Positions 1 through 64,000 of a stretch of DNA of 64,000 nt are shown one piece after another. The notes under the pieces were generated by a model that made no database searches, was not told the origin of the DNA, and worked only from the letters and a program-made list of their open reading frames with translations. Origin of the DNA: an uncultured Tropicimonas sp. (lineage in GTDB: Bacteria > Pseudomonadota > Alphaproteobacteria > Rhodobacterales > Rhodobacteraceae); the NCBI GenBank assembly GCA_947497945.1, contig CANMIP010000001.1:186001-250000 (forward strand), in the 5' to 3' direction. A program made the position numbers and the translations under genes. Within the stretch, counting starts at the first letter, position 1. Every line of letters begins with the position of its first letter.

Positions 1-76
1 CGGTCTGGCGCCTTGACGCCTTGTCCGGCGGAGCGATCTGTCCTAGCGATGGCGCGAACCGCATGGGGGACCAAAG

Positions 77-1630
77 GTGACTTCGACAGATCCAAACACC
101 GAGACATCCGCTCCGCGAGAGAAGATGTATTCCATCGGTTTCTTCGAGAAACCGTCGGCCTGGCTGCCGATCTTCGTGACGACGATCCTCGTCCTCTGGG
201 TCTGGTCCTTCCAGGGCCGGATGATCCATCTCGGTGCGCTCGACCTCTATGACGAATTCTACACGCTGGACCGCATGACCGGCTTTGCCCGCGCCGATGA
301 CTGGTTCAATGTCTACACCTTCAACGAGCTGAATTTCCGCAAGCCACCGCTGCATTACTGGTTCGGCGCCGCCCTGCTCGAACAGGATCTCGAACTGACA
401 TTCGCCGTGCGCGCGCCCTCGATGATCTTCGCCCTGGGCTGCCTGATCGCGACAGGGCTTCTGGCCGCCGCCGTCCTGCCGGGCCAGCCCTGGGCGATCC
501 CGGTCGCTGTCCTGTTCCTCTCGACCTCCCGCCCGTTCTGGATCAACGCCTCGCAGGCGATGCTCGATACCGGCGCCCAGTTCTTCGTGACCATGTCCCT
601 GGCGGCGACGATTTTTGCGCTGAAGCGCCCCCGATGGTGGTACGTCGCGGGCCTCTGCATCGGGCTGGGCGCGCTTCAGAAGGCGCCAATCGCCTTCTCC
701 TTCATCGCGCTCTTCCTGCTCGCCACCGGGCTGACCGCACGCTGGCACACGCATCGATTCGGAACCTTCCTGCGCAACCGGCATTTCCAGATCTCGCTGC
801 TCCTCGCCCTCGCCATCTGGGCCTCCTGGTATGTCGTGCAGGTGGCACAGCACGGGCTCGTCGTCCTGCAGGTGGGGTTCGGCGAGCAGATGTTCGACCG
901 GTTTGCGCCAGCAACCGAACCCGCCCGGACAAAGAGCTTGTCCTACGTGGTCGCCCATTACCTCTCCAATGAGGAGATCCTGCGCATACCGGCCGGCATT
1001 GCGCTGATGGTTTTACCGTTCTGGCTCAAGCGATACGACCTGCTGGCCTTGCCGCTGATGGTGCTTGGATATCTCGTGGCGGTTGGCTTTTCCGGCGGCG
1101 GAGTGTCACCGCGTTATGCGCTCTACATCCTTTCCACGCTCGTCGTCGGGCTGGCGGCCCTGCTGGTCACCCTGCCGGTCAAACCCCGGACCCTGACCGC
1201 GCTCATCGTGCTTCTGGCGCTGGCCATTGGCGGACCGGTGCGCTCTGCCATGGACCTGCGGCTCTTCCCGCGCGATCTCCGGCTGCACCAGATCGAACTC
1301 CTCGAACGTATCGCCGAGGAACAGGATTCCTCGGAACAGCTCGTCTTCTGCAATATCCGGTCGCGCGAACGTATTCCGCCCGGAGCGGTCTCCTATTACG
1401 GCTCGGCCAATCGCCCCTTCTTCATGCGCGAAGGGGTCGACGGTGTTGCGCAGATGGTCGAAAGCGGAGAGCTGGTCGGACCGATGCGCGGGCTGTGCCA
1501 GACCGAGTTCATGAACACGGTCGAGCCCTATATGGCGGGCCTGGAGATCATCGACGTGGGGCCGCATTACACCTACTGGACCGCCGAGTCCGTTCGCCCC
1601 GCCTCGAGCACATCGCCGGGCGGCGACTGA
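77..1630 (+). CDS. GT39/ArnT-like membrane glycosyltransferase
   Basis: This is a 517-residue polytopic membrane protein of the GT39/PMT superfamily. Such enzymes move a sugar from a polyprenyl-phosphate donor onto a lipid or protein on the periplasmic side. About ten hydrophobic segments follow a short cytosolic tail. The first periplasmic loop carries an acidic pair (LYDEFY), the usual catalytic-loop position, and a RKPPLHYW motif typical of ArnT-like proteins follows. The start is GTG, preceded at good distance by GGGGGA at 65-70. The C-terminal 120 residues form a soluble tail. It stands alone upstream of prfB, so the acceptor cannot be inferred from context. A second, diverged GT39 gene lies at 23061. 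Confidence 0.8.
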   Translation: MTSTDPNTETSAPREKMYSIGFFEKPSAWLPIFVTTILVLWVWSFQGRMIHLGALDLYDEFYTLDRMTGFARADDWFNVYTFNELNFRKPPLHYWFGAALLEQDLELTFAVRAPSMIFALGCLIATGLLAAAVLPGQPWAIPVAVLFLSTSRPFWINASQAMLDTGAQFFVTMSLAATIFALKRPRWWYVAGLCIGLGALQKAPIAFSFIALFLLATGLTARWHTHRFGTFLRNRHFQISLLLALAIWASWYVVQVAQHGLVVLQVGFGEQMFDRFAPATEPARTKSLSYVVAHYLSNEEILRIPAGIALMVLPFWLKRYDLLALPLMVLGYLVAVGFSGGGVSPRYALYILSTLVVGLAALLVTLPVKPRTLTALIVLLALAIGGPVRSAMDLRLFPRDLRLHQIELLERIAEEQDSSEQLVFCNIRSRERIPPGAVSYYGSANRPFFMREGVDGVAQMVESGELVGPMRGLCQTEFMNTVEPYMAGLEIIDVGPHYTYWTAESVRPASSTSPGGD

Positions 1631-1751
1631 GCCGGGCCGGGACAGGCCGCACCCTGCGGATCTGGCCGGAAGACCGGGCCGCTTCAAGGACCTGCTCGCT
1701 TGCCGCTGCTGCCGGGGCGCGGTATGAGCATGTCTCACCCAGGAGAACGAC

Positions 1752-2876
1752 ATGCGTGCCGAAGCCCAGAACACCGTTGATGCGATCCGCAAATCCCTGG
1801 CCCTGCTCGGGCGACGGATGGACCTGGAGACGGCGGATTTCCGGCTGGAGGAATTCAACGCCCGTGTCGAGGATCCGGGGCTCTGGGACGATCCGGAAGC
1901 CGCCCAGAAGCTGATGCGAGAGCGCCAGATGCTGGTGGACTCGATCGCCCTCTACAAGGGCATCGCGCAGGAACTCGAAGACAATGTCGAGCTGATCGAA
2001 CTGGGCGAGATGGAAGAGGACGCGGATGTCGTCGCCGAAGCCGAGGCCGCCCTGAAAGCGCTCGAGGTTAGGGCTGCCGAGAAGGAGCTGGAGGCGCTGC
2101 TCGACGGCGAGGCCGACGCCAATGACACCTTCCTCGAGATCAATGCCGGCGCCGGCGGCACCGAGGCCTGCGATTGGGCCGCGATGCTGCAACGTATGTT
2201 TGTCCGCTGGGCCGAAAAGCGCGGCTACAAGGTCGAGCTGCAATCGGAAGAGGCGGGCTCCGAGGCCGGCATCAAGTCCGTCGCCTACAAGATTTCCGGC
2301 CATAACGCCTATGGCTGGCTGAAATCGGAGAGCGGCGTGCATCGCCTGGTGCGGATCTCGCCTTTCGGCAAGGGCACGCGCGAGACCTCCTTTGCCTCCG
2401 TCTGGGTCTATCCTGTGGTCGACGACAATATCGAGATCGAGGTCAACCCGGCCGATATCCGTCTCGACACCTATCGTTCCTCGGGCGCCGGCGGCCAGCA
2501 CGTCAACACGACGGACTCCGCCGTGCGGATCACCCACCTGCCCACCGGGATCGTGGTTACCTCCTCGGAAAAGTCGCAGCACCAGAACCGCGACATCGCC
2601 ATGAAGGCGCTGAAATCGCGGCTCTACCAGATGGAACTCGACAAGCGGAACGAGGCGATCAACGAGGCCCATGCGTCCAAGGGCTCGGCCGGCTGGGGCA
2701 ACCAGATCCGCTCCTACGTTCTGCAGCCTTACCAGATGGTGAAGGACTTGCGGACGAACTACGAGACTTCCGACACCTCCGGCGTGCTGGACGGCGATCT
2801 CGACGCCTTCATGGCCGCGACCCTCGCACAGGACGTCGCCGGCAAGAGCCGCAGCGAGGCGCAGGCCGAGGATTGA
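1752..2876 (+). CDS. prfB: Peptide chain release factor 2 (RF2)
   Basis: The protein has 374 residues. It terminates translation at UGA and UAA codons by triggering peptidyl-tRNA hydrolysis on the ribosome. The RF2-specific tripeptide SPF is at residues 203-205 and the catalytic GGQ at 247-249. Length matches the family. The gene is read in one uninterrupted frame: at the place where many bacteria have an in-frame UGA and a +1 programmed frameshift (about codon 25) there is none, as is common in alphaproteobacteria. The start has a clear AGGAGA ribosome site. The 121-bp gap from the preceding glycosyltransferase gene suggests its own promoter, though I see no distinctive one. Confidence 0.97.
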
Positions 2877-3319
2877 CGATGCATCGAAGCGGGTGTGGCG
2901 AGGAAATTCGCCCAGCGTATCGATGGCTCAAGCCAATTGAGCTGACTGCCGATTCCTTCGGGCCGCGCCACGTTCTCAATCGCCATGCTTGCGGCATGTG
3001 AGCAAACGACCGCCGCCGGCCATCTGAAACAATACCTCGAGTAAACGTTGGCCCTGCCTGGCCATGCTGCCTCGCTCGTCGCAGATGCCGACCTGTCGCC
3101 CCACAGCCATTCCAACCCGCATCACCGCTGATGACCCATCCGGGCATTGGGCTGGCGAAGCTCAATGCCTGGAGGCACGGGAGCAACACCATCCGCAGTT
3201 CAGCCCTGGCCTGGCTCGCACATCGATACCATTCTCCGGTCAATCGGCGTCAATGGCAGCCGGTACCTCGATCACAAGGATGATTTCTCTGACGGCCCCA
3301 GAATGCGAGGCCTTGGAAA
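2877..3319. other. Gene-free stretch after prfB
   Basis: About 440 bases between prfB and the tRNA-Pro terminator. Short open frames exist on both strands, but none has a credible ribosome site, recognisable protein motif or consistent codon use. I see no tRNA, repeat or strong hairpin here. Confidence 0.5.
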
Positions 3320-3320
3320 T

Positions 3321-3346
3321 AAAAAAAGGGACCCACGGGGTCCCTT
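3321..3346 (-). terminator. Intrinsic terminator of tRNA-Pro
   Basis: On the minus strand a perfect 7-bp stem (GGGACCC / GGGTCCC, arms 3328-3334 and 3338-3344, 3-nt loop) is followed by seven U residues. It lies just downstream of the tRNA-Pro 3' end. The plus-strand side is also T-rich, so weak bidirectional action is possible. Confidence 0.85.
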
Positions 3347-3353
3347 GTTTTAT

Positions 3354-3430
3354 TGGTCGGAGTGAGAGGATTCGAACCTCCGACCCCTGCCTCCCGAAGA
3401 CAGTGCTCTACCAGGCTGAGCTACACTCCG
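3354..3430 (-). tRNA. tRNA-Pro (anticodon CGG)
   Basis: A full 77-nt cloverleaf is readable on the minus strand. The acceptor stem is CGGAGTG / CACTCCG with discriminator A and an encoded CCA. The D arm contains AGCTCAGCCTGGTAGAGC. The anticodon arm is CTGTC-TTCGGGA-GGCAG, giving anticodon CGG, and the T arm contains GGTTCGAATCC. It closely resembles the E. coli proK product. It decodes CCG, a frequent proline codon in a GC-rich genome. A dedicated terminator follows. Confidence 0.96.
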
Positions 3431-3662
3431 ACCGTGAGGCAGGCGCTTACAGGCCCGGACAGGAAATGGCAAGAGGCAGCGCGCCACCTTTTCAATGAAA
3501 CTCCGTGCTTGGCCCCAATGGATCGGACGGACTACGGACACATTTCGTTGATTTCCAAGGCAACGGCCTCCGACACCCGCGCATGGGTCGGGCAAAAGGA
3601 TCCCGTCACGGCAAGGCATTCGCTGAGCCCAAGCCCGCCTTGCCAAGCCCTTCATCTTGCTA

Positions 3663-3678
3663 TTATACGATCGTATAA
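3663..3678. promoter_or_regulatory. Perfect 16-bp palindrome, likely TetR operator
   Basis: TTATACGATCGTATAA is a perfect 16-bp inverted repeat ending 14 bases before the TetR start codon. Its position directly upstream of a TetR-family gene and its transaminase operon makes it the obvious autoregulatory operator. It is AT-rich and could also overlap promoter elements. Confidence 0.75.
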
Positions 3679-3692
3679 CAAAGGGGCGCTTG

Positions 3693-4352
3693 ATGGCCGA
3701 GGATCAGAAAAAGAGGCGCGGCTTCCGGCGCGCTCCGGCAGACCGTCGACGCGTCGAGCTGATGGAGGCCACGCTCCGGATCATCGCATCACGCGGCATC
3801 GAAGCAGCCTCCGTGCGGGCGATTTCTGCGGAAGCCGGCGTGACACCGGGATTGATCCGACACCATTTCGAGTCAAAGGAAGAGTTGATCGGCGCGGCCT
3901 ATGCCCATCACATGGAGGTGCTTCTTCGGGCCTGCGTTGACGTGCTCGAAGAGGTTCGGGACGGTCCGGTCGAGCGCCTGGCCAGCTTCGTGCGGCGCAC
4001 TCTGACACCGCCGGTGACAGGCTCCCAAGAGGTCCAGCTCTGGGCTGCCTTCATTGAAAAGATCGGGCATGACCCGAAGATGCGGCAGGTCCACATGGAC
4101 AGCTATCGCGAGTTTCGCCAGGTGCTCGAAACGTTGATCTCCGCGGCGCTTTTCGAGCTGGGAGAGGCCGCCAGCCCTATCCGGATTGGCCAACTCGCCA
4201 TCGCCGTCAATGCCGTGCTGGACGGGCTGTGGCTGGAAGGTTCCATCCTGCCGGAACAGTTCCCAAACGATGAGCTCGTCCGGATCGGGCTTCAATCGGT
4301 CAGCGGCATCACCGGAGTTCCACTTGTGCAGAAGGACGTCGCAAAACAATGA
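3693..4352 (+). CDS. TetR/BetI-like transcriptional regulator
   Basis: A 219-residue TetR-family repressor. Residues about 10-60 form the helix-turn-helix domain (SVRAISAEAGVTPGLIRHHF). The remainder is the ligand-binding, dimerising domain, of the BetI-like C-terminal type. I choose the ATG at 3693, with AAGGGGC just upstream, over a TTG at 3657 because the latter lies upstream of the palindromic operator and has no ribosome site. The stop overlaps the start of the downstream transaminase gene by four bases. The operon therefore probably encodes its own repressor, responding to arginine or a downstream keto acid (inference). Confidence 0.88.
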   Translation: MAEDQKKRRGFRRAPADRRRVELMEATLRIIASRGIEAASVRAISAEAGVTPGLIRHHFESKEELIGAAYAHHMEVLLRACVDVLEEVRDGPVERLASFVRRTLTPPVTGSQEVQLWAAFIEKIGHDPKMRQVHMDSYREFRQVLETLISAALFELGEAASPIRIGQLAIAVNAVLDGLWLEGSILPEQFPNDELVRIGLQSVSGITGVPLVQKDVAKQ

Positions 4353-5542
4353 GATATGCTCCGATCACCGAACGTCTGACAGGCCTCGGCAGCGCCAAAT
4401 GGGATGTCCACATCCGTGCGAAGGCATTGGGCGCGCAGGGGCGCGACATTATCGAGTTGACGATCGGCGAGCCGGATGTGCCGACTCCCAAGGCCATGGT
4501 CGAGACGGTCGTGGACGCTTTGCGGCAAGGCCGGACGGGCTATTCCAACGGGCGTGGCGAAGCCGGCTTGCTCGACGCATTGGCAGCGCGCTACACCGCG
4601 CGCTGCGGGCGGAAGATCGGAACGGATCAGATCCTCTGCTTCCCCGGCACACAGACGACGCTCTATGCGGTGATGGCCGGCATCGCCTCGACGGGCGACG
4701 AGGTGCTTGTCGGCGACCCGCTCTATTCGACCTATGAAGGTGTGATCGCGTCCACCGGCGCCGTGGCCGTTCCGGTCCCGCTGCGTCCCGAGCGCGGCTT
4801 CCGGATCTCGGCAGAAGATATTGCGGCACGGGTCACGCCCCGAACGCGGGTGATCTTCCTCAATACGCCGCATAACCCGTCCGGAACGGTCCTGACCCGT
4901 CAGGATCTGGTCGAGATCGGCGCGGTTGCGAAAGCCCATGACCTCTGGATCCTGTCTGACGAGGTCTATGAGGAGCTTGTCTTCGACGGTGTCGAATTCG
5001 TCTCGCCGCTGGATATTCCCGAACTGGCCGAGCGGAGCGTAGTCGCAAGCTCGATCTCCAAATCCCATGCTGCGCCGGGCTTTCGGTCTGGCTGGTGCGT
5101 GGGCTCGGCCGAGTTCGCGGAACGGCTGCTGCCGGTCGCGGAGACCATGCTTTTCGGCAACCAGCCATTCATCGCCGACATGACCGCCCGGGCCATCGCC
5201 ACCCCGTCCGAGGTCGCGGCCGGGATGCGGGAGCGGCTGGCGCGGCGGGCGGATCTCCTTGTCGACCGCTTCGCGGAGGTCCCGCAGATCAGGGTGCACC
5301 GCCCCCAGGCGGGGATGTTCGCACTGCTGGATGTCTCCGCGCTCGGCCTCTCCTCGCTGGACTACGCTTTCGAACTGCTGGAGGAGAAGGGTGTTGCCGT
5401 CATGCCCGGCTGTTCCTTCGGAACCGGCCTGCCCGGCTGGGTGCGGCTGGCGCTGACGGTGGAGGATTCCGTTCTCGAACGCGCCTGCGACCGGATCGCG
5501 AGCCACGCGGCAGACCGAGTCAGCAGGGGGCGGGCTGCATGA
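4349..5542 (+). CDS. aruH: Class I aminotransferase, AruH-like arginine:pyruvate transaminase
   Basis: A 397-residue fold-type I PLP enzyme. The N terminus ([10 protein letters not shown], then WDVHIRA) resembles Pseudomonas AruH, which transfers the amino group of L-arginine to pyruvate and makes 2-ketoarginine. The substrate-side [11 protein letters not shown] motif and the PLP lysine K238 in SISKSH are present. It overlaps the TetR gene and the ThDP decarboxylase gene by four bases each (ATGA), so the three are one transcript. The pairing with an AruI-like decarboxylase is the strongest argument for the arginine transaminase pathway. An aspartate- or other-amino-acid specificity is the main alternative. 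Confidence 0.82.
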
Positions 5543-7134
5543 CGACGGTCGGGGAGGCACTTGTCCTCAATCTCAGGGCGCGCGGGGTTGATACCGTTTT
5601 CGGCATTCCCGGCGTGCATACGATCGAGCTCTATCGCGGGCTCGCCGCCTCCGGGATCCGGCATGTCACGCCGCGGCATGAACAGGGCGCGGGTTTCATG
5701 GCCGACGGCTATGCGCGGGCGACCGGCAAGCCGGGTGTGGCCTTCGTCATTACCGGTCCCGGCCTGACCAACATGCTGACGCCCATGGCGCAGGCCCGGG
5801 CCGATTCCATTCCGATGCTGGTGATTTCCGGCGTCAATCGACGGGACACTCTCGGCAAGGGGCTGGGCATGTTGCACGAATTGCCGGACCAGCTTGCGCT
5901 CGCCCGGACAGTAGCGCTGCGCTCCGAAACCGTCGAAACCCTCGCTCAGCTCGGGCCGGCCCTGGATCGCGCCTTCGCGGCATTGAACTCAGGACGCCCG
6001 GGCCCGGTCCATATCGAGGTTCCAACCGACGTTATGCCGCTGGACTGTCCCCACACATCGCCCGCTGTGCCGGAGCTGGCGTCGGACCTCCCGGATCTCG
6101 CGGCAGCGGCCTCCCTGCTTGCCGCCGCGGCGCGCCCGGTGATCCTGGCCGGCGGCGGGGCGAAGCGGATGGACACCGCGATGACGCAGCTGGCCGAACG
6201 GCTCGGCGCACCCGTCGTGCAGACAACCAATGCGCGCGGGCTGATGCATGGCCATCCGCTGGCGGTTCCGGCGAGCCCCAGCCTCGCTGCCGTGCGTCGC
6301 CTGATCGAAGGCGCCGATCTCGTCCTTGCACTCGGCACCGAGCTTGGGCCGACCGATTACGACATGTACGCGCTTGGCGGCCTTCCCGATTTTCCGCCGA
6401 TGATCCGCATTGACTGCTGCGCGGAGCAACTGGCGCGCCACCGGGCTGAACACGCGCTCGAAGGGCGGGTCGAGACGCTCCTTCCGGCACTCCTCGCCGC
6501 CCTTCCCGAAGGCAGCCCTTGTGCATTCGGCGCGACGCGGGCTGCCGCGACACGCAAGGCCGCCTTTGCATCGCTCGGTGAGCTTGCCGCCTCTTATCCC
6601 GACCTGATCACCATGCTGGAAGGGCTGCGTGATCGCCTGCCTGGCGCTCTCATCGCCGGCGATTCCACCCAGATGATCTATGCCGCCAATCTCGCCTATG
6701 ATCACGACCGCCCCGGCGGATGGTTCAACGGCTCGACCGGCTTCGGCGCGCTCGGCTATGCCATCCCGGCCGCCATTGGCGCCGCCATCGGGGCGCCCGG
6801 GGCTCCTGTCATTGCGCTGGCCGGCGATGGCGGTGCCCAGTTCACCCAGCCGGAACTGATGGTCGCGGTGGAGGAACGGCTTCCCATCCTGTTCGTCATC
6901 TGGAACAATTCCGCCTTCCTGGAGATCGGCAACGCCATGCGGGATGTCGGCATCAAGGTGATCGGCTGCGACCCTGTTGCGCCCGACTTCCGGCACATCG
7001 CCGCCGCCTGTTCCATGCCACATGCCAGTGCTGTCCCGGCTCCCGAGGCGATCGCCGCCGCGCTGGACGGGCTGCTGCCCCTCGACGGGCCAGCGCTCCT
7101 CGAAATCGACGCGAGACAAGGCGGGCCAGCCTAG
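5539..7134 (+). CDS. aruI: ThDP-dependent decarboxylase, AruI-like (2-ketoarginine decarboxylase)
   Basis: A 531-residue thiamine-diphosphate enzyme of the acetolactate-synthase fold. The catalytic glutamate is E48 in the [13 protein letters not shown] block. A central domain follows, then a C-terminal ThDP-binding domain with the GDG...NN motif (AGDGGAQF to WNNSAF). In P. aeruginosa AruI decarboxylates 5-guanidino-2-oxopentanoate to 4-guanidinobutyraldehyde. The start codon overlaps the upstream transaminase stop (ATGA). No regulatory acetolactate synthase subunit is nearby, which argues against a branched-chain role. The later steps (guanidinobutyraldehyde dehydrogenase, guanidinobutyrase) are not in this window. 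Confidence 0.8.
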
Positions 7135-7166
7135 ACGCAGCTCTAGAGAGGCCGATCCCCGCTTGC

Positions 7167-7907
7167 TCAGGACGCCGTGCGCCGGCGCGCACCCGCTTCG
7201 AGTGGCTCCCGTGCAAGCGCGCGTTCCACCCGTTCCGCCCAGCCGGAATAGATCGCCGCGCCAGGGTGGAAGCCGTCCTCTGCCATGTGGCGCGCGTCCA
7301 GGTGGTCCATCTCCAGCGGCAGGAAACGTGCTTCGGGCTGCTCTTGCACGATGTCCTTGAGCGCGGCGTCGAATCGCTGCGCGCGCTGGCCGAGAAGGTG
7401 CCGAAGTGGCTCCGGCAGAAGGGGAAAGCGGTCCACCGGCGGGAATGCGGAGTGATAGATGCGGCGCACGCCATTGCGCTCGGCCAGGATCCGCAGGATC
7501 TCGCGCGTGTTCCGCGCCCAGAGCGCCTGCGGCACGCCATTCTTCACATCATTGACCCCCAGCGCGATCACCGCGAGATCGAACTGGCCGAGGTCCTCTG
7601 CCCTGAGCCGCCGCAGCGCCCAGCTTGTGGTCGCCCCGGACACAGCCACGAGCCGCCAATCCACACGGCACCGCTCGGAGAGCCGGACCACGAGTTGTCC
7701 CGTCAACGCTTCGCTCTGATGCGCCACGCCGACGCCCGCCGCAGTGGAATCTCCCAGAACGATCAGTCGAAGATCCGCCCCGGCACCCGTCTCGGCTCCG
7801 GCCGCGCCATGCCGCGGGCCTTCGGGTTCCGGCATCCGTATCGCCGTCCGCATCACATGCAGCGCCTGGGCGAAGGCCTGCGGATATTGCAGCGCTCGTC
7901 TCGGCAT
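7167..7907 (-). CDS. SGNH/GDSL-type hydrolase
   Basis: A 246-residue SGNH-fold esterase or lipase-like protein. Block I is LGDSTAAG with nucleophile S54, block III is LGVNDVKNG, and block V is DGFHPG with D211 and H214. No clear signal peptide precedes block I, so a cytoplasmic location is likely. The ATG at 7907 has a GGAGGGTGGG ribosome site right before it. A longer frame back to 7952 exists but has no such site. It converges on the aruI-like gene with a 32-bp gap. The substrate is unknown. Confidence 0.8.
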   Translation of the reverse strand: MPRRALQYPQAFAQALHVMRTAIRMPEPEGPRHGAAGAETGAGADLRLIVLGDSTAAGVGVAHQSEALTGQLVVRLSERCRVDWRLVAVSGATTSWALRRLRAEDLGQFDLAVIALGVNDVKNGVPQALWARNTREILRILAERNGVRRIYHSAFPPVDRFPLLPEPLRHLLGQRAQRFDAALKDIVQEQPEARFLPLEMDHLDARHMAEDGFHPGAAIYSGWAERVERALAREPLEAGARRRTAS

Positions 7908-8096
7908 CCCACCCTCCAGTCTCTTTCGCCTCGACCGCGTTTCCGAGTCCATATCCTAGTGCGCTCGCCCGCTGCCCCAAGTCGAAAAGCAGGTGTCGAG
8001 CGATGCGCGGGGCCTGCGGTCCGAAACTGGCGGAATCTCGCCCGATTCAAAGCGCCTGATGCGCTCTGTCGCGGCCAACGGGGGCTCAAGTCCAGC

Positions 8097-8133
8097 TTGT
8101 ATGCTAGTCAACATTTTGGCGCGGTGCTAAGAG
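8097..8133 (+). promoter_or_regulatory. Candidate promoter/operator of uxuA-uxuB
   Basis: The segment ATGCTAGTCAACATTTT (8101-8117) nearly repeats the sequence before the second uxuA (53041-53060); both share CT(A/T)GTCAACA. It can be read as a -35 (TAGTCA, 8105-8110), 17-bp spacer and weak -10 (TAAGAG). The shared core overlapping the -35 fits repression by the GntR protein encoded at 52290. Confidence 0.5.
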
Positions 8134-8173
8134 AAGCCGAGCGGCGCCCCCGCGCCTGCAACCGGAGGATGCG

Positions 8174-9382
8174 ATGCGACAGACCTGGAGATGGTTCGGC
8201 CCGAAAGACCTTGTTTCGATTGATGACGTACGACAGGCCGGCGCCGAGGGAATCGTCTCGGCGTTGCACCACGTGCCGACAGGCGCGCTCTGGACGCCGG
8301 ACGAGATCGAGGCCCGCAAGCGCGAGATCGCCACGATGTCCGATGGAAGCGCCTCGACACTGACCTGGGATGTCGTCGAAAGCCTTCCCGTCTCCGAGGA
8401 CATCAAGAAGCAGAAGGGTGACTGGCGCGCCCATATCGAGACCTACAAGGAGAGCCTGGGCAACCTCGCCGCCGCCGGCATCAAGGTCATCTGCTACAAT
8501 TTCATGCCGGTGCTGGACTGGACCCGGACCGATCTTGCGCATCGCCTGCCCAATGGCGCGACCTGCATGCGCTTCGACCTCGTCGATTTCATTGCCTTCG
8601 ATCTCTTCATCCTCGAACGCCCCGGCGCCGCCGAGGATTACGAGGCAGCCATGCGCGAGGAGGCGACGGCCCGCTTCGCGGCAATGGACGATGCGCAGAA
8701 GGCCGCGCTCGGGAACAACGTGGTCTGCGGGCTGCCGGGGGCGGCCGAGAATTTCACCATGGAAGATGTCCGCCAGCACCTGGCCGAATACGCCTCCATG
8801 ACGCCCGACCAGCTGCGCGCCAACATGTCCGCCTTCCTCGAGGAAGTTGCTCCGGTGGCGCAGGAATTCGGGCTACGGCTCTGCTGCCACCCCGACGACC
8901 CGCCGATGCCGTTGCTTGGGCTGCCGCGAATCATGTCGACCGAGGCGGATTACCGCTGGCTGGTCGAGGCGGTCGACCTGCCGACGAATGGCGTCACGCT
9001 TTGCTCCGGCTCGCTCGGCGCACGGCCTGACAACGATCTGCCCGGCATGATGGAACGGCTCGGCGACCGGGTCCATTTCCTGCACCTGCGCAATGTGAAA
9101 CGGGAGACGGACGCGCTGTTCGGCTCCTTCCACGAGGCCGGGCACCTTGGGGGCGACACGGATATGGTCGCCCTCGTCCAGGCCGCGCTCAGGGAAGAAG
9201 CCCGCCGCCGCGCTGCGGGCCGCGCCGACTGGTCGATCCCGTTCCGCCCCGATCACGGACAAGACATCCTGGACGACCAGACCCGCCGGACACAGCCCGG
9301 ATACCCGTCCATCGGTCGCCTCAAGGGGCTGGCCGAACTGCGCGGCATCATCGCCGCCACACGACACGAGGAGATCGCATGA
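8174..9382 (+). CDS. uxuA: D-mannonate dehydratase
   Basis: A 402-residue UxuA-family enzyme. It converts D-mannonate to 2-keto-3-deoxy-D-gluconate in hexuronate catabolism in the cytoplasm. The family start MRQTWRWFGP is intact, as are the metal and substrate blocks HHVPTGALW, CCHPDDPP, CSGSLGARPDND and FRPDHGQDI. The ribosome site GGAGG precedes the ATG. The stop overlaps the uxuB start by four bases. A second, clearly homologous copy lies at 53127; the two differ at many positions across their length, so this is an old duplication or separate acquisition, not a recent repeat. Confidence 0.95.
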   Translation: MRQTWRWFGPKDLVSIDDVRQAGAEGIVSALHHVPTGALWTPDEIEARKREIATMSDGSASTLTWDVVESLPVSEDIKKQKGDWRAHIETYKESLGNLAAAGIKVICYNFMPVLDWTRTDLAHRLPNGATCMRFDLVDFIAFDLFILERPGAAEDYEAAMREEATARFAAMDDAQKAALGNNVVCGLPGAAENFTMEDVRQHLAEYASMTPDQLRANMSAFLEEVAPVAQEFGLRLCCHPDDPPMPLLGLPRIMSTEADYRWLVEAVDLPTNGVTLCSGSLGARPDNDLPGMMERLGDRVHFLHLRNVKRETDALFGSFHEAGHLGGDTDMVALVQAALREEARRRAAGRADWSIPFRPDHGQDILDDQTRRTQPGYPSIGRLKGLAELRGIIAATRHEEIA

Positions 9383-10857
9383 TGCCCCGCCTGAACGCTT
9401 CCGTTTCCCTGCCCGACACCGTTGCCGCACCGGGCTACACGCCCGCCGACCATGGGACAGGCATCGTCCATCTTGGGCTCGGCGCATTCTTCCGTGCCCA
9501 CCAGGCCGTCTATACCGACGACGCGCTGGCCCGCTCCGGCGGCGACTGGCGCATCCTTGGCGTCTCGCTGCGCAGCACCGCACCTGCCGAGGAGCTTGCA
9601 CCACAGGACGGCCTTTACACCCTGATCGAACGCGGCGACGGGACACCGAAGGCCCGCATTATCGGCGCGATCTCCGGTGCCGTCTCGGGCGCAACCGAGA
9701 TCGAGGCGATCCGGGCCGCGCTGGCCGCGCCGAAAACGCGGATCGTGACCCTGACCGTTACCGAGAAGGGCTACGGTATCGACCGCGCCCGGGGCGGTGC
9801 CGACGAGTCGCATCCCGCCGTCGCCGAGGACCTCGCCTCCCCCGAGGCCCCGCATGGCGTGCTCGGGCTGCTGGTCCAGGCGCTCAAACTGCGCCGTGCC
9901 GCCGGCACCGCGCCCTTCACCGTGCTGTGCTGCGACAATCTTCCGGAGAACGGCACCATGCTGCGCGCCGGCGTGGTAGATTTCGCCAATAGATGCGACC
10001 CGGAACTGGCGGACTGGATCGCCGCCGAGGTTGCCTTCCCATCCTGTATGGTCGACCGCATCACCCCCGCACGGACAGAGACGACCCTCGCCGATGCCGC
10101 TCGCCTGACCGGGCATGACGATGCAGCCGCCATCGAAACCGAACCGTTCACGCAATGGGTGATCGAGGACCGCTTCCCCGCCGGGCGACCGGACTGGGAG
10201 GCGGGCGGTGCGCTTTTCGTCGAGGATGTCGCGCCCTATGAGCAGATGAAGCTGCGCATGCTCAACGGCGCCCATTCCATGCTCGCCTATTCGGGATTCC
10301 TTGCCGGGCACCGCTATGTGCGCGACACCGTGGCCGACGATGACCTGCGCCGCCTGATCCAACGCCAGTTCTCGGCCGCCGCCGCGACGCTCGAGCCGCT
10401 TCCAGGGATCGACTTCGACTCCTACGCGCAACAGCTCCTCGAACGTTTCGCCAACCCGTCGATCGCGCATGAGACTTACCAGATCGCTATGGACGGCACG
10501 CAGAAGCTGCCACAGCGAATCCTGCAACCGGCGCTCTCGGCACTGCAATCGGGGCAGAATGTGCGCCCCTTCGCCTTCGCGACCGCCGCCTGGATGCGCT
10601 ACAGCCTCGGACGGACGGATGACGGCGAAACCTACGCGCTACGCGATCCGCTGGAGGCCGAGATCGCCGAGCGGCTGGCCAACGCGCAAACCTCAGAGAG
10701 CATTTTCAGCGCCCTGGCTGCGCTGCGCGGACTCTTCCCCGAGACGCTGATGTCAGCGCCGGAATGGCGTGGCGAAGTCATCGGAGCGCTGTCGAGCATG
10801 TTGGAGATTGGTGTTTCCGCGGCAATCCGGGCCGAGGCGGCCAGCGAATTGCCCTGA
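9379..10857 (+). CDS. uxuB: D-mannonate oxidoreductase (fructuronate reductase)
   Basis: A 492-residue NAD-dependent polyol dehydrogenase of the mannitol dehydrogenase/UxuB family. It interconverts D-fructuronate and D-mannonate, the step before UxuA. The N-terminal Rossmann region has the family GLGAFFRAHQA block, and the C-terminal domain has KLRMLNGAHSMLAYSG, the signature around the catalytic lysine and asparagine/histidine. It is translationally coupled to uxuA (ATGA). No uxaC isomerase gene is adjacent, so fructuronate must come from elsewhere or from the IdnD-like dehydrogenase at 48388 (inference). Confidence 0.93.
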   Translation: MMPRLNASVSLPDTVAAPGYTPADHGTGIVHLGLGAFFRAHQAVYTDDALARSGGDWRILGVSLRSTAPAEELAPQDGLYTLIERGDGTPKARIIGAISGAVSGATEIEAIRAALAAPKTRIVTLTVTEKGYGIDRARGGADESHPAVAEDLASPEAPHGVLGLLVQALKLRRAAGTAPFTVLCCDNLPENGTMLRAGVVDFANRCDPELADWIAAEVAFPSCMVDRITPARTETTLADAARLTGHDDAAAIETEPFTQWVIEDRFPAGRPDWEAGGALFVEDVAPYEQMKLRMLNGAHSMLAYSGFLAGHRYVRDTVADDDLRRLIQRQFSAAAATLEPLPGIDFDSYAQQLLERFANPSIAHETYQIAMDGTQKLPQRILQPALSALQSGQNVRPFAFATAAWMRYSLGRTDDGETYALRDPLEAEIAERLANAQTSESIFSALAALRGLFPETLMSAPEWRGEVIGALSSMLEIGVSAAIRAEAASELP

Positions 10858-10898
10858 CACGTTTGCGGATCGAAAGACGGTGGCTGTTTCCCTCCCCT

Positions 10899-10914
10899 GC
10901 GCCGAAACCGGCGC
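10899..10914. terminator. Hairpin between convergent genes
   Basis: A perfect 6-bp GC stem (GCGCCG / CGGCGC) with loop AAAC lies in the 80-bp gap between uxuB and the convergent gene at 10938. There is no U tract on either side, so it would be a weak or Rho-assisted terminator at best. Confidence 0.35.
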
Positions 10915-10937
10915 GGCTTGGGGAACAGACCCACTGA

Positions 10938-11879
10938 TCACATGGCGCTGCGCGCGATCAACGCGGGCAGTTCCTGCCAGGGCCGCGCGACGACCCGGGT
11001 CATCCTCTCCAGATCACCGATCTGCCGGATGACGGCCAGCATGATCAGGCGCCGCCCCGGCGTCGCCGCGGCGACCTTCTTCGGGGTCTCGGTCAGCGCC
11101 CGGCCCGGATCCGCCGCAGTCCGCACAGCCGCCTGGATCTCGCGATAGCTTTCCTCCGACTGCATCGCGTAGACATTCACATTGACGGAGACGGACATCC
11201 GCGTCTCCTTTTCGTCGGTATCTTCTCCAAAATAGCCGGATCGGTCGAACTTGATGCTGGTCGGCGCGCAGCTGCCATATTGCACCACCAGGGTGTCACA
11301 CATCTCCCGTACCCGCTCCAGCGCCGCCCGGCGGTTCTCCCGATTGTAGATCGGGTTCTCGTCATCGCTGCGCCGACCACCGCCAAGATCCACAGTTCCC
11401 GTCTGCCATCCACCGCCACGCACCAGCTTGCGCTCGCCCATGTCGAAGCCGGGCTGGTAATAGAGACGGGCGGTGATCTCGAAGCGCCCGTCGCCCCAAT
11501 CCCGGATATTGGGCGTGCCCACATCGCAGAGCTCACCGATTGTCGCGACCACGTCCTCGCAGAATTCGATCATGCGCATGGGCGCGCGCGCCGTGACGTA
11601 GAGCTTGTGGAAAACCGGATCCGGCAGGGCCTCGCCGGGTGCCAAGATATCCTCGAGCCGCACGAACTCGTAGACGAAAACGGAGTATTCCTTGGTCAGC
11701 TTCGTCGATGGCGTCCGCGCGGCCGATTTCGGCGCCCCCAGCCAACTCAGAATAGACGGTTTCGGCCCATCCGCGGTGACCATGCCGGTCTTGGCCTGGG
11801 ACGAGAGGGTGCCGCCTGCCAATAGCGGCAGCGCAACTGCCAGCAGGAACGCGATCCGCCGGATTCGTTTGAACATCAT
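10938..11879 (-). CDS. Secreted protein of unknown function
   Basis: I do not recognise this 313-residue protein. It starts with two methionines, a basic stretch (KRIRR) and a hydrophobic core ending SSQA-K around residues 29-30, a convincing Sec signal peptide. The mature part has four cysteines in two pairs (FCED...LCDV and MCDT...GSCAP), so periplasmic disulphides are likely. It has no transmembrane anchor after the signal. The start overlaps the stop of the upstream membrane protein gene by four bases (ATGA), so the two are co-translated and probably work together at the envelope. Confidence 0.75.
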   Translation of the reverse strand: MMFKRIRRIAFLLAVALPLLAGGTLSSQAKTGMVTADGPKPSILSWLGAPKSAARTPSTKLTKEYSVFVYEFVRLEDILAPGEALPDPVFHKLYVTARAPMRMIEFCEDVVATIGELCDVGTPNIRDWGDGRFEITARLYYQPGFDMGERKLVRGGGWQTGTVDLGGGRRSDDENPIYNRENRRAALERVREMCDTLVVQYGSCAPTSIKFDRSGYFGEDTDEKETRMSVSVNVNVYAMQSEESYREIQAAVRTAADPGRALTETPKKVAAATPGRRLIMLAVIRQIGDLERMTRVVARPWQELPALIARSAM

Positions 11880-13252
11880 TGCTGTGCCCTCCTCGGCGCC
11901 GGGTTGAGGCGTGACAGGTCGCCTCCAAGCGCCGCCGTCAACCGATCCATATGGATCGCTTCGATCCCCGCGGCCCGGTGCGCCGCGTCTCCGACAACGA
12001 TATGATCCTCAAGCGGGATCCAGGCCGGACGTTCCTGCAACGGGACATAGGCGAAAGGCGTTTCCGGGAGCGGCCCGACCAGCACATACGACGCCTCATA
12101 TGCGGCGACCACGCCATCCGTCGCAGACCGTCCGAAACTCCGGGTAAACCACTCGTCGAAACGGGCGTGCCCATGTGTGAAAGTATGGATCCGGTTCACG
12201 AAAAGCATGTTCTGATCTTGCGCCTTCTGCCAGCTGAGCCAATGCTCCTGCGGCTTGCGCCAAGGGCTGATGAAACAGTCGTTTTCCGGCACCTCACCGC
12301 TGTAATTCACCCGAATCGACTCGAAATCCGCCTTGGAGACGAAATCACCCGTCCGCATCGCCTGCACCGAGAGCGTCTCCGTTCCGACCGAAACCGCCGA
12401 GCCGCCCGGCGAGATCATCAGCACATGCGCGATCTCGACCCCGGGTGCTGGTTGCAGGTTCCACAGGATCGCGCCGCTCAGGTTCTGCAGAACGACATAT
12501 TGCGGCGCAGACCGGTCGGTCAGGAACACATCCACCGTCTTCATCACCGGGGACAGCCGACCGCCCCTGTCATAGGCCTTGCCCGGTCCGATCTCCGCCT
12601 CGACATTGCGCAACAGGCGTTCGGCCAGTGCCGTATCCGAGAAGGACTGGATACCAACCTCGCGCGCGCCCTGGTCGATGCGGATATTGGCGAGGGACTC
12701 CCCGGCGCCAAGCGCGCGCGGAACGCAGCTTTCCTCTGGCAGGATCGTCGTGACAGAGGCCGGAAAGTCATCCGGGGTGGAGGCGCGGAAACCGCTGACC
12801 ACCCCATCGATCGGCACATCTCCGTAACCGGCGGTTGCCACCAGCGGCGAGCGCAGGATGCGGCCGTCCTCCGAGTACTCGAGTGGCGCTTTCGGTTCCT
12901 CCGATTTGTTCGGCATCAGGCTGACAGGCTGGCTGATCGCCTGGACGCTGGCCTTCGCCGCCAGCGTTGCTTCGCGACCGATGTCCGAGAGCGAGGCAAC
13001 ATCGAAGGGCAGGTCATCGCGCAGGACATAGGCCGCCGTCACGCCGACAAACCCCATGAATGCCATCAGCGCCAACATCACGCCGCCCGCCCCCACGGAT
13101 CGCTGGGGTGCGGACCGAATCGCCTTGTCCTCGGGCAGGTTGGAAAAATCGGGCAGCCGGGGCGGAGTGTAGCCGGGATTCGCGGCGCGCCGCTTTGCCT
13201 CGATCCGGCGCAGGCGCTCCGCGAAGTCGTTATTCGTTCGGTCGCTGGACAT
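11876..13252 (-). CDS. Single-pass membrane protein of unknown function
   Basis: I do not recognise this 458-residue protein. A charged cytosolic tail of about 50 residues, with a KR-rich helix, is followed by one transmembrane helix (about 54-76) and a large periplasmic domain of roughly 380 residues (type II topology). The periplasmic part contains conserved-looking tryptophans and two cysteines, but no catalytic motif I can name. It is the first gene of a two-gene operon with the secreted protein at 10938. A lytic transglycosylase gene starts 163 bp away in the opposite direction, which hints at a cell-wall or envelope setting but does not prove it. Confidence 0.78.
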   Translation of the reverse strand: MSSDRTNNDFAERLRRIEAKRRAANPGYTPPRLPDFSNLPEDKAIRSAPQRSVGAGGVMLALMAFMGFVGVTAAYVLRDDLPFDVASLSDIGREATLAAKASVQAISQPVSLMPNKSEEPKAPLEYSEDGRILRSPLVATAGYGDVPIDGVVSGFRASTPDDFPASVTTILPEESCVPRALGAGESLANIRIDQGAREVGIQSFSDTALAERLLRNVEAEIGPGKAYDRGGRLSPVMKTVDVFLTDRSAPQYVVLQNLSGAILWNLQPAPGVEIAHVLMISPGGSAVSVGTETLSVQAMRTGDFVSKADFESIRVNYSGEVPENDCFISPWRKPQEHWLSWQKAQDQNMLFVNRIHTFTHGHARFDEWFTRSFGRSATDGVVAAYEASYVLVGPLPETPFAYVPLQERPAWIPLEDHIVVGDAAHRAAGIEAIHMDRLTAALGGDLSRLNPAPRRAQQ

Positions 13253-13414
13253 AACTCTAACCTCGAATTCCCGGCGGTCAGTCTAATGCGCAGTTGGTCA
13301 ACAATGTGGCTGAAGCAGGGAGATCGTCTGCTATTCGGAACCGGCGATGAGGCGCGACAGCCGCGGGGTCAACGTCTAGGATACAGGCAAACGACCCTGA
13401 TCAGGACTGCGCCC

Positions 13415-14656
13415 GTGCTTCGTATCTCATTGATTTTTCTCCTGTGTCTTTCTGTTTTCAGCTCTTCCGCCAACGCACAGGACCGGGCGGATGTCGAAAG
13501 ACAGTTCCAGGGATGGTTGGAGAAAACCGTCTGGCCGCAGGCCCGGGCGCAATCTGTGTCACGTCGGACGTTCGAGCAGGCCTTTGCCGGGGTCTCCCTC
13601 AACTGGAAGCTGCCCGACCTCGTCCCCCCAGGGACGAAACCGGTCACGCCGAAGGCTCAACGACAGGCTGAATTCAGCGCGCCGGCAAAGTATTTCAGCC
13701 GGAACTCGATCGACGGGGCGACCTCTGTTGGTCGGAAAATGGCACGGCGGCATGCCTCGAGCCTCGCGGCAACCGAACGTAAGACAGGCGTCCCCGGCCA
13801 TATCATCCTTGGCATATGGGGTCGCGAAAGCGCCTATGGGCGGGTCGACATTCCGCATGACGCTTTCGAAGTGCTTGGAACAAAAGGATTCATCAGCACG
13901 CGCGCCGCCTATTTCACCGAAGAATTGATCGCCGCGCTCAAGATCGCCGAGGCTGGCCATGTCCCAGCCGATGCGATGAAGAGCAGCTGGGCCGGCGCTT
14001 TGGGCCAGCCACAATTCATGCCGTCCAACTTCCTGAAATACGCGGCAGACGGCAACGGCGACGGACGGGCCGATATCTGGGGTTCGGAGGCAGACACGAT
14101 TGCCTCGATCGGGCGATACCTCGACGCGCATGGCTGGAAACCCGGCCGCGACTGGGGATTCGAAGTGCGGGTGCCGGACAAGGTCTCCTGCACGCTTGAG
14201 GGCCCAGACCAAGGACGCCGCATCCGGGATTGGGAAGCGATGGGAATCGTTCGCGTGTCCGGCCGTCCGTTCCCGGCGGCTGAACGCAAGAGCGAAGGGT
14301 TCCTGCTGATGCCCGCCGGGCGCCACGGACCCGCCTTCATTGTCACGCCGAACTTCTACGTGTTGAAGGACTACAACATGAGCGATCTCTACGCGCTGTT
14401 CGTAGGCCATGTCGGCGATCGGATCGCCTTCGGCTCCGGCGACTTCTCGGTTCCCTGGGGAGAGGTGGGAGGGCTCTACCGATCCGATGTCGCCCGACTC
14501 CAGGCGATACTGGTCGAAGATGGGCATGATGTCGGCGGCGTGGACGGGTTGGCGGGCTTCAAGACACGGAGGTCGATCGGCCGCTGGCAGGAAGCCCATG
14601 GCCAGGCCGCAACCTGCTTTCCAAGTGCGAGCCTGAACAGGGCGATCACCCGCTGA
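13415..14656 (+). CDS. Lytic murein transglycosylase (MltB-type) with PG-binding domain
   Basis: A 413-residue secreted enzyme that cleaves peptidoglycan glycan strands. The GTG at 13415 gives a compact signal peptide (LRISLIFLLC... ending SANA-Q); an ATG further upstream would bury it. The catalytic domain spans about residues 35-330 with the catalytic glutamate E138 in WGRESAYG and the GALGQPQFMPS block typical of MltB. Residues about 345-410 form a peptidoglycan_binding_1 module (LQAILVEDGHDVGGVDGLAG). No lipobox cysteine follows the signal, so it is soluble in the periplasm, unlike E. coli MltB. Confidence 0.9.
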   Translation: MLRISLIFLLCLSVFSSSANAQDRADVERQFQGWLEKTVWPQARAQSVSRRTFEQAFAGVSLNWKLPDLVPPGTKPVTPKAQRQAEFSAPAKYFSRNSIDGATSVGRKMARRHASSLAATERKTGVPGHIILGIWGRESAYGRVDIPHDAFEVLGTKGFISTRAAYFTEELIAALKIAEAGHVPADAMKSSWAGALGQPQFMPSNFLKYAADGNGDGRADIWGSEADTIASIGRYLDAHGWKPGRDWGFEVRVPDKVSCTLEGPDQGRRIRDWEAMGIVRVSGRPFPAAERKSEGFLLMPAGRHGPAFIVTPNFYVLKDYNMSDLYALFVGHVGDRIAFGSGDFSVPWGEVGGLYRSDVARLQAILVEDGHDVGGVDGLAGFKTRRSIGRWQEAHGQAATCFPSASLNRAITR

Positions 14657-14699
14657 AAGACCTTTCCGGCGGGCGCAGATCCGAATCGATGGGTTTGGG

Positions 14700-16028
14700 T
14701 CAGCCGGAACCCCGCCGCATGAGAATCTCCGACAGCCGGGAAAAGGCGCCTTCGGGTCCCTCGGGAGAGTTCTCCGAGAGGAAAGCATCCAGCAACGGAT
14801 AGACCTGCATCGCCGCGTCGATCTCCGGATCGCTGCCGGAGGCATAGAGCCCTGCCTGAATCATGACTTCGGCGCGATCATATGCACCAAGACGCTGCCG
14901 CGCCACGCGGATCAGCGTGTTCTCGTCCTTGGTTGCGGCCGAGGGCAAGCTTCGCGAGACAGAGCGCAACAGGTCGACGGCGGGGAAACGTCCGCGTTCC
15001 GCGATCTGGCGATCCAACACGATATGACCATCCAGGACGCCGCGCAGGATATCTGCAATCGGCTCGTCCATGTCGGATCCGGCGACGAGCACGGTGAAGA
15101 CGGCCGTGATGTCGCCGCCGCATTCCACATCTCCCGGGCCCGCGCGTTCCGCCAGCGCCATGATCTGATGTGCGGTGGACGGCGGGAAGCCGCGAAGAGA
15201 GGAGGACTCGCCGGATGCGAGCGCAACTTCGCGATGCGCTTCGGCAAAGCGTGTTACCGAGTCGGCAAGGAAGAGAACGTGCCGCCCCTGATCGCGGAAA
15301 TGCTCGGCAATGGACATGGCAGTCCACATCGCGCGACGGCGGGTCAGCGGCGGTTGATCCGAGGTCGCCGCGACGACAATGGATTTCTTCATGCCTTCCG
15401 GTCCGAGATTCGATTCAACGAACTCCCGAACCTCGCGCCCGCGCTCACCGACAAGCGCCACAACGGCCACGTCGCAATCGACTTCCCGGGTCAGGTTGCC
15501 CAGCAGCGTGGACTTGCCAACGCCTGAACCAGAGAAGATGCCGACCCTCTGGCCCCGTACCAGCGGCAGCATGGTGTCGAACACCGCAAGCCCCGTGGAG
15601 AGCCGCTCACCAAGCGCACGGCGGCGCGTTGCAACGGGCGGCTTTGCGCGCAAGGGGCGCTCGGTGAGGCCTCGGCCGAGGCTGCGTCCGTCCAGGGACT
15701 GACCGTAGGGATCGACGATTCGACCGATCCAGTGATCGGACGGTGCGATGACCGGCGCCCCTTTCAGAATTGCGGGATCGCCGATTCGAACGCCCTCCCC
15801 CGACCCGTCCGGCAGCACCGAGACGCCCTCTTCCGAAACATTGACCACTTCGCCCCGCAAGGCGCCATTGCGCGTTTCAAGCCGAACATGGTCCCCCAGG
15901 GCCGCCTCCATATGAAGCCCGCCAATCATCATGATTCCATGGCCCGCCGCCACGACACGGCCGACAGGTCGTACCGGTGTCATGGTGCGAACTTCGCAGG
16001 CGAGGGTCTCTAGGCTTCTGCCGTTCAT
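14700..16028 (-). CDS. fliI: Flagellum-specific ATPase FliI
   Basis: A 442-residue F1-beta-like ATPase that energises unfolding and delivery of substrates to the flagellar type III export gate, with FliH and FliJ. The Walker A motif is GSGVGKSTLL; the family block ALVGERGREVREF and Walker B-type VLFLADSVTRF are present. The start is the ATG at 16028 (MNGRSLET) with AAAGGGAAC upstream. The open frame continues much further, but that part would overlap flgB. It is divergent from flgB across an 81-bp gap containing a CtrA-like box. fliJ is not adjacent. Confidence 0.94.
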   Translation of the reverse strand: MNGRSLETLACEVRTMTPVRPVGRVVAAGHGIMMIGGLHMEAALGDHVRLETRNGALRGEVVNVSEEGVSVLPDGSGEGVRIGDPAILKGAPVIAPSDHWIGRIVDPYGQSLDGRSLGRGLTERPLRAKPPVATRRRALGERLSTGLAVFDTMLPLVRGQRVGIFSGSGVGKSTLLGNLTREVDCDVAVVALVGERGREVREFVESNLGPEGMKKSIVVAATSDQPPLTRRRAMWTAMSIAEHFRDQGRHVLFLADSVTRFAEAHREVALASGESSSLRGFPPSTAHQIMALAERAGPGDVECGGDITAVFTVLVAGSDMDEPIADILRGVLDGHIVLDRQIAERGRFPAVDLLRSVSRSLPSAATKDENTLIRVARQRLGAYDRAEVMIQAGLYASGSDPEIDAAMQVYPLLDAFLSENSPEGPEGAFSRLSEILMRRGSG

Positions 16029-16074
16029 GCTGTGTTCCCTTTTTGGTCGCACACCGTTTCTAAAGGAATCGGGG

Positions 16075-16089
16075 TTAAGCCAAGGTTGA
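16075..16089 (+). promoter_or_regulatory. CtrA-like box between fliI and flgB
   Basis: TTAA-N7-TTGA matches seven of eight bases of the alphaproteobacterial CtrA consensus TTAA-N7-TTAA. It sits 20 bp before the flgB ATG in the fliI/flgB divergent gap. CtrA controls early flagellar operons in Caulobacter and in several Rhodobacterales. Confidence 0.5.
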
Positions 16090-16109
16090 AACCCGTGGGA
16101 GAAACCCCG

Positions 16110-16496
16110 ATGACTGACAGAATCGAATTGCTGAGCATGGCGCAGAAGCTGGCGGAACACGCCGCGGCGCGTCAGTCTGTCGTTGCGAAGAATATCGCCA
16201 ATGTCGATACACCCGGCTTCAAGCGGCTGGATCTTCCGAGTTTTGCCGAGACCTACGAGACCACCCGTGGCGACAGCTCCATGCGCGCCACACGTCCGGG
16301 GCATTTCGGCACCATGTCCGACACGCCGCAACTGAAAGCGCGCGTGCAGGACGGCGGAACCGTCAAACCAAATGGCAACAATGTCTCGCTCGAAGAAGAG
16401 ATCCTGACTTCCGCCGAAGTCCGCCAGCAACATGACATGGCAATTTCCATCTATCAGAGCGGGCTCGGCATCATGCGTGCCAGCCTTGGCCGCTAA
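16110..16496 (+). CDS. flgB: Flagellar proximal rod protein FlgB
   Basis: A 128-residue subunit of the proximal flagellar rod in the periplasm, exported through the flagellar type III system. The N-terminal signature VVAKNIANVDTPGFKR is the flagellar basal-body rod motif. Charged and hydrophobic heptads at the C terminus (MAISIYQSGLGIMRASL) form the rod coiled coil. The start at 16110 has GGGAGAA before it. It is the first gene of a nine-gene operon that runs to fliL. Confidence 0.92.
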   Translation: MTDRIELLSMAQKLAEHAAARQSVVAKNIANVDTPGFKRLDLPSFAETYETTRGDSSMRATRPGHFGTMSDTPQLKARVQDGGTVKPNGNNVSLEEEILTSAEVRQQHDMAISIYQSGLGIMRASLGR

Positions 16497-16507
16497 GGAG
16501 AATCCTG

Positions 16508-16900
16508 ATGAGCGACCTGCTGAATACGCTTTCCCTTTCCGCGAGCGGAATGAAGGCACAATCGACCCGGCTGCGGCACATCTCGGAGAACATCTCCAAT
16601 GTCGACACGCCCGGCTATCACCGCAAGACCGTCGCCTTCGAGCCGCTTCAGAGCGGATCGCGGGATATGGGGCATGTCGTGACCGGCCCGGTGCAACTCA
16701 GCAACAGCCAGCTGGAGCGCGTCTACGACCCTGCCCACCCGATGGCTGACGCAACCGGCTATTTCGATGGATCCAATGTCGACCTGGTGGTCGAGATTGC
16801 GGACGCCAGACAGGCGCAACGAAGCTACGAGGCGAACCTCAAGATGTTCGACCAGGCCAGGCAGATGACCTCGAGCCTGTTCGAATTGCTCAGGAAATAA
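16508..16900 (+). CDS. flgC: Flagellar proximal rod protein FlgC
   Basis: The protein has 130 residues and pairs with FlgB in the proximal rod. It contains the rod signature HISENISNVDTPGYHRK and the C-terminal DGSNVDLVVEIADARQAQRSYEANL, with the conserved NVD...E motif. An AAGGAG ribosome site lies within the 11-bp gap after flgB. Confidence 0.94.
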   Translation: MSDLLNTLSLSASGMKAQSTRLRHISENISNVDTPGYHRKTVAFEPLQSGSRDMGHVVTGPVQLSNSQLERVYDPAHPMADATGYFDGSNVDLVVEIADARQAQRSYEANLKMFDQARQMTSSLFELLRK

Positions 16901-16911
16901 AGGAGTCCAGA

Positions 16912-17202
16912 ATGGAAATCCGTGCAACCAGTGCCGAACGCGGCTACCAGGCGGCAAAGCCCGCCCTCGCTCCGAATGCAAGTCCCGGGAATTCGGGCGA
17001 CCGCTTCCAACTCGCGGCGGAAAACTTCGCCGCGAGCCTGCAGCAGACCGAGGGAACCGCAAAAGCGGCGATGGTCGGCAAAGCCGATCCCCATGCTCTG
17101 GTCATGGCCCTGACCCAGACCGAGCTCGCGGTGGAGACCGCGTCGACCCTGCGCGACAAGGTCGTCGAGGCTTACCAGGAAATCATGCGGATGCCGGTCT
17201 GA
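16912..17202 (+). CDS. fliE: Flagellar hook-basal body adaptor FliE
   Basis: A 96-residue protein that joins the MS ring to the rod. The N terminus is variable. The C-terminal half has the family pattern (DPHALVMALTQTELAVETASTLRDKVVEAYQEIMRMPV). The flgB-flgC-fliE order is the classic arrangement. An AAGGAG site precedes the ATG. Confidence 0.93.
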   Translation: MEIRATSAERGYQAAKPALAPNASPGNSGDRFQLAAENFAASLQQTEGTAKAAMVGKADPHALVMALTQTELAVETASTLRDKVVEAYQEIMRMPV

Positions 17203-17206
17203 TCCC

Positions 17207-17473
17207 ATGAATGAGGTCATCTACTTCGATACGATGCGCGAAGGGCTCTGGACGGCGGTGATGATCGCCTTTCCGATCCTGGCCGTCGCTCTGGCTGCCG
17301 GTCTCACAGTCGGCCTCTTTCAGGCACTGACCTCGATTCAGGAAATGACGCTGACATTCGTTCCCAAATTGCTGGCGATCGTCACGGTGTTCTGGCTGTC
17401 GATGAATTACATGACCGAGACGCTGGTGAGTTTCTTTACATCGCGGATCATTCCGCTCGTTGTTGGAGTTTAG
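17207..17473 (+). CDS. fliQ: Flagellar export gate protein FliQ
   Basis: A small 88-residue inner-membrane protein with two transmembrane hairpin helices, part of the FliP-FliQ-FliR export gate. The conserved stretch GLFQALTSIQEMTLTFVPKL is intact. It lies 4 bp after fliE and 4 bp before flgF, inside the rod operon. Its gate partner fliP is 29 kb away in this window and fliR is not present. Confidence 0.95.
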   Translation: MNEVIYFDTMREGLWTAVMIAFPILAVALAAGLTVGLFQALTSIQEMTLTFVPKLLAIVTVFWLSMNYMTETLVSFFTSRIIPLVVGV

Positions 17474-17477
17474 AGCC

Positions 17478-18191
17478 ATGAGCACAGGATATGTGACGCT
17501 TTCACGCCAGTCAGGCCTCCTCAACGAGATGCAGTCGATCGCGAACAATATCGCGAACATGTCGACGACCGGCTTCCGGCGCGAGGGCGTGGTCTTCTCC
17601 GAATTCATCAAGAGCGGCGGGACACCAGATCAATCCGTCTCTCTCGCGGCCGCACGCGGTCGCCATCTCGACCTGACGCAAGGAACCCTGGAACCGACGG
17701 GCGGGACCTTTGATCTGGCCATCGAAGGGGACGGCTTCTTCATGGTCGGCACCGAGCAGGGCGAACGCCTGACCCGCGCGGGCAGTTTCGTTCCCGGTGA
17801 TACTGGCGACCTGATGACCCCGGATGGCAATCTCGTCCTCGATGATGGTGGCGCGCCGATCTTCATTCCACCCGATGTCAGCAATGTCGCAATCGCGACC
17901 GATGGCACGGTCAGCGCAGAAGGGCGTCCACTTGCTCGGATTGGCGTCGTCGTCCCGACCGATCCTGCGGGCCTGACCCGGGAGGGTTCCACCCTGTTCT
18001 CCGCACCGGACGGTTTCGAACCCGTCGAATCTCCGCGGGTGCTTCAGGGATTTGTGGAAGGATCCAACGTGAACCCGGTGGTCGAGGTCGCACGGATGAT
18101 CGAGGTGCAACGCACCTACGAACTCGGCCAGTCTTTCTCTGAAAAAGAAGGACAACGCATTTCGAGCCTCATCGACATGCTTTCAAGATAA
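17478..18191 (+). CDS. flgF: Flagellar rod protein FlgF
   Basis: A 237-residue distal-rod protein. The N-terminal rod motif is NNIANMSTTGFRREGV, the central domain is DLAIEGDGFFMV, and the C terminus is FVEGSNVNPVVEVARMIEVQRTYELGQ. It is followed by flgG after 12 bp. I take the ATG at 17478 as the start; a frame extending back to 17460 would overlap fliQ. Confidence 0.93.
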   Translation: MSTGYVTLSRQSGLLNEMQSIANNIANMSTTGFRREGVVFSEFIKSGGTPDQSVSLAAARGRHLDLTQGTLEPTGGTFDLAIEGDGFFMVGTEQGERLTRAGSFVPGDTGDLMTPDGNLVLDDGGAPIFIPPDVSNVAIATDGTVSAEGRPLARIGVVVPTDPAGLTREGSTLFSAPDGFEPVESPRVLQGFVEGSNVNPVVEVARMIEVQRTYELGQSFSEKEGQRISSLIDMLSR

Positions 18192-18203
18192 CTGGGGACC
18201 GCA

Positions 18204-18989
18204 ATGCAATCTCTCAAGATCGCCGCTACCGGCATGGCCGCCCAGCAGATGCGGGTCGATGTCATCTCGAACAACCTCGCAAACATGAGTACGACCGGGT
18301 ACAACGCCCGTCGCGCCGAATTCGCCGACCTGCACTATCAGCAGCTTACACGCCCGGGTTCGATCAACGCCTCTGACGGCACGATTGTCCCGACCGGGGT
18401 TCAGATCGGCCTCGGTGTTCGCCCCTCTTCCGTCACGGTCAACCACCAGCAAGGCTCGTTGTCCTCGACCGGAGGCGAGTTGGATGTTGCCATCGATGGT
18501 GAAGGCTATCTCGAAGTGACACTCCCGTCCGGAGCGTCCGCTTATACGCGCGACGGCGCGTTGAAGCTTTCCGCCGATGGGTTGATTGTGACTTCGGACG
18601 GCTATTCGGTCGTTCCGGACATAACGGTCCCTGACGATACACGAAGCATCTCGATCAATGCCGATGGCGAGATCTACGCCTATTTCGATGGAGAGGTGGA
18701 TGCCGAACTGCTTGGGCAATTCACCCTTGCAGATTTCTCCAACGATAAGGGCCTGGAAGCCATCGGCGGTAATCTTTTCCTCGAGACCGAAGCTTCCGGA
18801 CCTCCGCTTGTGTCCTCTCCCGGTGAGGATGGTCTGGGCACCCTTCGCCAAGGCTATCTTGAAGACAGCTCCGTCGACTCCGTTCGGGAAATCACCGACT
18901 TGATTCAGGCACAGAGAGGCTACGAGTTGAACGCCAAGGTCATCACCGCAGTCGACCAGATGCTCGGCGCAACGACGCAAATCCGATGA
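18204..18989 (+). CDS. flgG: Flagellar distal rod protein FlgG
   Basis: A 261-residue main component of the distal rod. The start is MQSLKIAATGMAAQQM, followed by NNLANMSTTGYNARRAEF, the long FlgG-specific insertion that stabilises the rod, and the C-terminal LEDSSVDSVREITDLIQAQR. Length equals that of the E. coli protein. It overlaps flgA by four bases. Confidence 0.96.
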   Translation: MQSLKIAATGMAAQQMRVDVISNNLANMSTTGYNARRAEFADLHYQQLTRPGSINASDGTIVPTGVQIGLGVRPSSVTVNHQQGSLSSTGGELDVAIDGEGYLEVTLPSGASAYTRDGALKLSADGLIVTSDGYSVVPDITVPDDTRSISINADGEIYAYFDGEVDAELLGQFTLADFSNDKGLEAIGGNLFLETEASGPPLVSSPGEDGLGTLRQGYLEDSSVDSVREITDLIQAQRGYELNAKVITAVDQMLGATTQIR

Positions 18990-19417
18990 CCCGCATTTTC
19001 CTCTCCCTCTTTCTGACGATCGTTCTCGCAGGCCAGTCCATGGCGCAGTCGCTCGTGGCAACGCATACGATACGATCCAGATCCGTGATCTCCGCCGGAG
19101 ACGTGCAGATCGTGGCTGACGCGCTCCCCGGTGCCCTTTCCGATCCTGAAGCGGCCATCGGCATGGAGGCGCGGGTCGTTCTCTATGCCGGTCGGGCAAT
19201 TCGCCCCGAAGATCTCATCCCCCCCGCCGCAATCGAACGCAACCAGATCGTCATGCTTGTCTTCAACCACGGCGGCCTGGCGATTTCCACCGAAGGCCGC
19301 TCCCTTGCGCGCGCCGCTGTTGGCGAACGGGTTCGTGTCATGAACCTCGAGTCCAGAAACACGGTTTCCGGCGTCGTGAGCTCCGACGGACGCGTGTTCG
19401 TCGGTTCCCTGCAATAG
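18986..19417 (+). CDS. flgA: P-ring assembly chaperone FlgA
   Basis: A 143-residue periplasmic chaperone for P-ring (FlgI) assembly. The signal peptide ends around SMAQS. An SAF-type domain follows, and the C-terminal motif is GERVRVMNLESRNTVSGVV. It is the short FlgA form without the extra N-terminal domain of E. coli FlgA (219 residues). It is translationally coupled to flgG. The P-ring gene flgI is not in this window. Confidence 0.9.
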   Translation: MTRIFLSLFLTIVLAGQSMAQSLVATHTIRSRSVISAGDVQIVADALPGALSDPEAAIGMEARVVLYAGRAIRPEDLIPPAAIERNQIVMLVFNHGGLAISTEGRSLARAAVGERVRVMNLESRNTVSGVVSSDGRVFVGSLQ

Positions 19418-19443
19418 AATTCTACAAGAATGGAGACTCAGCG

Positions 19444-20172
19444 ATGAGAAACGTCGCGATCCTTGCTGCCCTGACCCTGGCTCTCATGTCCTGCGACCGG
19501 GTAGCCGATGTCGGAAAACGTCCCGATTTCACCGAGACTGCAGGCACCTACGAACACAGGGCGATGTCGGTCGTACCCCTTCCTGAAACCCTTTCTCCAC
19601 ACCATCCAGGTGAGACAGCCTCGTTGTGGAGCCGGGACCGGCAATCGCTTCTGGGAGACCGCCGCGCAGGTCAGCAAGGCGATATCCTGACCGTTGTCAT
19701 CGAGATTGACGACGAGGCAAAGATATCCAATTCGACCGAACGCTCGCGCAGTTCCGGCGAGAACATGGAAGTGTCGGATCTGCTCGGCCTACCCGAACGC
19801 CTCACCAAACGGCTGCCGGATGGCGCGTCCTTCGAGCCCGCTGTCGATCTGAGTTCGTCGAGTTCTTCGGAGGGCGACGGGTCGGTCCAGCGCTCCGAAA
19901 AGCTGACCTTGCGCGTCGCAGCGACCGTTGTCGAGGTGCTTCAGAATGGCATCCTGAAGATCCAGGGGAGCCAGGAAGTCCGGGTCAATTTCGAACTGCG
20001 AGAGCTGCTGGTGACCGGCTATGTCCGCCCTGAGGACATCACGCGCCAGAACGAGATTACCTATGACAAGATCGCCTCGGCCCGGATTTCCTATGGTGGG
20101 CGCGGGCAGATCACGGATGTCCAGCAGCCGCGCTACGGCCAGCAAGTCGCCGATATCCTTCTGCCATTCTGA
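19444..20172 (+). CDS. flgH: Flagellar L-ring lipoprotein FlgH
   Basis: A 242-residue outer-membrane lipoprotein that forms the L ring. The lipobox is LMSC, with cysteine at about residue 17. Typical motifs are SLWSRDRQSLLGDRRA, GDILTVVIEI, LRVAATVVEVLQNG and GYVRPEDI. It lies 26 bp after flgA and is followed by fliL after 11 bp. Confidence 0.95.
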   Translation: MRNVAILAALTLALMSCDRVADVGKRPDFTETAGTYEHRAMSVVPLPETLSPHHPGETASLWSRDRQSLLGDRRAGQQGDILTVVIEIDDEAKISNSTERSRSSGENMEVSDLLGLPERLTKRLPDGASFEPAVDLSSSSSSEGDGSVQRSEKLTLRVAATVVEVLQNGILKIQGSQEVRVNFELRELLVTGYVRPEDITRQNEITYDKIASARISYGGRGQITDVQQPRYGQQVADILLPF

Positions 20173-20183
20173 GGAGAGACTCC

Positions 20184-20750
20184 ATGCGGTTCCTTCTTCC
20201 CCTCATTCTAGCTCTGATCGGCGCCGGTGCAGGCGTCGGTGCGGGCCTCTTTCTCAAGCCGACGGAGGAAAGCAGCGTTCACGCGGAGAAAACGCAGGGC
20301 GGGGAAGCTGGGCAACACGCGGAGGCAGAGGCATCCCATGGCTCTGCCTCCGACGCGCAATCGGACGATCACGCTGCAAGCGCTGACCACGGCGATGCGG
20401 AGACGCATGACCCGGCCAGCACGGACTCCGAATTCACCAAACTCAACAACCAGTTCGTGGTTCCGGTCCTTACCGATGGCAAGGTGAAGGCGATGGTCGT
20501 CCTGTCTCTCAGCCTGGAAACACCGATCGGCAAACGTGAGCTGATCTATGCGCGCGAACCCCGCATTCGAGACACGATCCTGCAAGTCCTGTTTGACCAT
20601 GCAAATGTCGGCGGGTTTGATGGCGAGTTCACCAGGGGGGACCAGATGGATGTGCTGAGGCAAGAGCTCAGACTTGCGACGAAGTCGCTCCTGGGCGCTG
20701 ATATTTTCGATGTCCTGATCACGGACATTGCCCGCCAGGACTATGGCTAA
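20184..20750 (+). CDS. fliL: Flagellar basal body-associated protein FliL
   Basis: A 188-residue single-pass inner-membrane protein that surrounds the stator and supports motor torque. A transmembrane segment (about 3-22) is followed by a low-complexity His/Ala/Glu/Asp-rich linker (about 30-85). The FliL domain follows, with KLNNQFVVPVL, SLSLETPIGKRELI and REPRIRDTILQVLFDHA. It is the last gene of the rod operon. motA and motB are not nearby. Confidence 0.9.
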   Translation: MRFLLPLILALIGAGAGVGAGLFLKPTEESSVHAEKTQGGEAGQHAEAEASHGSASDAQSDDHAASADHGDAETHDPASTDSEFTKLNNQFVVPVLTDGKVKAMVVLSLSLETPIGKRELIYAREPRIRDTILQVLFDHANVGGFDGEFTRGDQMDVLRQELRLATKSLLGADIFDVLITDIARQDYG

Positions 20751-20857
20751 GGACACCTTTCGTTTCGAACCACAGATCCGGGGAGATGTGGGGTCGCGAC
20801 AGATTGCCTTGCCTTGACGCGTCAAATGCCCTTCTGGGAGCTTTCACACACCGACAA

Positions 20858-20869
20858 TTGGCGCTAACA
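20858..20869. promoter_or_regulatory. Candidate LacI-family operator
   Basis: TTGGCGCTAACA, ending 7 bp before the LacI-family start codon, resembles the TGTTAGCGCTAACA-type operators of this family. The right half matches well; the left half is imperfect. Autoregulation is the likely role. Confidence 0.4.
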
Positions 20870-20876
20870 CACGAGC

Positions 20877-21947
20877 ATGAGCACAGATGAAACCCCTCCC
20901 TCCTCCGGGTCCGTGACAAGATCTCATCCGGAGACACGCCGCCCTCTCACGCTCCGAGACGTCTCGGAAGCTTCCGGCGTGAGCGAAATGACAGTCAGCC
21001 GGGTATTGCGGAATCGTGGCGATGTGAGCGCAGCGACGCGAGAACGCGTTCTGGCTGCAGCGAAACACTTGGGTTACGTCCCCAACAAGATCGCGGGTGC
21101 GCTCGCTTCCAGCCGGGTCAATCTCGTCGCGGTCGTTATCCCGTCCCTGTCGAACCTCGTCTTTCCAGAGGTGATAAACGGGATCTCCTCTGTGCTTGAA
21201 GATACCGAGCTTCAGCCCGTACTCGGCGTGACCCATTACCGGCCGGAGCAGGAAGAGAAGGTTCTCTACGAAATGCTGAGCTGGCGCCCCTCCGGGGTCA
21301 TTATTGCCGGCCTTGAGCGATCCGAAGCCTCGCGTGCAATGCTTCGAAATTCGGGCATTCCCGTTGTCGAGATCATGGATGTCGATGGCGAAGCCGTGGA
21401 TTCCGTGGTCGGGATTTCACACAAACGCGCCGGGCGCATGATGGCGCAGGCGATCATCGATTCCGGCTATCGCAGGATCGGCTTTCTCGGATCGAAAATG
21501 CCGCTCGACCACCGTGCGCGCAAACGGCTCGAAGGGTTCACGGATGCGTTGGATGCCGCCGGAATGTCCTTGGCCGATCAGGAGTTCTACGAGGGTGGAT
21601 CCGGGTTCGGCAAGGGCCGGGAGATGACGCAGGCAATTCTCGAACGCACGCCGGATCTGGACTTCCTGTACTATTCCAATGACCTGAATGGCGCAGGCGG
21701 CATGCTGTATTGTCTCGAAAAGGGAATCGATATTCCCGGCGAGCTTGGAATGGCGGGCTTCAATCGGATCGACCTTCTGGACGGGTTGCCGATGCAATTG
21801 GCCACGATGGATTCCTGCAGACGCGAAATCGGCGAAGCCGCCGCGAGAATCATCGCGGAACGAGCCGGCGCGGATAACGCCACCGGTGGCGAGCAAGTCG
21901 TCTTGATGCCGACGTTGACTTTGGGGGACACCCTCCAACGGAACTGA
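20877..21947 (+). CDS. LacI-family regulator (gluconate repressor GntR-like)
   Basis: A 356-residue LacI-type repressor. Residues about 24-70 form the DNA-binding domain (LRDVSEASGVSEMTVSRVLRN) with a hinge helix at KIAGALASS. A periplasmic-binding-protein-like sensor domain follows. The pattern IPSLSNLVFPEVINGI and QIMD-like VVEIMDVDGEAVD is closest to the gluconate/idonate repressors of this family. No sugar operon is adjacent, so its targets lie elsewhere. The IdnD-like cluster at 48 kb is one possible link, but that cluster has its own GntR-family regulator. Confidence 0.87.
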   Translation: MSTDETPPSSGSVTRSHPETRRPLTLRDVSEASGVSEMTVSRVLRNRGDVSAATRERVLAAAKHLGYVPNKIAGALASSRVNLVAVVIPSLSNLVFPEVINGISSVLEDTELQPVLGVTHYRPEQEEKVLYEMLSWRPSGVIIAGLERSEASRAMLRNSGIPVVEIMDVDGEAVDSVVGISHKRAGRMMAQAIIDSGYRRIGFLGSKMPLDHRARKRLEGFTDALDAAGMSLADQEFYEGGSGFGKGREMTQAILERTPDLDFLYYSNDLNGAGGMLYCLEKGIDIPGELGMAGFNRIDLLDGLPMQLATMDSCRREIGEAAARIIAERAGADNATGGEQVVLMPTLTLGDTLQRN

Positions 21948-21976
21948 GGGCTTGTCATGGACATGCCGCCTGTGTT

Positions 21977-21989
21977 GGCGTTAAACGCC
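21977..21989. promoter_or_regulatory. 13-bp palindrome upstream of GT2 gene
   Basis: GGCGTTAAACGCC is a perfect palindrome around a central A. It lies 30 bp after the LacI-type gene and 47 bp before the GT2 start codon. It could be a binding site for the LacI protein or another dimeric regulator. Confidence 0.4.
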
Positions 21990-22035
21990 CGCAGGAGACT
22001 GGCCGTGTGGTCCGTTGCAGCAGAGCGAGGCCGAA

Positions 22036-22785
22036 ATGATCGAAGTGTCGGTGGTGATCCCGATGAAGAACGAAGAGGCGAATCTCCCGCCTCTGGTGAC
22101 CGGGATCGCGGAGGCCTGCGAAGGTGTGGCATTCGAGATCATCGTGGTCGATGACGGCTCCGACGACGGCACTGCCTCCGAGGCGCTTCGAATGGCACAG
22201 GAACTCGGCACCGTCAGGCTTTTGTCGCATCCGCAATCAGGCGGACAGAGCGCAGCTGTTCACAGCGGTGTCCTGGCGGCAAACGGGCGCGTCATCTGTA
22301 CGCTTGATGGCGACGGGCAAAACCCACCTTCGGAACTTCCAAAGCTTTTCAAACCCTTGCTGGCAGACGAAACCGGAAAGCTCGGCCTCGTGGCCGGCCA
22401 GCGCGTGGCGCGGCAGGACACGTTCTCGAAACGCTGGGCCTCGAAATTCGCGAACCGGCTGCGTGGCTGGATTCTCAAGGACGGCACGCGTGATACGGGA
22501 TGCGGCCTGAAGGGGTTCCGGCGAGATGTCTTTCTCACATTGCCCTATTTCGATCATATGCACCGCTATCTCCCGGCCCTGTTTCGGCGCGACGGCTGGG
22601 ACATCCTTCTGGTGGACGTGACGCATCGCGAACGCCAGGCCGGCCAGTCGAACTACACCAACTTCAAGCGGGCGATCGTCGGCATCCCCGACCTTCTCGC
22701 AGTGTCCTGGCTCATTCGCCGTCGCAAGAAAGCGCGGCCCGAAGAACGCTTTGCCGACAACCAGAGGCTTGAATCGGATGAGTGA
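22036..22785 (+). CDS. GT2 polyprenyl-phosphate sugar synthase
   Basis: A 249-residue family 2 glycosyltransferase of the dolichyl-phosphate-mannose synthase/ArnC/RgtE type. It would make a polyprenyl-phosphate-linked sugar on the cytoplasmic face. The start MIEVSVVIPMKNEEANLP is typical, followed by the nucleotide-sugar aspartates VVDDGSDDGT and CTLDGDGQNPP, and the acceptor motif RDTGCGLKGFRR. No transmembrane pair is evident at the C terminus. Its stop overlaps the LAB_N gene. The GT39 two genes on would be the natural user of its product. Confidence 0.87.
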   Translation: MIEVSVVIPMKNEEANLPPLVTGIAEACEGVAFEIIVVDDGSDDGTASEALRMAQELGTVRLLSHPQSGGQSAAVHSGVLAANGRVICTLDGDGQNPPSELPKLFKPLLADETGKLGLVAGQRVARQDTFSKRWASKFANRLRGWILKDGTRDTGCGLKGFRRDVFLTLPYFDHMHRYLPALFRRDGWDILLVDVTHRERQAGQSNYTNFKRAIVGIPDLLAVSWLIRRRKKARPEERFADNQRLESDE

Positions 22786-23089
22786 GCAGGTCTTCCGTTT
22801 CCTGGCAGTCGAATCCTGGGCCGAGTTCTGGTGGGTCATAATCGGTCTCGGCGGTCAGTTGCTCTTCACGGCGCGCTTCCTCGTGCAGTGGATCGCATCT
22901 GAACGGGCCGGGCGGTCCGTGGTGCCGATGGTCTTCTGGTATCTGTCTATCGGCGGCGGGTTGGTGCTTTTTGCCTACGCGGTCTATCGTAAGGATCCGG
23001 TTTTCATCCTTGGGCAATCGATGGGGATCTTCATCTATGCCCGCAATCTCTGGCTGATCCATGCCGAACGTAGACGCGACGCCACCTGA
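22778..23089 (+). CDS. LAB_N domain membrane protein
   Basis: A 103-residue protein with three transmembrane segments, matching the lipid A biosynthesis N-terminal (LAB_N) domain that is fused to LpxB in some bacteria and stands alone in others. Typical blocks are LGGQLLFTARFLVQW, SVVPMVFWYLSIGGG and GIFIYARNLWLI. It overlaps the GT2 stop by 8 bp and the GT39 start by 29 bp, so the three are tightly coupled. Its molecular role is not settled; the context suggests helping a lipid-linked sugar reach or modify lipid A. Confidence 0.88.
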   Translation: MSEQVFRFLAVESWAEFWWVIIGLGGQLLFTARFLVQWIASERAGRSVVPMVFWYLSIGGGLVLFAYAVYRKDPVFILGQSMGIFIYARNLWLIHAERRRDAT

Positions 23090-24530
23090 CAGCCGGGGCT
23101 GGCTCTATCCGGCAGCACTGATCGCCTGTGTGATCACGGCTGTCCGAGTGGTCCTGCTCGCGGCGAACAAGACCGACCTCTTCGTCGATGAGGCGCAATA
23201 CTGGCTCTGGGGCCAGGAACTCGCCTTCGGCTATTACTCGAAGCCTCCCTTGATCGGCTGGACTATCCGGGCCTTCACCGAACTGGGCGGATCGGACGCG
23301 GAGTTCTGGGTCCGGCTGCCGGCACCGCTCCTGCATGGCGCAACCGCCTTGCTTCTTGGCGCGATTGCGGCACCGCGCGCAGGACGAAGCGCTGCCATCT
23401 GGATCACGGTGACATACCTGACACTGCCGATGGTCAGCTTTGGCAGCCTGATCATCTCGACCGACACGATCATGGTGCCATTTCTTGCACTGGCCCTCCT
23501 TGCATGGTGGCGCGGCCTGGACATCGGCGGCTCCCACGCCTGGTCCATTCTTGCCGGTCTGGCACTCGGGCTCGCCTTCCTCGCGAAATACGCGGCAATC
23601 TACTATGTGTTGGGGGCGGGCCTTGCGGCCATTTTCCTATGGCAAGCGCGACCCGGATGGGGCCCGGCCCTGTCTGCCGCGGCGGCTTTCCTCCTGGCCA
23701 TCTCGCCCAATATCCTCTGGAACCTGGCGAACGGGCTGAGCACGGTCGAACACACACTGGACAATGCCGACTGGGTTCGGGCGCCCGGAGAACGGGCACA
23801 GCTGAACCTGACCGGGCTCGCGGAATTCCTGGGAGCACAGTTCTTTATCTTCGGTCCGGTTCTGTTTGCTGCCCTGCTCTGGCTCGGGTTTCGCTATGGC
23901 AAGCAACCGGCGGAGCGTCGCTTTCTGCTCTTCCTGTCCTTGCCGATCCTCGCCACCGTCTCGCTGCAGGCTCTTCTCAGCGAGGCCTATGCCAATTGGG
24001 CGGCGGCGGCCTATCTCGCCGCCACGCTGCTCGTAGTGCCGTGGCTGCTGCAGGGAAGGGCGTCCTGGCTGCGTGGCAATCTGGTACTGAATGGCAGCGT
24101 GGCGCTTCTTCTGCCGCTGCTCACGGTCTTCGGGACCGGCTTGCGCCTAGGACCGGAGGGCGATCTGCTGTTGGCGCGCTATCTCGGGCGCTCCGAGATG
24201 AGCCAGACGATTCTTGATATCGCGGCGCGCGAAGGGGTCGATGTTGTCGTGGCGGATGACCGGGATGTTGTGGCCGACCTGTTCTACTTCAACCGGGGAG
24301 GACCGATCGCGGTCTATGCCCGTCCCGAGACCGGACGCCCTTCGAACCACTACGTGCTGAAACACAGCCTCCCGGAGGAGGTCACCGGCCCGATCCTCTA
24401 CGTCCGCAAACGCAACCGACAACCCGGCAATTGCGCGGTTCCGCTCCTCGAGCATATCGCGCCGGAAGATGGCGCCTATGCCCGGCGGTCGCAGAAAGCC
24501 TTTCTCATCGATTCCGGTTGTCTGCACTAG
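23061..24530 (+). CDS. GT39/ArnT-like membrane glycosyltransferase
   Basis: A 489-residue polytopic protein with about ten to twelve transmembrane helices. The catalytic loop has FVDEAQYWLWGQ with the acidic pair, then YYSKPPLIGW, typical of ArnT/RgtA-like enzymes. It would transfer the polyprenyl-phosphate sugar made by the upstream GT2 to lipid A, core LPS or another envelope lipid on the periplasmic face. Overlap with the LAB_N gene is 29 bp. The downstream UDP-glucose dehydrogenase suggests a uronic acid or a derivative as the sugar (inference). Confidence 0.87.
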   Translation: MPNVDATPPDSRGWLYPAALIACVITAVRVVLLAANKTDLFVDEAQYWLWGQELAFGYYSKPPLIGWTIRAFTELGGSDAEFWVRLPAPLLHGATALLLGAIAAPRAGRSAAIWITVTYLTLPMVSFGSLIISTDTIMVPFLALALLAWWRGLDIGGSHAWSILAGLALGLAFLAKYAAIYYVLGAGLAAIFLWQARPGWGPALSAAAAFLLAISPNILWNLANGLSTVEHTLDNADWVRAPGERAQLNLTGLAEFLGAQFFIFGPVLFAALLWLGFRYGKQPAERRFLLFLSLPILATVSLQALLSEAYANWAAAAYLAATLLVVPWLLQGRASWLRGNLVLNGSVALLLPLLTVFGTGLRLGPEGDLLLARYLGRSEMSQTILDIAAREGVDVVVADDRDVVADLFYFNRGGPIAVYARPETGRPSNHYVLKHSLPEEVTGPILYVRKRNRQPGNCAVPLLEHIAPEDGAYARRSQKAFLIDSGCLH

Positions 24531-24626
24531 CCGCCGAATGGCTACGGCCTTGCCGGCAATTCTGATAGCCAAGGTCGGACGGACCCAGCCAAAGAGTGGC
24601 AACACAGATTGACAGCAGGCGCCAGA

Positions 24627-24644
24627 TGCCCCATTCGCGGGGCA
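24627..24644 (+). other. Hairpin in ugd leader
   Basis: TGCCCC and GGGGCA form a 6-bp stem with a 6-nt loop, ending 30 bp before the ugd start codon. There is no U run. It may be a weak terminator of the glycosyltransferase operon or a leader hairpin of ugd. Confidence 0.3.
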
Positions 24645-24674
24645 CGCTTATCAGGCAGTTTCGGAGACTGAAGA

Positions 24675-25979
24675 ATGAAGATCGCAATGATTGGCACGGG
24701 CTATGTGGGCCTCGTTTCGGGCGTATGCTTCTCGGATTTCGGCCATGAGGTCGTTTGCGTCGACAAGAATCCGACCAAGATCGAGATGCTCGAACGCGGC
24801 GAAGTGCCGATCTACGAACCCGGTCTCGACGCGCTAATGGAACGCAATGTCGCCGCAGGGCGCCTGTCCTTCACCGGTGATCTGGCGAAAGCGGTCGATG
24901 GCGCGGATGCCGTCTTCATCGCGGTCGGCACGCCAACCCGACGCGGCGACGGCCATGCGGACCTGACCTATGTCTATGCCGCAGCCGAAGAGGTCGCGCA
25001 TTCCCTGAAGGATTACACGGTGGTGGTGACCAAATCGACCGTGCCGGTCGGGACCAACCGGGAGGTGGCGCGGATCGTCTCCGAGGCGCGGCCGGATCTC
25101 GAGTTCGACGTGGCTTCCAACCCCGAATTCCTGCGCGAAGGTGCGGCGATCGACGATTTCATGCGCCCGGACCGGGTCGTTGTCGGCGTCACGTCGGAAC
25201 GCGCCAGGGAGTTGATGGGCGAGGTCTATCGGCCGCTCTTCCTGCGCGATTTCCCGATTGTCTATACCGACCTGGAATCGGCGGAGATGATCAAATACGC
25301 CGCCAACGCCTTCCTCGCGACCAAGATCACCTTCATCAACGAGATCGCAGCGCTCTGCGAGCGCGTCGGCGCCGATGTCAAATCCGTCTCCAAGGGGATG
25401 GGGCTCGACAACCGCATCGGCAACAAGTTCCTGCATGCAGGACCCGGCTATGGCGGTTCGTGTTTCCCGAAGGACACCAGTGCGCTTGCCCGTATCGGGC
25501 AGGATTACTCGGTGCCGCAGGAGCTGACAGAGACGGTTATTCGCGTGAATGAGTCGATCAAGCGCCGCATGATCGACAAGGTCAAGGAGATGTGCGGCGA
25601 CAGCTTCAACGGCAAGACGATTGCCGTGCTTGGCGTTACCTTCAAGCCCAACACCGACGACATGCGGGATTCGCCCTCCCTGACCATCGTTCCGGCCATG
25701 GTCGGCGCCGGCGCGAAGGTGCGGGTTGTCGATCCGCAAGGCCGGCGGGAAGGCGAAGGTCTGCTGCCGGGCGTGGAATGGCTTGAAGACGCTTACGAGG
25801 CGGCCGAAGGCGCCGATGCGCTCGTCATCCTGACCGAATGGAACGAGTTCCGCGCGCTGGATCTGGGGCGGATCGCCACGTCCATGACCGCGCCGCGCAT
25901 GGCCGACCTGCGCAATATCTACACGGCGCAAGACGCCGAAGCGGCCGGCTTCGAGGCATATGTAGCGGTCGGGCGCTGA
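24675..25979 (+). CDS. ugd: UDP-glucose 6-dehydrogenase
   Basis: A 434-residue enzyme that oxidises UDP-glucose to UDP-glucuronate with two NAD. The N-terminal Rossmann motif is GTGYVGLVSG; the catalytic cysteine is C263 in GGSCFPKDT; the C-terminal domain has GVTFKPNTDDMRDSPS. Length fits the TuaD/RkpK class. The product feeds exopolysaccharide or lipid decoration. It follows the GT2-LAB_N-GT39 genes by 144 bp and ends at a strong terminator. A separate promoter is likely. Confidence 0.96.
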   Translation: MKIAMIGTGYVGLVSGVCFSDFGHEVVCVDKNPTKIEMLERGEVPIYEPGLDALMERNVAAGRLSFTGDLAKAVDGADAVFIAVGTPTRRGDGHADLTYVYAAAEEVAHSLKDYTVVVTKSTVPVGTNREVARIVSEARPDLEFDVASNPEFLREGAAIDDFMRPDRVVVGVTSERARELMGEVYRPLFLRDFPIVYTDLESAEMIKYAANAFLATKITFINEIAALCERVGADVKSVSKGMGLDNRIGNKFLHAGPGYGGSCFPKDTSALARIGQDYSVPQELTETVIRVNESIKRRMIDKVKEMCGDSFNGKTIAVLGVTFKPNTDDMRDSPSLTIVPAMVGAGAKVRVVDPQGRREGEGLLPGVEWLEDAYEAAEGADALVILTEWNEFRALDLGRIATSMTAPRMADLRNIYTAQDAEAAGFEAYVAVGR

Positions 25980-25998
25980 CGCCATATCGAACAGGAAC

Positions 25999-26035
25999 AG
26001 CCCGCCTCGCAGCGATGCCAGGCGGGCTTTTTTTT
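25999..26035 (+). terminator. Intrinsic terminator of ugd
   Basis: AGCCCGCCT and AGGCGGGCT form a 9-bp GC-rich stem with a 12-nt loop, followed by a run of eight T. This is a textbook terminator. It separates ugd from the convergent glpK. Confidence 0.93.
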
Positions 26036-26061
26036 CGAGACGGTTCAGGAGATCCCGGCGA

Positions 26062-27549
26062 TCAGGCGGACATGGTCGCCGCAACCGCGCGTTTCCAGGC
26101 GGCGTATTTCTCGTCCCGATGGCTGTCCGCGAGAGCCGGCTCGAAGCGCCGTTCGCGTGACCAGGTCTCGGCGAAGCTCGCGCGATCCGGATAGAGCCCG
26201 GCCTCCATGCCCGCCAGCCAGGCCGCTCCAAGCGCCGTCGTCTCCAGGATCTCCGGTCGATCGACCGGGGCGCCGATAATATCGGAGAGAAACTGCATCG
26301 CCCAGTCATTCGCCGTCATGCCGCCATCGACCCTCAGCACCGAGTTCGGATCGCGCTCCGGCCAATCCGCTTCCATTGCCTCCAGCAAGTCGCGGGTCTG
26401 GAACCCAACGCTCTCCAATGCCGCCTTGGCGAATTCGGCCGGGCCGGAATTTCGCGTCAGTCCGAAAATGGCCCCGCGGCATTCGGCGTTCCAGTAGGGA
26501 GCACCGAGCCCGGTGAAGGCCGGCACCAGGATGACATTCTGTTCCGGATCGGCCGACTGGGCCAGCGGAAGGCTCTCGGGCGCCGATTCGATGATCTTCA
26601 GCCCGTCGCGCAGCCATTGCACCACGGCTCCGGCAATATAGACCGACCCTTCCAGCGCATAGGTCGGTTTGCCGTTGAACTGGTAGGCAATCGTCGTCAA
26701 CAACCGGTTCTTCGATCGCACCGGCGTGTCGCCCGTGTTCAGCAGCGCGAAACAGCCCGTTCCATAGGTCGATTTGAACATGCCCGGCTCGAAACAGGCC
26801 TGGCCGATGGTGGCGGCCTGCTGGTCGCCAGCCACGCCCAGGATCGGGATCGCCTCCCCGAAGAGCGCGGGGTCGGTCTCTCCGAAATCGGCGGCACAGT
26901 CGCGCACATCGGGCAGCATGGTGACGGGGACGCCCAGCAATTCGCAGATCGAAAGACTCCAGCCGCCCTTGTGAATGTCGTATAGCAGGGTGCGGGCGGC
27001 ATTGGTGGCGTCGGTCGCATGAACCTTGCCGCCGGTCAGCTTCCAGATCAGGAAGCAATCCACGGTCCCAAAGAGCAGATTGCCTGCCTCGGCGCGCTCC
27101 CGCGCGCCCTCGACAGTGTCGAGAAGCCATTTCAGCTTGGTGCCGGAAAAATAGGGATCCAGCAGCAGGCCGGTCTTCTCGCTCACCAAGGGTTCATGCC
27201 CTGCCTCCCGCAACTCCTCGCAGATTGCGGCCGTCCGGCGGTCCTGCCAGACGATGGCGCGGTGGATCGGCTCCCCTGTCTCCTTGTCCCAGACAAGGAC
27301 GGTCTCGCGCTGGTTGGTGATGCCGATGGCGACGATATCCGAAGGCTGGATCGCCGCCTTTTCGATCACGCCGCGGCAGGTCCGGACCACGCTGCCCCAG
27401 ATATCCTCCGGCTCGTGTTCGACCCACCCCGATGCCGGAAAATGCTGCGTAAATTCCTCCTGCGCCGTGTCACGGATGCGCATCTGGCGATCGAAGAGGA
27501 TCGCGCGGCTGGAAGTGGTTCCCTGGTCGATTGCAAGGATATGGGTCAT
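26062..27549 (-). CDS. glpK: Glycerol kinase
   Basis: A 495-residue FGGY-family kinase that phosphorylates glycerol to sn-glycerol 3-phosphate in the cytoplasm. The N-terminal ATPase motif is [13 protein letters not shown]. The family signatures [19 protein letters not shown] and [14 protein letters not shown] are present. Length matches E. coli GlpK. It lies downstream of glpD on the same strand with a 106-bp gap, so the pair probably forms one operon under the divergent glpR. A glycerol facilitator or glycerol-phosphate transporter gene is not in the window. Confidence 0.97.
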
Positions 27550-27655
27550 GGCTCCGCCCTGTTCTCGGGGTTGTCCGCCGGCGCGGCCTCCTCAAGGGCG
27601 TCAGCGGAATATACGTTGCAAGCTGGCACGTCGCGACGGCAACGAAAACGCGTCT

Positions 27656-29254
27656 TCAGGCCGCGTCGGTCGCGCCGGGGCGCTTTGCCTGCATGAAGGT
27701 GTCAAGCGCGGTAGCCTCATCCGTCGAGAGGCGCAGCCCGAGCTTGGACCGCCGCCAGAGGACATCTTCGGCGGTGCGCGCGAATTCCTTCTCCATCAGC
27801 CAGAGAACTTCACATTCGGTGAGGTTGTAGCCGAAGCGCTGGCCGAGATCGGCCGCGTCGCGCGCCGTGCCGAGCATCGGCCAGATATCGGTGCCATAGG
27901 CCCGCAACATACGCTTCGCCCAGACCGGATCGAGGAAGGGGTAATCGGCCTGCGCCTTGGCGAGAAGCTTCTCAACCCCGTCGACCGGAAAATCCCCGCC
28001 GGGAAGCGGCGCGCCCGCGGTCCATTTTCCGGTGGCGCCGGGAACATGGGCGGCGATCTTGTCCAACGCGGATTCCGCAAGCTTGCGATAGGTCGTTATC
28101 TTGCCACCGAAAATATTCAGCAACGGCGCCCCGCCAGTCGTGTCGACCCGCAGAACGTAGTCGCGCGTTGCCGCCGTCGCCGAGCTTGCACCGTCATCAT
28201 AGAGCGGACGGACGCCGGAAAAGCTCCAGACAACATCCTCTTGCGCGATCGGCGTCTTGAAATAGCTCGAAGCAAGCTCGATCAGATACTGCTTCTCTTC
28301 CTCGGTGCAGACCGGCTTGTTTTCAGCGCTGTCATGCTCCTTGTCCGTCGTGCCGATCAGGGTGAAATCGGTCTCGTAGGGGATGGCGAAGATGATCCGG
28401 CCGTCGGTTCCCTGGAAGAAATAGCACTTGTCGTGATCGAAGAGCTTGCGCGTGACGATATGCGAGCCGCGCACGAGGCGGACGCTTTCCCTTGTGTCGA
28501 CACGGACAACGTCGTCAATCACGTCCTTGACCCAGGGGCCTGCGGCGTTGACCAGCATGGAGGCCTGCACGTCACGGCTTTCGCCCGTGTCGCGATCCTC
28601 CAGGGTAACTCGCCATATCTCACCGTCGCGGACAGCCTGCGCGACCTTCGTGCGGACCAGGATATGGGCGCCGCGCGCCTCTGCGTCGCGGGCATTGAGC
28701 GCCACCAGCCGGGAATCCTCGATCCAGCAATCGGAGTATTCGTAGGCCTTGGAGAATTTCTCGTCCAGCGGCGCGCCGCTCGGGTCATTCTTCAGATCGA
28801 CCGAAGAGGTTCCGGGCAGGATCTTCCGCCCACCGAGATTGTCATACATGAAGAGCCCGGACCGGATCATCCACGACGGCCTCTGGCCCCTTGTCCAGGG
28901 CATGGTCCAGCTGAGCAGCTTGGAGGCGGGGGTCTGCCCATCGAAGCGCATGTCGGGATGGTAGGGGAGGACAAAGCGCATCGGCCAGCTGATGTGGGGC
29001 ATCGCCCGCAGCAGGACTTCGCGCTCGACAAGCGCCTCGCGGACCAGGCGCACCTCGAAATACTCGAGGTAACGGAGACCGCCGTGGAAGAGTTTGGTCG
29101 AAGCCGAGGAGGTGGCCGAGGCGAGATCGTTCATCTCCGCCAGGCCCACCTTCAACCCGCGCCCGGCCGCATCGCGCGCAATGCCGCAACCGTTGATGCC
29201 GCCGCCGATTATGAAGACGTCAAAGATATCCCGCTCAGGGCGTTTCTCGCTCAT
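27656..29254 (-). CDS. glpD: Aerobic glycerol-3-phosphate dehydrogenase
   Basis: A 532-residue FAD-dependent, membrane-associated enzyme that oxidises glycerol 3-phosphate to dihydroxyacetone phosphate and passes electrons to quinone. The N-terminal dinucleotide motif is DVFIIGGGINGCGIARDAAGRG. The FAD-dependent glycerol-3-phosphate dehydrogenase signature FHGGLRYLE is present, as is a C-terminal DAO_C domain. It is divergent from glpR and followed by glpK. Confidence 0.96.
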   Translation of the reverse strand: MSEKRPERDIFDVFIIGGGINGCGIARDAAGRGLKVGLAEMNDLASATSSASTKLFHGGLRYLEYFEVRLVREALVEREVLLRAMPHISWPMRFVLPYHPDMRFDGQTPASKLLSWTMPWTRGQRPSWMIRSGLFMYDNLGGRKILPGTSSVDLKNDPSGAPLDEKFSKAYEYSDCWIEDSRLVALNARDAEARGAHILVRTKVAQAVRDGEIWRVTLEDRDTGESRDVQASMLVNAAGPWVKDVIDDVVRVDTRESVRLVRGSHIVTRKLFDHDKCYFFQGTDGRIIFAIPYETDFTLIGTTDKEHDSAENKPVCTEEEKQYLIELASSYFKTPIAQEDVVWSFSGVRPLYDDGASSATAATRDYVLRVDTTGGAPLLNIFGGKITTYRKLAESALDKIAAHVPGATGKWTAGAPLPGGDFPVDGVEKLLAKAQADYPFLDPVWAKRMLRAYGTDIWPMLGTARDAADLGQRFGYNLTECEVLWLMEKEFARTAEDVLWRRSKLGLRLSTDEATALDTFMQAKRPGATDAA

Positions 29255-29445
29255 GTCGGACTCCGGTCCTTCGCATTTCTCTTGTCCGAAGAAAGCACGA
29301 ATTCCGCGCGCCGGTCAATCGAATTTGTTCGTTTTCACGCGAAATTGCGCGAAAGACGTACAGATTTTCCAGTGAATTCAACGGATAGCGCCACAAGTGC
29401 GTTTTTCCTCTTCCCAAGAGAGGAAAATTCGAACATTTTCGCGCC
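29255..29445. promoter_or_regulatory. glpD/glpR divergent control region
   Basis: This 191-bp gap carries direct repeats of CGCGAAA at 29338-29344 and 29348-29354, exactly one helical turn apart, and an inverted copy (TTTTCGCG) at 29436-29443, three bases before the glpR start. TTTCG-type half sites are common operators of DeoR-family repressors. A TTCGTTTTC element at 29328-29336 extends the pattern. These are likely GlpR sites (inference). Confidence 0.5.
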
Positions 29446-30204
29446 ATGGCACAGAGTTTTCGACAAACCGACATTCTCGACCTCGCACGCAAGCAGGGCA
29501 AGGTCACAGTGGAGGATCTGGTGACGCGTTTCGGCGTGACGCACCAGACGATCCGGCGCGATCTCAGCGATCTGGCCGATGCCGGGGAGCTTGAACGTGT
29601 CCATGGCGGCGCAATGCTGCCATCCGGCGTCTCCAATATCGGCTACGAGGACCGGCGCGACCTGAACCCCGACGCGAAAACCGCGATCGCAAACCGATGC
29701 GCCGCGGCGATCCCCAATGACTGCTCTGTCTTCCTCAATATCGGAACGAGCACCGAGGCGGTGGCGCGCGCGTTGCTACAGCATCGAAGCATGATGGTCA
29801 TCACCAACAATCTCAATGTTGCCAACATCCTGGTGGCGAACCCGGAGATCGATATCATGGTCGCCGGCGGCAAATTGAGGCGCTCCGACGGCGGGTTGAC
29901 GGGCGCGATGACCCGGGAGGTCATCGAACAGTTCAAGGTCGACATTGCGGTGATCGGCTGCTCGGCGCTCGATCATGACGGCGACCTGCTGGATTTCGAC
30001 ATCGAGGAAGTACACGTGTCGCAAACCATCCTTCGGCAGGCACGCGAGAGCTACCTCGTGGCCGACCACTCCAAGTTCCTGCGCTCGGCACCCGCACGGA
30101 TTGCGTCTCTCGGCGAGATCGACAGTTTCTTCACCGACGCTCCCCTCACCGCCTCCCTCGAACGGCTTTGCCGGGACTGGGGAACCGAAGTCGTGTTCGC
30201 CTGA
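29446..30204 (+). CDS. glpR: DeoR-family glycerol-3-phosphate regulon repressor
   Basis: A 252-residue DeoR-family repressor. The N-terminal helix-turn-helix is VEDLVTRFGVTHQTIRRDLSDLA with the family tail GELERVHGGAM. The sensor domain is the DeoRC phosphosugar fold (LNIGTSTEAVARAL, DIAVIGCSALDHDGDLLDFDIEEV, VADHSKFLR). Divergence from glpD-glpK indicates control of glycerol use, relieved by glycerol 3-phosphate. The start has only a poorly spaced purine stretch before it, so its translation may be weak. Confidence 0.92.
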   Translation: MAQSFRQTDILDLARKQGKVTVEDLVTRFGVTHQTIRRDLSDLADAGELERVHGGAMLPSGVSNIGYEDRRDLNPDAKTAIANRCAAAIPNDCSVFLNIGTSTEAVARALLQHRSMMVITNNLNVANILVANPEIDIMVAGGKLRRSDGGLTGAMTREVIEQFKVDIAVIGCSALDHDGDLLDFDIEEVHVSQTILRQARESYLVADHSKFLRSAPARIASLGEIDSFFTDAPLTASLERLCRDWGTEVVFA

Positions 30205-30332
30205 CTTCAGTATTCCGGACTGGTCCCGCTCCGATCTCGGGATCGATGCCGGCCCTGCCCAACGGAAGAACGCTGGCGCAGCGGTCCGTCTGGCGCTAAG
30301 AATCCGCGCAGCACGAATGCAAGGTTCACGGA

Positions 30333-31079
30333 ATGCTGTCCAAACTGTTCCGAAAGCGCCCGCCTCGGGTCAGCTTTCAACCACCCGCGCCGGAGGGCGT
30401 TGTCGAGATCGTTGGCGACCTGCATGGCCGCGCCGATCTGCTCGAGCAACTCCCCCCTGTCGAAGACGGCGCAACACGCATTCTTGTCGGAGATTATGTC
30501 GACAGAGGCCCCGACAGCCGCTCCGTGCTGGAGATCGCCCGTGCCCGCAGCGTTGAAGAGGGTTGGGTCTGCCTGTTCGGCAATCACGAAGAAATGATGC
30601 TGAGCTTCCTCACGGATCCGGGGGCGTCTCGCCGCTGGCTCCGCTATGGCGGCCTTCAGACACTTGAAAGCTTCGGCGTCGGAGGTGTTACGGAATCCGC
30701 CGAGGAAGAGCGGCTTGCGGACGCCGCCCAGGCGGTCGTCGAGGCGCTTGCGCCGGGGCTGCAAGACTGGGTCGAAAACCTTCCGACTGTCTGGACAAGC
30801 GGTACCCTTTGCGTGGTCCATGCCGGGCTCGACCCCGCACTTCCCATCTCCATTCAGTCCAGGGACGCCAAGATCTGGGGGCATCCCGAGTTTCACAAAA
30901 CGCCGCGACAGGATGGGATCTGGGTCGCGCATGGACATACCATCGTGGACGCGCCCATTGCCGAAAGCGGCATTATTTCAACGGATTCAGGCGCCTATGC
31001 GACTGGCCGGCTGACACTTGCGCGCGTTGCACCGGATGGTACGACCGGGTTCACAGCGATCACTCAGAAGCGTCCCTGA
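30333..31079 (+). CDS. Calcineurin-like metallophosphatase (PrpA/ApaH-like)
   Basis: A 248-residue serine/threonine-type metallophosphatase. All metal and catalytic blocks are present in order: GDLHGRADLL, GDYVDRGPDS, GNHEEM, VVHAGLDP and HGHT. Such proteins act as protein phosphatases or as diadenosine tetraphosphatases; the sequence alone does not decide. No signal peptide is present, so it is cytosolic. It stands alone after glpR with a 128-bp gap. Confidence 0.88.
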   Translation: MLSKLFRKRPPRVSFQPPAPEGVVEIVGDLHGRADLLEQLPPVEDGATRILVGDYVDRGPDSRSVLEIARARSVEEGWVCLFGNHEEMMLSFLTDPGASRRWLRYGGLQTLESFGVGGVTESAEEERLADAAQAVVEALAPGLQDWVENLPTVWTSGTLCVVHAGLDPALPISIQSRDAKIWGHPEFHKTPRQDGIWVAHGHTIVDAPIAESGIISTDSGAYATGRLTLARVAPDGTTGFTAITQKRP

Positions 31080-31560
31080 GCATAGTCGCATCGCTTGCGT
31101 TCTGCCTGTTTTTTGGGCGCAGGGTCCGGGTGAGCGGATTTCCACCACTTGGAACCGGGAATCCGGCAATACTGGTTAACACTGCTTGACGGAACTCGAC
31201 CTGCTGCAGCGCAGAAATGACTCCGCCTTGCCACGCTGACCTGCAGGCGCATGGACGCAACGGTAACCAACTGTGATTGTACCTGAAATAGGGCTCCCGC
31301 CAGGCCATCACGCGCTCCAAGGGACCCGGCCAAAAAGCGCAGAAAAAGGCCGGAAGCATCTGAAATCCGGACGAATTGCTGTCAGGCAGCCACCGATCAG
31401 TTGGCTTGACAGACTGTAAAATTTGTCACAAGTCCTTTGTAGGTGGTCGCTAGAAAGGACGTCAGAGCATGCCGGCAGTGGGATCGGGCCTGATTTTGGT
31501 TAGCCGACAGCATGTTACGATTTTTAAAGCCTTTTTTTCGATGTCACAGGATGTATTCTC
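31080..31560. other. Long leader before exopolysaccharide genes
   Basis: This 481-bp stretch has no credible gene. It contains an AT-richer section near the downstream end. TTGACA at 31406-31411 with TGTCA at 31424-31428 gives a TGACA-N12-TGTCA inverted repeat about 130 bp before the sugar transferase start. A CCGGCC/GGCCGG pair around A-rich sequence lies near 31325-31351. The space is larger than a simple promoter needs and may hold several regulator sites. Confidence 0.4.
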
Positions 31561-32253
31561 ATGAGCGATCTAGCTGAACCGCTCCGCGCCGCACAGCATG
31601 TCCCTAATGAAACGGCACCTCCCACTGTGCGTTTCGACGGCCTTCCGGAATTCGAGGCCCAACCGGGCATTTTTCAGGTTGCCTGGGTTTTTCTGGTCAA
31701 TCTGGTCTTCACGATTCTTGCCCTGCCGAGCCTGCTGATTTCTGGCCTGCTGCTTCTTGTTCTGAACCCGCGCTACAACCCGGGCCCGTTGATTTTCTGT
31801 CAGAAAAGAGTCGGTCGCAACGAGCGCGTCTTCACGATCTACAAGTTCCGGACGATGACCGTTGCGCCGGACCACTCCTCGACCAGCATCAGCGCCAGTG
31901 AAGCCCGGATTACCAGGCTCGGTGCCGTGCTCCGCAAGTTTCGGATCGACGAGCTGCCGAATTTCGTCAACGTTGCCCTCGGCGACATGAACGTGATCGG
32001 ACCGCGTCCGGACGCCAAAGTGCAAGCCGATGTATACGTCGACACCATCGACGGCTATCGCAATCGATTCGAGGTGAAGCCCGGCATTACCGGCCTCGCC
32101 CAGGTGGTCCACGGCTATGCGGACTGCGAAGATTCGACGCGCAAGAAGGCCCGCTACGACCGGTTCTACGTTCGGCACCGCGGCGCCCGGCTCGACGTGT
32201 TCGTCGTTCTGCGCACGCTGCAGGTCATGCTGACAGGCTTTGGAAGCCGCTGA
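31561..32253 (+). CDS. ExoY/WcaJ-type sugar-phosphate transferase
   Basis: A 230-residue polyprenyl-phosphate hexose-1-phosphate transferase, the priming enzyme that starts exopolysaccharide repeat units on the undecaprenyl carrier. One membrane hairpin (about 40-65) is followed by the bacterial sugar transferase domain: CQKRVGRNERVFTIYKFRTM, RKFRIDELPNF, GDMNVIGPRP and KPGITGLAQV. It is the small monotopic form without the multi-helix N-terminal domain of WcaJ. It lies 372 bp upstream of yjbH, in the same direction. Confidence 0.9.
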   Translation: MSDLAEPLRAAQHVPNETAPPTVRFDGLPEFEAQPGIFQVAWVFLVNLVFTILALPSLLISGLLLLVLNPRYNPGPLIFCQKRVGRNERVFTIYKFRTMTVAPDHSSTSISASEARITRLGAVLRKFRIDELPNFVNVALGDMNVIGPRPDAKVQADVYVDTIDGYRNRFEVKPGITGLAQVVHGYADCEDSTRKKARYDRFYVRHRGARLDVFVVLRTLQVMLTGFGSR

Positions 32254-32625
32254 TCCCCGAGCACGACACTGCATGACGTCGGCAGCGGCCTGCACGCATT
32301 TTCTGTTGTACAAAAGTCCTGACCGGGCCTCCTTGACGCTCAGGGCTTCGCCGCACGCATCGATGCTTTCCGCCACGCCCACAGAAGACGCCCTGTCCGC
32401 ATCGGTTCGGGGCGTTTTCTTTTGTGCGAAAGGCGAGGGATCGGACAATCGCGACGGAGCGGCGACCTAATCTGGAATCAAACATTTGCCCCGATCCCGG
32501 ACGACGCGTATGTACTTTTCAAAGAAACGATTCACCGGCGAAGAAGACCGGGAACACAATGGGACGACGACGCGTACAGTGCAGGTTTACATGCCCGACA
32601 TAGAAATGCCGGAAGGACTCTCGGG

Positions 32626-34782
32626 ATGAGTTCCTCGACGCGTTTTCATAGAGCAACTGCCTTGGGGACATGCCTGCTCCTGTCGAGCGTCGGTGCCCCC
32701 AGCGCGCAGGAACTGGCCTATCAGCGCGCCACCCAACCGACCTTGTCCTTTTATGGCATGCCTGGCCTGGTCGATATGCCATCCGGCGAGATGCTTCCGG
32801 ATGCCGAGGTCACGGCCCTGTACTCCTATTATCCAAAGAAGCAGCGCTTCGCGCTCGGATTTCAGGTGACGCCCTGGCTTTACGCCTCCTATCAATACTC
32901 GGTCTCCGAAGACATCTTGACGGAAGGCGTAACCCGCTATGACCGCGCTTTCGGTCTCGCGGCACGCCTGTGGACAGAGAACGCCTGGCGGCCTTCCGTC
33001 ATTGTCGGCATCAACGACATGGCTGGCACCAGCATTTTTGCCTCCGAATACATCACCGCGACCAAGACCTTTCAGGACCGGATCAAGGTCACGGGCGGGA
33101 TCGGTTGGGGTCGGCTTGGCAGCTATGGCGGTTTCAAGAACCCGCTGAGCTATATCGACGATCGCTTCGAGACCCGACCGGATACGGATTTTGGCGAAGG
33201 CGGCACATTCGAAGCCGGTCAGTGGTTCCGCGGCCCCGCGGCCCTGTTCGGCGGGGTCGAGTGGCAGGTGAACGACCAGTGGACCGCCATTCTGGAATAC
33301 TCGTCCGATGCCTATGAGAATGAAGTGGCGAATGCCGGGTACGAGCATAATACGCCGCTCAATTTCGGCCTGCATTTTCGGCCGCAGCCGGGGCTCAATA
33401 TCGGAGCCTATGCCCTGAATGGATCGACATTCGGCATTTCCGCCTCGATCACCGCAAATCCGAAATCGCCACCGTTCCGAAATGGCCGCGAGACGGCGCC
33501 ACCGCCGATTTCCCCGCGCAGTGGCGGGACCGTCGATCTTGCGGCCTGGGATCTGCCGTCGCGCCAGCTCGACGGGCAGAGCGAAGAAACGATCCGCGCG
33601 CAGGTCGAAGCCGCCTTCGAAGCTGACGGGATCCGCCTCGAAGGCCTCGAGATCGACGGCGACAGCGCGCGGGTGGGCTTCACCGCAACGCGGTACAACT
33701 CGCAGCCGCAGGCACTTGGCCGGGCGTCGCGCATTCTCGCCGCGATCCTGCCATCCGAGGTCGAGACCTTTGTGCTGCAGCCGCTGTTCTATGGCCAGGG
33801 CACGTCCTCGATTACCATCGTCCGGTCCGATCTCGAGGATCTGGAAGCCGCCCCCGACCGCATCTGGCGCTCCTATGTCCGGGCGCAGATCGAGGATGCC
33901 GGCGATCTCCGCTTCACCGATTTTGTCGCGGATGCCTATCCCCAGCAGCGCTGGTACGCGCGGCCGTATTTCGCGCCAGCCCTGTTCGATCCTGACGATC
34001 CGTTTCGCGCGGATTTCGGCGTCGATATCGGGGGCAGCTATGCGCCATTGCCCGGGCTCGTCCTCTCCGGGAACTATCGCCAGAAGCTGTTCGGCAACCG
34101 GGACGAGTCGACCCGGTCCTCCGACTCGGTCCTGCCGCATGTCCGCTCCGATGTGGTCGAATATGACAAGAATGGCGCTTCCTTTATCAGCCACCTGACG
34201 GCGGAGTATTTCTTCCGGCCGGGACAGAACCTTTATGGCCGGACAACCGCCGGTCTGCTTGAACGCATGTATGGCGGCGTCTCCGCGGAACTGCTCTGGA
34301 AGCCGATCGAAGGTCCTCTCGCCCTCGGTGGCGAGTTGAACTACGTCGTCCAGCGGGATTTCGAAGGCGGCTTCGGTTTCCAGGATTACGACACCGTGAC
34401 CGGCCACGTGTCGGCCTATTACGAGTTCGGAGGCGGCTATTTCGGGCAAATCGATGCCGGCAAGTATCTCGCCGGCGACTATGGCACAACGCTCCAGTTC
34501 AGCCGCGACTTCGTCAATGGTGTCAGGCTTGGCGCCTTCGCGACACGCACCGATGTCAGCTACGAGGATTTCGGCGAGGGCTCCTTCGACAAGGGCATCT
34601 TCCTGGAAGTTCCTTTCGCCTGGGTCTCCGGCGTGCCGTCCCGTCGCGGATTTGCAACCGCGATCCGGCCCATCCAGCGCGACGGTGGCGCAAGGCTCGC
34701 CGTTCGCAACCGGCTCTACCCGACGGTCAAAACCTACCAGGATCCGGAAATGCGCGAACGCTGGGCGGGATACTGGCGATGA
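32626..34782 (+). CDS. yjbH: YjbH/GfcD-family exopolysaccharide outer-membrane protein
   Basis: A 718-residue secreted protein with a signal peptide (ending PSAQE). It has the YjbH layout: an N-terminal beta-barrel-like part (PTLSFYGMPGLVDMPSGEM), a central soluble domain, and a second barrel-like part rich in aromatic beta strands. YjbH/GfcD proteins belong to the yjbEFGH and group 4 capsule systems and probably form an outer-membrane route or modification site for polysaccharide. The ATG at 32626 is preferred over longer starts because it yields the signal peptide. It overlaps the yjbF gene by four bases. Confidence 0.87.
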   Translation: MSSSTRFHRATALGTCLLLSSVGAPSAQELAYQRATQPTLSFYGMPGLVDMPSGEMLPDAEVTALYSYYPKKQRFALGFQVTPWLYASYQYSVSEDILTEGVTRYDRAFGLAARLWTENAWRPSVIVGINDMAGTSIFASEYITATKTFQDRIKVTGGIGWGRLGSYGGFKNPLSYIDDRFETRPDTDFGEGGTFEAGQWFRGPAALFGGVEWQVNDQWTAILEYSSDAYENEVANAGYEHNTPLNFGLHFRPQPGLNIGAYALNGSTFGISASITANPKSPPFRNGRETAPPPISPRSGGTVDLAAWDLPSRQLDGQSEETIRAQVEAAFEADGIRLEGLEIDGDSARVGFTATRYNSQPQALGRASRILAAILPSEVETFVLQPLFYGQGTSSITIVRSDLEDLEAAPDRIWRSYVRAQIEDAGDLRFTDFVADAYPQQRWYARPYFAPALFDPDDPFRADFGVDIGGSYAPLPGLVLSGNYRQKLFGNRDESTRSSDSVLPHVRSDVVEYDKNGASFISHLTAEYFFRPGQNLYGRTTAGLLERMYGGVSAELLWKPIEGPLALGGELNYVVQRDFEGGFGFQDYDTVTGHVSAYYEFGGGYFGQIDAGKYLAGDYGTTLQFSRDFVNGVRLGAFATRTDVSYEDFGEGSFDKGIFLEVPFAWVSGVPSRRGFATAIRPIQRDGGARLAVRNRLYPTVKTYQDPEMRERWAGYWR

Positions 34783-35405
34783 AACTCATCAAGCCTGCCG
34801 CGCTTTCGGTTCTGGTCCTGACCCTGACGGGATGCGACGAATATACGGATCGCCTCGACCGCCTCGCCGGCCTCGAAGAGAGCGAAGGCTTCAGCATTCC
34901 CGTGCCCGCCGATGGCTCCAGGCCGGTGCTGATGGATGCCGGCCTCGAGAAATTCGGCTCCAGCGAGGGGCTGGTGCGCATTTCCAGCCGCGGTCCGATT
35001 GAGATCTGGCGCGCGGAGGAAGGCGACACGCTGACCCTGCGCCAGGGCATCGTGCTGGGCACACGCGCATTCACCCCGGATCTCTTCTCGGTGGAAGCCG
35101 CGCTGCCGTCGCAATGGATGGACGCAACGCGCCCGGCCACTGCCGAGCGCATTCACCGATATGTCGATGGCCTGGAGCAGGTCTATATCCGCGCCTATAG
35201 CTGTGTTTTCTCCGAAACAAGCCGGGATGAACTTCCGCTCGGCGCCGAGACCTTGCAGCTGAACCGTACCGATGAAGATTGTTATAACGCGACCCAGAGC
35301 TTCACCAATTCCTACTGGATGAATGGTTCGGGTCAAATGGTGTTGTCCCGGCAATGGCTTGGTCCGGAGCTGGGGTACCTCCTCCTGAAACATTACCTGC
35401 CTTAG
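34779..35405 (+). CDS. yjbF: YjbF/GfcB-family lipoprotein
   Basis: A 208-residue lipoprotein of the YjbF/YmcC (GfcB) family. The lipobox is LTGC at about residues 16-19. The mature part has the family core (GLVRISSRGPIEIW, GIVLGTRAF) and a C-terminal SGQMVLSRQWLGPELGYLLLKH. It is translationally coupled to yjbH. The family partner YjbG/GfcC is absent here. It is part of exopolysaccharide assembly at the outer membrane. Confidence 0.87.
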   Translation: MKLIKPAALSVLVLTLTGCDEYTDRLDRLAGLEESEGFSIPVPADGSRPVLMDAGLEKFGSSEGLVRISSRGPIEIWRAEEGDTLTLRQGIVLGTRAFTPDLFSVEAALPSQWMDATRPATAERIHRYVDGLEQVYIRAYSCVFSETSRDELPLGAETLQLNRTDEDCYNATQSFTNSYWMNGSGQMVLSRQWLGPELGYLLLKHYLP

Positions 35406-35432
35406 AGCCGCCGATCCGAAGGGGTTTCGTAG

Positions 35433-36809
35433 ATGAGAACAAGAAAAATCCTCGCCCTGGCAATGGGAGCCGCACTTTCCCTGTCGTCCTGTGGCCTGAT
35501 CTACAACAGTCCGCAGGTCACGAGCGGCACGGTGGACGGCTCCAAGGTCCGGGTGGTTCCGATCACCGCTGAAACGACCCTGGCGGCGAACCGGTCGACC
35601 TATCGGCCGGCGACCCTGCCGTCTGTCTTCTCGCAAACGGCCGGAAGCGGTGGCGGGCTGCGCGGTTTCGGCTCCCTGCCGGATCCGGTTGTCGAACCGG
35701 AGAATCGTCCGGCCACGCTTTCGACCCGCATTCCGCCGGAAACCCCCACCGGCCCGTACCGGATCGGCGTCGGCGATGTGGTCGTTCTGGCCACGCCCTC
35801 CGGCGGCAATTCCGTGGAAGAACTGTCCGGGTTGCTGGCGGCCCAGAACCGGCGGCAGGAATATGTCGTCCAGGATGACGGCTCGATCTCGATCCCGGAT
35901 GTCGGCCGGATCCCGATTGCGGGCGACACGATCGATGGCGCCAACGAGAAGGTGTTCCAGGCTCTTGTCCGGAACCAGATCGAACCGGCATTCAGCCTGG
36001 AAGTCGCCGATTTCAAATCGCAACGCGTGTCCATCGGGGGCGCGGTGCGCAATCCCGCGACGCTGCCGATCGACCTGCAGCCGCTCTATCTCGACGAGGC
36101 GCTGTCGAATGTCGGCGGCGCGACCGCGAGTGAACGGGATTACGACTACAGCTCGGTGCGGATCTATCGCGACGGCGAACTCTACCAGATCCCGCTGAGC
36201 GAACTCTATTCCGATCGCAGCCTGCAACGGATCACCCTCCGGGATGGCGACAGTGTCTTTGTCGATACCGAGTTCGACCTCGGTCGCGCCCAGGACTACT
36301 TCCAGGAGCAGATTCAGCTCACGGAGAACCGTCGGGACGCGCGCCGCGATGCCGTGGACGAGTTGGAGACCGAGATACAGCTCCGTCGCGCCGAACTCGA
36401 CGAACAGCGGGACAATTTCAAGGATCGGCTCGATCTGGGCGCTGAGGACCGTGACTATGTCTACATGGCCGGCGAAGTTACCAAGCAGCGCCGCTTCCCG
36501 TTGCCCTACAACCAGAAGGCCGTGCTCGCCGACGCGATCTATGACGATGGCGGCATCCCGACCATCACCGCCAATGTCCGCCAGATCTACGTGCTGCGAG
36601 GCTCGACAGATCCGCGTGAGTTCGGATCGGTCACGGCCTGGAAGCTGGATGCCGGCAACGCGGCTTCGCTGATGCTGTCGACCCGGTTCGAACTGCGGCC
36701 GGACGATATCATCTTCGTCTCCGAGCAGGTCGTGACACAGTGGAACCGGATCATCTCCCAGATCACGCCGGGCCTGCTCAACTCGACGATCACCGCGCTC
36801 GCGCAATAA
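35433..36809 (+). CDS. Wza-like polysaccharide export lipoprotein
   Basis: A 458-residue outer-membrane polysaccharide exporter of the Wza/GfcE/KpsD class. The lipobox is LSSC at residues about 17-20. A Poly_export domain (YRIGVGDVVVL, EYVVQDDGSISIPDVGRIPIAG) is followed by SLBB repeats. Residues about 285-335 form a charged coiled coil (RRDARRDAVDELETE), unlike short Wza and closer to larger exporters. No Wzc-type tyrosine kinase, Wzx or Wzy gene is adjacent; the nearest polymerase-like gene is at 47104. Confidence 0.88.
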   Translation: MRTRKILALAMGAALSLSSCGLIYNSPQVTSGTVDGSKVRVVPITAETTLAANRSTYRPATLPSVFSQTAGSGGGLRGFGSLPDPVVEPENRPATLSTRIPPETPTGPYRIGVGDVVVLATPSGGNSVEELSGLLAAQNRRQEYVVQDDGSISIPDVGRIPIAGDTIDGANEKVFQALVRNQIEPAFSLEVADFKSQRVSIGGAVRNPATLPIDLQPLYLDEALSNVGGATASERDYDYSSVRIYRDGELYQIPLSELYSDRSLQRITLRDGDSVFVDTEFDLGRAQDYFQEQIQLTENRRDARRDAVDELETEIQLRRAELDEQRDNFKDRLDLGAEDRDYVYMAGEVTKQRRFPLPYNQKAVLADAIYDDGGIPTITANVRQIYVLRGSTDPREFGSVTAWKLDAGNAASLMLSTRFELRPDDIIFVSEQVVTQWNRIISQITPGLLNSTITALAQ

Positions 36810-36879
36810 CGCACCCGCCCGGACGGCGGACGGGTCTGCTGCCGTCCGGACCAGGCCCGAAATCTCGGGACGTTCCTTT

Positions 36880-36907
36880 CTCCCGCCGGCATGTCGCGGC
36901 GGGAGAT
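36880..36907 (+). terminator. Hairpin after the exopolysaccharide genes
   Basis: TCTCCCGCC and GGCGGGAGA pair into a strong stem around ten loop bases, about 75 bp after the exporter stop. Only ATTTCAT follows, so intrinsic termination would be weak. Confidence 0.45.
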
Positions 36908-36983
36908 TTCATATCAGACGGTGCGGCAAGCCTCCATTGACCCGGCCTCGCGCCTTGCCTAGCCATTGCACTGGAGGTGGCCC

Positions 36984-37586
36984 ATGACCCAAGCCCTGAT
37001 CGTGATCGATGTCCAGAATGACTTCTGCCTAGGCGGCGCCCTGGCGGTGCCGGGCGGCGACGAGATCGTCGAACGGATCAACACCATGCTGTCGGAGTTC
37101 CCGGTCCGCGTCTTCACACAGGATTGGCACCCGGCCGACCACAGCTCCTTCGCGTCACAGCATGACGACAAGTCACCCTTCGAGCTGACCGAGATGTCCT
37201 ACGGGCCGCAGGTCCTCTGGCCGGATCACTGTGTCCAGGGCAGCGAAGGCGCCGCTTTCCACCCCGGCTTGCTGACGGATCCGGCCGATCTCATCATCCG
37301 CAAGGGGTTTCGGCGCGAGATCGACAGTTATTCCGCCTTTTTCGAGAATGACAGGCGCACGCCAACCGGCTTGGAGGGGTATTTGAGATCCCGGGGCGTG
37401 GACAGGCTCGTTCTGGTCGGCCTGGCGACCGATTTCTGTGTCAGCTACTCCGCCCTGGACGCTGCGCGGCTTGGATTCCGGGTCGGCGTCGATCTCGACG
37501 CCTGCCGGGCAATCGACCTGGACGGATCGCTGGCCGCCGCGCTGGAGGGAATGGTCGAAGCAGGAATTGATCTGACCGGCGATTGA
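36984..37586 (+). CDS. pncA: Nicotinamidase
   Basis: A 200-residue cysteine amidohydrolase that converts nicotinamide to nicotinate, the first step of NAD salvage. The active-site aspartate is in VIDVQNDF, the metal site is DWHPADHSSF, the catalytic lysine is in IIRKGF, and the nucleophile is in GLATDFCVSYSALDA. I use the ATG at 36984 (MTQALIV), which has GGAGGTGG before it. pncB, the next enzyme of the pathway, follows after the histidine kinase gene. Confidence 0.95.
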   Translation: MTQALIVIDVQNDFCLGGALAVPGGDEIVERINTMLSEFPVRVFTQDWHPADHSSFASQHDDKSPFELTEMSYGPQVLWPDHCVQGSEGAAFHPGLLTDPADLIIRKGFRREIDSYSAFFENDRRTPTGLEGYLRSRGVDRLVLVGLATDFCVSYSALDAARLGFRVGVDLDACRAIDLDGSLAAALEGMVEAGIDLTGD

Positions 37587-37685
37587 GTCAGGGAAAATTA
37601 ACCAGACTGGAAGGCTTTTTTGCTTTCAATCGCGGCGTAGAGGCTGGCAAACAGGCCAGTTCCCCCGCCGCCCTATGGAGCGAAT

Positions 37686-39950
37686 ATGGACCCCGGAACC
37701 AAGGCTGCTGACAAGGCCCTGGAGGCATTTCAGGCAAAGCGCACCGCGGAGGGTCGCTTTCTGTCCTATTGTCGCGGGCGGGTGCGGAGCCTTCCGGACC
37801 GGATTGTCATCATCCCGCTCCTGTTTCCCATTGTCCTCTATGTCGGTGGGCTGACGACAGCCGTGATCGCCGCGCTGGTCGCCATTGCCGGCGAGTTGCT
37901 GGATGTTGCTGTCCTGAGACAATACGGGTGCCGTCGGTCCCTTGGCGACAATCTTTCGCTCGCAATGGGTGTCACAATCCTGTCCGGTGGCATCCAGTCC
38001 CTGGCGAATATCTATGGCGTGGCCCTGATCTATACACTCGGTGGCAGTGCGGCACGTGCCCTGGCCGGGGCCGCCTGTTTCGCTGCTATCCTGGACGCCG
38101 CCCTGCTGCTTTCGGCGCATCGCGGTGCCGCAATCCTGCGAATTCTGCTCTATGGCATTGCCCTCCTGACAATCGCCTTCCAGGAGATCAGTTCGATCGG
38201 CGCTGTCGATGATGCGCTGATGTTCGATCTCCTCAGCATCGCATTCCTGCTCTACATCTGCTGGACCGTTGTTCGAAAGGTGTTCGAATTGCAGAAGGTT
38301 CGCAACGCCACACGGATGGACACGCTGGAAAGCGCACGTGAACTGGCGCATGTGAACGAAGCGCTGATTCAATCCAGAAACACTGCGAAGCGCCTCGCGC
38401 TCGTCGCCGAACGCGCCAATGACAGCGTGGTCATGACGGACAGGGACGGCGTGATCACATGGGTCAACAAGGCATTCAGCAAGGTAACCGGCTATTCCTA
38501 TGCCGAGGCTGTCGGACGCAATATCAGCTTGCTTCATGGCCCCCAGACGGATTCCACGGCCTCGAAAGCGCTGCTTCGCGCCCGGGAAGAAGCACGCCCC
38601 ATTCGGCTCGAGATCATGTGTCATCACAAGGACGGGCGGCCGGTCTGGATCGAGGTGAACACCTGCCCGCTGTTCGACGACAAGGGTGAGCTGCTGAGCA
38701 TCGTCAGTATCGAGCGGGATATTGGCGAGGCAAAGGAACGCGAACGCGCGCTTGCCGAGGCCCGACGCCTTGCCGAGGAGTCGGAACGAGCCCGGCACAA
38801 CTTCCTGGCGACGATGAGCCACGAGATCAGAACACCAATGAATGGCGTCATTGGCACGACGGATCTCCTTATGGAAACGGATCTCGACAGCCAGCAACAC
38901 GCCCTGGTGCGAACCATCAGTGCCTCTGGCGAGTCCCTGCTCGGGATCATCAACGACATCCTGGATTTCTCGAAGCTCGAAGCCGGTCGGCTCGAGGTCC
39001 TCAAGGAACCTTTCTCGCCCCGAGACTGTTTTCGTTCCGCCGTAGATCTCGTCCAGCCGCTGGCCGATGCGAAGCAGCTTTCGCTCGATCTGGTGCTGCC
39101 GGCGAGCCTTCCGGAAAGCGCGCTTGGCGACAATCGACGGCTGGCGCAGGTTCTGCTGAACCTTCTGGGCAATGCGATCAAGTTCACCGAGACCGGTGGT
39201 GTGAGGCTGGAAGTGTCGGTCCGCCTCGAGAACGGCATCTGCCACTACCTGATTGCGGTGCGCGACACCGGGATGGGGATCCCTCCCGAACGGTTGGAGC
39301 GGATCTTCGAGAGCTTCGCCCAGGCAGATTCGAGCATAGCCGGCCGCTTTGGCGGCACCGGGCTGGGGCTGACGATTTCGAGACTCCTCGTTCTGGCCAT
39401 GGAAGGCGAGATTTCCGTGGCCTCGACGCCGGGCGAAGGATCTGTCTTTTTTGTCTCGCTTTCGCTGCCCCTTGCCGACGCGCTCGACTCCAGTCCGTCC
39501 TTTTCTGCGCCAGCGGGTCTTGGGCACGACATGTCCGGGTTCCTGGATGGCCTGAGGGTACTGGTCGCGGAAGACAACCGGACGAATATCCTCTTGTTGG
39601 AACGGATGCTCGATGGCACCGGCATCCAGACATTGCTTGCCGTCAACGGGCGGGAGGCCATCGAGATGTTCCGGCAGCAACGCCCGGATATCGTCCTGAT
39701 GGACATGCATATGCCGATCATCGACGGTCTCGCGGCAACACGGGCAATTCGGGAGATCGAAAGCCAGGCCGGCAAGGATCCCATTCCGATCATTGCCCTC
39801 ACCGCAAACGCCTTTCCCGAAGATCGCGACCTGTGCATGGACGCGGGAATGAACGGCTTCGTGACAAAACCGTTCCGCAAGCGTGACCTCCTGTCGGCAA
39901 TCGACGATTTCGCGCCGCGCGAGATTGTCCTTGCGCGGAACAGCTCTTGA
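37686..39950 (+). CDS. Hybrid sensor histidine kinase/response regulator
   Basis: A 754-residue hybrid kinase. Residues about 36-195 hold some six transmembrane helices with short loops, a membrane sensor rather than a periplasmic one. A PAS domain (about 235-350) follows, then a HisKA domain with phospho-acceptor H379 in FLATMSHEIRTPMNG, a HATPase domain (NLLGNAIKFTETGG, GTGLGLTIS) and a C-terminal receiver domain with phospho-acceptor D673 in VLMDMHMP. No separate response regulator or Hpt gene is adjacent. It sits between pncA and pncB in the same direction; whether it senses anything linked to NAD is unknown. Confidence 0.92.
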   Translation: MDPGTKAADKALEAFQAKRTAEGRFLSYCRGRVRSLPDRIVIIPLLFPIVLYVGGLTTAVIAALVAIAGELLDVAVLRQYGCRRSLGDNLSLAMGVTILSGGIQSLANIYGVALIYTLGGSAARALAGAACFAAILDAALLLSAHRGAAILRILLYGIALLTIAFQEISSIGAVDDALMFDLLSIAFLLYICWTVVRKVFELQKVRNATRMDTLESARELAHVNEALIQSRNTAKRLALVAERANDSVVMTDRDGVITWVNKAFSKVTGYSYAEAVGRNISLLHGPQTDSTASKALLRAREEARPIRLEIMCHHKDGRPVWIEVNTCPLFDDKGELLSIVSIERDIGEAKERERALAEARRLAEESERARHNFLATMSHEIRTPMNGVIGTTDLLMETDLDSQQHALVRTISASGESLLGIINDILDFSKLEAGRLEVLKEPFSPRDCFRSAVDLVQPLADAKQLSLDLVLPASLPESALGDNRRLAQVLLNLLGNAIKFTETGGVRLEVSVRLENGICHYLIAVRDTGMGIPPERLERIFESFAQADSSIAGRFGGTGLGLTISRLLVLAMEGEISVASTPGEGSVFFVSLSLPLADALDSSPSFSAPAGLGHDMSGFLDGLRVLVAEDNRTNILLLERMLDGTGIQTLLAVNGREAIEMFRQQRPDIVLMDMHMPIIDGLAATRAIREIESQAGKDPIPIIALTANAFPEDRDLCMDAGMNGFVTKPFRKRDLLSAIDDFAPREIVLARNSS

Positions 39951-40045
39951 TCGGAAACGCTCCGGCTGAGCCGTTAGGTTCGCCTCTTTTCTTCCGACGC
40001 CCGTGCCGATAGCTTGCGTCCTACTGCAAGAGAAAGGGTCGCTTC

Positions 40046-41338
40046 ATGGTGGATATCGCCACGCGCGTCTGGAACCACAAATGGAAGATCGACCCGATCG
40101 TCCGCTCCATGATCGACACGGACTTCTACAAGCTCTTGATGTGTCAATCGGTCTTCCGCAACAAGCCAGACGCCCGCGTCGAGTTTTCCCTGATCAACAG
40201 GAGCTCGGACATTCGCCTCGCCGAGTTGATCGACGAGCGGGAGCTTCGGGAACATCTCGACTATGCCCGCTCCCTGTCACTGACCCGCGGTGAGAGCACC
40301 TGGCTGCGCGGCAATACCTTTTATGGAAAACGCCAGATGTTCCGCTCGGATTTCATGGAGTGGTTCGAACAGATGCGTCTTCCGGAGTACAAGCTGGAAA
40401 AACGTGACGGTCAGTTCGAGTTGAGTTTCGAGGGCGCCTGGCACGAAGTCATGCTTTGGGAGATCCCGGCGCTGACGATCCTGATGGAGCTGCGCGGTCG
40501 TGCGGTCCTCAACCGGATGGAAAAGTTCGAGTTGCAGGTGCTCTATGCCCGCGCGATGACCAAGCTCTGGGAGAAGGTCGAACGCCTGCGGAAGGTCCCG
40601 GATCTGAAGATCGCCGATTTCGGAACGCGGCGACGCCATTCCTTCCTCTGGCAGGACTGGTGCGTCCAGGCGATGCTGGAAGGGCTCGGAGACACCTTTG
40701 TCGGAACCTCCAACTGCCTGATCGCGATGCGGCGCGAGGTCGAGGCAATCGGGACGAATGCCCATGAGCTGCCCATGGTTTATGCTGCCCTGGCCGAAGA
40801 CGATGAAGCGCTTGCCCAAGCGCCCTACCAGGTGCTGGAAGATTGGCAGGATGAGCATGACGGCAACCTTCTGATCATCCTGCCGGACACCTACGGCACC
40901 AAGGGTTTCCTGAAGCGCGCGCCGGATTGGCTCGCCGGCTGGACTGGCATCCGGATCGACAGCGGCGATCCCGTGGAGGGCGCGGAAACGGCCATCGAGT
41001 GGTGGGAGTCGCGCGGCGAGGATCCGCGCGAGAAACTGGTCATCTTCTCCGACGGCCTTGACGAAGACAGGATCATCGAGTTGCACAAACGGTTCAACGG
41101 CCGCGTTCGTGCGAGCTTTGGCTGGGGCACATTGCTGACCAATGATTTCATGGGATTGGTGCCGGATGACGCGATCCGACCGTTCTCGCTCGTGTGCAAG
41201 GCCGTTTCGGCAAATGGCGTGCCGACGGTCAAGCTGTCCGACAATCCCAACAAGTCGATGGGACCGGCCGAGCAGGTCGCGCGTTACAAGCGTGTCTTTG
41301 AGGTCGGAGAGCAGACGCCGATAGACGTTACAGTCTGA
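40046..41338 (+). CDS. pncB: Nicotinate phosphoribosyltransferase
   Basis: A 430-residue enzyme that joins nicotinate to PRPP to form nicotinate mononucleotide, with ATP hydrolysis. The N-terminal DTDFYKLLMCQSVF, the core FGTRRRHSFLWQ, GTSNCLIA and IRIDSGDPVEG, and the C-terminal SFGWGTLLTND are family hallmarks. With pncA it completes nicotinamide salvage into the Preiss-Handler pathway. The ribosome site is only a GGGTCGC-type purine stretch. Confidence 0.96.
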   Translation: MVDIATRVWNHKWKIDPIVRSMIDTDFYKLLMCQSVFRNKPDARVEFSLINRSSDIRLAELIDERELREHLDYARSLSLTRGESTWLRGNTFYGKRQMFRSDFMEWFEQMRLPEYKLEKRDGQFELSFEGAWHEVMLWEIPALTILMELRGRAVLNRMEKFELQVLYARAMTKLWEKVERLRKVPDLKIADFGTRRRHSFLWQDWCVQAMLEGLGDTFVGTSNCLIAMRREVEAIGTNAHELPMVYAALAEDDEALAQAPYQVLEDWQDEHDGNLLIILPDTYGTKGFLKRAPDWLAGWTGIRIDSGDPVEGAETAIEWWESRGEDPREKLVIFSDGLDEDRIIELHKRFNGRVRASFGWGTLLTNDFMGLVPDDAIRPFSLVCKAVSANGVPTVKLSDNPNKSMGPAEQVARYKRVFEVGEQTPIDVTV

Positions 41339-41613
41339 AACGTCGCGCCCTAAAAGCGTCTCCCGAGCCTCGCTTGAGGGGCTGCTCGTGTATCCGCCTA
41401 TATCGGAGGATGGATTCTGCCAGCCAGTCTTCCGTCAGCGCTGCGAGCGCGGTCCCGGGAATTGATGGAAGCAGGGTTGGACGGTGCTGTGTTGCGCGTT
41501 TGCCGAAGCTTTCACTCGGACAGTTGGCGAGCGCCGCGTATCCTGATCTTGCGCACATATCCGGAGCCGGCGCCAAGCTGCTTTCTTCTTTGCCTCGCAA
41601 GCCAGTGCCAAGC

Positions 41614-42036
41614 TCAGTCCTCGCCTGAAACCGGCTTTCGCAAGGTCTTGATTGCGCCTCTTTGGCTCTTCTTGTCCAATCTTCGGCGCTTGGAGGACAA
41701 GGTCGGACGGGTTGCTATGCGCCTGCGTGGCGCCTGCAGGGCCTTCCGGATCATCTCGGCAAGCCGCTCGCGCGCGATCTCCCGGTTTCGGGCCTGGCTG
41801 CGGGTGTCCTCGACGCGAAGGAGAATCGCACCGTCAGAGGTCCATTTTCGTCCGGCATTGCGCTTGAGCCTAGACTTGACCGGACCGGTCAGGTTGGGGC
41901 TTCGCGCTGCCTCGAAGCGCAGCTCGACCGCGGTCGAGACCTTGTTGACATTCTGTCCACCCGGACCGGACGAGCGACTGAATTGTTCGGTCAACTCCCA
42001 GTCTTCGATCATGATCTCGTCATTGATTCTGAGCAT
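41614..42036 (-). CDS. arfB: Ribosome rescue factor ArfB (YaeJ-like peptidyl-tRNA hydrolase)
   Basis: A 140-residue release-factor-like hydrolase that frees stalled ribosomes without a stop codon. The GGQ motif is in RSSGPGGQNVNKVST. The C-terminal tail is highly basic (RRIATRPTLSSKRRRLDKKSQRG is its core region), as needed to enter the empty mRNA channel. The domain that reads stop codons is absent, which separates it from prfB. The start at 42036 has GGGGCGGAG before it; a frame 24 bases longer has no such site. It lies about 200 bp downstream of the small RNA/ORF unit on the same strand. Confidence 0.9.
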   Translation of the reverse strand: MLRINDEIMIEDWELTEQFSRSSGPGGQNVNKVSTAVELRFEAARSPNLTGPVKSRLKRNAGRKWTSDGAILLRVEDTRSQARNREIARERLAEMIRKALQAPRRRIATRPTLSSKRRRLDKKSQRGAIKTLRKPVSGED

Positions 42037-42237
42037 TTCTCCGCCCCTTCCTGCCATCACCTAGACCGAAGGCAGCAGGCACCGCCACCCTGAACGGAAC
42101 AGTTTTCTACTCTCTCGGGAATCGAGTTCTCACCCGGGGCGCCGTGTGGGCAGGAGCTTGTCCCAGGGATTTCGCCTGAGCAGCCGCGAAGATCTCAGGT
42201 CCTTGGCCGGTATGCTTGAAGTCGCTCCTCAGAACTG

Positions 42238-42266
42238 AAAAGGCCGCTCTTATTCAGAGCGGCCTT
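42238..42266 (-). terminator. Intrinsic terminator of small RNA unit
   Basis: On the minus strand AAGGCCGCTCT and AGAGCGGCCTT form an 11-bp stem with a 5-nt loop, followed by TTTT then CAG. It ends the transcript that contains the 18-codon ORF at 42393 and precedes arfB by about 200 bp. Confidence 0.8.
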
Positions 42267-42420
42267 CCGAGCTATCATGGAGGTGAGGTCTCTTGGACCC
42301 ATAAGTCCGTCGAGAAGCTAAGCCTCTGGGGCCTGCCTAACGGCGTGTCTCCTCAATATCATCGACACCTCTCTCCAGCATGACTCTCGACACTGGATCA
42401 CCTCCTTTCGCTTGTTGCGG
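42240..42420 (-). ncRNA. Candidate structured small RNA with Shine-Dalgarno/anti-Shine-Dalgarno pair
   Basis: The minus-strand transcript would contain AAAGGAGGTGATCC (42395-42408), a 14-nt perfect complement of the 16S rRNA 3' end. An 18-codon ORF follows. Next come a stem AGAGGC-TTA-GCTTCT, a stem GGAC-TTATG-GGTCC (one base left unpaired), then CCTCACCTCC (42279-42288) and a terminator. The TCACCTCC inside the last element is an exact 8-nt complement of GGAGGTGA in the ribosome site, so the RNA could fold to hide it. TTGACA on the minus strand (42451-42456) is a possible -35. I cannot match it to a known RNA family. Confidence 0.5.
42337..42393 (-). CDS. 18-codon small ORF with perfect ribosome site
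   Basis: GTG start, 18 codons, TAG stop. It would encode MSRVMLERGVDDIEETRR. The AGGAGG core lies 7 nt before the GTG, ideal spacing, within a 14-nt perfect match to the anti-Shine-Dalgarno. The peptide is charged and has no signal or membrane segment. A second possible start is the internal ATG at codon 5. It may be a leader peptide whose translation controls the RNA fold, or a genuine microprotein. Function unknown. Confidence 0.5.
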   Translation of the reverse strand: MSRVMLERGVDDIEETRR

Positions 42421-42450
42421 TTGCCTTCAGCGTGGCACAAATGAGTTACC

Positions 42451-42456
42451 TGTCAA
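42451..42456 (-). promoter_or_regulatory. Candidate -35 of the small RNA unit
   Basis: TTGACA on the minus strand overlaps the last codons of the queuosine-precursor transporter gene, about 43 bp before the ribosome site of the small ORF. A -10 at the expected distance is weak (region 42428-42434), as is usual in alphaproteobacteria. Confidence 0.35.
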
Positions 42457-43085
42457 TGAATTTCTGCGCTTCGCGACATCAAACGCCCGACAATGAGGCG
42501 GAACGGGATCAGCGCGATCAGGGCCAGCGACAGCTTGACCATCCAGTCGGCAATGGCGAGCGAGACCCAGAGAGGCGCTTCAGGACCGCCGCCCAGAAGC
42601 GGAAGGCTGTCCTGCGCCCAGGCCGGAATATTCCCGGGTTCCAACCCGTTGAACGTTGCCGAAAAGGCGATGGAAAAGAAGATGATGGTGTCCAGGGAAG
42701 ACCCGACAAGCGTCGAAGCAAGCGGTGCGCGCCACCAACGACCCTCACGAAGACGATCGAACACCGCGATGTCCAGAAGTTGGGCAGCCAGGAAAGCCGT
42801 TCCGGACCCGAGCGCGACACGAAGCGTGACAAGCGGACCAAACTCGCCGTGAATCTGGCTTCCGATCAATGAGCAGGCAACCCCGACCAGAAAACCGATA
42901 AACACGACACGCCGTGCCGGACCGGCACCGTAGAGGCGGTTCATCAGGTCCGTGACGAGGAATGCGAAGGGGTAGGTGAGTGCGCCCCATGTCAACCATT
43001 GTCCCAGCAGGTGCTGGACAAGAATGTTGGAGACCACGACAACCGCGGCCATGGCAAGGATGCCGGGAAGATATTTTCGAGCCAT
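42453..43085 (-). CDS. Queuosine precursor transporter (YhhQ/VUT family)
   Basis: A 210-residue inner-membrane protein with about six transmembrane helices of the vitamin uptake transporter family that imports queuosine precursors (preQ0/preQ1). Characteristic pieces are LTWGALTYPFAFLVTDLMNRLYG and ASTLVGSSLDTIIFFSIAF. The start at 43085 (MARKYLPG) has AAGGAAGGC nearby. A longer frame to 43289 lacks a ribosome site and is not membrane-like. I see no clear preQ1 riboswitch in the leader. Confidence 0.88.
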   Translation of the reverse strand: MARKYLPGILAMAAVVVVSNILVQHLLGQWLTWGALTYPFAFLVTDLMNRLYGAGPARRVVFIGFLVGVACSLIGSQIHGEFGPLVTLRVALGSGTAFLAAQLLDIAVFDRLREGRWWRAPLASTLVGSSLDTIIFFSIAFSATFNGLEPGNIPAWAQDSLPLLGGGPEAPLWVSLAIADWMVKLSLALIALIPFRLIVGRLMSRSAEIH

Positions 43086-43391
43086 TCTCTTTGCCTTCCT
43101 TGTCGGAGACCCCCGCGCGCCATGATGGGCGCTGCGAACTGTCGCCGCATCTCCGTATGTCGCGCTTCTGAAGCGGGCGTAATAGGCAGCACATACACGA
43201 ATCGCAACTGTTTTGTCAGCAGGATCTGGACAGGGTGGATCTGGGCCCGCAGGGATTCGAAGAAATCGAAGGCCCTGCGCGGATTTCACATTTCGACGAA
43301 AGCGAAACAGTTTGCATTAGCCAGATCTTAAGCAGGATTCGGGAAAGATGCCCTCAAGGCTCAGAAGAGTCGGACTCAAGGAGGGTGTCGC
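43086..43391. other. Divergent control region transporter/fliF
   Basis: This 306-bp gap separates the queuosine-precursor transporter from fliF. Apart from the CtrA-like box at 43317 I see no recognisable element. Short frames on both strands have no supporting signals. Confidence 0.4.
43317..43331 (+). promoter_or_regulatory. CtrA-like box before fliF
   Basis: TTAG-N7-TTAA matches seven of eight consensus bases of a CtrA site and lies 60 bp upstream of the fliF start codon, a position typical for CtrA-activated early flagellar genes. Confidence 0.55.
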
Positions 43392-45017
43392 GTGCAGAAC
43401 GTACTCGGGATTTGGTCAGGACTGGACACACGCCGCAAGGTAACTGTGTTTGTGGCGACCGTCGCCATGTTCGCCGCCGTTCTCGCATTGTCGCAGATGG
43501 TCTCCACCAAACGCCTGGAATTGCTCTACGCCGGACTGGAAAGTCGCGCCGCCGGCGATGTTGTCACGGCCCTCGAACAGCAGGGGGTCGTCTACGAGGT
43601 GCGCGGCAACTCGATCTATGTCGATGCGACCCAGAGGGACGAGCTTCGCATGATCCTTGCCGGTCAGGGGCTGCCGGCAAACGGGTCGGCGGGATACGAG
43701 TTGCTGGATAGCCTGTCTGGATTTGGCACGACATCGCAGATGTTCGACGCCGCCTATTGGCGCGCCAAGGAAGGAGAGCTTGCCCGTACCATTGTCGCGA
43801 GCCCGCAGATCAAGTCGGCGCGCGTGCATATCTCGAAGCCGCCTGCGAGCGGTTTTCGGCGCAATCAGGGCGCAACGGCCTCTGTTGTCGTTTCAGCCGC
43901 AAGCGCTACGCTTACGGAAGCCAATGCGCGCGGGCTCCGCTTTCTCGTCGCATCGGCAGTGCCCGGTCTGAAGCCAGAGGAAGTCTCTGTAATCGATGGA
44001 GATAGCGGCCAGGTTATCGGCGGAGAAGTCACCGCATCAGTGGAATCGACGAAACGTGCCGCGGCGCTCAAACGCAATGTAGAGCGGTTGCTGGAAGCCC
44101 GGGTCGGTCCGGGCAACGCAATCGTGGAGTTGAGCCTAGAAGCTGTCACCGAACGGGAATCGATCGTCGAGCGGAGATTCGATCCGGAAGGTCGCGTGGC
44201 CATTTCGACCGAGGTCGAAGAGCTCTCTTCGTCTTCCAAGGGAACGGGAAGCAGCGGGGTCACTGTCGCGAGCAACTTGCCCGATGGCGACGCCGGCGCC
44301 GGCGGCGGAGAGAAGTCCGATCAGGACAGCCAGACACGAGAACGCACGAATTACGAGGTCTCGGAGACACAGCGGGAAATCCTGCGTGTGCCCGGCGCGG
44401 TGAAACGTCTGACGGTCGCCGTCCTGGTCAACGCCGTGTCGCAGATCGATGACACCGGCGCGGAGGTCACGCTGCCGCGTTCGGAAGAAGAACTTGGCGA
44501 CCTTAAGTCGTTGATCGAAGCCGCTGTCGGTTTTGACGAGGCCCGGGGGGATCAGATCACGATCCGTTCCCTTGAATTCCAACCGCTTGCCACATCCGGG
44601 AGCCTGCCCTTGGACAGTGGCATGAGTCGACTGGACATCATCTCGATCGCCCAGATTGCCGTCTTGTCGATTGTTGCGCTGGTCCTGGGCCTGTTTGTCG
44701 TGCGCCCAATCATGATGCAGAAATCCGCGCCCCAGATGCTGGAGCTTGCTCCGCCTCCGGCCTCCAATGGCCTAACGGCTGAAGCAACCGACGGACCACC
44801 CGAAGCCCTGACCGGCGAAATAGACACAGGCGGGGATTCGATGGCGCTACCGGATATCGGAGGGTTCGGAGCACCCGCTGAGGGCGGCCTGCCGATGCTT
44901 GCGATGAACTCCGACGATCCCGTCGAGCGGTTGCGCCAGCTTATCCGGGATCGTCAACAGGACACCGTCGAGGTGCTCAAGACCTGGATGGAAGATGACA
45001 AGGAGAAAGCAAAATGA
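43392..45017 (+). CDS. fliF: Flagellar MS-ring protein FliF
   Basis: A 541-residue inner-membrane ring protein. Transmembrane helices are near residues 18-36 and 415-440. The periplasmic ring-building motifs include LELLYAGLE, RTIVASPQIKSARVHIS, GLKPEEVSVIDGDSG and YEVSETQREILRVPGAVKRL. The C-terminal cytosolic tail (DDPVERLRQLIRDRQQDTVEVLKTW) is the FliG-binding end. The start is GTG. It overlaps fliH directly by four bases, so fliG, which often follows fliF, is not here. Confidence 0.95.
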   Translation: MQNVLGIWSGLDTRRKVTVFVATVAMFAAVLALSQMVSTKRLELLYAGLESRAAGDVVTALEQQGVVYEVRGNSIYVDATQRDELRMILAGQGLPANGSAGYELLDSLSGFGTTSQMFDAAYWRAKEGELARTIVASPQIKSARVHISKPPASGFRRNQGATASVVVSAASATLTEANARGLRFLVASAVPGLKPEEVSVIDGDSGQVIGGEVTASVESTKRAAALKRNVERLLEARVGPGNAIVELSLEAVTERESIVERRFDPEGRVAISTEVEELSSSSKGTGSSGVTVASNLPDGDAGAGGGEKSDQDSQTRERTNYEVSETQREILRVPGAVKRLTVAVLVNAVSQIDDTGAEVTLPRSEEELGDLKSLIEAAVGFDEARGDQITIRSLEFQPLATSGSLPLDSGMSRLDIISIAQIAVLSIVALVLGLFVVRPIMMQKSAPQMLELAPPPASNGLTAEATDGPPEALTGEIDTGGDSMALPDIGGFGAPAEGGLPMLAMNSDDPVERLRQLIRDRQQDTVEVLKTWMEDDKEKAK

Positions 45018-45616
45018 GCCGACCCTGGCAACTCGATAGTTTTGACACGGCCAGCCCGGTTGCATCCATGTCCGCTCCGGTTTCCGATACCGTCCTTGAA
45101 GAGGAACGGCTGCAATCCTTTGATCGAGGTTACAAGGACGGCTGGGACGATGCAGCGCGGGCGCATGCGGAAGAACAAGCCACCATTTCGGCCGAACTGG
45201 CCGGCAATCTCCAGACCTTGTCCTTCACCTATCACGAGGCACGCAGTGCGGTGCTCCGCGAGATGGAAGGTATCCTTAAGGGCGTCGTCTCACGTGTTCT
45301 ACCCGGAACAATGGAGAGAACGCTCGGCCAGATGATTCTGGAGCGCGTCAACGAAGCCGCCGAAAGCGCCGCCGACATCACGGCGGAAGTGATCGTGAAT
45401 CCCGAGAATGCGGACCGTGTTCGCAACCTTCTCGAAGGAATGATCGCGCCGCCGATCCAGGTTCAGGAAGAGACCTCTCTCGGCGAGGGACAAGCCTATA
45501 TCCGGCTTGGTGGCAGCGAACAGAAGATCGATCTGGAGGCCGTTCTTCAGGGATTGTCGGATGCGGTTTCGGAATTCTTTGAGACACCCGAGCAGATGGA
45601 GGCAGCAAATGTCTGA
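45014..45616 (+). CDS. fliH: Flagellar assembly protein FliH
   Basis: A 200-residue cytoplasmic regulator of the FliI ATPase. The central part is helical with conserved small and acidic residues (GYKDGWDDAARAHAEEQ), and the C-terminal half has the V-ATPase E-subunit-like pattern (VVSRVLPGTMERTLGQMILERV, AEVIVNPENADRVRNLLEG). It is coupled to fliF by ATGA and overlaps fliN by 8 bp. Its partner gene fliI is 29 kb away in the window. Confidence 0.82.
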   Translation: MSRPWQLDSFDTASPVASMSAPVSDTVLEEERLQSFDRGYKDGWDDAARAHAEEQATISAELAGNLQTLSFTYHEARSAVLREMEGILKGVVSRVLPGTMERTLGQMILERVNEAAESAADITAEVIVNPENADRVRNLLEGMIAPPIQVQEETSLGEGQAYIRLGGSEQKIDLEAVLQGLSDAVSEFFETPEQMEAANV

Positions 45617-45890
45617 CACAACGAATGAAACCGGCCATCCATTCTCCCAGGTTCCCGTCGAGGTGCAGGTATCCGTTGGCCGGGCCCGACCGCGGATTTC
45701 GGAATTGCTCAAGCTTGAACGCAACGCCGTGCTGCCTCTCGACAGGAAGGTCGAAGATCCGGTCGAACTGTACGTCGGCGACAAGCTGATCGCGATTGGC
45801 GAGTTGATCGAACAGGAGGGTGATGGAGAAGGACAGCTTGCCGTAAGGCTGATCGATATCGCCGGCCTCGGCGACGCGACGGGAGCCTGA
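45609..45890 (+). CDS. fliN: Flagellar motor switch protein FliN
   Basis: A 93-residue SpoA-domain protein of the C ring. The pattern VPVEVQVSVGRARPRISELLKLERNAVLPLDR, then DPVELYVGDKLIAIGEL and RLIDI, is that of FliN. It is the short form, with only about 15 residues before the domain. FliM and FliG, its ring partners, are not in this window. Confidence 0.92.
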   Translation: MSDTTNETGHPFSQVPVEVQVSVGRARPRISELLKLERNAVLPLDRKVEDPVELYVGDKLIAIGELIEQEGDGEGQLAVRLIDIAGLGDATGA

Positions 45891-45896
45891 CGCCTT

Positions 45897-46634
45897 ATGC
45901 GCTCGAGACCGGGTATCTTGTTGGTGTTGGGGCTGCTGTTTCTGCTGCCCGGCGCCGCAACAGCGCAAGACCTTTCCCTGGCGCTCGGCGAGGATGTTTC
46001 ACTCACCGGACTGAGCATCCAGCTCTTTGCGATTGTCGCCCTGATCGGCTTCGCGCCGGGGTTGCTGATCATGGCAACCTGTTTTCCCTTCATCGTGACG
46101 GTCTTTTCGATCCTGCGGCAGGCTCTCGGCCTGCAACAGTCGCCACCCAACATGCTGATCATCTCCGTCGCGTTGGTCCTGACCTACTATGTCATGGACC
46201 CGGTTCTTCTCGAGGCATGGTCAAGCGGGATTCAGCCCTTCCTTCGCGAGGAAATGCCGGCCGAAGCGGCCATCTCGCAAATTGTCGAGCCGTTTCGGGC
46301 CTTCATGTTGGCAAGGGTCGACCCTGAAACGCTGGAAACCATGGCGGAGCTGCGCGCCAGCACGTCCGGCGATCCGGCAAACATTACTGCACCTCCCCAA
46401 TCGGTTCTGATTCCAGCTTTTCTGCTGAGCGAGATGACGAATGCGTTTCAGGTCGGCTTTCTTATCTTCCTGCCCTTCCTGATCATCGACCTTGTCGTTG
46501 CTGCAATCCTGATGTCGATGGGCATGATGATGGTCCCGCCCGCGCTTGTCTCACTTCCTTTCAAGCTCGCATTTTTTGCCGTCGCCAACGGCTGGACCCT
46601 GATCGCCGAAGCACTTGTGACAGGCTATTTCTGA
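45897..46634 (+). CDS. fliP: Flagellar export gate protein FliP
   Basis: A 245-residue inner-membrane core of the export gate. A cleavable signal peptide (ending ATAQD) is followed by helices with the signatures IVTVFSILRQALGLQQSPPNMLIISVAL and SEMTNAFQVGFLIFLPFLIIDLVVAAILMSMGMMMVPP. Six bp separate it from fliN. It is the last flagellar gene of this block. Confidence 0.96.
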   Translation: MRSRPGILLVLGLLFLLPGAATAQDLSLALGEDVSLTGLSIQLFAIVALIGFAPGLLIMATCFPFIVTVFSILRQALGLQQSPPNMLIISVALVLTYYVMDPVLLEAWSSGIQPFLREEMPAEAAISQIVEPFRAFMLARVDPETLETMAELRASTSGDPANITAPPQSVLIPAFLLSEMTNAFQVGFLIFLPFLIIDLVVAAILMSMGMMMVPPALVSLPFKLAFFAVANGWTLIAEALVTGYF

Positions 46635-47103
46635 CCCGTCGCAAAACGAATCCAAATACGAGCGGATGTACGCCTTGTCGCGGAGTTCCTCGTCCGGGAG
46701 CCCATAACGTCCGTTTCGCGGAACCAAATGTGGGCTCGGACAGGAGCCCACTGGCAAGCCATATTTCATGTGAACCTGCTTCTACCGAAAAAAGCAGAAA
46801 TGCACCAAAGAGCGCGACGGCTGCAACTCGCGATACCAAGAAGGCAGTTCGCACGTTCGGAGCGACGGCATGGTCTTGGGCGATCATTTTGGGAGATTTC
46901 GGCTGCCTGCTCGATGGTGTTCCCAGAGCGTGTTGACAGTTCAGCCTTCGTCCATTCAGCAAGTCGCCCATCCTCCCGCAAACGGAGCGCAGTTGGGGTT
47001 TGGGTGGGGCAATGGACGCCATGCGGAAACTGATCTAGCTTGCGCGAAGCCCGGACCTGTACCGGACCTGCGAGCGGTGCATTCAACAGATCTGGAAACG
47101 GTC
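46635..47103. other. Gene-poor stretch between fliP and polymerase-like gene
   Basis: These 469 bases hold no gene I can support. On the minus strand a GTG-started frame near 46846 would begin with a hydrophobic, signal-like segment (FLVSRVAAVALFGAFLLF), but it runs into the antisense of fliP and has no ribosome site. It may be a decayed small gene. No hairpin with a U run follows fliP. Confidence 0.35.
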
Positions 47104-48348
47104 ATGCCCGACATTGTGAACAGAACGCTGCCCAATCCGCACGGGGTCATTCCGCGCATCGTCTGGCCGGCCGTTCTTGTTCTCCTGTTCAGCACGACAT
47201 TGCTGGTACGGACAACGAAGCTTTCTGCCCTGTCCCAACTCGATGAGCTCTTCCTGGTCGGAGCCTTCGCGATCGGACTGTCGATGAGCCTGCTCTATGG
47301 TCGGGTTCACATGCTGGCAGGGGTTTACTTCCTCGGCCTTCTTGTTCTGACCCTGGTCTCGGCCTTTGGCGGCCTCAACCCGAGCCTGACGGTTTCGATC
47401 CTGTCATCGCTGCTATTCTGGAAGCTTCCACTGGTTTTTTTCGCATTTCGAAACGCGCCGCTCTACGACATGAGCAATGTCATGGGGACATTGTTCGTAT
47501 TCTGCGTCCTGGGCGGCGCACTGAGCATGGCCTTTCCGGCCTTCTTCGTCGCGCTGCTGCCGGAAGTCTCCTTCAGCATGAAGACCGAACGAATGCTCGG
47601 CTTCTTCATCAATGCCAACCGGCAAGGCGCGTTGGCGTGCCTGCTCTTCCTGTATTTCTGGTTCGTGCGCCGCAGCACACCGCTGGCGCTGCTGATGTTG
47701 GCGATCCTGTTGTTGACCGGCTCGCGCTCCTACATCGCGATCACCCCGGTGATCTTTCTCTTTTTTCGACATGCCAGCCAGCGCAGCGTATCGACAATGC
47801 TGGTCGCGCCGGTCCTGGCAGCAGCCACGGTCTACCTGCTGATCACCGAGTTTGGCGTTCTCGATACCGTGCAGAAAGCCACGCAAACGCTCGATGCCGG
47901 CTTGCGCTACATACGGGTCGCGATCTTCATTGGCGGCCTGGACCTGGCGACGGAGTTCTTTCCCTTCGGGGCCGGTGGCGGCAAGTTCGCCAGCCCTCTC
48001 TCCCACGGATCGCAGGCATATGTGATGCTCGGAATCGATGGTTGGGCGACGGTGATCGAAGGAACCGGCATTCATGATAGCGGCATCGGCACAATGCTGG
48101 GCGAATACGGGGCCCTTGGCACCACGCTGATCTTCTTCCTGCTTTATCGCCTGTTCAGAATCTGGGGACAGGGCCAGTTGACCCCGACACACTGCCTCTT
48201 CATGCTGGCCCTGATTGCCTATCAGAGCCTGTTCCGGCAGGTCATTTCGGACTTCTATTTCTCATTCATCACGCTTGGCTTCGCGACCCTGCTCCTCCGG
48301 CTCGTCGAAAGGCACAGCACCTTGGACGAAGACGAACGGGCGTCCTAG
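47104..48348 (+). CDS. O-antigen polymerase/ligase-like membrane protein
   Basis: A 414-residue protein with ten or more hydrophobic helices and a larger loop around residues 275-330, the topology of Wzy polymerases and WaaL ligases. Residues such as the GFFINANRQGALACLLF block and LTGSRSYI resemble the O-antigen ligase (Wzy_C) pattern. The ATG at 47104 starts just before the first helix. It stands alone between fliP and the convergent idnD-like gene. It may polymerise the exopolysaccharide whose other genes are at 31-37 kb (inference). Confidence 0.75.
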   Translation: MPDIVNRTLPNPHGVIPRIVWPAVLVLLFSTTLLVRTTKLSALSQLDELFLVGAFAIGLSMSLLYGRVHMLAGVYFLGLLVLTLVSAFGGLNPSLTVSILSSLLFWKLPLVFFAFRNAPLYDMSNVMGTLFVFCVLGGALSMAFPAFFVALLPEVSFSMKTERMLGFFINANRQGALACLLFLYFWFVRRSTPLALLMLAILLLTGSRSYIAITPVIFLFFRHASQRSVSTMLVAPVLAAATVYLLITEFGVLDTVQKATQTLDAGLRYIRVAIFIGGLDLATEFFPFGAGGGKFASPLSHGSQAYVMLGIDGWATVIEGTGIHDSGIGTMLGEYGALGTTLIFFLLYRLFRIWGQGQLTPTHCLFMLALIAYQSLFRQVISDFYFSFITLGFATLLLRLVERHSTLDEDERAS

Positions 48349-48387
48349 GAGCGGGCGCGCTGGCTCTCGGTCCACGTCGCATACGGC

Positions 48388-49434
48388 TCAGTCCCCGGCG
48401 AATGCCAGCTGCACCTTCACGGCCGCGCTCCGGTCTCCGGCCAGTTCGATGGCCTGCACCGCGTCCTCCATCGGGAAGGTTTGCGTGATCATCGGGCGAA
48501 GATCGATCGCGCGGCTGTTGATCAGTGAAACGGCGTCACCGAACTCGGAATCGAAACGGTGGGTGCCCCGGAAAGTGATCTCTTTCGAGACGATGAAATT
48601 GATCGGCAGCGGCAGGTCGCCGGAGACACCAACCTGAACCAGCGTTCCGCAGGGTTGCAGCGCGTCAATAGCCGAGCGGATCGCGGGTTCGGCGGCAGTG
48701 CATTCGAAACAGATGTCGAAGTGCCCTTTCTCAGCGGCAAAATCGGCCATCCGAGCACCATCCCTTGCCACGTTGATCGTCTCGGTGGCCCCCATCTGCG
48801 CCGCGGCCGCGAGCGGGACGTCCTGCAGGTCGGTCACCACGACTTCGGCCGCGCCCGCCTCTGCGGCGAGGGCGGCGCAAAGCGCGCCAATCGGGCCCGA
48901 GCCGGTTACGAGAACGGATTTTCCCTTCAGATCGCCCGCCCGGGCGCGGGCATGAACGCAGACCGAAAGCGGTTCGGAACAGGCTGCCTCACCAATGGTG
49001 ATGCCATCGGCGATCTTGTGACATTGGCCGGCGCCAACCGCGACGCGGTCTCGGAACAGGCCTTGCTCATGCGGAAGGCGCATCGCGGAGCCCTTGAAGC
49101 GCATATGCAGACAGTGGATCGGACGACCGGAGCTGCAGTATTTGCAGGTACCGCAGGGATGGGACGGGTTCATCGCCACGCGATCCCCAACGGCAAACCC
49201 TTCGACACCCTCACCGAGCTCAATGATGGTGCCGGCAGCCTCGTGGCCGAGGATGATCGGCTCGCGGACACGGATCACACCGATGCCGCCCTGCGAGTAG
49301 TAGTGCTGATCCGATCCGCAGATTCCGCCGGCGCCAACGGCGACCAGCACTTCGCCCGCGGCAGGGCCTTCGACGGGAATCTCTTCGATACGGAGGTCAT
49401 TCTGGCCGTGAAGGCGGCAGACGCGGGTTTTCAT
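48388..49434 (-). CDS. idnD: Zinc-type dehydrogenase, L-idonate/L-gulonate 5-dehydrogenase-like
   Basis: A 348-residue medium-chain dehydrogenase. Catalytic zinc ligands are C39 region (GGICGSDQHYY) and GHEAAGT; the structural zinc cluster CGTCKYCSSGRPIHC is intact; the Rossmann motif is GSGPIGALCA. The YYSQGGIG segment and overall pattern match L-idonate 5-dehydrogenase. Close relatives oxidise L-gulonate to D-fructuronate, which would feed UxuB and UxuA. It is the last gene of a minus-strand operon with the TRAP permease genes, 11 bp after dctM. Confidence 0.87.
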   Translation of the reverse strand: MKTRVCRLHGQNDLRIEEIPVEGPAAGEVLVAVGAGGICGSDQHYYSQGGIGVIRVREPIILGHEAAGTIIELGEGVEGFAVGDRVAMNPSHPCGTCKYCSSGRPIHCLHMRFKGSAMRLPHEQGLFRDRVAVGAGQCHKIADGITIGEAACSEPLSVCVHARARAGDLKGKSVLVTGSGPIGALCAALAAEAGAAEVVVTDLQDVPLAAAAQMGATETINVARDGARMADFAAEKGHFDICFECTAAEPAIRSAIDALQPCGTLVQVGVSGDLPLPINFIVSKEITFRGTHRFDSEFGDAVSLINSRAIDLRPMITQTFPMEDAVQAIELAGDRSAAVKVQLAFAGD

Positions 49435-49445
49435 GAGCTTTTACC

Positions 49446-50723
49446 TCAAGGCATGAGCAGCGACGGCAGCCAGGTGGCTAGCGGCGAGTAGAAGGAGACC
49501 GCGAGCAGCACGAGGATGTTCGTCAACAGGAAGGGGAAGATCGCGCGCACGACCGGGGTCAACTGCAGCTTGGCAATGCCGGCACAGACGAAGAGGCAGA
49601 CACCGACGGGCGGCGTGGTGAGGCCGATCATCAGGTTGAGCACCGCGAAGGTTGCGAAATGGAGCGGCTCGATTCCGACCGCCTGCGCGAGCGAAAGGAG
49701 CGGCACGAACAGGATGATCAGCGCCGCGATGGTTTCCATGAACATGCCGACGAAGAGCAGCAGCACGTTGATGATCAGGATCACGATGATGCGGTTGTCG
49801 GTCATCGAGAGCACCGCGTTGGCGATGGCCTGCGGGATCTGTTCGGAAACGAGAATCCAGCCGAAGACATTGGCGAAGCCGACCAGCGCAAGGATTGCCG
49901 CCGAGGAAATGCCGCTTTCGATCAGCACATGCGGAAGCTCTCGCACCGGCAATTCACGATAGACGAACGCACCGACGATGAAGGCATAGGTGGAGGCCAC
50001 CACCGCGGTTTCCGTCGGGGTGGCGAGGCCGGAGAGCAGGCCGTAGATGATCAGACCGGTCATCGCCAGCGCCCAGAACGCGTGGGCGAAGGAGCCGGCA
50101 ACCTCGCCGAAGCCTTTCCATTCCTGGCGCGGGAAGTTCCTGCGGACCGAGATGATGTAGCAGGTCACCATCATGGCAAGCCCCATCAGGATGCCCGGCA
50201 CGGCGCCGGCCATGAACATCTTGCCCACGGAAATGCCCGACAGAGCGCCGACGATGATCATCGGCACCGAGGGCGGGATAATTGGCCCCACGGTGGAGGA
50301 GGCGGCGGTGACGGCGGCGGAGAAATCGGCCGGGTAGCCGGCCTTCTTCATGCCGGGGATCATGACGCCGCCGATGGACGCGGCATCGGCAACGGCAGTG
50401 CCGGTGATGCCGCCGAAGAGCATGGAGGCCGCGATATTCGTGAGGCCCAGCCCGCCACGGATCCAGCCGACGATGGCATTGGCGAAGCGAATGATGCGAT
50501 TGGTGATGCCGCCGCGGTTCATCAGGTTGCCGGCGAGGATGAAGCCGGGGATCGACAGAAGGACGAAGACGTCCATCCCGGCATAGATCTTTTGCGGCAT
50601 GACGACGAGCGGGATGTCCGACAGCAACAGGTAGACGGCGGAGGAGAGGCCGAGTGTGACAGCGACCGGCACACCGATGACAAGGCCGGTTATGAAAACG
50701 GCGAAAAGGACCCAGACTTCCAT
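49446..50723 (-). CDS. dctM: TRAP transporter large permease (DctM)
   Basis: A 425-residue inner-membrane protein with about twelve helices, the transport subunit of a TRAP system driven by the sodium gradient. Typical elements are SIPGFILAGNLMNRGGIT, GGITGTAVADAASIGGVMIPGM, IPPSVPMI and GLTTPPVGVCLFV. It lies 4 bp after dctQ. With the neighbouring dehydrogenase and uxuA it probably imports a sugar acid. Confidence 0.95.
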   Translation of the reverse strand: MEVWVLFAVFITGLVIGVPVAVTLGLSSAVYLLLSDIPLVVMPQKIYAGMDVFVLLSIPGFILAGNLMNRGGITNRIIRFANAIVGWIRGGLGLTNIAASMLFGGITGTAVADAASIGGVMIPGMKKAGYPADFSAAVTAASSTVGPIIPPSVPMIIVGALSGISVGKMFMAGAVPGILMGLAMMVTCYIISVRRNFPRQEWKGFGEVAGSFAHAFWALAMTGLIIYGLLSGLATPTETAVVASTYAFIVGAFVYRELPVRELPHVLIESGISSAAILALVGFANVFGWILVSEQIPQAIANAVLSMTDNRIIVILIINVLLLFVGMFMETIAALIILFVPLLSLAQAVGIEPLHFATFAVLNLMIGLTTPPVGVCLFVCAGIAKLQLTPVVRAIFPFLLTNILVLLAVSFYSPLATWLPSLLMP

Positions 50724-50727
50724 GGCC

Positions 50728-51228
50728 TCAGCCCTCCTTCTGCTTGAGCGGCAGCCCGTCATCGCCCATCAGCATCGCGACCACTCGGAGCGCGGAGAAG
50801 ACGAAGAGCAGCACGAGAAGCAGCGTGACGGTGAAATGGATCATGTCCATGCGGACGCCAACCGCCGGCGAGGTCTGCATCTTTCCGATGGAAGTGAATT
50901 TCCACGAATAGGAGACCAGCGTCAGCGCGAGGCCGCAGGTGAGCGCCGCCGAGACAAGGCGCAACAGCCAGGGGAGCGGTGGCGGAAGGTTTTCACAGAT
51001 TACGTCGACATTGACGAGATCGCCCGAACGGAAGGAGAGCCCGACACCGAAGGCCGCGAGATAGAGCAGCGCGAAACGGGTGAGTTCTTCTGTCCAGACC
51101 GGCGAAGTGCCGATGGTCCGGCCGATGACCTGGATGAGGACGACAGTGATGAGGGTGGCGAAGGAGAGCGCGACGCCGACCATGCAGATCGCCGCCAGGA
51201 GCTTCGTGAGCCGGTCCAGAAGTGCCAT
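50728..51228 (-). CDS. dctQ: TRAP transporter small permease (DctQ)
   Basis: A 166-residue protein with four transmembrane helices. The family signature is VIGRTIGTSPVWTEELTRFALLYLAAFGVGLSFR. The start at 51228 (MALLDRLTK) is chosen because the longer frame runs back through the terminator and dctP. Translation starts right after an intra-operon hairpin. Confidence 0.92.
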   Translation of the reverse strand: MALLDRLTKLLAAICMVGVALSFATLITVVLIQVIGRTIGTSPVWTEELTRFALLYLAAFGVGLSFRSGDLVNVDVICENLPPPLPWLLRLVSAALTCGLALTLVSYSWKFTSIGKMQTSPAVGVRMDMIHFTVTLLLVLLFVFSALRVVAMLMGDDGLPLKQKEG

Positions 51229-51241
51229 TTGGGGATTGTCC

Positions 51242-51277
51242 AAAAAAAGGGCACCGACACCACGAGGGCATCGGTGC
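51242..51277 (-). terminator. Intra-operon terminator after dctP
   Basis: On the minus strand a 10-bp stem (GCACCGATGC / GTGTCGGTGC, two wobble pairs) with a 7-nt loop is followed by CC and seven U. It lies between dctP and dctQ. Partial termination here would give more binding protein than permease, a common need in TRAP systems. Confidence 0.85.
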
Positions 51278-51292
51278 AGTCGCTCAGGGAGA

Positions 51293-52270
51293 TTACTCGG
51301 CGAAGAGCTGCTCGACGATCGGCTTGATCTCGTCGGAGACATTCGCAAGCACGGCGTCCTTGGCCTTGGCGGCATAGGCAGCACCATCGACCTCGACGAA
51401 GGTCATGCCTTTCTCTTCGAGATAGGCGCGGTCGGCGGCGAGGCTGTCTTCCAGCAGCCCGCGTTCAAAGGCCTGAGCCGTGGCAGCAGCTTCCATGACG
51501 GCGGCCTGGTCTTCTTCGGACAGTTTCTGCCAGGTGGATTCGGCCAGCACCAGGTAGATCCAGGACCGCACGTGCTCGGTCATGTTCACATGGCTCTGCA
51601 CTTCGTTGAAATTGGCGGACTTGATGAGCGCCAGCGGGTTCTCCTGGGCGCCGATCGTGCCGTTCTGCAGCGAGGTGAACACTTCGGAGAAGGCCATCGG
51701 GGTCGGTTGCGCACCGAGCGATTTCCAGACGTCCACGAAGAGCGGCACGTTCGGTACGCGCATCTTCAGGCCGTTCAGGTCGTCGGGGCTGACGAAGGGC
51801 TCGTTCGAGGTCAGGTTGCGCGGACCACGCGCGAAAAAGGCGATCGGACGCACCTGGGCCTTCTCGATGATCTGGGCCTTGATCGCATCGCCGATCTCGC
51901 CGGAGGCGGTGGCATCCATGTGCTCAAGCGACTTGTAAGCATAGGGAACGGCCAGAAGCGCGGCCATCGGTGCCCAGTTCTGCAGGCTCTCGCCCGAGAT
52001 CGTCATGTCGACGGTGCCGAGCTGCATGCCGTTGATCAGGTCGATTTCCTTGCCGAGCGACTCGTTGGGGAAGACCTCGACCTCAATGCGGCCATCGGTC
52101 AGCGCCGAAAGCTCTTCGCCGAACTTCACGGCGGCCAGGTGCCAGGGGTTTTCCTCATTGGCCAGGTGGCCAAGCTTGAGGGTCATGTCGGCGGCCATGG
52201 CCGTGCCCGACATCAGGGTTGCAACGATACCTGCCGTAAGCAGTCCACCGAGAGTGCGTTTGGTAATCAT
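51293..52270 (-). CDS. dctP: TRAP transporter substrate-binding protein (DctP)
   Basis: A 325-residue periplasmic binding protein. The signal peptide ends at AMA-AD (about residue 27). The DctP fold is clear from LKLGHLANEENPWHLAAVKFGEEL, RGPRNLTSNEPFVSPDDLNGLKMRVPNVPLFVDVWKSLG and PMAFSEVFTSLQNGTIGAQENPL; the PRN arginine is the expected carboxylate-binding residue. A GAGGAGGA ribosome site precedes the ATG. The substrate is likely a sugar acid such as a hexuronate or aldonate. Confidence 0.94.
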   Translation of the reverse strand: MITKRTLGGLLTAGIVATLMSGTAMAADMTLKLGHLANEENPWHLAAVKFGEELSALTDGRIEVEVFPNESLGKEIDLINGMQLGTVDMTISGESLQNWAPMAALLAVPYAYKSLEHMDATASGEIGDAIKAQIIEKAQVRPIAFFARGPRNLTSNEPFVSPDDLNGLKMRVPNVPLFVDVWKSLGAQPTPMAFSEVFTSLQNGTIGAQENPLALIKSANFNEVQSHVNMTEHVRSWIYLVLAESTWQKLSEEDQAAVMEAAATAQAFERGLLEDSLAADRAYLEEKGMTFVEVDGAAYAAKAKDAVLANVSDEIKPIVEQLFAE

Positions 52271-52289
52271 GGATTCCTCCTCCTCTGTT

Positions 52290-52988
52290 TCAACGCGATT
52301 TGATCTGGTCCTCCGGTGTCTCGATGAAGACATCCGGATTGGCGCGCATTATGTTGGGCAGGTCTTCGAGAACTGCCCGCAGATGGCGACGTGTTGCTTC
52401 CTCCGCGCCTTCTTCGTCGCCTTGCTCGATACTGTCGATGATGGCCTCATGCTGATCGATGAGTCGATCGTGGCGATAGAGGTCGAAGCTGAGGAAACGC
52501 ACCCGGTCCATCTGGGATTTCAGTCCCTGCAGGATGGTCCAGACATTTCCCTTGCCGGCCGCTTCCGCCATCGTGCGATGGAACAGCTCGTCGGCCCGTA
52601 TGAAGTCCTTCGGCGAACACTGGGCCAATGTCTTCTGTTCCGCAAGCTGCCGGCGCAGCTCCCGTACAAGGCTCGCGTCGCCCTTCTTCACCAGCAGCCG
52701 CACGATATCCGCCTCCACGGCCTCGCGAACGAAGCGGGCGTCCAGAACCTCCGCCGGGTCGATCTTGCGTACGACGGTGCCACGCTGCGGGCGGATCTCG
52801 ACCAACCCCTCCTCGGCGAGCTTGATGAAAGCTTCGCGCACAGGCTGGCGGCTGATTCCGAATTGCTGGGCAATCTCGGCCTCGGAGATCCGCGTGCCGG
52901 GCGTCAGATCGTTCTGCACCACTTGCTGGCGCAGGATTCCTCGCAATTGCGGTCCTATGGGAAGCGACGGATCGTAGAGCACAGCCAT
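52290..52988 (-). CDS. GntR-family (FCD/UxuR-like) regulator
   Basis: A 232-residue GntR regulator of the FadR subfamily. The winged helix-turn-helix spans about residues 12-75 (ISEAEIAQQFGISRQPVREAFIKLAEEGLVE). The C-terminal FCD ligand domain has the metal-site histidines (ELFHRTM, LIDQHEAI, TRRHLRAVLEDL). It sits 19 bp upstream of dctP on the same strand and is divergent from the second uxuA. It probably represses both units and is relieved by a hexuronate-pathway intermediate. A matching sequence is present before the first uxuA. Confidence 0.9.
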   Translation of the reverse strand: MAVLYDPSLPIGPQLRGILRQQVVQNDLTPGTRISEAEIAQQFGISRQPVREAFIKLAEEGLVEIRPQRGTVVRKIDPAEVLDARFVREAVEADIVRLLVKKGDASLVRELRRQLAEQKTLAQCSPKDFIRADELFHRTMAEAAGKGNVWTILQGLKSQMDRVRFLSFDLYRHDRLIDQHEAIIDSIEQGDEEGAEEATRRHLRAVLEDLPNIMRANPDVFIETPEDQIKSR

Positions 52989-53040
52989 CCTCCCCGATTG
53001 CGGCTCGATTCATGTCTTGCGGGACGTTTGCTCCATACTA

Positions 53041-53075
53041 CCATACTTGTCAACAAAATTTACGAACGCTATCCT
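53041..53075 (+). promoter_or_regulatory. Candidate promoter/operator of second uxuA
   Basis: TTGTCA (53047-53052), a 17-bp spacer and TATCCT (53070-53075) form a plausible promoter. The overlapping CCATACTTGTCAACAAAATT (53041-53060) shares CT(A/T)GTCAACA with the region before uxuA-uxuB at 8101-8117. TTGT-CA-ACAA is a short inverted repeat fitting a GntR-type site. The divergent gntR gene starts 53 bp away. Confidence 0.55.
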
Positions 53076-53126
53076 CTCGCCGAAAGTGACAGATGCCTCC
53101 AGTGCGGGGCCGATGGGAGAAAGACG

Positions 53127-54332
53127 ATGAGACAGACTTGGCGATGGTTCGGTCCGAAGGACCTGGTGTCGACGGATGATATCCGGCAGGCCGGCGCCGA
53201 AGGGCTGGTCTCGGCATTGCATCATATCCCGACCGGCGCGGTCTGGACTCCGGAGGAGATTGCCAGGCGCAAGGCCGAGATCGGCACCATGACCGATGGA
53301 ACGCCCTCGGGGCTGACCTGGGATGTCGTGGAGAGCCTGCCCGTTTCCGAAGACATCAAGAAGCAGACCGGCAACTGGCGCGAGCATCTCGACACGTATC
53401 GGGAAAGTATGCGCAACCTCGCCGCCGCCGGACTCGAGGTGATCTGCTACAATTTCATGCCGGTGCTGGACTGGACGCGGACCGATCTCGCCTATCGCCT
53501 TCCCAATGGCGCAACCTGCATGCGCTTCGACCTGGCCGATTTCGCCGCCTTCGACCTCCACATCCTGCAACGCAAGGGAGCGCAGGAGGACTTCTCGGAC
53601 GAGCTCCGTGCGACCGCCGCGGAGCGTTTCGCCTCCATGAGCGAAGCGGATAAGGCGCAGCTCGCAGGCAATGTCGCCTTCGGACTGCCCGGGGCGGCGG
53701 AGAATTTCACACTCGACGATGTGCGCCAGCATCTTGCCGAATATAGCGATATCGACACCGATCAGCTCCGCCGCCACATGGCTGCCTTCCTCGAAGAGGT
53801 CGCGCCGCTGGCGCAGGAGCTCGGTCTGCGGCTCTGCTGCCACCCCGACGATCCGCCGACCCCGCTGCTTGGCCTGCCTCGGATCATGTCGACCGAAGCG
53901 GATTACACCTGGCTTGTCGAGGCGATCGATCTGCCTGCCAATGGCATCACGCTCTGCTCCGGCTCGCTCGGCGCGCGGCCGGACAATGACCTGCCCGGCA
54001 TGATGAAGCGGCTCGGCGACCGGGTCCATTTCCTGCATCTGCGCAATGTCAAACGCGAAACCGGTGAGATCCGCGGCGATTTTCACGAGGCCGAACATCT
54101 CTCCGGCGACACGGACATGGTGGCGCTGGTTCGCGCAGCTCTGGCCGAGGAAGAGCGCCGGCGCGCGGCCGGCCGCACGGATGCCGAGATACCCTTCCGC
54201 CCCGATCATGGGCAGGACATCCTTGACGATCTCGGTCGACAGGCCCAGCCGGGCTACCCCGCCATCGGTCGCCTCAAGGGACTGGCCGAGCTGCGCGGAA
54301 TCATTGCCACGCTCTCCCACAGGGCCGCCTGA
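53127..54332 (+). CDS. uxuA: D-mannonate dehydratase, second copy
   Basis: A 401-residue UxuA homologue of the protein encoded at 8174. All active-site blocks are conserved (HHIPTGAVW, CCHPDDPP, CSGSLGARPDND, FRPDHGQDI), so it should be active. Substitutions are spread along the whole length, densest between residues 150 and 195. Here it is not followed by uxuB; it is divergent from the GntR gene and the TRAP/dehydrogenase operon. A GGGAGAA ribosome site precedes the ATG. Confidence 0.94.
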   Translation: MRQTWRWFGPKDLVSTDDIRQAGAEGLVSALHHIPTGAVWTPEEIARRKAEIGTMTDGTPSGLTWDVVESLPVSEDIKKQTGNWREHLDTYRESMRNLAAAGLEVICYNFMPVLDWTRTDLAYRLPNGATCMRFDLADFAAFDLHILQRKGAQEDFSDELRATAAERFASMSEADKAQLAGNVAFGLPGAAENFTLDDVRQHLAEYSDIDTDQLRRHMAAFLEEVAPLAQELGLRLCCHPDDPPTPLLGLPRIMSTEADYTWLVEAIDLPANGITLCSGSLGARPDNDLPGMMKRLGDRVHFLHLRNVKRETGEIRGDFHEAEHLSGDTDMVALVRAALAEEERRRAAGRTDAEIPFRPDHGQDILDDLGRQAQPGYPAIGRLKGLAELRGIIATLSHRAA

Positions 54333-54658
54333 GACCCCAACCTGCCTGGAACAGGCTGCCATTTGTCACGGCGTCTTGCCGCCGCCGCCGGATTGCAGGG
54401 ACTCTCCCCTGCGCAATCCGGCAGCGGGAAACCATCCATTGTCGAAAGCTGGGCATATCTGCTGGCAGGTCAGGCCGTCGAACGCCATTTCGGCCCGTAG
54501 GTTCCGTCTCTATTATATATAGTAAACGTACATCTTTTCTGAGGAGCAAGAGAAAGAGCGGTTGGACTGCCGGGGCCTGAGCCTCGGTCAAGCGGCCCGC
54601 CTGGCCCTCCGGATCTTTGTCATTGCCGTGTCGCGGGGTCCAAACTACCCTGAAGTGG
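54333..54658. other. Intergenic region uxuA/PAQR gene
   Basis: 326 bases without a gene. It holds the hairpin at 54388-54421 and an AT-rich segment (TATTATATAT at 54511-54520) that could be the -10 region of the downstream PAQR gene. Nothing else is recognisable. Confidence 0.4.
54388..54421 (+). terminator. Long hairpin after second uxuA
   Basis: CCGGATTGC and GCAATCCGG pair over 9 bp, extended inside by AGGG/CCCT. It lies 56 bp after the uxuA stop. There is no U run, so it is a probable but atypical terminator. Confidence 0.5.
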
Positions 54659-55324
54659 ATGTTTCAGGTTGCACATATCCGCCCTGCCTACAGCCGCGCC
54701 GAACGTATCAGCGACGGAGCCGTGCATTTTGTCGGCGTGGTTTCCGCCCTGATGGCCGTGCCTGTTCTGGTCGCGCTGACGATCCTGTTCCGGACCGATA
54801 CGGCTGTCGTCGGCGCCTCGATCTACGGTGCGACACTGATCCTGATGCTCAGCTTTTCGGCGCTCTACAACATGATCGACAGCGCGCGATGGAAGGGCAT
54901 CCTGCAGCGCCTCGACCATTCGGGCATCTATCTCAAGATCGCCGGGACCTACACGCCCTTTGTGCTCCTCTCCGGTGCCCAGGTACCGGGACTGCTGGCC
55001 GGGCTCTGGGGGTCTGCAGCGCTCGGTTCCGCACTCAAGATCATCGCCCCCAACCGATTCCGCTGGGTCGCCCTGCTTCTCTACCTGGCAATGGGTTGGG
55101 CGGCTGTCTGGACCGGCGGGGGGATGCTCGAGAACCTTCCGCCAATGGTTCCCGCGCTGATGCTGCTGGGCGGCCTCACCTATACCATCGGCGTCGCGTT
55201 TTTCCTGTCGGCGGGCCTGCCGTTCCACAACACGATCTGGCATGTCTTTGTCCTGATCGGCAGTGTGTTTTTCTTCGTTGCGGTTTCCCTCGTCATCGTC
55301 CAGCTGCCAAGCGCCGACCTCTGA
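54659..55324 (+). CDS. Hemolysin III/PAQR family membrane protein
   Basis: A 221-residue protein with seven predicted transmembrane helices. Family motifs are present: SDGAVHFVGVV near the N terminus, FSALYNM with RLDHSGIYLKIAGTYTPF in the middle, and the C-terminal LPFHNTIWHVFVLIGS with its metal-binding histidines. These are bacterial homologues of progestin/adiponectin receptors; roles in membrane lipid homeostasis or hydrolase activity are proposed. I choose the ATG at 54659; the frame reaches back 14 codons more without a better ribosome site. Confidence 0.88.
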   Translation: MFQVAHIRPAYSRAERISDGAVHFVGVVSALMAVPVLVALTILFRTDTAVVGASIYGATLILMLSFSALYNMIDSARWKGILQRLDHSGIYLKIAGTYTPFVLLSGAQVPGLLAGLWGSAALGSALKIIAPNRFRWVALLLYLAMGWAAVWTGGGMLENLPPMVPALMLLGGLTYTIGVAFFLSAGLPFHNTIWHVFVLIGSVFFFVAVSLVIVQLPSADL

Positions 55325-55420
55325 GCAGATTCGGCCTTCACCTGGAAAACCGCACATTGTAAACCTTTTCTTGTTCCTGTTGCGCGAAAAATCGCAAGCT
55401 TACGCGGCATCACCGGTCGG

Positions 55421-55435
55421 TTAACACTATGTTAG
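55421..55435 (+). promoter_or_regulatory. CtrA-like box before small ORF
   Basis: TTAA-N7-TTAG matches seven of eight CtrA consensus bases and lies 52 bp before the small ORF at 55488. Confidence 0.4.
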
Positions 55436-55487
55436 GACAATCCGCACCAGTAGCTAGAGACGGCGAACAGATTTTTGGGGGCAAACC

Positions 55488-55670
55488 ATGGCTAGGTCGA
55501 TTTCCGATATCCTCAAGCGGTCGAACCTGCGCGGGGTGCTCCTTGTCACCGGCGCATCGGACTGGATCGGCATGTGGCTACCTCTGCAAGGGCAGCTCGA
55601 CTCTGTCCGGGCAACAAGGAATTCGAACTCCGGCGATGCGCTCGCCCGCGCCGCGACCGCCAATCGCTGA
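55488..55670 (+). CDS. Small hypothetical protein
   Basis: A 60-residue ORF with a GGGGGC ribosome site before its ATG and GC-rich third positions like its neighbours. It begins MARSISDILKRSNLRGVLL and contains VTGASDWIG, which recalls the glycine-rich turn of short-chain dehydrogenases, but the protein is far too short for that fold. It may be a real small protein or a decayed gene. A CtrA-like box lies upstream, which would suit a cell-cycle or motility link (inference). Confidence 0.42.
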   Translation: MARSISDILKRSNLRGVLLVTGASDWIGMWLPLQGQLDSVRATRNSNSGDALARAATANR

Positions 55671-55729
55671 GACATCCCCATTCCAAGTGACCCGCTCTTC
55701 CGGCCCGCCCAGCTTCGACACTCTCGTCT

Positions 55730-56299
55730 TCAACCAAGGCGCGCGCAGTCCGAATGGCGCACACAGCAGGTCAAGTGATCGTTCACCATGCCCACCGCCT
55801 GCATGAAAGCATAAACGATCGTCGGCCCACAAAAGCGGAACCCTTCGGCCTTCAGGTCCTGCGAGATTCGCCGCGACAGCGCGGTCTGCGTGGGGACATC
55901 CTCCTGCCGCTCCCAGCTGTTCTGGATCGGCGCCCCACCCACCCGATCCCAGAGGAAGTCCGCGAATCCCTCTCGCGCCTCGATTTCGACCCAGGCGCGC
56001 GCATTGCCGATGGAAGCCTCGATCTTTCCGCGATGGCGCACGATGCCCGGATTGCCGAGCAGCCGCTGCACCTCGGCCTCTCCCCATCCGGCAATCACAC
56101 GGGGGTCGAACCCCTCATAGGCCGAGCGGAAGCTCTCTCGCTTGCGCAAGATCGTGATCCAGGACAGGCCGGCTTGGAATCCGTCCAGCACCAGCTTCTC
56201 CCAAAGCACAACGCCGTCATGGATCGGAACCCCCCATTCTTCGTCGTGATAGGCGACATAAATCGGGTCTGTTCCAACCCATCCGCATCTTTCGGCCAT
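55730..56299 (-). CDS. tag: DNA-3-methyladenine glycosylase I
   Basis: A 189-residue base-excision repair enzyme that removes 3-methyladenine from DNA. It starts MAERCGWVG and has YHDEEWGVP, QAGLSWITILRKRE, IVRHRGKIEASIGNARA and FMQAVGMVNDH. The zinc ligands are in RCGW, AYHDEEW and the C-terminal NDHLTCC. Length matches E. coli Tag. It is a single gene, transcribed toward the small ORF at 55488. Confidence 0.96.
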   Translation of the reverse strand: MAERCGWVGTDPIYVAYHDEEWGVPIHDGVVLWEKLVLDGFQAGLSWITILRKRESFRSAYEGFDPRVIAGWGEAEVQRLLGNPGIVRHRGKIEASIGNARAWVEIEAREGFADFLWDRVGGAPIQNSWERQEDVPTQTALSRRISQDLKAEGFRFCGPTIVYAFMQAVGMVNDHLTCCVRHSDCARLG

Positions 56300-56402
56300 A
56301 TCTCGCTCCCCGGTTCATCTTCGATTTGAGACGATTTGGCGTTTTTACCTTTCCTTCAAGGCTTGGTGCACAAATGAAACAGAATTTCCAGCGGAGCCAG
56401 TC

Positions 56403-57248
56403 ATGCAATCCGGACCCGATCTCTTTTCTCCGGCCGAAATCGACGAGGTGGCCAGCCCGCTCTCTGCAGCCGTTGCCGAGCGGGACCGGGATGTCCTGTC
56501 GATGGTACGTCGATCCCTGGAGCGCAAGGACGTGCTCCTCGCCTACCAGCCTGTAGTCTCCGCCCGTCAGCCCTCCACGATTGTTTTCTTCGAAGGGTTG
56601 CTGCGCGTACTGGACGACACGGGGCGAATCATCCCTGCACGGGAGTTCATCAGCGCCTGCGAGAAAACCGAAACCGGCCGCCTGCTCGATTGCCTTGCCC
56701 TCGAGATCGGCTTGCAGGCGCTTGCCCGTGCGCCCTCGCTCAGGCTGGCAATCAACATGTCCGCCCGGTCCATCGGGTATTCACGCTGGGTGAAGACACT
56801 TCACGCCGGGCTCGACGGCCAGCCGACCGTCGCGGAGAGGTTGATCATCGAGATCACGGAATCCTCGACCATCGTCATGCCGGATGTCACCCATGCCTTC
56901 ATGGAGGAAATGCAGCTCCTTGGTGTCAGTTTCGCATTGGACGATTTCGGCGCGGGTTATACCGCCTTCCGGTATCTGAGGGATTTCGATTTCGACATCA
57001 TCAAGATCGCCGGCGAGTTCATCCGCGGCATCCACAATGATCCCGACAACCAGGTTCTCACCCAGGCGCTGGTCACGATTGCCCGGCAATTCGAGATGTT
57101 CACGGTCGCCGAATCCGTCGAGAGCGAACAGGATGCCCAATTGCTGACAGAAATGGGAATCGACTGCATGCAGGGGTATTTCTTCGGCGTGCCGACAACC
57201 CGTCCGAGCTGGCCGGAATTCCCGCGCGAACTCCTCGAGACGGGCTGA
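56403..57248 (+). CDS. EAL-domain c-di-GMP phosphodiesterase
   Basis: A 281-residue cytoplasmic protein made almost only of an EAL domain (about 38-275) after a short N-terminal helix; there is no GGDEF or membrane segment. The signature EAL is EGL here (E64 in FFEGLLRV), but the metal and catalytic positions look intact: INMSARS, EITES, ALDDFGAGYTAF, IIKIAGEFI, VAESVES and MQGYFFG. It probably degrades c-di-GMP, although the glycine and the AES variant of AEG leave some doubt. Flagellar and polysaccharide genes nearby are natural targets of such signalling. Confidence 0.88.
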   Translation: MQSGPDLFSPAEIDEVASPLSAAVAERDRDVLSMVRRSLERKDVLLAYQPVVSARQPSTIVFFEGLLRVLDDTGRIIPAREFISACEKTETGRLLDCLALEIGLQALARAPSLRLAINMSARSIGYSRWVKTLHAGLDGQPTVAERLIIEITESSTIVMPDVTHAFMEEMQLLGVSFALDDFGAGYTAFRYLRDFDFDIIKIAGEFIRGIHNDPDNQVLTQALVTIARQFEMFTVAESVESEQDAQLLTEMGIDCMQGYFFGVPTTRPSWPEFPRELLETG

Positions 57249-57591
57249 CAGTTTACGCATCATCGCCAGTCAATTCGGCAACCCGGCCTGCGAGGGCCGG
57301 AATTTCCACATTTTTTTTGTCAGCGAAGGCGTCTCCCTTCCGTTGCGTCAGACGAGCTCCGGGTGCTTCCATGCGCGATTGTAGCGCTGCAGCGCAGCAT
57401 CAAACCGCTTTCAAAACGGATTCCGCCCCGATTTGGTCAATTCCGAGCGCTCGGCGCCTGCGACAGGGTGGGACACCCTGTCCGTTGCCACCTTCCCTAC
57501 CGCCCCCTAACCAAGTTACGGATCAAGGGGGTGTTCGAGGGAGGCTGCCATTCTGGCGGCAACACCCCTTCAGACATGAAGAGGAGTCATC
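57249..57591. other. Intergenic region before phaA
   Basis: 343 bases with no gene. It contains a perfect inverted repeat at 57462-57482 (GACAGGGTG-GGA-CACCCTGTC), about 110 bp upstream of phaA, which may be a regulator site or a hairpin in the leader. No clear promoter is evident. Confidence 0.4.
57462..57482. promoter_or_regulatory. Inverted repeat upstream of phaA
   Basis: A 9-bp perfect inverted repeat with a 3-bp centre (GACAGGGTG and CACCCTGTC). Without a U run it is unlikely to be a terminator. A site for a dimeric regulator, such as a polyhydroxyalkanoate-pathway regulator, is possible. Confidence 0.4.
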
Positions 57592-58770
57592 ATGACCAAT
57601 GTTGTTATTGCCTCGGCAGGCCGGACCGCCGTCGGCAGCTTCCTGGGGTCTTTCGCCAACACCCCCGCCCATGATCTTGGCGCCGCCGTTCTCAAGGCAA
57701 TCGTCGAGCGCGCCGGCGTTGCGCCGGAGGACGTCTCCGAAACCATCCTCGGCCAGGTCCTGACCGCCGCCCAGGGCCAGAACCCCGCCCGCCAGGCCCA
57801 TATCAATGCCGGCTTCCCGCAGGAATCCGCGGCCTGGAGCATCAACCAGGTCTGTGGCTCCGGCCTTCGCGCCGTCGCGCTCGCTGCCCAGCATATCCAG
57901 CTCGGCGATGCGTCCATCGTCGCCGCCGGCGGCCAGGAGAGCATGTCGCTCAGCCCGCATGCTGCCGCGCTCCGCGCCGGTCAGAAGATGGGCGACATGA
58001 AATACATCGACACGATGATCAAGGACGGCCTCTGGGACGCCTTCAACAACTACCACATGGGCCAGACGGCCGAAAACGTGGCTGCGAAGTGGGAAATCAC
58101 CCGCGAGATGCAGGACGAGTTCGCCGTCGCCTCGCAGAACAAGGCGGAAGCCGCCCAGAAGGCCGGCAAGTTCGCTGACGAGATCATCCCGTTCACCATC
58201 AAGACCCGCAAGGGCGAGACGATCGTGGACGCGGATGAGTATATCCGCCACGGCGCAACGCTGGAAAACATGCAGAAGCTGCGCCCGGCCTTTGTTCGTG
58301 ACGGTGGCACCGTGACGGCGGCCAACGCTTCCGGCATCAATGACGGCGCCGCCGCCGTGCTCTGCATGTCCGCTGACGAAGCCGAGAAGCGCGGCATCGA
58401 GCCGCTCGCCCGCATCGCCTCCTACGCCACGGCAGGTCTCGACCCGACCATCATGGGTGTCGGCCCGATCTATGCCTCGCGCAAGGCGCTGGACAAGGCT
58501 GGCTGGTCGGTCTCCGATCTCGACCTGGTCGAGGCCAACGAGGCTTTCGCCGCCCAGGCTTGCGCGGTGAACAAGGATATGGGCTGGGATCCGTCGATCG
58601 TGAACGTGAACGGCGGCGCGATTGCCATCGGCCACCCGATCGGCGCGTCGGGCTGTCGCGTTCTCAACACGCTCCTCTTCGAGATGAAGCGCCGCGACGC
58701 CAAGAAGGGCCTCGCCACGCTCTGCATCGGCGGCGGCATGGGCGTCGCGCTCTGTGTCGAGCGTCCGTAA
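57592..58770 (+). CDS. phaA: Acetyl-CoA C-acetyltransferase (beta-ketothiolase)
   Basis: A 392-residue biosynthetic thiolase that condenses two acetyl-CoA to acetoacetyl-CoA, the first step of polyhydroxybutyrate synthesis. The acyl-enzyme cysteine is C88 in [10 protein letters not shown]. The catalytic histidine is in [14 protein letters not shown], and the second cysteine is near the C terminus in [11 protein letters not shown]. An AGAGGAG ribosome site precedes the ATG. phaB follows after a terminator-like hairpin. Confidence 0.95.
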
Positions 58771-58799
58771 GATCCGCGCCCTGCGGAACGAAAGACCAA

Positions 58800-58829
58800 G
58801 GGGCGCCCATAGCGGTGCCCCCTATTTTT
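58800..58829 (+). terminator. Terminator between phaA and phaB
   Basis: GGGGCGCC and GGTGCCCC form an 8-bp stem (one wobble) with a 6-nt loop, followed by CTATTTTT. It may end most phaA transcripts and leave phaB to its own promoter. Confidence 0.7.
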
Positions 58830-58848
58830 GACGAAATGGCAGATTCAC

Positions 58849-58883
58849 TTGTTGCGTCATCCTGTCGGAGCAATATTGTTGCG
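58849..58883 (+). promoter_or_regulatory. TTGTTGCG direct repeats before phaB
   Basis: TTGTTGCG occurs at 58849-58856 and 58876-58883; the second is part of GCAATATTGTTGC, a near-palindrome. They lie 60-95 bp upstream of phaB, after the phaA terminator, and are candidate sites for a regulator such as PhaR. Confidence 0.35.
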
Positions 58884-58944
58884 CAGGGCGCCTCAAGTGA
58901 TTTAACAGAGTTGCCAAAAAATTACGCCAGCTTGGAGGGAGACC

Positions 58945-59670
58945 ATGGCAAGAGTTGCAGTCGTTACGGGAGGCACCCGCGGAATCGGGGCCGCGATTTC
59001 AGTTGGCCTGAAAGCGGCCGGATACGAAGTCGCCGCGAATTTCGGCGGAAACGAGGAGGCCGCGGCCAAATTCTCCGAAGCCACAGGCATCAAGGCCTAC
59101 AAATGGTCTGTCGCCGATTACGAGGGATGTGAAGAGGGCGTCAAACGGGTCGAAGCCGATCTCGGGCCTGTGGACATTCTCGTCAACAATGCCGGCATCA
59201 CGCGGGACGCCATGTTCCACCGCATGTCGGTGCAGCAGTGGAATGACGTGATCGACACCAACCTGCATGGCGTGTTCAACATGACCCACCCGGTCTATCC
59301 GGGCATGCGGGAGCGCAAATGGGGTCGTGTCATCAACATTTCCTCGATCAATGGCCAGAAGGGTCAGGCCGGCCAGACCAACTATTCTGCCTCCAAGGCG
59401 GGCGACCTGGGCTTCACCAAGGCGCTGGCGCAAGAGGGCGCACGGTTTGGCGTGACCGTGAACGCGATCTGCCCGGGCTATATCGCAACGGAGATGGTCA
59501 AGGCCATCGACGAGCAGGTCCTCAACACCAAGATCATCCCGCAGATCCCCGCTGGCCGCCTCGGCGAGCCGGAAGAGATCGCCCGCTGCGTGGTCTTCCT
59601 CGCCTCCGAAGACGCCGGATTCATCACCGGGTCGACCATCTCCGCCAATGGCGGCCAGTTCTTCGTTTGA
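58945..59670 (+). CDS. phaB: Acetoacetyl-CoA reductase
   Basis: A 241-residue short-chain dehydrogenase that reduces acetoacetyl-CoA to (R)-3-hydroxybutyryl-CoA with NADPH for polyhydroxybutyrate synthesis. The cofactor motif is VTGGTRGIGAAIS, the catalytic serine, tyrosine and lysine are in NISSINGQKGQAGQTNYSASKAG, and the substrate motif is FNMTHPVYPGMRER. A GGAGGGAG ribosome site precedes the ATG. A strong terminator follows. The polymerase phaC is not in the window. Confidence 0.95.
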   Translation: MARVAVVTGGTRGIGAAISVGLKAAGYEVAANFGGNEEAAAKFSEATGIKAYKWSVADYEGCEEGVKRVEADLGPVDILVNNAGITRDAMFHRMSVQQWNDVIDTNLHGVFNMTHPVYPGMRERKWGRVINISSINGQKGQAGQTNYSASKAGDLGFTKALAQEGARFGVTVNAICPGYIATEMVKAIDEQVLNTKIIPQIPAGRLGEPEEIARCVVFLASEDAGFITGSTISANGGQFFV

Positions 59671-59686
59671 TCCGAAGCACCGGAAC

Positions 59687-59724
59687 AAAAAAGCCCCCGC
59701 GGATAGGCTCCGCGGGGGCTTTTT
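59687..59724 (+). terminator. Strong intrinsic terminator after phaB
   Basis: AAGCCCCCGCGG and CCGCGGGGGCTT form a perfect 12-bp stem with a 7-nt loop, flanked by A and T runs on the two sides. It can work in both directions and separates phaB from the convergent small gene at 59741. Confidence 0.93.
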
Positions 59725-59740
59725 CGTGACTGAGCGGCAT

Positions 59741-59923
59741 TTACTGGCCGACGGGACAGCCCTGCGGTGACGTTGACCACCGACGGGCACTGCCCTGCGG
59801 CCAGCGCAAGACACTCAAGACGCGAAAAGGAAAGGACAGGAATGCGGCAAAGGCGGCAGCACGCTCCTTATGCGCATCCTCGAAAGCCCGGCGGGTTGTC
59901 TCGCTTGCAGTCGCTTCCGGCAT
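59741..59923 (-). CDS. Small hypothetical protein
   Basis: A 60-residue ORF with a good AGGAG ribosome site before its ATG. It begins MPEATASETTRRAFEDAH, contains an alanine-rich helix (ERAAAFAAFLSFPFRVL) and ends in a basic, proline-containing tail. I do not recognise it. It lies between the phaB terminator and the divergent LysR gene (107 bp apart), a common place for a LysR target, but that is only positional evidence. Confidence 0.45.
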   Translation of the reverse strand: MPEATASETTRRAFEDAHKERAAAFAAFLSFPFRVLSVLRWPQGSARRWSTSPQGCPVGQ

Positions 59924-60030
59924 GATGCGCTCCTTCAGAAAAGTCAGTCTTGATTGACTTCTCTATGAAACACCGCACACTTGGCGACAAACGAGAGTTC
60001 AACTGATTTCAATCAAGAAATTCTTAATCG

Positions 60031-60978
60031 ATGGCCGACCGTCTCCCGCCCCTGACAGCCCTGCGCGCCTTCGAAGCCGCCGCACGCCACATGTCCTTTT
60101 CAAAGGCTGCCGAAGAGCTGAACGTCACCCCCGCTGCACTCTCCTTCCAGATCAAGTCTCTGGAGGCGCAGCTTGGGCAGCCGGTCTTTCGCCGCCTCAA
60201 CCGCGCTGTCGAGCTGACCGAAGCCGGCCGCCTGCTCGCCCCCGGGACGTCCGCCGGTTTCGACGCACTGACCCAGGCCTGGCGCGCGACGCGACGGCTT
60301 GGCGAGACCCGCAGCCTGACCATCACCGCCGGCCCCGCCTTCACCGCCAAGTGGCTTTCGCCGCGCCTGTTCAACTTCGTCACCGCCCATCCCGAGATCG
60401 AATTGCGCTTCTCGGCGACGTTCAAACTGGTGGATCTGGACCGCGACCCGGTCGATGTCGCCATCCGCTTCAGCGAAACCGAGCCGACGGACCTGTTCTC
60501 CTGTCCTGTTTTCGACGATTGGGTCACCCCCATGATGAACCCCGCCCTCGCCGAACGGGTCACAGACCCGGAAAGCCTCCGCGACCTGCCTCTGCTGCAC
60601 CAGGACGACATCTCCTTTCTGGCCCATCCTGTCGACTGGCCCGCCTGGTTCCGCGCCGCGGATCTTGGCCCCGCACCCACGGGCGGCCCACGGTTCAGCC
60701 AGGCCGACCATGCCATTGACGCCGCAGTCTCCGGCCTCGGGGTCGTGCTTGCCCGCGCCTCGCTTTCGGGCAGCGACGTGGCCGCCGGCCGGCTGGTCGC
60801 CCCCCTGCCCCTTGCCCTGCGGTCCTCCGCCCGATACCGGTTCCTGTGCCAGAAAGGCGCAGAGACCCGCCCTCAGATCGCGGCCTTTCTCGACTGGGTC
60901 CTGTCTGAAGCGCGGCATTGCGCGGCGCTCGAACGCGACCGGCAGTTCATCGATGCGGCCTGTATCCCCGGCCCCTGA
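60031..60978 (+). CDS. LysR-family regulator (GcvA-like)
   Basis: A 315-residue LysR regulator. The helix-turn-helix region is residues about 7-65 (LTALRAFEAAARHMSFSKAAEELNVTPAALSFQIKSLE), in the pattern of the GcvA subfamily. The co-inducer domain follows (about 95-300). Its targets are unknown; it is divergent from the small ORF at 59923 and lies 92 bp before the CinA-like gene. Confidence 0.9.
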   Translation: MADRLPPLTALRAFEAAARHMSFSKAAEELNVTPAALSFQIKSLEAQLGQPVFRRLNRAVELTEAGRLLAPGTSAGFDALTQAWRATRRLGETRSLTITAGPAFTAKWLSPRLFNFVTAHPEIELRFSATFKLVDLDRDPVDVAIRFSETEPTDLFSCPVFDDWVTPMMNPALAERVTDPESLRDLPLLHQDDISFLAHPVDWPAWFRAADLGPAPTGGPRFSQADHAIDAAVSGLGVVLARASLSGSDVAAGRLVAPLPLALRSSARYRFLCQKGAETRPQIAAFLDWVLSEARHCAALERDRQFIDAACIPGP

Positions 60979-61070
60979 CTGCCACCCGGGGTCGCATTCG
61001 CGTGAGCGGGCTTGGAGCGGATCGAGCCCGCGCCTATACCACTTCCAGCAGATGCAAAAAGGAGCACGAC

Positions 61071-61802
61071 ATGGCCAACCCGACAGCCGCGATGCTGGTC
61101 ATCGGAGACGAAATCCTGTCCGGTCGAACCCGTGATTCCAACATGCATCACCTCGCCGGCGCACTCACCAAACACGGGATCCGACTGGCCGAGGTCCGGG
61201 TCGTTCCGGATGACGAGGCTGCAATCATCTCGGCGGTGCAGGCGCTTTCGGAGGGGCATGACCACGTGTTTACCTCCGGCGGCATCGGCCCGACCCATGA
61301 CGATATCACCGCCGACTGCATCGCCGCCGCTTTCGACACGCCGATCGGCATCCGGGACGACGCCCGCGCCCGGCTGAAGACGCATTACGACGCGACCGGC
61401 CTGGAGTTGAACGACTCCCGCCTGCGCATGGCGCGCATTCCCGACGGGGCGGCGCTGATCGACAACCCGATCTCGGCCGCGCCCGGCTTCATCCTCCGCA
61501 ATGTCCACGTGATGGCCGGCGTTCCGGTCATCTTCGAGGCGATGGTCGCCTCCGTGTTGCCCGGACTGACCGGAGGCGACCCGATCCTGTCCCAATCGCT
61601 GCGGATCAATCGGGGCGAAGGCGAGATCGCGGCCGAACTCTCGACGTTGGCGACGGATTTTCCCAACCTCTCCATCGGTTCCTACCCCTTCATGAAGGAC
61701 GGGGTCTACGGCACACAAATCGTCATCCGCGGGAACGACGCCGCCGGCATCGATCGGGCCATGACCCGTCTGGCCAGCTCCTTCCCGGAGAACGCGGCGT
61801 GA
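61071..61802 (+). CDS. CinA-like molybdopterin-binding domain protein
   Basis: A 243-residue protein with a MoCF_biosynth (MoaB/MogA-like) domain: MLVIGDEILSGRTRDSNMHHLA, VPDDEAAI and FTSGGIGPTHDDITADCIAAAF. It matches the N-terminal half of CinA (COG1058), but has no C-terminal PncC nicotinamide-nucleotide amidase domain. In CinA this half is linked to ADP-ribose or nucleotide pyrophosphatase activity. The start has AAGGAG at good distance. The stop overlaps the GNAT gene. Confidence 0.87.
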   Translation: MANPTAAMLVIGDEILSGRTRDSNMHHLAGALTKHGIRLAEVRVVPDDEAAIISAVQALSEGHDHVFTSGGIGPTHDDITADCIAAAFDTPIGIRDDARARLKTHYDATGLELNDSRLRMARIPDGAALIDNPISAAPGFILRNVHVMAGVPVIFEAMVASVLPGLTGGDPILSQSLRINRGEGEIAAELSTLATDFPNLSIGSYPFMKDGVYGTQIVIRGNDAAGIDRAMTRLASSFPENAA

Positions 61803-62512
61803 CTCGACCCGACCTCTCCCGGCTGCTGGACGCCAGCGAGGCGACCTGGCCACCGGCCCGCATGATCGACCTGCCCGGATGGAGGTTGCGCGATGGTGCC
61901 GGGGGCGGCCAGCGTGTCAGCGCCGCAACCGCAACGACCGGCAGCCCGGATATCGCCGCCATGATCGCGGCGCAAGCGGGGCTCGGGCAAGCGCCACTTG
62001 TCATGATCCGTCCGGGGGAAGACCGGCTCGATTCGCGACTGGCGGCAGAGGGCTTCCGCATCAAGGACCCCGTCACGCTCTATCTCGGTCCCGTCGAGAC
62101 GCTCGCTGTCGCTCCACCGCCGGTCTCGGCCTTCCAGGTTGCCTGGCCGCCAATGCGCATCCAGGAAGAACTCTGGCTGGAAGGGGGCATCGGCCCGGGG
62201 CGGCTGGCAGTCATGGCGCGGGCCGAGGGGTCGAAATGCGCCATACTCGGGCGCAGCAAGGATCAACCGGCCGGCACCGCCTTCGTCGCTTGCGACCGTG
62301 ATATCGCCCTGCTTCACGCTCTGGAAGTGACGCCACGGCTGCGGCGCGGCGGGGCCGCCGTCAACATGATGCATGGCGCGGCGATCTGGGCGAAAAGCCA
62401 GGGCGCGAGCTGGCTCGCCGTGCTCGTCACACGGGAGAATGTTCCGGCCAACGCGCTCTATTCCGCACTGGGAATGTCGCCGGTCGGGGGCTATCACTAC
62501 AGGGTGAAATAG
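61799..62512 (+). CDS. GNAT-family N-acetyltransferase
   Basis: A 237-residue protein with a C-terminal acetyltransferase fold. The acetyl-CoA region is around EVTPRLRRGGAAVNMMHGAAIW, and ASWLAVLVTRENVPANALYSALGM is the typical GNAT end. The first half is less conserved. The start is GTG, overlapping the CinA-like stop by four bases, so the two are co-translated. The substrate is unknown. Confidence 0.82.
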   Translation: MTRPDLSRLLDASEATWPPARMIDLPGWRLRDGAGGGQRVSAATATTGSPDIAAMIAAQAGLGQAPLVMIRPGEDRLDSRLAAEGFRIKDPVTLYLGPVETLAVAPPPVSAFQVAWPPMRIQEELWLEGGIGPGRLAVMARAEGSKCAILGRSKDQPAGTAFVACDRDIALLHALEVTPRLRRGGAAVNMMHGAAIWAKSQGASWLAVLVTRENVPANALYSALGMSPVGGYHYRVK

Positions 62513-62634
62513 CCGTTGCGGCTGTTGCAGGGAGGAGACGTCATGAGTTTCGGCCTGTTCGGCGCACAACCCGCGCACGTCACCAGCGCGCGCGCTCCCC
62601 TTGCACGATGCAGCCAAGCCAGCCGACAACCCAG

Positions 62635-63639
62635 ATGAAATCACTCCCGCTCCTGCTCCTGCCTGCCATCTGTCTCGCGGCCGCACCATTGCAGGCCCAG
62701 ATGGCCGGCTTGCCGGCGGATTCGCGATTACAGGCCGAGCAGTCCGACACGCTGTCCCGGCTCAGCCTGCTGTCCGGGCCCTGGACGGCGGACGGGGCGG
62801 AGACGGTCACGGTCGAGGGCGGGACGACGCGCCAGGCCTGGCAGATCGCCGCGACCGGGCTGACGACATTGCAGATCCTCACCCCGCTGAGTGAACAGCT
62901 CGAAGCCGCGGGCTACGTCCCGGTCTATGACTGCGCGGATATCGCCTGTGGCGGGTTCGAGTTCCGCTATGCGCTGGACCTGCTGCCGGAACCTGCCATG
63001 CATGTTGATCTCGGCGATTTCCGGTACTACCTGGCCAGCCGCGGAAGTGAAGATCGCCCGGATTACGTCTCACTCGTTGTCAGCCGTGCCTCGGATTCCG
63101 GTTTTATCCACATCACGCGGATCGGCGCGGCGGCCGAAGAAGGGCCCGATCCGCAATCGGCCGGGGATGGCGGCACGGCCGTCTCGCCCCGCCCGCGCCC
63201 GCGGGTCGATCCCGGAGCCGCGTCAACGGCGGAATCCCAGCCTCCGAAGGCAATTGCACCGGGAAAGCTGTCGGAAGGGCTGGACGGCACGGGGCGCGCC
63301 GTTCTTGCCGATCTGACCTTCGAGACCGGTTCCTCTCGGCTCGCGGAGACGACGTTTTCCTCGCTTGACGAACTCGCCGCCTGGCTCGCCGCTCATCCGA
63401 CGGCCCGGATCGTTCTTGTCGGGCATACGGACACGAAGGGCGCGCTCGCGGGGAATATCGCCCTCTCGCGGAAGCGGGCGGCCTCGGTGAGGGATCGGCT
63501 TCGCGATCAGTATAAGATCGCGGCGGAGCGGATGGAGGCAGACGGGGTCGGCTATCTGGCGCCGCTGGTCTCCAACCGGACCGAAACCGGCAGGACCCTC
63601 AATCGGCGGGTGGAGGCCGTACTGGTCAGCGAGGACTGA
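62635..63639 (+). CDS. OmpA-family protein with C-terminal peptidoglycan-binding domain
   Basis: A 334-residue secreted protein. The signal peptide ends at PLQA-Q (about 21). A unique N-terminal domain (about 25-175) has a CADIACGG cysteine pair. A proline- and arginine-rich linker (about 180-215) leads to the OmpA domain (about 230-330) with LTFETGSSRLAE, IVLVGHTDTKG and the LSRKRAASVRDRL block. No beta barrel is evident, so it resembles other periplasmic or outer-membrane-associated OmpA-like proteins. The start 9 codons downstream of an earlier ATG gives the cleaner signal peptide. Confidence 0.85.
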   Translation: MKSLPLLLLPAICLAAAPLQAQMAGLPADSRLQAEQSDTLSRLSLLSGPWTADGAETVTVEGGTTRQAWQIAATGLTTLQILTPLSEQLEAAGYVPVYDCADIACGGFEFRYALDLLPEPAMHVDLGDFRYYLASRGSEDRPDYVSLVVSRASDSGFIHITRIGAAAEEGPDPQSAGDGGTAVSPRPRPRVDPGAASTAESQPPKAIAPGKLSEGLDGTGRAVLADLTFETGSSRLAETTFSSLDELAAWLAAHPTARIVLVGHTDTKGALAGNIALSRKRAASVRDRLRDQYKIAAERMEADGVGYLAPLVSNRTETGRTLNRRVEAVLVSED

Positions 63640-63656
63640 GCCGCAGTCCAGGCAAC

Positions 63657-63684
63657 AAAAAAAGGCCGGAGCGGGGCTCCGGCC
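63657..63684 (-). terminator. Intrinsic terminator of LysR gene
   Basis: On the minus strand GGCCGGAGC and GCTCCGGCC form a 9-bp stem with a 3-nt loop, followed by seven U. It serves the LysR-type gene that enters from the right; it may also weakly stop transcripts from the OmpA-family gene. Confidence 0.88.
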
Positions 63685-63714
63685 GAGGTCTTCTCGCTTC
63701 AAGGGATCGTGGAT

Positions 63715-64000
63715 CTACCAGACCTGCGGCTTCTTTTCGGCGAAGCTGCGGACGAGGAAATCGATGAAGGCCCGCACTTTTGGCTGGGTGAAACGCCCCG
63801 GCGGATAAACCGCGTAGATGCCAAGCGGCTCCCTGGGCAGATCCGGGATCGCTTCCTCGACCAGGCCGTCCTTCATCGCCTCCGCGTAGAGGAAGCTCGG
63901 CAGATAGGCGATGCCGAGGCCAGACACCGCAGCGTTGAGCAACGATTGGCCGTCATTGACGGTGAGCCATCCGGCGGTGCGGATCTGGCGCTTCTCGCCC
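63715..64000 (-). CDS. LysR-family regulator, C-terminal part (runs off the window)
   Basis: Only the last 94 or so residues are inside the window; the open frame continues past position 64000. The visible part is the end of a LysR substrate-binding domain (GLGIAYLPSFLYAEA, then LVEEAIPDLPREPLGIYAVYPPGRFTQPKVRAFIDFLV). The pattern resembles LysR regulators that act next to quinone oxidoreductase-type genes. The DNA-binding domain is outside the window. Confidence 0.88.
   Translation of the reverse strand, partial: GEKRQIRTAGWLTVNDGQSLLNAAVSGLGIAYLPSFLYAEAMKDGLVEEAIPDLPREPLGIYAVYPPGRFTQPKVRAFIDFLVRSFAEKKPQVW

Follow-up and report, generated by a model that had tools for sequence, protein, structure and literature searches.

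An RNA related to CC2171 in Tropicimonas appears to be a small mRNA whose ribosome site is predicted to be hidden by its own 3' region

Results

Elements of the locus

The window analyzed here is a stretch of 64,000 nucleotides from an uncultured Tropicimonas sp. (Rhodobacteraceae). On its minus strand, a small unit lies between yhhQ, encoding a queuosine-precursor transporter, and the ribosome-rescue gene arfB; an earlier note on this DNA had named these two neighbors. In order of transcription, the elements are as follows.

42453..43085, minus strand: yhhQ (Vut_1 family; Pfam PF02592), the gene upstream of the unit, given as context only
42451..42456, minus strand: -35 element TTGACA overlapping the yhhQ stop codon, seen in the sequence; found without mismatch in 41 of the 65 distinct Rhodobacterales loci
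42429..42437, minus strand: likely extended -10 element (TGC-CACGCT) with a 16-nt spacer, picked out by eye from the sequence and related loci
42241..42417, minus strand: full-length match to RF01867 (CC2171), model positions 1-159, scoring below the gathering score
42393..42409, minus strand: 17-nt complement of the 16S 3' end, holding the 14-nt Shine-Dalgarno sequence (SD; 42395-42408), based on the sequence and on same-genus 16S ends
42374..42397, minus strand: predicted start-codon hairpin (CCAG...CTGG), from folds of the window unit and related units
42337..42393, minus strand: 18-codon small ORF (sORF) with GTG start and TAG stop, the start and stop conserved and frame-specific
42279..42286, minus strand: anti-SD TCACCTCC, partner of the SD, from the sequence, the fold and 63 aligned units
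42238..42266, minus strand: intrinsic terminator, an 11-bp stem and U run, from the sequence and the fold, with equivalents in other units of the family
41614..42036, minus strand: arfB (RF-1 domain; Pfam PF00472), the gene downstream of the unit, given as context only

The 14-nt SD AAAGGAGGTGATCC (42408-42395) had been described as fully complementary to the 16S 3' end, which is correct, and the complementarity in fact extends to 17 nt, GAAAGGAGGTGATCCAG. The GTG at 42393-42391 lies 7 nt past GGAGG and opens the 18-codon ORF reported earlier, which encodes VSRVMLERGVDDIEETRR and ends with TAG at 42339-42337. The exact anti-SD that had been placed about 110 nt downstream is also there, with 111 nt between TCACCTCC (42286-42279) and the matching part of the SD, GGAGGTGA (42405-42398). 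The unit closes, as claimed, with the terminator, whose 11-bp stem pairs 42266-42256 with 42250-42240 and is followed by U's. The 14-mer SD is present as a single copy in the 5.79-Mb genome, where simple arithmetic gives about 0.04 expected copies. No 16S gene was found in the window's own assembly, and among the 30 relatives searched, 4 have the 16S end GCGGCTGGATCACCTCCTTTC, 3 of these belonging to the same genus. A 16S fragment or rRNA remnant could be ruled out, as the match covers 17 nt only and is then followed by a conserved start, frame and stop. The unit is neither a chance occurrence nor an artefact.

Elsewhere in the window, a nicotinate phosphoribosyltransferase gene lies beyond arfB (40046-41335, plus strand), and the sole tRNA found is a tRNA-Pro (CGG) at 3354-3430 on the minus strand.

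Relationship to RF01867

The unit aligns with all 159 positions of RF01867, the family of the Caulobacter sRNA CC2171, at 45.6 bits (E = 1.2e-8). Since this is below the Rfam gathering score of 75 bits, we call the unit a clear divergent homologue rather than a formal member of RF01867; the only Rfam hit in the window that passes its gathering threshold is a tRNA. CC2171 and the window unit align over their whole length, share the 5' block CAACAA..GAAAGGAGGUGAUCCAGUGUC, and both end in a terminator. The Rhodobacterales form differs from CC2171 in having an additional 3' anti-SD, predicted to close the SD, and the 18-codon ORF.

Matches to RF01867 at E <= 0.001 were found in 121 of 150 Rhodobacteraceae genomes, none of the 150 scoring over the cut-off, and in 66 of 289 genomes class-wide, with 10 exceeding the cut-off. 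Of the 14 control genomes, Caulobacter vibrioides alone matches. When 20 related loci were compared with the model, 17 matched at E <= 0.01, including 7 over the cut-off. DNA similarity alone recovered the unit in 9 of 9 same-genus genomes searched (counting its own genome) and in numerous further genera of this family, with the strongest similarity at the SD and the ORF start.

Seven genomes carry two or three RF01867-like matches each, some of the second matches being weak, and paralogues of the RNA may therefore exist within genomes. A motif scan returned, among the matches listed, records titled as Gemmatimonadota MAGs (two) and a SAR92 MAG; these may be chance matches, mis-binned contigs or cases of transfer.

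CC2171 reportedly originates from the work of Landt et al. in 2008. Among the papers searched, we found none joining CC2171 with Caulobacter and nothing relevant on GGAGGUGAUC/GGAGGTGATC together with a small RNA, and the parts of the literature covered did not mention a coding nature or an SD lock of the CC2171 family. The string 2171 does not occur in the available portions of PMC11005374 and PMC5988900. Two earlier Caulobacter ncRNAs are in fact translated according to the accessible text of PMC4117421, which does not give their names.

Conservation of the start, stop and frame

The earlier note had proposed conservation of the ribosome site and the ORF as checks on its reading, and both were borne out in a second set of genomes. 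These were 60 of the 121 RF01867-matching Rhodobacteraceae genomes, the highest-ranked in the covariance-model search once most previously used genomes had been left out, with no ORF rule applied; two of their units repeat first-set units and the other 58 are new. The block AAAGGAGGTG is intact in all 60, the start codon is always GTG or ATG, and the ORF has exactly 18 codons in 54. With the two repeats removed, the block is intact in 58 of 58, the start is GTG in 56 and ATG in 2, 18 codons are found in 52, and TGG does not occur in place of the stop. Across the class, leaving the first base of the start codon free in the search pattern gave 42 hits with G in 22, A in 16, T in 4 and C in none (tallied by eye), and the best 30 class loci picked by the covariance model start with GTG (16) or ATG (14) at identical spacing.

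The stop codon behaves similarly. Codon 19 in 64 distinct Rhodobacterales units is TAG (28), TGA (27), TAA (8) or CCG (1); this set had no ORF-length rule and required NTG at the SD spacing, with L at codon 6 and E at codon 7. By simple arithmetic, independent columns would give about 12 TGG codons among the 64, and none was observed. In the second set (n = 60), codon 19 is TGA in 25 units, TAG in 22, TAA in 7 and another codon in the remaining six, again never TGG. The first stop in frame 0 falls at codons 17-27 in 30 of 30 class loci and 59 of 60 second-set units, while the other two frames have a stop in this range in only 2 and 6 of 30, and 9 and 11 of 60, respectively; the genomes are related by descent, and such counts are not independent events. 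Judged from these comparisons, the start and stop appear to vary only in ways that would preserve translation, and the most conserved block of the family is a putative translation start. Even though CC2171 is listed as an sRNA, its conserved block reads as such a start, and on comparative grounds a family catalogued as sRNA appears to be translated. The combination of a strong SD and a short ORF is general across the class.

These features also bear on whether the unit could be a trans-acting RNA or sponge, whose SD-like block would soak up anti-SD sRNAs or whose anti-SD would mask the ribosome sites of other mRNAs. Anti-SD sRNAs are known in the class: rhizobial sRNAs carry CCUCCUCCC anti-SD loops (PMC3927594, in the part available), and SisA-D are anti-SD sRNAs with CrfA as their sponge (PMC12559287, likewise in part). 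However, the conserved block here complements the 16S tail, in contrast to the CCUCCUCCC loops, and inspection by eye found no CCUCCUCCC hairpin loop in the unit. Downstream of the block, moreover, come a start codon, a frame and a stop that are strictly kept, none of which a sponge needs, and we regard this explanation as decidedly unlikely.

Constraint on the peptide

The ratio of nonsynonymous to synonymous polymorphism (pN/pS), computed from ORFs with a stop at codon 19 (the stop counts of this set were not used as a test), is 0.37-0.65 for codons 2-12 and 1.01-1.14 for codons 13-18. Peptides differ between groups, with 14 aa (VS..KRCHLAG) in Bradyrhizobium-type units, 18 aa (VSRVILERGVGTV) in Rhodobacterales and 23-26 aa elsewhere, e.g., VSHCH.... 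Met-Ser recurs class-wide with few exceptions, and the sequence beyond it varies between families.

It might be that the 18-aa product is what acts, the RNA being merely its tightly controlled mRNA. The conserved start, stop and frame, the low pN/pS across codons 2-12 and the recurrent Met-Ser all speak for such a peptide gene. However, codons 2-12 lie within predicted helices and may be conserved partly for structural reasons, and families differ beyond Met-Ser. As codons 13-18 are free of amino-acid constraint, selection seems to act on translation taking place, more than on most of the peptide. A peptide gene is, in our assessment, unlikely on balance, although some amino-acid constraint on codons 2-12 means that the peptide may matter in part.

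A GRGCARCC-like motif was seen by eye in related loci about 55-65 nt past the start codon; it lies just past the sORF stop in Rhodobacterales and inside the ORF in other families.

Predicted occlusion of the ribosome site in Rhodobacterales

For the window unit, the predicted fold has an energy of -76.5 kcal/mol (z = -4.12), which none of 200 shuffles equaled, and in it the SD and anti-SD are base-paired. For comparison between units, 63 of the 64 Rhodobacterales units were aligned; L071 was omitted because its terminator call ran on, a further unit was too short, two were copies of the window unit, and L or M then E was required at codons 6-7. The mean predicted unpaired fraction of the SD in the 63 units is 0.047, compared with 0.321 when everything past the start codon was shuffled, and 62 of the 63 hide their SD more fully than their own shuffles do. 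In the second set, the corresponding values are 0.065 and 0.305, and 56 of 60 units are more hidden. For 61 of the 63 units, the SD and anti-SD are predicted to pair with a mean probability above 0.5, and the start codon of Rhodobacterales units is predicted to lie within a short hairpin. The translation-controlled switch suggested earlier is the best reading of the fold in Rhodobacterales.

The earlier note had also named conserved SD/anti-SD pairing with compensatory changes as support for its reading, and only the first part of this stood. Standard pairs occupy 99.2% of cells of the SD/anti-SD helix in the 63 aligned units, and the anti-SD changes between C and U and between A and G with pairing preserved. 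Because the SD itself never varies, the changes in this helix are one-sided only, which is weaker than covariation. Two-sided changes were found in a second helix, P2, which pairs codons 12-15 with a segment about 45 columns downstream and has 86 cells changed on both sides among the 63 units. For the structure made of P2 and the SD helix, this compares with 29.2 (s.d. 6.6) in shuffles, and 0 of 500 were as high. However, the number of pairs changed on both sides in this structure is not significant (8 versus 7.1 shuffled, reached in 165 of 500); in a three-helix version it is 12 versus 8.7 (10 of 500). The helices counted against these controls were set by hand and chosen after viewing the sequences. 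The P2 of the window unit is itself weak (probability 0.18), and RNAalifold on a MAFFT alignment returned two short helices only.

An initial structure with a helix P1b, in which the anti-SD would pair with GGAG of codons 6-8, was ruled out, since column 161 finds its partner in the ORF in 27 of 63 units but in the SD in 62 of 63, and the mean fold probability of ORF/anti-SD pairing is 0.008.

Units outside Rhodobacterales

A different picture was obtained from 120 sites outside the group, of which 99 are distinct units, 4 had no terminator found and the rest are duplicates or too short. The SD of the 99 is unpaired at 0.374 compared with 0.271 in shuffles, and only 28 are more hidden; two of the 99 are Rhodobacterales variants that passed the filter, and both are hidden. 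A class-wide SD lock thus failed outside Rhodobacterales and the 14-codon Bradyrhizobium-type units. Since the SD is more exposed than in shuffles outside Rhodobacterales, the lock cannot be the general function of the family. The switch is clade-specific, while the start and sORF are class-wide, and the folding predictions suggest that the lock arose in some lineages. In Bradyrhizobium-type units, whose 14-codon ORF contains KRCHLA, an anti-SD CACCTC within the ORF is predicted to hide the SD, and the start codon is predicted to be almost fully paired in eleven such units. This CACCTC may represent an independent way of hiding the SD.

Neighboring genes

The RNA is preceded by yhhQ in 58 of 63 distinct Rhodobacterales loci and followed by arfB on the same strand in 47 of 55, whereas in other families the corresponding counts are 1 of 95 and 0 of 81. 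Other neighbors recur only inside groups, the largest cluster having 9 loci. The association with arfB and yhhQ is synteny, and the link with ribosome rescue or queuosine that had seemed tempting is not supported, given these counts in other families and the 8 of 55 Rhodobacterales loci that have the RNA without arfB.

The same data bear on whether the unit could be an arfB leader, with the terminator acting as an attenuator and ribosomes on the sORF setting read-through into the rescue gene. Besides the frequent same-strand arfB downstream, the gap between terminator and arfB start is at most 42 nt in 16 of the 37 loci with both placed, which leaves scant room for a separate promoter with a leader, and read-through into arfB, though no defining feature, is possible in some species. 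However, the gap is 198 nt in the window, and TANNNT promoter-like boxes seen by eye just before several arfB starts suggest that arfB has its own leaderless transcripts. An attenuator requires a constant downstream gene on the same transcript, and arfB is not constant, being missing from some Rhodobacterales loci and absent from all those examined in other families. Of the other parts of an attenuator, the terminator is present, and candidate antiterminator pairings (GGCCC/GGGCC or CCTCC/GGAGG) were seen by eye in some units only. An arfB leader is, accordingly, quite unlikely.

Promoter and terminator

In 53 of the 65 distinct Rhodobacterales loci, the best match to TTGACA is located 51-54 nt upstream of GGAGG. 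A consensus scanner run over 41950-42600 reported no promoter on either strand, which is weak evidence against an antisense antitoxin RNA given that it also missed the likely sense promoter. Nor did it report the unit's terminator in this region, because the terminator falls outside the scanner rule (at least 5 T in 8 bases). With a hairpin finder of looser rules, 64 of 64 family units gave a terminator, and at least two of these calls (L071 and one other) look doubtful by eye. Most likely, the unit has its own promoter and terminator and is a free-standing gene.

Within 60 nt before the SD, ACAC-N3..9-TGTG occurs in 41 of 122 distinct Rhodobacterales-type upstream stretches, where base shuffles predict 0.6 per 123. 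This element might be an operator that covers the promoter spacer. In the window, the corresponding stretch (about 42429-42456) does not have it.

Discussion

The conservation of the unit, its start, stop and frame, a covarying helix and the predicted occlusion of the SD were all computed here, and we judge the unit to be a translation-gated small mRNA or dual-function RNA. We consider it probable, though by no means certain, that the Rhodobacterales version of CC2171 is a free-standing gene for a tiny mRNA with a site complementary to the 16S tail, an 18-codon ORF and a 3' anti-SD lock. The RNA would be transcribed as this tiny mRNA, and the 16S-tail-complementary site would start translation of the ORF. 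A ribosome might load during transcription, before the 3' anti-SD emerges about 110 nt later, or when something opens the RNA. The finished transcript would then close as the 3' anti-SD pairs with the SD and the short hairpin holds the start codon, and translation would stop. Several steps of this account are inferred, namely that the cell transcribes and translates the RNA, that ribosome loading competes with folding, and that the outcome has an effect downstream, which would most likely be that of a regulatory RNA whose free or paired state is set by ribosome access.

A broader and more speculative idea, to which we give only a small chance, is that CC2171-type RNAs are translation-reporting RNAs throughout the class, each transcript using its near-perfect complement of the 16S tail to report whether a free 30S subunit arrives before folding ends, and that Rhodobacterales store the answer as an open or locked fold. 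If this is true, a 180-nt gene would encode a sensor of free ribosomes. A whole branch of the family, in 121 of the 150 Rhodobacteraceae genomes searched, lies below the Rfam cut-off. A 16S-tail-complementary site that occurs in many Alphaproteobacteria and is predicted to be locked in one order offers a clean natural system for studying the purpose of extreme SD pairing and whether cells sense free ribosomes via RNA; PMC13009471 provides background on extended SDs.

An architecture of the same kind occurs in the AapA type I toxin mRNAs of H. pylori, where, according to the available part of PMC6733600, the SD is likewise occluded by a distant anti-SD near the 3' end and hairpins lie near the start. 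The unit might accordingly be a type I toxin-like mRNA silenced by 5'-3' pairing, and the pairing predicted in 61 of 63 units between the SD and its distant partner is in line with this. However, such mRNAs encode short hydrophobic peptides, and the hydropathy of the peptides here is low: the mean GRAVY of the second set is -0.13, that of the window peptide is -0.94, and values above 1 occur in 0 of 60 second-set and 0 of 30 class peptides. The SD is, in addition, open in most other families, and unlike AapA the unit is a free-standing class-wide gene. We therefore give next to no credence to a toxin; as the peptides are not hydrophobic by hydropathy, the unit would work like type I toxin mRNAs without being one.

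Dual-function and coding sRNAs include two other small transcripts with a short translated ORF, Pos19 of Rhodobacter sphaeroides and rnTrpL of Sinorhizobium. As described in the accessible part of PMC5036791, Pos19 differs from the unit in having a 150-nt ORF whose translation survives SD mutations and in not having been found in other species. The RNA rnTrpL differs in being leaderless and a tryptophan attenuator, as stated in the portion of PMC10117765 at hand. The translation-gated small mRNA proposed here is thus similar to both in its small size and short ORF, and to the AapA mRNAs in the predicted closure of its SD by a distant 3' anti-SD.
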